A program made the translations under genes and the position numbers. Positions 1-22,934 of a stretch of 22,934 nucleotides of DNA are shown here, piece by piece; position 1 is the first letter of the stretch, and every line of letters begins with the position of its first letter. This DNA comes from a virus, in the IMG/VR virus record IMGVR_UViG_3300029319_000128, positions 18,353-41,286 of that record. One strand, 5' to 3'. A model generated the notes under the pieces. The model was not told the DNA's origin. It worked only from the letters and a program-made list of their open reading frames with translations, and ran no database searches.

Positions 1-748
1 ATCTTTCTATTTTTGGATCTTTACCTGTGTGTCTAATCATATCGTCTAGTCTACAAGCCTCTTCAAATTCTTCAGGCGTTTCAACTTTGATTTCATTCCA
101 AAGAGTATTATCATGATATGGACAACCTATACAAGAACTTTTTGCAGGTCTTCTATAGTTTTTACCTTCATACCAATCTAAACAATCTTGCCTGGACATT
201 TTCTTATCAATCAAAGGCCATATATTTTTAATCCATTTTTCTCTTGAAGGTTTCATTCTCATAGCTTCATCTGTCGATATGCCAACCATCACCTCTACCC
301 ATATGGATCGTGGAAATCTTTGCCTATCTTTTAAACCAATGAGTTGCCTGATTCTCCTGTTAATTGGAGTGATTTTATAATTTCTTGTGCATTGTCTAGG
401 ACCAATACCAATCTTACCGGTATCTGTATTTTTAGCAAAGAAAGGTAACATAATATATCCATTACCTTTTGTTGCATCTTCTAAATCTTGTTTGATGCTG
501 CCTGACTTCAAATGATTTTTTGTAATCACAACAGGATAATCTAATTGTGTCTCTAACCATTTTAAATGATCATAAACTTTTTTTGGCTCCCAACCAGTAT
601 CAGCAAAAATTGCATAATCTGGTTTGCGGCCAAAGGCTCCCTCATTAGCCATGAGTGCCATAGTGGAAGATTGCACCCCAGCTCCCAATGATAGAATCCT
701 AAGTTTAGGTTCTCCCGAATAATCCCAATCGCCTTTAGCCACTACCAT
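1..748 (-). CDS. PP-loop ATPase / PAPS-reductase-like protein (partial, 3' end beyond window)
   Basis: The frame is open from an ATG at 748 to the left edge, giving the first 249 residues; the C-terminus is missing. An AAGGAT Shine-Dalgarno sequence lies just upstream of the ATG. The N-terminus carries a PP-loop, SLGAGVQSS (residues 20-28), the ATP-pyrophosphate-binding signature of the PAPS reductase / adenine nucleotide alpha-hydrolase fold. It is followed by a beta-strand ending FADTGWEP (48-55). Four cysteines stand in conserved-looking contexts: C120 (RQCTRNYKI), C189, and the C206-x2-C209 pair before PYH. They could bind zinc or an Fe-S cluster. Enzymes of this fold adenylate a substrate and often transfer sulfur, as in PAPS reductase, DndC or tRNA thiolases. 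Which substrate this phage enzyme uses cannot be told from sequence. It overlaps the helicase gene by 14 nt and is the last visible gene of the replication run. Fold assignment is firm; specific function is open. Confidence 0.82.
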   Translation of the reverse strand, partial: MVVAKGDWDYSGEPKLRILSLGAGVQSSTMALMANEGAFGRKPDYAIFADTGWEPKKVYDHLKWLETQLDYPVVITKNHLKSGSIKQDLEDATKGNGYIMLPFFAKNTDTGKIGIGPRQCTRNYKITPINRRIRQLIGLKDRQRFPRSIWVEVMVGISTDEAMRMKPSREKWIKNIWPLIDKKMSRQDCLDWYEGKNYRRPAKSSCIGCPYHDNTLWNEIKVETPEEFEEACRLDDMIRHTGKDPKIER

Positions 749-2336
749 AATTATCCTTTATAAACTGATTATACAGTCTTGCCAATGGGAAGAAATACTC
801 ATGATATGTTCTAAGTATATGTAGAGTTTCTCTTGCCCTCGTAACTCCTACATACCATACCCTAGCTTCAGAGCTTCTTGCAACCCCTATCTTGTGTCCG
901 AAGTGTGCAGGCCAATTTGCTTTTTCATAAACACACACATGATCTGCCTCTCCACCTTTGATGGCGTGTATTGTATCGATTGTAACTCTTGATGATAAAT
1001 CTAAATTTATCTTGTTTTCTAAAATCTTTTCAAAATAAAATTTGTCTTTTTCTGGAAAGTTTCTGTTGAATACTTGCTGCCAGGGACCTGGATCAGCTGT
1101 CAAACCTGCAAAGGTTCGAAGAAAATCTATGTTCATTTGGTTACCACTATGTATATTCATCCATCTTTTGCTTTCAATGGATCTCCAACCATATGCGATC
1201 TCATTAACATATGTATATAATATACCAGCTTCATCTTTAGTTACAACACCTTTATTCATCAATTTATTCCAACATTTTATGGCGTTCCATTTGTTAATAT
1301 CAAATGATGTTTTACCTTTTGTGTTTTGAAAAAATACTCCCGCATTACGTGCAAGTTCCTCTAACTCTTTTACTATCTCTTGTGTTCTTCCTAATATAAG
1401 CCAGTCACCGTCTGATTGACTAATCATATCTACGATGTCTAAAAAAGATGAATGAGTTCTTATGTGTCCCTGCTTGCTCGAAGGTAAAAATTCTTTCACA
1501 ACTCTTGGCTTAATCATGTCAGATATGTATCCACTGAAATCATGAACAACTTTTGGTATTCTATGTGATTGTTTTAAAATATAATTACGACCTGGAAAAT
1601 CTATGTAATCTTTTACATTAGCCCCATTCCATTCAAATATTGCTTGATCATCATCGCCTGCAATATAAATTTTTTCAGCACGCGCTGCTAACTTGTAAAC
1701 CATTTTCCATTGAAGAGGTGTGAGGTCCTGAGCTTCGTCAATTATCAAAACTTTAAGGTATGGTGCCTCTTCGTTCTCTATAAAATGAGTTATCATATCA
1801 GTGAAGTCAACTCGATGATCTTGTTTAAATAATTCATATTGTTGATAAATCAATTGAAATTTTGGAAGAGTTGCTCTTTTAAATTGTTCATCTACAAATT
1901 GTTGCTCTGGTGGTATTAATTTATTTCTTGATTTGTCATATACTCTCAAAGACCAATCGTTGAATACTTTTACACCGTTATAACTTTCATATGCAGGTCT
2001 TGCCATGCCTAGATTCTGCGCAAACTCCACCATATCTATTTCAGGATCCAGAACAGGAACTTGTTTTCTAAACTTACGACAGAAACTATGAATAGTTCTA
2101 AAATTTGATAAGTCTTCATCATCACATCCAGGAAACTTTTTGTTTGCTCTATGTCTTGCCTCGTTTACCGCTTTGTTTGTGAATGATAAATAAGCTATCT
2201 CTCTAGGCTGCACGCCTTTGTTAAACCATTTATCCAATCTATTTAACAATGTATAAGTTTTCCCAGTTCCTGGTGGACCAAAAATCTTAATTGTTTTCTT
2301 TTTCAAAAGGGGCTTTTTTTCTTTGGAATAATACAT
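735..2336 (-). CDS. UvrD/Rep-like superfamily 1 DNA helicase
   Basis: A 533-residue SF1A helicase showing the full motif set in order: Walker A GPPGTGKT (20-27), motif Ia around SFTNKAV (51-57), Walker B IIDEAQ (198-203), motif III GDDDQAIFEWNGA (227-239), motif IV QSHRIP (256-261), motif V TIHAIKGGEADHV (455-467) and motif VI YVGVTRARETL (495-505). It should be an ATP-dependent 3'-5' DNA translocase or helicase working in phage replication or recombination. It is shorter than cellular UvrD/Rep (about 700 aa), so the 1B/2B insertions are probably reduced. The ATG at 2336 lies 50 nt inside the 3' end of the primase gene. There is no other Met before residue 111, well past Walker A, so this start is accepted despite only a weak AGAAAG ribosome site. 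It lies between the primase and the PP-loop gene in the replication run. Confidence 0.93.
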   Translation of the reverse strand: MYYSKEKKPLLKKKTIKIFGPPGTGKTYTLLNRLDKWFNKGVQPREIAYLSFTNKAVNEARHRANKKFPGCDDEDLSNFRTIHSFCRKFRKQVPVLDPEIDMVEFAQNLGMARPAYESYNGVKVFNDWSLRVYDKSRNKLIPPEQQFVDEQFKRATLPKFQLIYQQYELFKQDHRVDFTDMITHFIENEEAPYLKVLIIDEAQDLTPLQWKMVYKLAARAEKIYIAGDDDQAIFEWNGANVKDYIDFPGRNYILKQSHRIPKVVHDFSGYISDMIKPRVVKEFLPSSKQGHIRTHSSFLDIVDMISQSDGDWLILGRTQEIVKELEELARNAGVFFQNTKGKTSFDINKWNAIKCWNKLMNKGVVTKDEAGILYTYVNEIAYGWRSIESKRWMNIHSGNQMNIDFLRTFAGLTADPGPWQQVFNRNFPEKDKFYFEKILENKINLDLSSRVTIDTIHAIKGGEADHVCVYEKANWPAHFGHKIGVARSSEARVWYVGVTRARETLHILRTYHEYFFPLARLYNQFIKDNYGSG

Positions 2337-3801
2337 TTGATCTTTCTATGATTGGTTCGTCCATCTTCTTACATAACCAAACATATTTGAGTTTTAGTTT
2401 ATCGTAGTAATCATGTTTGGTACAGCCATTTTTTTTGAGCATGCTTATGATCTCAAATTTTTTTGCAGACTTGTCTGATTTTTTAATAAACCTTTCAAAA
2501 GTTCTATATTTAAACACAATAATTTTTTCGTGCAAATACCACATCTCAGCTTCAACTTGTGATGCATTATCTGCTTGCTGTGTCTCTTGAGTAAATTGTA
2601 TCATTGTATCTTTGAATTCTTCTTCTGCCTCATTACTTTCATCGTATCCTTCGATCGGTTGCTGCATCGACTTGAGTTTATTTAAAAAAACTCTATAATC
2701 TTTATCTTTTACTTTTTGCCAAACAATGTCAGCCTGATCGAATAATTGTTCTGATAACAACTGTTGTTGATTTAATTGTTTTCCTGTAAGCTCTACCGTC
2801 TTTTTATCTATTGTTAAAAAATAAATTGGTGGTTTTGTTTTAAGAACTTGAAATGAATCAATGGTAGGAAGATAATCAACACTATCAATTCCATACTTTA
2901 ATTCTTTACACACTGCAGAATTACAATGATTTTTTAAAGGAGCATCTGTGCATTTGTATTGGTATTCCTTTTTTTCATATTGTGATATTAATGCTTGGAC
3001 CTCTCTTGCTGGTAATGGTTGATTGAAACCTTCATTTCTTTCCCACACTTCCTTCTGCCATCCTTCTGGGTTTCTTTTTTTAGCAAGAGTCGCAAAACCT
3101 GTAAGTGCATTATTTCTAAATCCATCCGCACAACCGTTTCTAATCAAAGCTTGTAAGCATGGAGGAAACTGGTCAAACTCATCTTCAACCGGAAAGCCGT
3201 CTGATGCAATTTTAATACTATCAAAAGTTTTTTGAACCCATAAGTAAAATTCATGAATTGGTATGCCCATACCATTGTCATAAATAGCATGACGCGTAGT
3301 TCTAGCTGCTTGTTGATAAGGTATATTAAGCCAGTTACCAAGGTCATTTTTATGGACCATAATTTTTCTTTGTTTAGGAAATATTTCACATCCTGACAGT
3401 CCAAGGTCAGCTGCTATCTCATGTAATTTATCAATCATATCTGATGCTGACACAGGTTCTGTGGCATGTATAAATAAATGCAAACCACCAGACTTTGATC
3501 TGTATGGCACAAGTGGATAATTCTTTTTTCTAATTTGTTTAATTAATGATTTATGATCTAAATCGTATTTATCTACATCAATACAACCCCATATACATGT
3601 GTTGTCTGATCTAATAGGTATGATACCTAAATTTATTTCTCCGTTTAAATGCTTTTGAAATAGTTCGTCAGTGACAGGGCCACGTTTAGTTGTGGCCCTA
3701 CCTTTTTCTTTACCGGTCTTGTTGTCTCGCTCTCCATTGAGATAATACTCACCGTAAGCAACATCAAGTCCGCTGAACAGCTCCTTGAATTTGTGCAACA
3801 T
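2287..3801 (-). CDS. Archaeo-eukaryotic-type (AEP) DNA primase/primase-polymerase
   Basis: A 504-residue protein with the marks of an AEP primase. The catalytic acidic pair is in WGCIDVD (71-77), the nucleotide-binding histidine in SKSGGLHLFIH (102-112), and a third conserved segment follows at GCEIFPKQ (137-144). The pattern most resembles the AEP family seen in TOTE-type cassettes and in many phage primases. The middle holds a PriCT-like helical region (about 212-260, with PPCLQALIRNG and GFRNNALTGFATLA) and then cysteines C284, C293 and C298, which with C215 could form a metal or Fe-S site; that part is inference. The C-terminal 200 residues are charged and without a recognised domain. The ATG at 3801 overlaps the preceding stop as TAATG. 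The gene sits between the candidate ssDNA-binding protein and the SF1 helicase, as expected for a replisome cluster. Whether it also polymerises DNA cannot be judged from sequence. Confidence 0.85.
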   Translation of the reverse strand: MLHKFKELFSGLDVAYGEYYLNGERDNKTGKEKGRATTKRGPVTDELFQKHLNGEINLGIIPIRSDNTCIWGCIDVDKYDLDHKSLIKQIRKKNYPLVPYRSKSGGLHLFIHATEPVSASDMIDKLHEIAADLGLSGCEIFPKQRKIMVHKNDLGNWLNIPYQQAARTTRHAIYDNGMGIPIHEFYLWVQKTFDSIKIASDGFPVEDEFDQFPPCLQALIRNGCADGFRNNALTGFATLAKKRNPEGWQKEVWERNEGFNQPLPAREVQALISQYEKKEYQYKCTDAPLKNHCNSAVCKELKYGIDSVDYLPTIDSFQVLKTKPPIYFLTIDKKTVELTGKQLNQQQLLSEQLFDQADIVWQKVKDKDYRVFLNKLKSMQQPIEGYDESNEAEEEFKDTMIQFTQETQQADNASQVEAEMWYLHEKIIVFKYRTFERFIKKSDKSAKKFEIISMLKKNGCTKHDYYDKLKLKYVWLCKKMDEPIIERSNVLFQRKKAPFEKENN

Positions 3802-4625
3802 TAGAATGGTCGACCAGCTGGTTTACCTTCTTGTTGTACAGGATTCGCTCCTGGGTTCGCGGTTGCGGTTTCTTGTTCATACTTCACATTAACATTGCCT
3901 TTTAAACAACTGTCATAAAAACCCATTGCAGCATCAAGTGTCATTTGATTCTGAACAGGTCCAATGTGAGATATTTTCCAACCATACCATGTGCCCTTCG
4001 CATTTTTTTCAAGCACAGTAGTTAGCAAATATCTTTGCGTGAACATAGCAGGAGTGTAGAACCCCTTACCGTCTGATCGTTTTTCTTTTACACTTCTCAT
4101 CATAGAGTTCCACATCTTAGACTTTTTTCTTTGAGTGGCCTTCATACTCATGAGAGCAGACTCTTGAGGTACACCTTCTGATACTCGTATCACAAAGTGT
4201 GATGCAGTTTCTTGAACATAGTTACCATTTGGTAATCTGTCCAAGTTCTGATCATCTCTTGTAGTCTGCGCAAGAATATTAGAATCAGCTGAGTGAGTAG
4301 CAGCTGGTGCATTAGCACCTTCCTGCCTATCAGGCCATTCTAAATACTCAAGCTTGTAGTAACAAGGAACAACTTCAATACCCTTAGTCCCATCAAACAG
4401 ATCTTGTGTTACACTGTTAAAGATCATGCCTGGTCTTGCTTCAGGTATGAAAGCTGGATCGCCTTGTGTTACTTGTGGAGACAATTGACCAAGCACCTTA
4501 AGAAAAGGTAGCGCTAGATCTTTTGCACCCATTTGCTCAAACCCCTTGTCTGCTAGATCTTCTCCAACAGATGCAATAGAAAAGTTTGGCTTGACTGTTA
4601 CGTTTCCGTTTTTCGTTTTCGTCAT
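3801..4625 (-). CDS. Conserved phage replication-module protein, candidate ssDNA-binding protein
   Basis: A 274-residue protein of a type common in phage replication clusters. The N-terminal third holds a conserved-looking stretch, LALPFLKVLGQLSPQV (37-52), followed by PGMIFNSVTQ (65-74) and GIEVVPCYYKLEYLEW (82-97). The middle is rich in basic residues (about 160-190). The tail is low-complexity, rich in Pro, Gly and Gln, and ends in Pro-Phe like bacterial SSB tails, but it lacks their acidic tip. The position directly before the primase, with a TAATG start overlap, supports a single-stranded DNA-binding or replication-accessory role. No OB-fold motif can be proved by eye, so the function is an inference from context and family resemblance. 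Sampled lines of this gene are about 45% G+C, clearly above the inverted SNF2 gene nearby. Confidence 0.6.
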   Translation of the reverse strand: MTKTKNGNVTVKPNFSIASVGEDLADKGFEQMGAKDLALPFLKVLGQLSPQVTQGDPAFIPEARPGMIFNSVTQDLFDGTKGIEVVPCYYKLEYLEWPDRQEGANAPAATHSADSNILAQTTRDDQNLDRLPNGNYVQETASHFVIRVSEGVPQESALMSMKATQRKKSKMWNSMMRSVKEKRSDGKGFYTPAMFTQRYLLTTVLEKNAKGTWYGWKISHIGPVQNQMTLDAAMGFYDSCLKGNVNVKYEQETATANPGANPVQQEGKPAGRPF

Positions 4626-5191
4626 TATATTTTCTCTTTTGTTTTGATTTTCGTTCTATTAGCCACATAGATGCTAAACAAATCGGCAGGTAATGTTACA
4701 CCTGCTTCGGTTTGTTCCCTTACGAACTGCTTAAGTTGCATGGCGTTCACTTCTTGTTTTTGAACGGGTCTATAGTTTGCTTTAGTCAAAAGCTCCAGAA
4801 CGTGTTGAGCCTTTGCATCGTCACCAGCAGTAAACGATACTCCAACATTATTACGAATCAAGTCTGCGTGATTATTATCACGTAACCATTGGAACGCCTC
4901 TTCTTGACGATCCTTTGATATTCTTGCTCCATAAAAAGGAGTTACCTTTACTGAGGTTCCGTCAGCCAAATCAAGTGCCGATACACCTGCTTCTGTCATA
5001 AGATTAGGAATTGTTTCTTCTGAAAGAAATAACGCATCTTTTTTCTTCTTCTTTAGTTGTTCTTCTAAAATTGTTATTTCGTTCTCTGTTTCCTGAAGCT
5101 CAGTACACTTCGCAGATATCGTTTTGATTTGTTCGTCCGATGCTTGTATATAAGCACCTGACACTTTTTGTATGTCTAGTTGTTTTACCAT
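4625..5191 (-). CDS. Conserved phage coiled-coil protein of the replication module
   Basis: The likely start is the ATG at 5191, giving 188 residues. It has a perfect GGAGG ribosome site at 5197-5201, 5 nt upstream. The frame can be extended to a TTG at 5236, but that TTGACT is better read as a promoter -35 box. The N-terminal part (about residues 17-55) is a Lys/Glu/Gln-rich coiled coil. A compact alpha/beta region follows, with ETIPNLMTEAGVSALDLADG and an AFQWLRDNNHADLIRN segment. The C-terminus carries LKQFVREQ and ends in a basic tail with repeated Lys. Proteins with this layout recur beside phage ssDNA-binding proteins, primases and exonucleases, but I know no proven function. It is the first gene of the left-hand run and overlaps the next gene as TAATG. 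Confidence 0.72.
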   Translation of the reverse strand: MVKQLDIQKVSGAYIQASDEQIKTISAKCTELQETENEITILEEQLKKKKKDALFLSEETIPNLMTEAGVSALDLADGTSVKVTPFYGARISKDRQEEAFQWLRDNNHADLIRNNVGVSFTAGDDAKAQHVLELLTKANYRPVQKQEVNAMQLKQFVREQTEAGVTLPADLFSIYVANRTKIKTKEKI

Positions 5192-5196
5192 AACGA

Positions 5197-5201
5197 CCTC
5201 C
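5197..5201 (-). promoter_or_regulatory. Strong Shine-Dalgarno site deciding the start at 5191
   Basis: GGAGG on the minus strand lies 5 nt before ATG 5191. It supports this ATG over the longer reading from TTG 5236, whose first 15 codons cover the upstream promoter-like sequence. Confidence 0.8.
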
Positions 5202-5208
5202 GCTGATG

Positions 5209-5236
5209 AAAATAAACTATTGATTTTTAAAGTCAA
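5209..5236 (-). promoter_or_regulatory. Candidate sigma70-type promoter for the left replication run
   Basis: On the minus strand a TTGACT box (5236-5231, five of six matches to TTGACA) is followed after 16 nt by TATTTT (5214-5209, four of six matches to TATAAT). Transcription would begin about 5202, just before the GGAGG site of the gene starting at 5191, leaving a very short leader. The location in the only divergent intergenic gap of the window supports the call. The -10 box is weak and the call is by eye only. Confidence 0.42.
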
Positions 5237-5248
5237 GTATTTTATTAA
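5220..5248 (+). promoter_or_regulatory. Candidate promoter for the inverted SNF2 helicase gene
   Basis: On the plus strand TTGATT (5220-5225) and TATTAA (5243-5248) are 17 nt apart, each matching the sigma70 consensus at four of six positions. The expected transcription start is about 5255-5257, at the ATG itself, which would make a leaderless mRNA. It overlaps the minus-strand promoter candidate. Evidence is spacing and position only. Confidence 0.33.
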
Positions 5249-5256
5249 CGTGGGAG

Positions 5257-6681
5257 ATGGTAACTAAATATAATTTTAAAACAAAACCTTTTGCACATCA
5301 ATTAGAGGCATTAGAAAAGTGTTGGGATAAAAAAACTTATGCCTTATTTATGGAGATGGGCACTGGCAAAACTAAGGTTTTACTTGATAATATTGGAGTT
5401 TTAAGATCACAAAAACTTATAAATGGTGCCTTAATTATTGCTCCTAAATCTGTATACACAGTGTGGCACAATACTGAAATACCAAAACATTTGAATGTAG
5501 AATATGATGTTTTGTTGTGGAAAAACACAATGGTCAAACAGAAATTGGTAAATTTTATGCATAAACCTTCAATAAAACTTAAAATATTTGTTATGAATGT
5601 TGAGGCATTATCTGGTGACAAAGGCTCATTTTGGGCAGAAACATTTTGCAACTTACACGATGCAATGGTTGTGGTAGATGAATCTACATGTGTAAAAAAT
5701 TATCAAGCTAGAAGAACAAAAAATATTTTAAAACTTAGAAAAAGATCTAAATACAGAAGAATACTTTCAGGGTTTCCAACTCCAAAAAATCCTATTGATT
5801 TGTATACGCAATGTAATTTTTTAGATCCTAATCATTTAGGATTTAATTCTATTGTCGCTTTTAGAAATAGATATTGTTTTTTTGAAACACTATATTTAAA
5901 CAACAGACAAATTAATGTGCCTGTTGGTTTTACAAATCTAACAGAGATTGAAGCAAAATTAAAAAACTTTGCTTATCGAAAAACAAAAAAAGAATGTTTA
6001 GATCTACCCGAAAAAATTTATACAAAGAGAAACATACAATTAACTGATGAACAACAAAAACTTTATGATGATATAAGAATACAAGCAAGAGCACATCTTC
6101 AAGGCCAGGAGCTGACAGTTGCAAATGTTATTACAGAAATATTAAGACTTCATCAAATAACGTGTGGATATTTTAAATCAGCAGAAGGTCAAATTTTAAA
6201 TGTTAAAAATAAAAGGTTAGATGCATTGATAGACATTTGCGAAGACACAGATCAAAAAATTATAATTTGGTCTACTTATGTTCATAACATTGAACAAATA
6301 ACTCAAGCTTTGACTAAAAAATTTGGTGTAGAATCTGTAGTTACTTTTTATGGAGCAACAACATCAGACCAAAGAACTGAAGCAATTGATAGATTTCAAA
6401 ACGATGATAAGTGTAAATTTTTTGTAGGTAATCCTGCTACTGGAGGTATGGGTATAACTTTGACAAAAGCTGGAGTAGTTGTTTATTACTCAAATAGTTA
6501 TAATGCAGAGCATCGGGTACAGTCGGAAGATAGAGCACATCGAATTGGGCAAGATCAAAAGGTAACTTACATTGATTTTGTCGCTGAAAAAACAATTGAT
6601 GAAAAAATATTAAAGGCTCTAGACTCAAAGTTTAAACTTTCTGCAAAGACTCTTGGCGAGGTTGTGCGTGATTGGTTTTAA
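5257..6681 (+). CDS. SNF2-type DEAD/DEAH-box helicase/translocase
   Basis: A 474-residue SF2 protein of the SNF2/Rad54 type. The N-terminal RecA-like lobe has the Q-like entry FAHQLEALEKCW (12-23), Walker A MEMGTGKTK (32-40), DEST box VVDEST (139-144) and a motif III-like LSGFPTPK (170-177). The C-terminal lobe has IIIWSTYVHNI (335-345), GGMGITLTKAG (396-406) and the SNF2-specific motif VI QSEDRAHRIGQ (422-432). It is a minimal SNF2 core without accessory domains. Such proteins translocate on duplex DNA; phage versions are probably replication or recombination remodellers. It is the only plus-strand gene. Sampled lines are about 22-25% G+C, against 40-45% in sampled lines of the replication genes to its left, which suggests separate acquisition. 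No ribosome site is properly spaced before ATG 5257: a GGGAG abuts it. Its 3' end overlaps the convergent nuclease gene by 50 nt. Confidence 0.93.
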   Translation: MVTKYNFKTKPFAHQLEALEKCWDKKTYALFMEMGTGKTKVLLDNIGVLRSQKLINGALIIAPKSVYTVWHNTEIPKHLNVEYDVLLWKNTMVKQKLVNFMHKPSIKLKIFVMNVEALSGDKGSFWAETFCNLHDAMVVVDESTCVKNYQARRTKNILKLRKRSKYRRILSGFPTPKNPIDLYTQCNFLDPNHLGFNSIVAFRNRYCFFETLYLNNRQINVPVGFTNLTEIEAKLKNFAYRKTKKECLDLPEKIYTKRNIQLTDEQQKLYDDIRIQARAHLQGQELTVANVITEILRLHQITCGYFKSAEGQILNVKNKRLDALIDICEDTDQKIIIWSTYVHNIEQITQALTKKFGVESVVTFYGATTSDQRTEAIDRFQNDDKCKFFVGNPATGGMGITLTKAGVVVYYSNSYNAEHRVQSEDRAHRIGQDQKVTYIDFVAEKTIDEKILKALDSKFKLSAKTLGEVVRDWF

Positions 6682-7330
6682 ACTCTTCAACTCTTTTCCA
6701 CCACTTATCTTTGTATTCATCTAGTTTACTTCCTGATAACTCAAACTCTTGAAATACCAAGCCAGTTGAAGCCATAAGAATTGTGCCCCCATCGATTTTA
6801 CCATATTGTTTTTCGTGTGCACAAATATATGCTGTAAGTTGAAGATAGTAATCCTCTACCCACTCTTCCTTTTTAGGTTTATTTGTCTGTTTGAAATCCA
6901 AAATTGTAGGTTTTTTTCTAAATACCCCAACACAGTCCATAGTGCCTGCGTATTCGTTTGGATAGGCTATATTCTGTTCCACACCCCATACCTCGTCTAA
7001 ATAGATGAAACCCTTAGATATGATTAAATTAGCCATTTTGTGAGCTATAGGAGCGTCGTGGGCAGGCGTATCGAAGTTATTGGTGTGCACATACCTCTCG
7101 AGCATTTCATGCATTACAGAGCCTCTTTGGGCTGCTTCTTTCATTACTCTTTCAGCTTCAGCCTCACCTACTCTTGCTCTCCATGCCTTAATTCCGTCAG
7201 AATCTACTTTGGTTTTTGATAATATCGTTGTCACTGATGGTAGTTTATCCTTACCATCTAGATAAACTCTTCGTCCCCGGTCCGTTGTCCGAGTGTATTG
7301 TTTATAGTTGTATTTGTTTGTGACCTTCAC
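6632..7330 (-). CDS. PD-(D/E)XK superfamily nuclease (RecB/Cas4-like exonuclease)
   Basis: A 232-residue protein with the RecB-type nuclease motifs in order: RGSVMHEMLERY (69-80, H74), E118 in WGVEQNIAY, GTMD (129-132, D132), ILDFKQ (143-148, catalytic D145 and K147) and YYLQLTAY (161-168, Q164 and Y168). This is the active-site set of phage and RecB-like exonucleases and of Cas4. No cysteine cluster for a Cas4 Fe-S site is apparent. The likely role is DNA end resection for recombination, or degradation of host DNA; the sequence does not choose between them. The reading frame starts at GTG 7330, as no in-frame ATG occurs upstream and the next Met is residue 63. The ribosome site is weak. It is the last gene of the right-hand run and converges with the SNF2 gene, overlapping it by 50 nt. 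Confidence 0.86.
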   Translation of the reverse strand: MKVTNKYNYKQYTRTTDRGRRVYLDGKDKLPSVTTILSKTKVDSDGIKAWRARVGEAEAERVMKEAAQRGSVMHEMLERYVHTNNFDTPAHDAPIAHKMANLIISKGFIYLDEVWGVEQNIAYPNEYAGTMDCVGVFRKKPTILDFKQTNKPKKEEWVEDYYLQLTAYICAHEKQYGKIDGGTILMASTGLVFQEFELSGSKLDEYKDKWWKRVEEFKTNHAQPRQESLQKV

Positions 7331-7343
7331 TAATGAAGGATTA

Positions 7344-7547
7344 TCATAATGGGGTGTTAAGTAAAGAAAAAACTAAAGTGCAAAGACCTATTATTACGCC
7401 TCCAGCTATACCTATTAATATTCTCTCTATTCTAGTGACCTGTGATTGTAACTCTTTTATCTTATCATGTGTTTGTTTTTGCATGATTCGACATAGTTTT
7501 TCATGACTATCAATTCTATTATGAGCTAATTCTGCTGTTTTTGCCAT
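7344..7547 (-). CDS. Small membrane protein, XhlA/holin-like
   Basis: A 67-residue protein with an amphipathic, charged N-terminal half (coiled-coil-like, about 10-42, with repeated KIKELQSQVTRIERI heptads) and one hydrophobic segment at about 43-63 (ILIGIAGGVIIGLCTLVFSLL), followed by a four-residue tail. This build is that of the phage haemolysin XhlA family and similar holin-associated proteins, which sit at the inner membrane and assist lysis. A lysis role is inferred; no endolysin gene is recognisable in the window. An AGGAGA ribosome site lies 8 nt upstream and the start overlaps the preceding stop as TAATG, so it is translated with the large virion gene before it. It could also be a membrane anchor for ejection proteins. 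Confidence 0.6.
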   Translation of the reverse strand: MAKTAELAHNRIDSHEKLCRIMQKQTHDKIKELQSQVTRIERILIGIAGGVIIGLCTLVFSLLNTPL

Positions 7548-10438
7548 TATGTTTGTCTCCTACTAGCTATTAAATTACCAGTTGGATCGAACGGAAACAG
7601 ATCACTATAGTCAGGTGGCTGTATTCCAGGTCCAGGTATTCTTAAGCCTCGTTGTCTTGGCAATGTATTAGCAGTAATTGGAGCATCAGGAGGTAACTGA
7701 GCTAATGCTTGTTTCATCATTGCCTCTTCCTCTAAATTTGCTGGCATTCCACCAATGGCTCCAAATAAATCCTCTGGTGGTGGTAAATCATCAATGCTGT
7801 CAAGGTATTGTTTTTCACTTAATTTAGGAAATAAATTTTCCTCCTCTTTTTTTTCCATATTTAAATTTGTAGGATTTGTTATAGGAGCATTATTTTGTCT
7901 AAAGAATTCATGCATCTCTTGCATAGATACATCACTTTCATCATAAGTTCTGCCAGTCTCTGGTTGTAAAAAATAATTACCTAATTTAGCTAAAGCAAAC
8001 CTTGTTTGAGTAGAAAAAGCTCCAAAAGAACCAGGATTTTCTAAAAAACTTCTAAAAGGTGCATTTATATTTTCTAACGCTCTAGGATTAGATAATATTT
8101 TATTTGCATACCTTCCCATGAGAAGCATTAAAAAAGTTGGTAACACACCTAATCCATAAAATGATCCGGTAGCTCCGCCTGTTAGCACTAATCTTCTAGC
8201 TAAAAAAGTAGATGGATCAGGCACTGTATATGACTTTACAGCATCCATGTAAGATAGAAAATCATCATATTGTTTTAACATTTTGTTAGCTTTTGCTGGT
8301 CCAAAAATAATTCTAAATTGAGTTGATGCAGCTTCATTAGGTAAAACTAATTTTCTAAAAACATCTGGATCAAAAACTAAATTACCTTTACCCATATTAT
8401 TTATAGGAAGACCATTAGGTCCTCTAAGTTCACTTAAATTTTTATACATTCCAGTTGCTTGAGCTTGTGCACTTTCTTTTGCAAACAAAGATTTTATCCA
8501 AGTTTGAAGTGAGTCTTTTTCAAGTGGTTTGAATGACAATTGATATGCATCACCAACATGCGCTCCCCATAAATCTTCTAAAGTTTTGTTTCCTTCTTTT
8601 GTGCCTTGTCTTACTAATTTAGGCTTGTAAATTGTAGCACCAGTAGCATCGGTGACTGCACTTACTTTATATACATCAGCATCTAAAAGTTTTTGTAAAT
8701 CTGTTATAGCATCAAAACTGTATCCACTTTTCATTTGTAAAATATTTCTAGATAATGTTTTTAAAATTTGATCTTTTTCTTTTGAGCCAGCTTGTGAAAA
8801 TCCTTGTAATTGTTTTAAAGACAAAGCATTTTGATCAAAAGCAGAGGCCATTCTAGCTGTTCTCGACTCAAATGTTTTTATATTATTTGCATAAAATCCA
8901 AATGCATCTTCTATCGCTTCTTTTAATTGTTTTCGTTCATATTGACCAAAACCTAAATCACCTAATGTGCTTTTTACTTCTTGCTGTACTGCACCACCAG
9001 TAGCTGTCATAGCATCTGTTTGTCTCATAGGAAATTTTAAAGTTATTTCTCTACCTGCATCTAAAGATGCTCTTGCAAAATCTTGTTCTAATGCAGTTTG
9101 TAATTTAGAATAAGTAGCTACTAAAGGATCGTTTTTGTTCATGCTAGCTGTTGTTTGATTCAACATTTTTCTAAGTTCAACATATTCTGTAATTGAAATA
9201 GGTCTATTATTAGCTACAATTTTTTTGTAAGCATCAATAAAGTTTCCTAACGGAGTTTGAATTTCTTGAAATCTAAAAGCATTCTTGACTTCAGGTGGTG
9301 CGTAAGCACTATTTTCCATTGATCTTAATAAATTTCCAACTGAAGATAAATCAATAAATCTAGGATCACCATAGCTTTTTGCCATGTCATACACTCTATT
9401 ATAATTAATATCGTTCATTTTTTGAAATTGAACATATCTTCTTAAAATTGCATCAGCAGCCTTTTCTGATGCTGCACTTGCAGTTGCAAGGTGCATTCCA
9501 GGAGCAATATTAAAAGCTCTTTGAGACATTATATTAAATTTTTCTATGGCTTCTAATTGAGCTTTTTTAGCTGGACCACCTACTACCGGAAGCTGTCCAA
9601 ATATTCTGTTAATTGTTTTAAGAACTTTACCACCAATTGTGTTTGGATCTGCCAACATAATGTACGTTGCATCTAAATTGTTTGTTTTGGCTATTTGAGC
9701 TAATGTTCTTGAGTATTCTGTTTCTAAACCAAAGCCTTTTCTAAGACCGTAAGCACCGTAAGAAGCTAATGGACCAAGTAATTCAGCACCTCCATTAAAA
9801 ATTAGACCAGCTCTCAAATCTTGTAAAGATCTAACTAATTGATTTTGTTCAGATAGTTCTTTGTAAGTTTTGTCTCCTACATTTTTTTTAAGATCCATCA
9901 AATCTCTTGTAACTTCATCAGCTAAATCATATGCTAAAGCTCCTCCTACATAACCTGTTGTTCCACCAATTACAGATCTTAAAGCTAATTGTGCTTTTAA
10001 TTCTCCAGCAGTTCCTTGTGCAGTTGCTTTAAGTTGTTTTAGTCCTGTAAAAAATTTATTTAAAGTAGGATTTTTAAAATTAGATTTTATCATAGCTAAC
10101 TCCTGCATGCCTCTACCAGGATTTAGTAAAAGTTTCATGGCACTTTTTCTACCGTTTAGTAGAACACCCAGTAACACACCGATGTCAGTATAAGTTGCAA
10201 CTTTACCCCTATTAACTTTATCCGCCGTCATAGTTTTTATAGGGTCAGTATATAAGTTTTTTTCTTTTGCTACTTGATCTCTTGCTTCTTTCTGCTCTTT
10301 TGCTATTTGATCTATTGGTTTAGTTTTAATTAAATCTCTTTCTTGTAATTTTTTTAAAAACAACCTTTGAGTTTGATTAAGACTTCTAATATCAATTCTA
10401 TTACTGTTTAATAAATTCTGTAATTTTTCTATGTCCAT
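7547..10438 (-). CDS. Very large candidate internal virion / DNA-ejection protein (963 aa)
   Basis: A 963-residue, helix-rich protein with no enzyme motif I can recognise. The N-terminal 70 residues are strongly charged (Lys/Glu/Gln). Small hydrophobic, glycine-rich stretches occur at about 150-175 (GGTTGYVGGALAYDL) and about 745-775 (TGSFYGLGVLPTFLMLLMG). The rest is alternating helical segments with abundant Ala, Gln and Lys. The last 60 residues are Pro-rich and end in a motif around YSDLFPFDPTGNLIASRRQ. Length, composition, amphipathic segments and position among virion genes fit a podovirus internal core or ejection protein that crosses the host envelope, analogous to T7 gp15/gp16; this is inference, not homology seen. 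GGAGAT lies 7 nt before the ATG, which overlaps the previous stop as TAATG. Confidence 0.6.
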   Translation of the reverse strand: MDIEKLQNLLNSNRIDIRSLNQTQRLFLKKLQERDLIKTKPIDQIAKEQKEARDQVAKEKNLYTDPIKTMTADKVNRGKVATYTDIGVLLGVLLNGRKSAMKLLLNPGRGMQELAMIKSNFKNPTLNKFFTGLKQLKATAQGTAGELKAQLALRSVIGGTTGYVGGALAYDLADEVTRDLMDLKKNVGDKTYKELSEQNQLVRSLQDLRAGLIFNGGAELLGPLASYGAYGLRKGFGLETEYSRTLAQIAKTNNLDATYIMLADPNTIGGKVLKTINRIFGQLPVVGGPAKKAQLEAIEKFNIMSQRAFNIAPGMHLATASAASEKAADAILRRYVQFQKMNDINYNRVYDMAKSYGDPRFIDLSSVGNLLRSMENSAYAPPEVKNAFRFQEIQTPLGNFIDAYKKIVANNRPISITEYVELRKMLNQTTASMNKNDPLVATYSKLQTALEQDFARASLDAGREITLKFPMRQTDAMTATGGAVQQEVKSTLGDLGFGQYERKQLKEAIEDAFGFYANNIKTFESRTARMASAFDQNALSLKQLQGFSQAGSKEKDQILKTLSRNILQMKSGYSFDAITDLQKLLDADVYKVSAVTDATGATIYKPKLVRQGTKEGNKTLEDLWGAHVGDAYQLSFKPLEKDSLQTWIKSLFAKESAQAQATGMYKNLSELRGPNGLPINNMGKGNLVFDPDVFRKLVLPNEAASTQFRIIFGPAKANKMLKQYDDFLSYMDAVKSYTVPDPSTFLARRLVLTGGATGSFYGLGVLPTFLMLLMGRYANKILSNPRALENINAPFRSFLENPGSFGAFSTQTRFALAKLGNYFLQPETGRTYDESDVSMQEMHEFFRQNNAPITNPTNLNMEKKEEENLFPKLSEKQYLDSIDDLPPPEDLFGAIGGMPANLEEEAMMKQALAQLPPDAPITANTLPRQRGLRIPGPGIQPPDYSDLFPFDPTGNLIASRRQT

Positions 10439-12444
10439 TATGGTATCTCCGTTGGTCCTATGATAGGTATGTTATCAAACTTCAATAATTTTAATATATC
10501 TTCAATACCTCCATAACCTTGTAATTCAGCATCTAATATATCATCTAATGTTTTATCTATTCTTTCTCTTTTTTTAGCATCGCCTTCTGTTTCAAATCTT
10601 AGTTTATCAATTGTAGCATCAGATATTCCAATACTATCTGCAAAAGCAATTTTATCAGCCAGTGCCTCTTCAAGTTGATCAGATAATTCTTTATAAGCAT
10701 AAATTATATCTGTTGGTGATTTTAATAAACCAAAAGCGTCAGTTATTTGTTCTGCTCTTTTAATATCTTGTACCGCTAGTCTATCTTTATTTTTTAAAAT
10801 ATTAGCTAATGCATAAGATGTAAATAACTGAATAGATCTTATCTTTGCTTGTCTTGCTAAAGCATTGTCTTCGCTTCCTGCCTCTTTCATTATATTGTCT
10901 GTGGTTGAAAATAATTTTTGTATTTCCTTTTGTACTTCATCAAACTCATCTTCTGTATATGTTGATCTATTTTCATTTATATTACTTACTATTTGACTTT
11001 GAAGTAAACCAAGATCTGCTCTTACATCATCATAATTTAAGTTACCACTTACTTGATCAATAATATCTTTTGCTCTAAGGAAAGTTCTTTTGACCGTTCC
11101 AACTGCACCGATATCACTTGGTATTCTAGTTGCTGTATCTAAAATCTCTCTACTTCCTTTTAATGCTCTTGAAAACATTTTAATTTCATTCAATACATTT
11201 TGTTTTTGTTTAGGATCAGGAAATTGCATTGTTTCAATTAATTTACCATCTACATTTATGTCTCTTGGATTTTTTCCGTTTGGATCAAATACTGTTACAT
11301 AAGGTATTCCTTGCTCAGAATATTTTAAAGGACCTTTTCTTTTTTCACCATTTTCATCCATAAAAACTCCAATACCTTCAATTTTCCCCATCTTTGATAA
11401 ATTTGTTTTACCTCTTGCATTTATTAAAGCTTTTTTGAGTTCTCTTTCATCCTCTCTTCTTTGTTCTTCTAATGCTAATGCTAAAGGTATAGTTTTGTTA
11501 CCTGCCTGACCTAAAACATCTAAAAAACCTTTGAATCCAGGTTGATCTGTTCTACCTGATATTAAATTTGAAGCGAGCTGCAGTAATAATAAATTTTTAG
11601 ATCTTTTACTCTCAGGACCCATGATGTCTTTTACTTGTTGATCAAGCATCAAGGCCTCTGCAGATCTACCGCTTTTTATCACTTCTTGAAAAATATTATC
11701 GTAATAAATTTGACTAGCTTTTTTGTTTTGATCATCTCTGTTTGTATATTCTTTGTCTACTTCTTCTTCATCTATATCTATGACAGGACTTAAAGAATCT
11801 CCTTCATCAAATTGAGGATCTGACACTTTTTCATCTACAGTTTCTAAAGTTTCTTTTTCTTCTATTACATTTGGTAAAACAAAACCATCATTCGCGTCTG
11901 CTTGTCTTACAATATTTGCTCCATCTGGCGGTAAAGTAATACCTGAATCATCTTTAATTTTGTTTATAACACTGTCAGATAAAACATCTGAGCCAGGTAT
12001 TAAAGGCACAGATTCATTTGCAGCTGCTGTTAAATCAGAACCTAACTTTTCTTGTGCGTCCATCATTGGAGATATACCCAACTCTTCAAGGGTAACGGTT
12101 TTGACACCACTTGAATTATTACGTTTTGATCTTTCAATAATTGTATCAACAGTCGGATTTAATTTTTCTTTTATGCCTTCAAGTCCCCCTGCTGCTTGAA
12201 ATGCAGGAATGCCATACATAGCAGCTCTTACATAAGGATTTCTTGGAAAAATAAATCCTCCAATTGCACTAGCTGGTTTTCTAATATAACCCGGTAATCC
12301 AGCATATCTTTGTTGCAAACCTTTTAAAGAAAACAAAGGTGCTTGATTGTACACAGCAGGAACGTTTGGAGAAGATGGAGGCATAGGTAAGCTTCTAATA
12401 CCACCCTCTGACATTTTTACAGGTTTTTTAAGTTTGTCTATCAC
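10438..12444 (-). CDS. Large virion-associated protein, unknown (668 aa, GTG start)
   Basis: A 668-residue protein not assigned to a family. The N-terminal 90 residues are rich in Pro, Gly and Ala with aromatic residues (PLFSLKGLQQRYAGLPGY). Residues about 180-240 are strongly acidic, with a run around DIDEEEVDKE. The remaining two thirds are predicted helical and charged, including GKTNLSKMGKIEGIGVF and a long Leu/Ala/Lys/Glu-rich C-terminal half. The start is GTG at 12444, supported by a GGAGGT site 5 nt upstream that also contains the stop of the previous gene. The first ATG (12414) has no such site. It lies between the Ala/Gly-rich protein and the 963-aa protein, so it is probably one of a set of internal virion proteins. 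Confidence 0.55.
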   Translation of the reverse strand: MIDKLKKPVKMSEGGIRSLPMPPSSPNVPAVYNQAPLFSLKGLQQRYAGLPGYIRKPASAIGGFIFPRNPYVRAAMYGIPAFQAAGGLEGIKEKLNPTVDTIIERSKRNNSSGVKTVTLEELGISPMMDAQEKLGSDLTAAANESVPLIPGSDVLSDSVINKIKDDSGITLPPDGANIVRQADANDGFVLPNVIEEKETLETVDEKVSDPQFDEGDSLSPVIDIDEEEVDKEYTNRDDQNKKASQIYYDNIFQEVIKSGRSAEALMLDQQVKDIMGPESKRSKNLLLLQLASNLISGRTDQPGFKGFLDVLGQAGNKTIPLALALEEQRREDERELKKALINARGKTNLSKMGKIEGIGVFMDENGEKRKGPLKYSEQGIPYVTVFDPNGKNPRDINVDGKLIETMQFPDPKQKQNVLNEIKMFSRALKGSREILDTATRIPSDIGAVGTVKRTFLRAKDIIDQVSGNLNYDDVRADLGLLQSQIVSNINENRSTYTEDEFDEVQKEIQKLFSTTDNIMKEAGSEDNALARQAKIRSIQLFTSYALANILKNKDRLAVQDIKRAEQITDAFGLLKSPTDIIYAYKELSDQLEEALADKIAFADSIGISDATIDKLRFETEGDAKKRERIDKTLDDILDAELQGYGGIEDILKLLKFDNIPIIGPTEIP

Positions 12445-12447
12445 AGG

Positions 12448-13311
12448 TTACCTCCCTGAGAACGCTGCGTACGCTCCTAATCCTGTTCCAACAGCTTGAC
12501 CTAATGGACTAGGTTGTGGTGCAGATGTTTGAGATAGTCTTGCTTGAGATGCTGATGGTATACCTGATTGAATATCAGATACAAATGCAACTCTTTGATA
12601 TGGTTCTTGAATATTTTGTACAGCTGTTTGTCTTGCTGCTTCTAATTTACCTTGCTCAATACCTCTTTGTACACCACCTAAACCTGCTAATCCTGCTAGC
12701 TGACTCTCTCTTTGTGCTACAGCTTGCTGTGCTAAACCAGTTTGACCTCGTGCTGCCTGTAATGCAGCTTCAGTTTCTAAACCTCTTTGTGTTTGTAATT
12801 CACCTAAAGCTGATTGAAAACCTTGTGCTCTAATTCCACCAATAGTATCTGATTTGGCTCTTTGTAATTCAGCAATACCTACACCCTCTCTTCCACCACC
12901 AAAATTACCAGATGCAATTGCTCTTGCAGCAAGTTCATTTTCTTTAGCAGCATAATCATCAGAGACTTGATTAATTACATTTTGAATAAATGGATTCATA
13001 GCTTGTTGAACATCCGTTGCAGTAAATGTTCTACCTGCTGCTGTTTGTGCAGCACCTAGTGCTGTATCAGCTGCAGTCATTTGAGATGCACCTGCAGGTC
13101 CAGATCTAGCTAATGCTAAAGCATCTTGTTCTGCTTGAGTCATGCCAGCGACTTGAAATGCAGGAGGAGTAGTTTGTTTTCTAGCTAATTCAATAGCAGA
13201 ATCCATTAAGCCTAATCTTCTAGCTTCAATCTCTGGTGCTTCTCGTATTGTTTGAACGTTGGTAGTATTTGCTGGTACGCTACCACCTCCGCCTCCGCCA
13301 CCTGAACTCAT
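12448..13311 (-). CDS. Ala/Gly/Gln-rich candidate ejection / internal virion protein
   Basis: A 287-residue protein very rich in Ala, Gly and Gln. It opens with a run of seven glycines (residues 4-10), continues as alanine-rich helices (about 75-230) with repeated Gln-Ala-Ala-Arg-type segments (ALQAARGQTGLAQQAVAQRE) and ends in a Ser/Pro-rich linker and a small GTGLGAYAAF tail. There are no cysteines and no enzyme motif. Such Ala/Gln-rich helical proteins beside large virion proteins are typical of podovirus ejection proteins (T7 gp14-like or P22 gp7/gp20-like by composition, not by alignment). An AGGAGA ribosome site precedes the ATG, and the start overlaps the previous gene's stop as ATGA. 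Confidence 0.58.
   Translation of the reverse strand: MSSGGGGGGGSVPANTTNVQTIREAPEIEARRLGLMDSAIELARKQTTPPAFQVAGMTQAEQDALALARSGPAGASQMTAADTALGAAQTAAGRTFTATDVQQAMNPFIQNVINQVSDDYAAKENELAARAIASGNFGGGREGVGIAELQRAKSDTIGGIRAQGFQSALGELQTQRGLETEAALQAARGQTGLAQQAVAQRESQLAGLAGLGGVQRGIEQGKLEAARQTAVQNIQEPYQRVAFVSDIQSGIPSASQARLSQTSAPQPSPLGQAVGTGLGAYAAFSGR
12451..12456 (-). promoter_or_regulatory. Shine-Dalgarno site deciding the GTG start at 12444
   Basis: A GGAGGT stretch immediately upstream on the minus strand is about 5 nt from the GTG at 12444 and overlaps the TAA of the preceding gene (12448-12450). This favours GTG over the downstream ATG at 12414, which lacks a ribosome site. Confidence 0.7.
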
Positions 13312-13736
13312 TTTTTTTCTCCTATAAATTTATCTAATTGAATATGCGATTTTACATATCCTTTTGTTTTTAAAAATCTTTCCCAACCTGGTCGTGCATA
13401 AAATTCCATTTTAGTTACTCCTTGTGTTAGCGCCCATTCTTCCATTGGTTCTAAAAACTTTGTCCATAATCTCATCTTCTCCCCTGTAAGTATCCTAAAA
13501 TTCATTGTTCGATACTTAGGATACTGTTTTAACTCTGTTACCCCAACTGCGTAAACTTTTTTATCTTTTTCAGACCAAGCCACCCACAGTTGCATCAGAT
13601 TTTTTTTAATCTGATCTTTAACATCTTCATGATCAGCGTATCCACCTGACCTTTCGAGAGCTTTTTGAATATAGTCTTGAACAAAAATCCAAACTTTATC
13701 CACCTCTTCATCTTTCCATATACGAAGCAAATCCAT
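13308..13736 (-). CDS. GNAT-like protein, possible T7 gp13-type virion factor
   Basis: A 142-residue protein with the outline of a GNAT acetyltransferase fold: an N-terminal helix pair, a beta-meander with QLWVAWSEKDKKVYAVGV (49-66) and the closing strand-helix-strand of GNAT proteins, KMEFYARPGWERFLKTKGY (109-127). The usual acetyl-CoA loop (Q/R-x-x-G-x-G/A) is not evident where expected (RILTGEKMRLW, 81-91), so it may not bind acetyl-CoA. Small GNAT-like proteins sit next to ejection proteins in many short-tailed phages. A virion or assembly role like that of T7 gp13 is suggested by position only. The ATG overlaps the preceding stop as TAATG; the stop overlaps the next gene as ATGA. Confidence 0.62.
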   Translation of the reverse strand: MDLLRIWKDEEVDKVWIFVQDYIQKALERSGGYADHEDVKDQIKKNLMQLWVAWSEKDKKVYAVGVTELKQYPKYRTMNFRILTGEKMRLWTKFLEPMEEWALTQGVTKMEFYARPGWERFLKTKGYVKSHIQLDKFIGEKK

Positions 13737-14911
13737 TAAGACATTTGTTTTGCTAATTTGTCTAAATCTGCCATTTGTTTATAGAAAAATCTAGCACCAA
13801 GCTCCCTTTGTTGTTTTTTATCTTTAGGGTCTGCTCCTAAAGCAATGCCTGCACCTCTTACGGCTTTTGATTTAGTAACAAACTCACCGTCAGCTAATTG
13901 TGCTAACATAGTATCTTTTTCTTCATCGCCTTTACCAGCTGCATCAACAACTAATTTACCTGAAGTTCTCTTATAATTTTTTTCATTTTTTTCATCTGTA
14001 TTTGTTTTACTGGGTAATTTGTCCACTAAAGATCCACTTTTAGCAAATAACATACCTGGCATTACTGGTGGTCTCGTCAATGCACTTGTTGGTGGAGGAA
14101 TTATATCTTCATCTTCTTGAGACGTACCCTCCTCGATAGATTGCATCGGCATATTAGATGCTCTTCCACCCATTGCTAATTGTGTTATACCACCCTCTTT
14201 CATAGGCCCAAATTGTAACCTGAATTGTCTAAACTGTTCAAAATCCATTGCTTCTTCACCAGCTCTATCTTTTTCTCGCTTGTATTTTTCATACTCCTCT
14301 CTCAAAAGATCAGGAGCTGCCTCTCCTCCTTGTTGAAAGCTTGCAATTCCACCTGATCTCAAACCACTGTAAGGTTTGTCAGGATATTGTGAATAATCAA
14401 CTGACATGTCTGGATCATCATAAGGCATGAACTGACCTGGGTTTTGTGCATAGAATAAATTATAGCCTGGGTATTTTGGTTCTTTCGGTGGCACAGGATC
14501 AAATGCTCCTAATCCATATGCAAGGCCCGCAGTACCAGCTGCGCCAATACCAACTTTTAAAGGATCTATAGTCCCTTCTTTTGGTCCTGATTGATATCTA
14601 AACATATCTGAAAAACTTTCTAAACCTGCTCTTGTTTTATCTAAAAAAGTGTTTTTTGTTACTTCCTGTCCGGCCCTTTTCATACCCATATTAGTTCCCA
14701 TTGATGCTGCAGATTCATAATCGAATGGCACTGGAGCTCCACTTCCTGTACCACCTTGTCCTTTACTAAAACCACCTGTTGCTTGCATGGTTAAAGCTTG
14801 AACTGCTGTATCTCCGAATGAGTCTTTGAATAGTGTTGAACCTCTTTTACCACCTAATGCGTTTATACCGACATTGATGGCATACATGGTTGCTAGTGTT
14901 GCTGGATCCAT
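13736..14911 (-). CDS. Virion-associated structural protein with GEFV-type C-terminal motif
   Basis: A 391-residue protein. The N-terminal 30 residues are small and hydrophobic (ATLATMYAINVGINALGG). Residues about 45-150 are Gly/Thr-rich, with an Ala/Gly hydrophobic stretch at GIGAAGTAGLAYGLGAF. The central region has repeated short motifs of the LRSGGIASFQQGG and MKEGGITQLAMGG kind. The C-terminus has MLAQLADGEFVTKSKAVRGAG, a variant of the 'x-x-L-x-x-GEFV' element found near the ends of many phage tail or virion proteins. No catalytic motif is visible. It has an AGGAG ribosome site and follows a 34-nt gap after the glycosyltransferase gene. A virion-structural role is well supported by context; the exact part of the particle is unknown. 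Confidence 0.62.
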   Translation of the reverse strand: MDPATLATMYAINVGINALGGKRGSTLFKDSFGDTAVQALTMQATGGFSKGQGGTGSGAPVPFDYESAASMGTNMGMKRAGQEVTKNTFLDKTRAGLESFSDMFRYQSGPKEGTIDPLKVGIGAAGTAGLAYGLGAFDPVPPKEPKYPGYNLFYAQNPGQFMPYDDPDMSVDYSQYPDKPYSGLRSGGIASFQQGGEAAPDLLREEYEKYKREKDRAGEEAMDFEQFRQFRLQFGPMKEGGITQLAMGGRASNMPMQSIEEGTSQEDEDIIPPPTSALTRPPVMPGMLFAKSGSLVDKLPSKTNTDEKNEKNYKRTSGKLVVDAAGKGDEEKDTMLAQLADGEFVTKSKAVRGAGIALGADPKDKKQQRELGARFFYKQMADLDKLAKQMS

Positions 14912-14945
14912 ATTTCTCCTGTTTTAAATACGTATTTATTCCAAT
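14912..14945 (-). promoter_or_regulatory. 34-nt intergenic gap with possible operator or promoter
   Basis: This is one of the few gaps in the minus-strand run, lying between the GT-A glycosyltransferase and the structural genes. It holds the 14-nt palindrome at 14925-14938 and the AGGAG ribosome site of the next gene. No convincing -35/-10 pair or terminator is seen. Confidence 0.3.
14925..14938. repeat. Perfect 14-nt palindrome
   Basis: TAAATACGTATTTA reads the same on both strands and lies in a 34-nt gap. It has no loop, so it is not a terminator hairpin. It could be a dimeric protein-binding site, or chance in AT-rich DNA. Confidence 0.6.
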
Positions 14946-15791
14946 TTACTTAATTTTTTCCCCTTCGTCAATAAACCTTCCCTTATAACTGTAGTCTCCA
15001 TGATGAGTTATATACGCGTCCACATTAGCATATATCTTACCTCCAATGTCAGTCCACCTTTTACAAAAAGCAAAATCCTCTCCCATAAAAGTTCCTTTTT
15101 CTTTATTAAATTCAGTGTCCCAAAAGTTATAAAATTGGTCTGTTTTGCGCATTTGTTGGTTTAACATAGTTTGTTGTCGTATTCTTAAATGTGGATATTC
15201 TTCAGCCATTTTTTCAAATACCCGTCTTTTAATCAGCATAAATCCAGCAGGACCTCTTTTGATTTCTGTAATCCCATCTTTACAATCTATGTTTTCAGGA
15301 TCTACAAATGCCATAGGATAGTAATAACCACACTTACTTATGTGCCGACCTGATTGTTCACTTATATTTTTTGCCTTATCCCAATCAATTACTTTCATAG
15401 GGTAAGGAGTAAGAACTATGTCTTTATCAGCTTCAAGCATGGTAAGAACCGATGTTTCATCAAACTCTATGTCTGTATCAACAAACAACATGTGAGTGCA
15501 TTCTGATTTTAAAAAAGCTGCTGTACATAAATTTCTTCCTTGAGTAACAATAGATGATTGAATTAAATGAAAAGTCACAGGAATTTTATGTCTTTGTAAC
15601 ATGGCTTGAAGTTCTAATGTTGCTCTAACATAATGTATATCAACTCCTCCATGACAAGGAGAAGTAAAAAATAGTTTGATAGGATGTTTTTGTTTTTTGT
15701 CCCACTCTAATACATCATTACCTTTATCCGTGTTTTGTCCAAATATATTTTTTTCATTAATAATACTTCTCTCATCTATTTTGATTGTCAT
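14946..15791 (-). CDS. GT-A fold glycosyltransferase (GT2-like)
   Basis: A 281-residue protein with glycosyltransferase features. It has a nucleotide-sugar-binding beta strand leading to the DxD metal site MLFVDTDIEFDE (101-112, D105/D107). A GPAGFMLIKR acceptor-side segment follows (180-189), then the conserved acidic GEDFAFCKRW motif (237-246) of GT-A enzymes with catalytic-base-type Asp/Glu, and an ITHHGDYSY tail (261-269). The first 35 residues are poorly conserved-looking. It would transfer a sugar from a nucleotide donor; the donor and acceptor are unknown. An AAGGAT ribosome site precedes ATG 15791, which overlaps the stop of the GT-B gene by 4 nt (ATGA), so both enzymes are produced together. 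Possible targets are virion proteins, DNA or host surface sugars. Confidence 0.85.
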   Translation of the reverse strand: MTIKIDERSIINEKNIFGQNTDKGNDVLEWDKKQKHPIKLFFTSPCHGGVDIHYVRATLELQAMLQRHKIPVTFHLIQSSIVTQGRNLCTAAFLKSECTHMLFVDTDIEFDETSVLTMLEADKDIVLTPYPMKVIDWDKAKNISEQSGRHISKCGYYYPMAFVDPENIDCKDGITEIKRGPAGFMLIKRRVFEKMAEEYPHLRIRQQTMLNQQMRKTDQFYNFWDTEFNKEKGTFMGEDFAFCKRWTDIGGKIYANVDAYITHHGDYSYKGRFIDEGEKIK

Positions 15792-16729
15792 GCATATCCT
15801 TTCAGGTTTAATAATTGATCAAACAAACTCGTCCATTCTTTTGCTCTCATGTCCCAATTGTAAAAAGTTCTGTAATACTTCATTTGATCTTTTAATCTGT
15901 CATGAAGAACGGGTTCATGATAGTTATCAGCAACAAACTCAATAATGACCTTAAATTTTTTTGCTAAAGTATACATATCTGTTTCATAATTTACATAATG
16001 AGCATACTCAGTACAGGTTTCAAACAACGCTCCAAAATTTGTTACAACTGCCATATTGCCAGCAGCCATTGCTTCAATAGCGGATATGCAACAAGTTTCC
16101 TCCCAAATAGATGGGTAAGCAAAAATCTGTGTCTTTTGCATAGCTTGTATTATTTCATTATTAGGTTTGTACCCGATATGATTAACATTTTTTAAGCTTT
16201 CCATTTTATCATACATAGGTTTGAATTGTTCATCATTATGTTTTTCAAATGCGCTGCCATAAATTTTTGTTGAGCTGTAAACATCTAATGTAATATCATC
16301 TCTTTTTATTAATTCCATTGCGCCTAATAAAACGTTTAACCCACGCCAAGGAGTTGAAGTGTGTATTAATTTTATTGGATCTCCTTTTTTAAATTTTGGT
16401 CTTTCAATCCATTCTGTAGTTGGCAACGCGTTTTTGATGACACAACATTTATGTGTAGGTAATCCGAATGCATACCTAAATTTTTCATAGCACCAATGAG
16501 TATTAAAAACATACCAATCATACTTTCTATGGTTTTCTTTTATTCTAAACCAAGGAGCGATGTTTGGTTGGTCGTATGAATTTTTCATCCATAAGATATT
16601 AATTTTATCAGGATCTATAGGTTCTTTTTCTGGCACAGATGTAGTTATTTGAATTTTTTTAAAATAGCTTGGATCTATTCTTTTTTCTAACTCTGCGTAT
16701 TGAATTTCTGTTCCGCCTGCGGCTTTCAT
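15788..16729 (-). CDS. GT-B fold glycosyltransferase (GT4-like)
   Basis: A 313-residue GT4-type enzyme. It starts almost directly at the donor-domain-type GGTE (5-8), so the usual first strand before it is missing or very short. The C-terminal domain has HTSTPWRGLNVLL (123-135) and the EX7E donor-site motif around E211 and E219 (WEETCCISAIEAMAAG), followed by AVVTNFGALFE. This is the signature of retaining GT4 glycosyltransferases. It is compact compared with cellular GT4 enzymes (about 350-400 aa). Donor and acceptor sugars cannot be read from sequence. It overlaps both neighbours by 4 nt (ATGA), tying its translation to the 69-aa protein before it and the GT-A enzyme after it. Confidence 0.86.
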   Translation of the reverse strand: MKAAGGTEIQYAELEKRIDPSYFKKIQITTSVPEKEPIDPDKINILWMKNSYDQPNIAPWFRIKENHRKYDWYVFNTHWCYEKFRYAFGLPTHKCCVIKNALPTTEWIERPKFKKGDPIKLIHTSTPWRGLNVLLGAMELIKRDDITLDVYSSTKIYGSAFEKHNDEQFKPMYDKMESLKNVNHIGYKPNNEIIQAMQKTQIFAYPSIWEETCCISAIEAMAAGNMAVVTNFGALFETCTEYAHYVNYETDMYTLAKKFKVIIEFVADNYHEPVLHDRLKDQMKYYRTFYNWDMRAKEWTSLFDQLLNLKGYA

Positions 16730-16935
16730 TTTAAAGGCTCTTCTCCAACAACATCAAATCCTTTGGGTATGATAATTTTGACATCTCTTTTTATATCTTT
16801 TGGATCAGGATTTTCAAGCTTTACTTCTTCTTCATTTTTGTAAATCTTTCCTGTTTTTATATTGGATATTATTGTTTCAGCTTCACATTGAATTACTGGA
16901 ACCTTTTCTCCATTAATTATTGTGTATTTTGTCAT
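16726..16935 (-). CDS. Small conserved-looking phage protein, unknown (69 aa)
   Basis: A 69-residue, mostly beta-rich, charged protein. The first half alternates hydrophobic residues (YTIINGEKVPVIQCEAETII) and carries an IKTGKIYKNEEEV segment. The second half has PDPKDIKRDVKIIIPKGFDVVG. There is no signal peptide, membrane segment or recognised motif. It is coupled at both ends, TAATG to the preceding gene and ATGA to the GT-B gene, so it probably belongs with the structural or accessory set. I do not recognise a family. Confidence 0.6.
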   Translation of the reverse strand: MTKYTIINGEKVPVIQCEAETIISNIKTGKIYKNEEEVKLENPDPKDIKRDVKIIIPKGFDVVGEEPLK

Positions 16936-17264
16936 TAATTTCTATCTTGTTCTAGAATTGCTACTGTTCCTGTAACCACGCTAGTGTGACTTGATTTTAT
17001 TTTTAAAATATCATTTTCTTCAAATACTTTCACACCTGTTATTAAATCTGATGAGGTACCAGTTGCTAATGTTCTTTTTGAAAAATTAAAATCTGCAGAT
17101 GCTGAATTATCTCTTATAGACGCTGTCACACTTACGGTGCCACTACTTGAATTTAAAACTTGCACACTTTTAATCATTGCCACTGTCTCTGCAGGACAAG
17201 TATAAACTGATACTGGATTAGTTGTTGTTAGATTAAATTGTCTGTTTACAAATTTATTTGCCAT
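16935..17264 (-). CDS. Small beta-rich virion protein (candidate decoration/tail accessory)
   Basis: A 109-residue protein built almost entirely of Ser/Thr/Val-rich beta strands, for example VSVYTCPAETVAMIKSVQVLN, GTVSVTASIRDNS and VFEENDILKIKSS, ending in VAILEQDRN. The profile is a small beta-sandwich of the kind found in many marine phage genomes next to tail genes. It has no enzyme motif. A decoration or tail-accessory role is inferred from composition and position. An AAGGA ribosome site precedes the ATG, which overlaps the preceding stop as TAATG. Confidence 0.6.
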   Translation of the reverse strand: MANKFVNRQFNLTTTNPVSVYTCPAETVAMIKSVQVLNSSSGTVSVTASIRDNSASADFNFSKRTLATGTSSDLITGVKVFEENDILKIKSSHTSVVTGTVAILEQDRN

Positions 17265-17404
17265 TATCTTCCTTGTCGATTGTATTTCTTATACATCCGT
17301 TTTTCACTTTTGTTAAGGTTTTTTTTGTGTCTGCCAGGTCTTTTTCTGGGTTTTGTTCGTTCGTACCAAGCAGTTCCAAATTGACTTTTTTTCTTTTTAG
17401 CCAT
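17264..17404 (-). CDS. 46-aa highly basic microprotein
   Basis: A short frame of 46 residues, MAKKKKSQFGTAWY at the start and KKYNRQGR at the end. It contains 12 Lys and 7 Arg but only 2 Glu, and Trp and Tyr residues in the first 14. It is bounded by TAATG overlaps at both ends (17402-17406 and 17262-17266), which supports it as a real gene despite its size. No ribosome site is obvious, as expected for coupled translation. Strong positive charge suggests DNA, RNA or polyanion binding, for example in particle assembly; no function is known to me. Confidence 0.72.
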   Translation of the reverse strand: MAKKKKSQFGTAWYERTKPRKRPGRHKKNLNKSEKRMYKKYNRQGR

Positions 17405-17571
17405 TAATCATTTAAAAAGTAAGATATTGCTTCAGACTCCTCTTTTATATCCTGTGGGTAAGTGCTATTCAATGTTTGTATAATATTGTTTATATCTCTA
17501 CCAAATTGGTTCAAGTTTGATGGTTGATATTCTGGTGTTGCTTGTGAAACAATTTCATTTATTTTTGCCAT
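17404..17571 (-). CDS. 55-aa hypothetical microprotein
   Basis: A 55-residue frame opening MAKINEIVSQ and closing with a mostly acidic tail (QDIKEESEAISYFLND). It has no membrane segment or known motif and is predicted to be partly helical. An unusually strong AGGAGGT ribosome site lies about 8 nt before its ATG, and it overlaps the tail-hub stop and the next gene as TAATG. The ribosome site and coupling are the grounds for calling it. Net acidic, it pairs in position with the strongly basic 46-aa product after it. Confidence 0.68.
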   Translation of the reverse strand: MAKINEIVSQATPEYQPSNLNQFGRDINNIIQTLNSTYPQDIKEESEAISYFLND

Positions 17572-19772
17572 TATCTTCTACCTCCTATTTGTACATCTGC
17601 TCTAAAAGTTCCGAATCTCCAAGTTTGACCTGTCCCTGTATTTGCAATCTTAAAAGATGCAGCTCTGCCTCGTGACCTACAAAATATTTGTTTTGTGCTT
17701 GTCGTGACTGTGAAGGGTCCTGTAATTAAGGGTCCAGATGCTGATGAAGATCTTGTATCTGAGGGAAAGTCTCTTAAAAAAATAGTTACCTGAGCATTAC
17801 CAACTTGGTTTTTGAAGTCAGGAATAAACCGTGCTATTCTCATCATAAACTCACCATCTCCACCTTGATCAATATCAAAGTCTCCAGATTCTATTTGTGC
17901 TGGTATCGCTGTTGTTGTTCCATCAGCAAGAACTTGATCGTTTCCTGTTTCGTGTTCGTAGTACGTGGTAGCACCATTTGATATTCCAGGTATCTCTCCT
18001 TGTGATGGTGATTCAGATGCATTGTATGAAGTTGCAAGAGGTTTACCAAATACACCTTGATCAACCCAAGTAGTTCTTTTTAATAAAGCTCCATCATTAG
18101 TTGTCCAAACTCCACCAGGTATACTTTGTGAATCTCTTGTATTATAAGTTACAGATCTATCTACTGATGTAGATCCTGCTGTAGGATAAAACCAAGTTAT
18201 CTCATTAAATTTATCATTTACACCTGCGTGTACAATTAATTCAGCATCATTGTTTAAATCACCAAATACGTAGTCTTCAACTAAACAAGGGAGTTTTTTA
18301 ACAGATGCACCATCAAAGTAAAAGAAGCTATCTTCAGACATCCAATATATAATACCATCTACCTCTATTGCTGCATGTTGTGATATCAAACCACAGTTTG
18401 TACCAACTTGTTCAAAACCAAATGTGAACGGAGCACCAATAAATCTCATGGTAAATAAAGCTGTATCAGTCCAAATGTAATTACCATTTCTTCCAACTAG
18501 AGCACCCATAATTCTTGAACCATCAGCAAGTCTTTGTGTACCTGCTGTGTTGGTAGCTGTCGGTGTATAAACGTTTATATCTTCTTGGTCAGAGAATCTT
18601 AAAAACATATCATCTTGAGTGCTTGTTGTTCCTATTGTTGTTTCAGTACCAAAGAAACATAAGTGTCTGTCAGGTGTAGAAACGATCATATCTCTTGAAG
18701 CTGTTGGTGCACCCGTAACAAGCGTAGCTCTATTAGGATTTGATAAAGCACCTGCCGATGATGGATCCCATTCAACACAAACACTATTAAATATCAATGC
18801 AATTAGTTTTTGACCAAAATTAGTTAGCCTCCACTGACCTGGATCAAGTATTACTCCTGCAGCTGTAGCAGATCCCCATCCTGTATAACTTGATGCATCT
18901 TGAACCGTAGAGCCATTTGCGTGTGTTACATCTGAAGTTCCTCCCTGTCCTCTTGAAATTCCTGATATTGTATTTGTGGCCGTATTATTAGATGTGTATG
19001 TGACTAATTCTGCGTTAGCTCCTGATCCTATAAGTAAAGTTCCAGTTGCAGGCATAGTTGCTGATGATGTTAAAACAACTGACGTAGCTCCTGCAGCAAA
19101 AGTTCCTGAGTTGTTGATTGTTGTAGTTGAGGTTGTGGTTGTACCACCCCATTGTCCTGTTGCCCAACCAAATCCAGGTAATTGAAATCTTGGTCCTACT
19201 ACAAAGTAAGCATCCAAAGTCGCGGTTCCGGTAGTCGTGAAAGCAGTTCCTGATTCATTTTTTGACATTGTAATTGTAAAAGTAGTTGTTGTTGGAACTG
19301 TTTTAACTTCAAATGTTTGTGTGAAATCTGCAGCAGTAAATCCTGAAGATCCAGGAATTAAACTTACAGATGAGAAAACTATTAAATCTCCCTCAGCTAA
19401 ACCATGTCCTGTTCCTGTGCTTACTGTAACTGTAGGTGAACCATTTGTTGTTGTAAAACAATTAGTCATTCCTGCCTTTTGTTTTGAAGCATCTAATGGG
19501 TGGATATCGTAAAAAGTACCTTCATAGTAAATGTATAAAACTTTATCTGTACCAATGGCTGCATATCTATTGCCTGATAAGTCAAACCAAGTGTGTTGAT
19601 CTCTAGCCACACCTACAAGACTTGTTGCGCCTTTTTGTGACCAACCACCTATTTTTTCAGGTAGACCATATCTAAACCTTACGTACTGGCCCCCGGTCCA
19701 TCGTCCTTCAGCTCCTGTTTCAGTAATTTGTTTATCAAATCCTGGTATTAATTGTACTTTACGTAATGCCAT
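17571..19772 (-). CDS. P22 gp10-like tail hub / packaged DNA stabilisation protein
   Basis: A 733-residue beta-rich protein. Its N-terminus (LIPGFDKQITETGAEGRW, 8-25, then VRFRYGLPEKIGGW, 31-44) and its WRLTNFGQKLIA segment (314-325) match the gp10-like family of short-tailed phages, which forms the tail tube or hub and plugs the portal after packaging. Two extra modules are visible between these. One at about 110-170 has VSTGTGHGLAEGDLIVF and TTTTFTIT, like FCCH-type beta domains. One at about 215-292 has GTLLIGSGANAELVTYTS and SGISRGQGGTS. Both types recur in phage tail proteins as accessory domains. The ATG lacks a ribosome site. The next gene starts by TAATG. Family is fairly sure; precise position in the tail is by analogy. 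Confidence 0.78.
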   Translation of the reverse strand: MALRKVQLIPGFDKQITETGAEGRWTGGQYVRFRYGLPEKIGGWSQKGATSLVGVARDQHTWFDLSGNRYAAIGTDKVLYIYYEGTFYDIHPLDASKQKAGMTNCFTTTNGSPTVTVSTGTGHGLAEGDLIVFSSVSLIPGSSGFTAADFTQTFEVKTVPTTTTFTITMSKNESGTAFTTTGTATLDAYFVVGPRFQLPGFGWATGQWGGTTTTSTTTINNSGTFAAGATSVVLTSSATMPATGTLLIGSGANAELVTYTSNNTATNTISGISRGQGGTSDVTHANGSTVQDASSYTGWGSATAAGVILDPGQWRLTNFGQKLIALIFNSVCVEWDPSSAGALSNPNRATLVTGAPTASRDMIVSTPDRHLCFFGTETTIGTTSTQDDMFLRFSDQEDINVYTPTATNTAGTQRLADGSRIMGALVGRNGNYIWTDTALFTMRFIGAPFTFGFEQVGTNCGLISQHAAIEVDGIIYWMSEDSFFYFDGASVKKLPCLVEDYVFGDLNNDAELIVHAGVNDKFNEITWFYPTAGSTSVDRSVTYNTRDSQSIPGGVWTTNDGALLKRTTWVDQGVFGKPLATSYNASESPSQGEIPGISNGATTYYEHETGNDQVLADGTTTAIPAQIESGDFDIDQGGDGEFMMRIARFIPDFKNQVGNAQVTIFLRDFPSDTRSSSASGPLITGPFTVTTSTKQIFCRSRGRAASFKIANTGTGQTWRFGTFRADVQIGGRR

Positions 19773-19810
19773 AATATTAAGTATAAACTAAAAAACTCAT
19801 CCTATAAACC
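19773..19810 (-). promoter_or_regulatory. 38-nt gap with possible -10 box before the tail hub gene
   Basis: On the minus strand TATACT (19785-19780) matches TATAAT at five of six positions and ends 8 nt before ATG 19772, but no good -35 box precedes it. The following gene has no ribosome site, so a nearly leaderless transcript is possible. No terminator hairpin was seen. Confidence 0.28.
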
Positions 19811-20452
19811 CTATCCTATTTTTGGTATACCTAACATAGGTCTACCATCAAACTTATTTTTATCAGCAAATGGGCCATTAACATGATTATAATGTAAGAA
19901 AACTTGGCCACAAACTTGACCCTCAAAAGGTTTTCTCCAATGTTCTAAATCACAACCACTGTATACTAACATGTCTCCTACATCCAATAATACCTCTGTG
20001 CCTGCTGGCGCATTAGGTTTATGTATATTCTTTTGTTCGTTTATAACTGTATCAGCTCCTGTTCCATCAATAAATATTGGCCATGGATCTCCACCTAAAT
20101 TTAATGTTGTAGATATTTCACAGCTTGGTCTATCTTTATGTCTTTTTAATTCATCACCGTTTTTATATATTCTTGCATATGAATATGTCGGTACTAATTG
20201 CAAACCTGTTTTTTCAGCCATGACTGGTAGCATCTTTACCAATAAAGTTTCCATTACAGGATCTGAGTAATGTGAATATGTATTAGGTATTTGTTTGTCT
20301 TTCCATGTTCCAAGTAAACCTACATCATAAACAATATTATTATCATACATAAATTTTACAGCATCTCTCTTCAGTAAAAAATAATTAAATATGAAATTAG
20401 AAATATCGTATGATAAAGCGTTTTTGATTACTTGAAATTTATTAAAAGCCAT
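19811..20452 (-). CDS. 2OG-Fe(II) oxygenase-type protein
   Basis: A 213-residue protein of the 2-oxoglutarate/Fe(II) dioxygenase fold. The first half is helical; the double-stranded beta-helix starts near YSYARIYKNGDELKRHKD (90-107), giving the iron ligands H105 and D107. H171 in CDLEHWRKPF is the likely distal histidine, and CGQVFLHYNH closes the core. The arginine that usually binds the 2-oxoglutarate carboxylate about 10 residues after the distal histidine is not evident, so the co-substrate contact may differ. The enzyme would hydroxylate a protein, nucleic acid or small molecule; the substrate is unknown. It overlaps the previous oxygenase gene by 11 nt and is the last of four oxygenase-type genes, directly before the tail hub. 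Confidence 0.8.
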   Translation of the reverse strand: MAFNKFQVIKNALSYDISNFIFNYFLLKRDAVKFMYDNNIVYDVGLLGTWKDKQIPNTYSHYSDPVMETLLVKMLPVMAEKTGLQLVPTYSYARIYKNGDELKRHKDRPSCEISTTLNLGGDPWPIFIDGTGADTVINEQKNIHKPNAPAGTEVLLDVGDMLVYSGCDLEHWRKPFEGQVCGQVFLHYNHVNGPFADKNKFDGRPMLGIPKIG

Positions 20453-21020
20453 GTTGTATAAAATTAAAACTTACAGATATCCTTATATCATTACTCTTGT
20501 TTGGTTCAACACAATGCCATAACCAAGCAGGAAACATTATTATTCTTCCCTCAATCGGACTGATATGACACTCTCTCCATAAATGTTTAGGAGGCTTACC
20601 TTTAATTCTGGCAGGCATGTTTGTTTGTACACCTGGTCTTGGGTCATTACAAACTAACTCACCACAGTTTTCGGGAGCCTTTATATAATAAACTCCACTA
20701 AATAATGAATTAGGATGTATGTGTGGTCTGTTATATCCATTAGGATAATTTACATTTGCCCACATGTTTCCAAGAATTGGCTCTCTATCAAGCCATTCTT
20801 CTTTCCATATTTCTTTCATCATAATAAATAATTCATCTACTAATGGTTTGAAGACTGGTATTTTTTCCATTCCGTTTTGAGAGTGCCAACCATTCATGTT
20901 TGTTTTAGTTACACCATTATCTCTTTTTGACCACTCAAGTATTTCTTTTTCAAATAGTCTATTATCAATTTGTATATCTTTTCCATAAATTGTTGTTGGA
21001 AAAAATTGTTCTTTAATCAT
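20442..21020 (-). CDS. 2OG-Fe(II) oxygenase of the 2OG-FeII_Oxy_5 type
   Basis: A 192-residue protein. The segment GNMWANVNYPNGYNRPHIHP (84-103) followed by SGVYYIKAPENCGELVC and NDPRPG is the pattern of the 2OG-FeII_Oxy_5 family (TIGR02466-like). H100 or H102 is the first iron ligand; the HxD motif is replaced by HxH here, as is common in that family. The distal ligand is H169 in FPAWLWHCVEPN, and R180 in DIRISVSFN is the expected 2-oxoglutarate-binding arginine. The product should hydroxylate an unknown substrate. A GGAGG sequence lies upstream of the ATG, which overlaps the previous stop as ATGA. It sits second from the tail hub in the four-gene oxygenase cluster. Confidence 0.87.
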   Translation of the reverse strand: MIKEQFFPTTIYGKDIQIDNRLFEKEILEWSKRDNGVTKTNMNGWHSQNGMEKIPVFKPLVDELFIMMKEIWKEEWLDREPILGNMWANVNYPNGYNRPHIHPNSLFSGVYYIKAPENCGELVCNDPRPGVQTNMPARIKGKPPKHLWRECHISPIEGRIIMFPAWLWHCVEPNKSNDIRISVSFNFIQHGF

Positions 21021-21610
21021 CTAAAAGGTTTCCCTCCAAACCAAACTACTAAAGATTGTCTTACTCCTCTAGAAACTTTTTGAACCCTATGGTTTAAAAA
21101 AGATGCAAATACTATTGCATGTCCCTGTTTTAACTCTGCAAACTTACCAGGTGCCATTAATTCTAAATGTCCTCCTTCAAACTCAGACGGGTCATTTAAT
21201 AAAAGTGTCATCGATATTTTTCTTACTGGTGGTTCATGGGCCATGCTCACATCACAATCCATATGCCAATCATAAAATCCACCTACAGGATACTCAGTAA
21301 ATTGTGCGTTTTCTGTTACTTGTATATCTCCAAAACCAAAATGATTCTCATTTGCTTTTTGTATAAATTGATTTAGATCTTGATACATGTGAGCCATTTC
21401 CTGAAAAGGTATCCACGAAATTGTTGTAACTCTTTTGTTCGTATCTACTCCACCACCAGGTTTATTCATACCAACTTGTGCTTTTTTTGGTGGTTGTCTT
21501 CTTCCACATTCTATTATCTGTCTACATTGATCAGGTGTAAATAACGGAGTTGTAGTTTGAATAATCCAACTTTTCCATTTTGGTTCTGTTATTATTTTGT
21601 TTTCGTACAT
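21017..21610 (-). CDS. 2OG-Fe(II) oxygenase, prolyl-4-hydroxylase/PKHD type
   Basis: A 197-residue protein with a textbook HxD...H...R layout: H116 and D118 in GGFYDWHMDCD (110-120), H174 in FLNHRVQKV, and R184 (10 residues later) in RGVRQSLVVWF as the 2-oxoglutarate anchor. RKISMTLLLND (130-140) and GGHLELMAPGKF (146-157) are the core strands of the P4Hc domain. This resembles bacterial PKHD-type hydroxylases such as PiuC-like proteins. An AGAGGA ribosome site lies 8 nt before the ATG; the start overlaps the previous stop as TAATG and the stop overlaps the next start as ATGA. It is the clearest oxygenase in the cluster. Confidence 0.9.
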   Translation of the reverse strand: MYENKIITEPKWKSWIIQTTTPLFTPDQCRQIIECGRRQPPKKAQVGMNKPGGGVDTNKRVTTISWIPFQEMAHMYQDLNQFIQKANENHFGFGDIQVTENAQFTEYPVGGFYDWHMDCDVSMAHEPPVRKISMTLLLNDPSEFEGGHLELMAPGKFAELKQGHAIVFASFLNHRVQKVSRGVRQSLVVWFGGKPFR

Positions 21611-22281
21611 TACTGTATTCCTCTATGTTTTACAGGATCATATAACACATCCATGTTTGCAGCTAGTGTCCTTCTCATACCAGGCCCATTAAAAGGGTAA
21701 ACACAATGTCTCATATCATAAGGAAAAATAAAAAAATCTCCTGCTTCTACATTTGGAGAATAATCAACAGTTGAAAATTGTCCGCTTGCAGATCCTAAAA
21801 TTGATAATCTTCCATTTTGAGGTGAATCAGGTGCAGAATATTCAACACCAAAACTTTCTGGTAATTTTAAAATCATAACACTCGATAGTCCTGTAAATTG
21901 TTCTCCTTGGTGAATGTGAACCGGATTGTATTCATGTTGAAACATTTGATTAATCCAAACAGAATTAAAATGCAATTCAAATTTTCTTACCCTATTGAAT
22001 TTAAGGTAATGAATAAATCTTTCATGAAACCACCTTATAACATTTCTTGGTAAAAAATTATGTTTATTTATTTTACTCGTATCACTTCCATCATAAAATA
22101 AGCTATGTTCTTTTTCTATTTTTCCAATAAGCTGTTTGTTGGCAGGTTCTAATTGTTGATACTTTGATTCATAAATTTTATTTATGCTTAAATAAATATC
22201 TAATGGAACTTTATATCTTAATATTGATTGTCCTAAAAATACAAAATTAAAATTATTATTTTGGTTTTGCGTTGAGGTCAT
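21610..22281 (-). CDS. 2OG-Fe(II) oxygenase-like protein (HxH variant)
   Basis: A 223-residue protein. The first 100 residues are helical and charged. The conserved core begins with FELHFNSVWINQM and then HEYNPVHIHQGEQFTG (116-131), giving an HxH pair H122/H124 in place of HxD. Core strands follow (SSVMILKLPESFG and later FFIFPYDM), then H192 in RHCVYPF and R203 in MRRTLAANMDV as the likely distal ligand and 2-oxoglutarate arginine. It is therefore a plausible third kind of dioxygenase within the cluster, less certain than its neighbours because the aspartate ligand is missing. The first 25 nt of the gene overlap the preceding coiled-coil gene. Confidence 0.72.
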   Translation of the reverse strand: MTSTQNQNNNFNFVFLGQSILRYKVPLDIYLSINKIYESKYQQLEPANKQLIGKIEKEHSLFYDGSDTSKINKHNFLPRNVIRWFHERFIHYLKFNRVRKFELHFNSVWINQMFQHEYNPVHIHQGEQFTGLSSVMILKLPESFGVEYSAPDSPQNGRLSILGSASGQFSTVDYSPNVEAGDFFIFPYDMRHCVYPFNGPGMRRTLAANMDVLYDPVKHRGIQ

Positions 22282-22934
22282 TAGTCAGTTGTTCTTTCTT
22301 ATTGTATAACATCTCTCCAGACTTCTTGACTCTCTCGATTGTTTTTAATTGACCTAATACGTTGAAAATTTCTGGTTGAGATGAACCTGAAGATAATGTT
22401 TCAGCTTTATTTTTCATTATCAAATGATATGAATCCAATTGATGTCTGTTTACATCTTTTGTATCAAATGAACCATCATCAAATTCTTTCTTCAATGTTG
22501 ACCATAGTTTAATTTCTCTCATACGATCCTTTGCAACTAACTGCATATTTGCTAAACCATATCTAGCTTCATCTAAATCTATTTGATATTTTGTTAATTT
22601 GTATTCGTCTTTTTCTGTTTCTATTTTTTTTTCTAACCATTTAATTTTAGCTTCTGATCTTCTACAATCGAATGATAAACTCATTAAATTTTCTAAAAAT
22701 ACATTTTGTTCTCTTACACACTGCCAATATTTTGCAGCTTTAGTTGGATATTTAGCATCCTGTAAAACAGACATTCTCATTTCTGTTTCTGTTCTAAATA
22801 CTTGTTTCTTAGTCCATGTGTCTCTAAGCTCGACTGTCATGGCTTTGAATTCTTTTACATCTTCTGGATCTAATAAGTTATTTAAACTAGGCGCTTCTTT
22901 TTCAATAAGTGCGTGGATGTTTCTTTTGTCGGAC
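22256..22934 (-). CDS. Coiled-coil phage protein, unknown (partial, 5' end beyond window)
   Basis: The frame is open from the stop at 22256-22258 to the right edge, so the true start is outside. The first in-window Met (22840) is preceded by 31 in-frame sense codons, including SLNNLLDPEDVKEFKA, which is protein-like, so the ATG at 22840 is probably not the start. The visible 225 residues are mostly charged helix, with a coiled-coil-like segment around KIKWLEKKIETEKDEYKL. There is no membrane segment and no known motif. It overlaps the first oxygenase gene by 26 nt, so it belongs to the same transcription unit. Function is unknown; a structural or assembly role is possible. Confidence 0.72.
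   Translation of the reverse strand, partial: SDKRNIHALIEKEAPSLNNLLDPEDVKEFKAMTVELRDTWTKKQVFRTETEMRMSVLQDAKYPTKAAKYWQCVREQNVFLENLMSLSFDCRRSEAKIKWLEKKIETEKDEYKLTKYQIDLDEARYGLANMQLVAKDRMREIKLWSTLKKEFDDGSFDTKDVNRHQLDSYHLIMKNKAETLSSGSSQPEIFNVLGQLKTIERVKKSGEMLYNKKEQLTNDLNAKPK

Follow-up and report, generated by a model that had tools for sequence, protein, structure and literature searches.

Four consecutive predicted 2OG-Fe(II) oxygenase genes next to the tail nozzle gene of a marine podovirus: a conserved block of the pelagiphage and cyanophage type

Described oxygenase arrays and layout of the locus

Oxygenases dependent on Fe(II) and 2-oxoglutarate (2OG) are among the commonest accessory genes in the ocean's most abundant phages, and the literature we found describes no substrate for the phage enzymes. 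In HTVC023P-type pelagiphages, co-location of 2OG oxygenases with 'ferrochelatases' was reported by Wittmers et al. in 2022 (PMC9599517), and a 2024 study found both gene types enriched in seasonal phages, interpreting them as auxiliary metabolism (PMC11561400). S-SCSM1 has been reported to carry 24 2OG genes (PMC9602691). Clusters resembling the array analyzed here are present in syn9, S-RIM44 and S-SCSM1, and Mosig harbors a comparable run of five or six genes (gp60-gp55).

Closer counterparts share a homolog of D, the last of the four genes (A to D) studied here. In HTVC008M (NC_020484), five tandem overlapping genes (gp072-gp068) encode four 2OG-Fe(II) oxygenases and a 3'-terminal D homolog (44% identity), and the run sits between neck and baseplate genes; HTVC008M, however, is a T4-like myovirus with other paralogs and five genes in the run. 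The pelagiphage podoviruses HTVC023P (gp65-67), 023Pt_psg01 and HTVC033P (gp61-58) present the same B-like, Oxy_5, D order as this locus, and the first two also have the nozzle gene in common with it, but their D proteins are merely 49-54% identical to ours. Furthermore, the fourth oxygenase of HTVC023P is located elsewhere, a small ORF separates the C-like gene from D in HTVC033P, and in 023Pt_psg01 gene A is replaced by a weakly 2OG-like gene named 'endonuclease V'. The Synechococcus phage S-CREM1 contains nine consecutive 2OG/JmjC oxygenase genes (ORFs 72-80), also with the D homolog last, although it is a cyanomyovirus and its D is ~40% identical. L246, a phage-like contig attributed to a single SAR11 cell (AG-404-L13), harbors four oxygenase genes in a row (phrog_81, Oxy_3, Oxy_5 and D) followed by a nozzle gene 50% identical to that of this phage; its array is divergent in sequence (54% identity for D, 34% for B, 30% for C), and this attribution suggests hosts of the SAR11 type for the wider group.

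The window, by which we mean the whole 22,934-nucleotide stretch of DNA analyzed, constitutes the final 22.9 kb of a virus record 41,286 bases long, the remainder of which contains portal and terminase genes. A GenBank megablast returned no near-identical phage. The array consists of four minus-strand ORFs in the order A-B-C-D, spanning 22281-19811 of the window, with one gene on either side:

22933-22256, minus strand: upstream gene, cut by the record end, product without assignment
22281-21610, minus strand: gene A ORF, 223 aa
21610-21017, minus strand: gene B ORF, 197 aa
21020-20442, minus strand: gene C ORF, 192 aa
20452-19811, minus strand: gene D ORF, 213 aa
19772-17571, minus strand: downstream gene, virion structural protein, tail nozzle/'stabilization protein' (phrog_3287, E 1.7e-84)

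As the original prediction had stated, the ORFs overlap by 1 nt (A/B), 4 nt (B/C) and 11 nt (C/D), and the array directly precedes a tail hub gene: the nozzle ORF begins 38 nt past the end of D, and the array adjoins a tail gene in relatives too. Relatives of the nozzle protein are named phage stabilization protein, needle head protein, virion structural protein or tail protein, which makes P22 gp10-like, or 'tail nozzle/hub', a fair label. The upstream gene overlaps A by 26 nt, and a search of the phage collection returned no match for it. Co-transcription of A-D is suggested by the overlaps; a promoter scan yielded no more sites than were obtained in shuffled sequence. Searches of the 41,286-base record with PF13759, PF13640 and D itself returned no 2OG matches beyond A-D.

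Elsewhere in the window, two large ORFs (963 and 668 aa; 7547-12444) without a PHROG match at 0.001 are flanked by an exonuclease gene and a gene for a DNA-ejection-like protein, and a DNA helicase gene (phrog_62, 5257-6681) is the sole long plus-strand gene amid a minus-strand region. The product of 2-748 belongs to the phrog_424 'phosphoadenosine phosphosulfate reductase' family, has no Pfam match and is possibly linked to sulfur or nucleotide chemistry.

Family and fold assignments

Family searches place genes B and C firmly among the 2OG-Fe(II) oxygenases. Gene C scores 92.8 bits against PF13759 (cut-off 27) and 121 bits against TIGR02466 (cut-off 62.5), and phmmer matches it to 3bvc and 2rg4, identifying the predicted 2OG-FeII_Oxy_5 member as a TIGR02466/2OG-FeII_Oxy_5 oxygenase with the motif H100-x-H102 ... 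H169 ... R180, at least 98% conserved among IMG/VR relatives. Gene B exceeds the Pfam cut-off for PF13640 (51.8 bits) and matches PiuC (9ghl; phmmer E 5.7e-6), and its H116-x-D118 ... H174 ... R184 motif, at least 98% conserved in 159 sequences, bears out the proposal of a PKHD/PiuC-like member with an intact HxD/H/R set. Gene A also lies above the PF13759 cut-off of 27, with 34.6 bits, maps to phrog_81 and has an Oxy_5-like motif (H122-x-H124 ... H192 ... R203/R204) whose residues are at least 98% conserved in 148 sequences from IMG/VR relatives; its AlphaFold model (pLDDT 82.6) matches a prolyl-4-hydroxylase, the Oxy_5 structure 3bvc and other 2OG oxygenases. A, B and C thus all have the metal ligands (HxD or HxH...H) together with a distal arginine. 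The HxH arrangement had been regarded as an unusual variant, a view that we reject: HxH is common to A, C and the solved relatives 3bvc and 2rg4, and is therefore the norm of the Oxy_5 family, to which two of the four proteins conform.

The consensus departure is confined to D, which falls in phrog_2954 (E 4e-48), a family labeled 'ferrochelatase', and has no Pfam match (E up to 10) and no NCBIfam match. Its AlphaFold model, built from 33 relatives, is confident (pLDDT 92.6). Foldseek against the PDB returned 564 matches at E ≤ 0.001, headed by a Pseudomonas prolyl-4-hydroxylase (E 1.7e-8), each of the 50 listed being a 2OG oxygenase or a superfamily member; VIA matched the model to SnoN and PHD2 at Z of about 14-16 (up to 15.7). 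In a viral library, named matches include the 'ferrochelatase' of S-SM1 and many 2OG and prolyl hydroxylase proteins. The metal ligands H105-x-D107 ... H171 are invariant in 33 divergent sequences and at least 98% conserved in IMG/VR relatives. Many superfamily members, though not all, use for 2OG an arginine or lysine located 9-12 residues beyond the distal histidine. The original prediction was right that one member lacks it: D has neither residue in that interval, the position being occupied by Q183, invariant in the 33-sequence alignment, as are R94, R108 and R173. Judging from this alignment, one of these three arginines could substitute for the usual one; D may also arrange its cofactor differently or act as a non-canonical enzyme.

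These results bear directly on the published annotation, under which D would be a ferrochelatase and the block a set of iron or heme partners (PMC9599517, PMC11561400). The names given to phrog_2954 and to the published genes speak for this interpretation, but D has no match to the Pfam ferrochelatase family, its confident model has the fold of a 2OG oxygenase and not that of a ferrochelatase, HxD...H is invariant across the D family, and the S-CREM1 homolog is already annotated as a 2OG-Fe(II) oxygenase. We consider a ferrochelatase extremely improbable and predict with high confidence, from the modeled fold, that phrog_2954 'ferrochelatases' are 2OG oxygenases. This reassignment of the family looks new, even though annotators had earlier given 2OG names to single D homologs in S-CREM1 and 023Pt_psg01. 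It implies that the published pairing of an oxygenase with a ferrochelatase would be one of two oxygenases.

Labels of this kind extend beyond D. Four PHROGs matched at 19811-21610 of the window (2954, 3531, 274 and 2297) go by the names 'ferrochelatase' and 'DNA endonuclease (V)', whereas the proteins so named match 2OG oxygenases or have their fold; phrog_274 and phrog_2297, both 'endonuclease', match the same proteins as the 2OG families do. Within such arrays these names are likely propagated misannotation. A D-like domain also forms the C-terminal part of a 449-residue protein (phrog_2954 at residues 273-441) encoded at L263:4113-5462, from a Pseudomonadales single cell, and on L261, L262 and L264; these contigs are larger, and the protein is apparently a cellular relative of the phrog_2954 family on apparently cellular DNA.

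Together, strong family matches for B and C and AlphaFold models for A and D assign a dioxygenase fold to all four products, which are 2OG-Fe(II) oxygenases by family or predicted fold, with predicted catalysis. The claim of four neighboring dioxygenase-type genes is thereby upheld, three by scores above Pfam cut-offs and D by its AlphaFold model, Foldseek and VIA, and structure prediction recovers the fold in both doubtful members, A and D. Their divergence was likewise called correctly. Detectable similarity is limited to A and C (26% over 108 aa), and hhalign returned no high-probability link for any other pair; recent tandem duplication was accordingly rejected.

Conservation of the block and its accessory genes

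To place the array in a broader context, we gathered 138 IMG/VR loci by similarity to A or D, a selection that yields close relatives and not a random sample. The neighborhood survey foreseen in the original prediction found that the set recurs: 116 loci cover the whole array, every one of them in the order A-B-C-D, and among the 138 a contig end, or an insert adjacent to one, accounts for each missing gene. The overlaps are retained as well, at 1 nt in 104/119 loci, 4 nt in 125/131 and 11 nt in 111/132. In a further set, every close relative whose sequence extends far enough upstream (46/46) has A, B and C ahead of D, and in nine distant relatives (D 38-55% identical) gene sets vary, with a B-like gene and the nozzle usually retained. 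Median dN/dS values of 0.22 (A), 0.15 (B), 0.31 (C) and 0.107 (D) indicate that all four genes are maintained by purifying selection, most strictly D. The invariant order and these medians (0.11-0.31) argue that the array is not a chance assembly.

Accessory genes accompany the block in many relatives. A sulfotransferase gene, absent from this window, separates the upstream gene from A in 66 of 100 relatives, and every locus with a gap at this point (66/66) has it ahead of the array; one example, L004:5412-6206, scores 51.4 bits against PF13469, and the more distant L248 has the gene in the same position. This association looks new. Other relatives have additional 2OG oxygenases at the B/C or C/D junction, or small ParB-like genes. 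Among small ORFs located between oxygenase genes, that at L018:6040-6354 exceeds the ParB_N cut-off, that at L003:2416-2835 falls below it, and that at L001:6494-6856 has no match.

Proposed role, alternatives and comparison with known arrays

The explanation that we favor as probable is that of a conserved oxygenase block, made with the tail proteins, whose members have separate hydroxylation targets. By sequence and predicted fold, marine podoviruses related to HTVC023P-type pelagiphages carry in their tail module four Fe(II)/2-oxoglutarate oxygenases that form a non-redundant block, namely two Oxy_5 enzymes (HxH...H...R), one PKHD/PiuC-like enzyme (HxD...H...R) and one phrog_2954 enzyme (HxD...H, without the usual arginine). 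In this model, the four would be produced jointly late in infection, coupled to tail proteins, and each would hydroxylate or otherwise oxidize its own distinct site. Enzyme identity and the conserved block are, as steps of this model, very likely correct. The target step is tentative and less likely than not to hold: tail or other virion proteins, or the cell surface, would be the likeliest substrates, and an added hydroxyl could also take sulfate from the optional sulfotransferase. We lean toward such targets because arrays tend to adjoin tail, neck and fiber genes and a sulfotransferase is sometimes present. In the published phages HTVC008M, Mosig, S-RIM44, HTVC033P and S-SCSM1, the arrays are found within or close to neck, baseplate or fiber regions; not every array is part of a tail module, however, as in syn9 the nearest annotated neighbors are small genes and a methyltransferase. 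In relatives, the oxygenases are 65-90% identical, versus ~50% for the nozzle, and this lack of evident co-variation argues mildly against the nozzle itself as substrate.

Host metabolism or host proteins are nearly as likely to be the target as the virion or cell surface. Host-metabolism genes, shifting cellular 2-oxoglutarate or oxidizing small molecules and adjoining tail genes at an insertion hot spot, are a real if minority possibility. The numerous 2OG oxygenases of cyanophages, for which Sullivan et al. proposed a 2OG/NtcA host-metabolism role in 2010 (PMC3037559), and the reading of seasonal enrichment as auxiliary metabolism (PMC11561400) are consistent with it, as are the ParB-like and extra oxygenase inserts among array genes in relatives, which indicate that the region accepts insertions. 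Draining 2OG, however, would need fewer than four divergent enzymes with fixed order and overlaps, and the strength of purifying selection varies by gene. Hydroxylation of host translation or regulatory proteins during takeover, in the manner of the EF-Tu prolyl hydroxylase or ribosomal oxygenases, appears unlikely: the Pseudomonas prolyl-4-hydroxylase that tops the Foldseek matches of D and ranks high for A has been solved with and without EF-Tu, but matches at 12-16% identity indicate fold only, and PHD2, EctD, HygX and others score alike.

Action on nucleic acids, as AlkB-like repair or base modification, is still harder to credit. The D homolog of S-PM2 has a very weak match to the AlkB model TIGR00568 (E 0.04), ALKBH6 is among the VIA matches of D (Z 14.0), and a role in DNA repair has been suggested for cyanophages (PMC3037559). 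Yet ALKBH6 scores no higher than protein hydroxylases, A-D have no match to AlkB or TET/JBP Pfam models, and the neighboring genes are structural, not replicative. Returning to virion and cell-surface targets, the fullest version of that proposal, in which array and optional sulfotransferase form a dedicated virion or envelope decoration pathway, seems to us rather improbable as a whole. Site-specific hydroxylases would put hydroxyls, some of them sulfated, on tail or surface polymers, altering adsorption or superinfection, and phrog_2954 enzymes would manage without the usual arginine in binding 2OG or a different co-substrate. The optional sulfotransferase provides the sole added hint toward a pathway that would target the virion or the host; a literature search on hydroxylated phage tail proteins and phage sulfotransferase function returned nothing usable.

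Reading the 'ferrochelatase' of phrog_2954 as a predicted oxygenase would remove the heme-metabolism interpretation of recent ecological papers. The locus now poses a single question, namely what four to nine different hydroxylases beside phage tail genes modify, and this question is testable because HTVC023P and HTVC008M are in culture.

With respect to known systems, the array matches the pelagiphage and cyanophage type, with several overlapping oxygenase genes and a D homolog at or near the 3' end. The original prediction had considered a tandem set unusual, a view that does not stand against the runs of five to nine tandem 2OG oxygenases in published pelagiphages and cyanophages; these runs, and the co-location reported in 2022 (PMC9599517), establish that arrays of this kind were already known.
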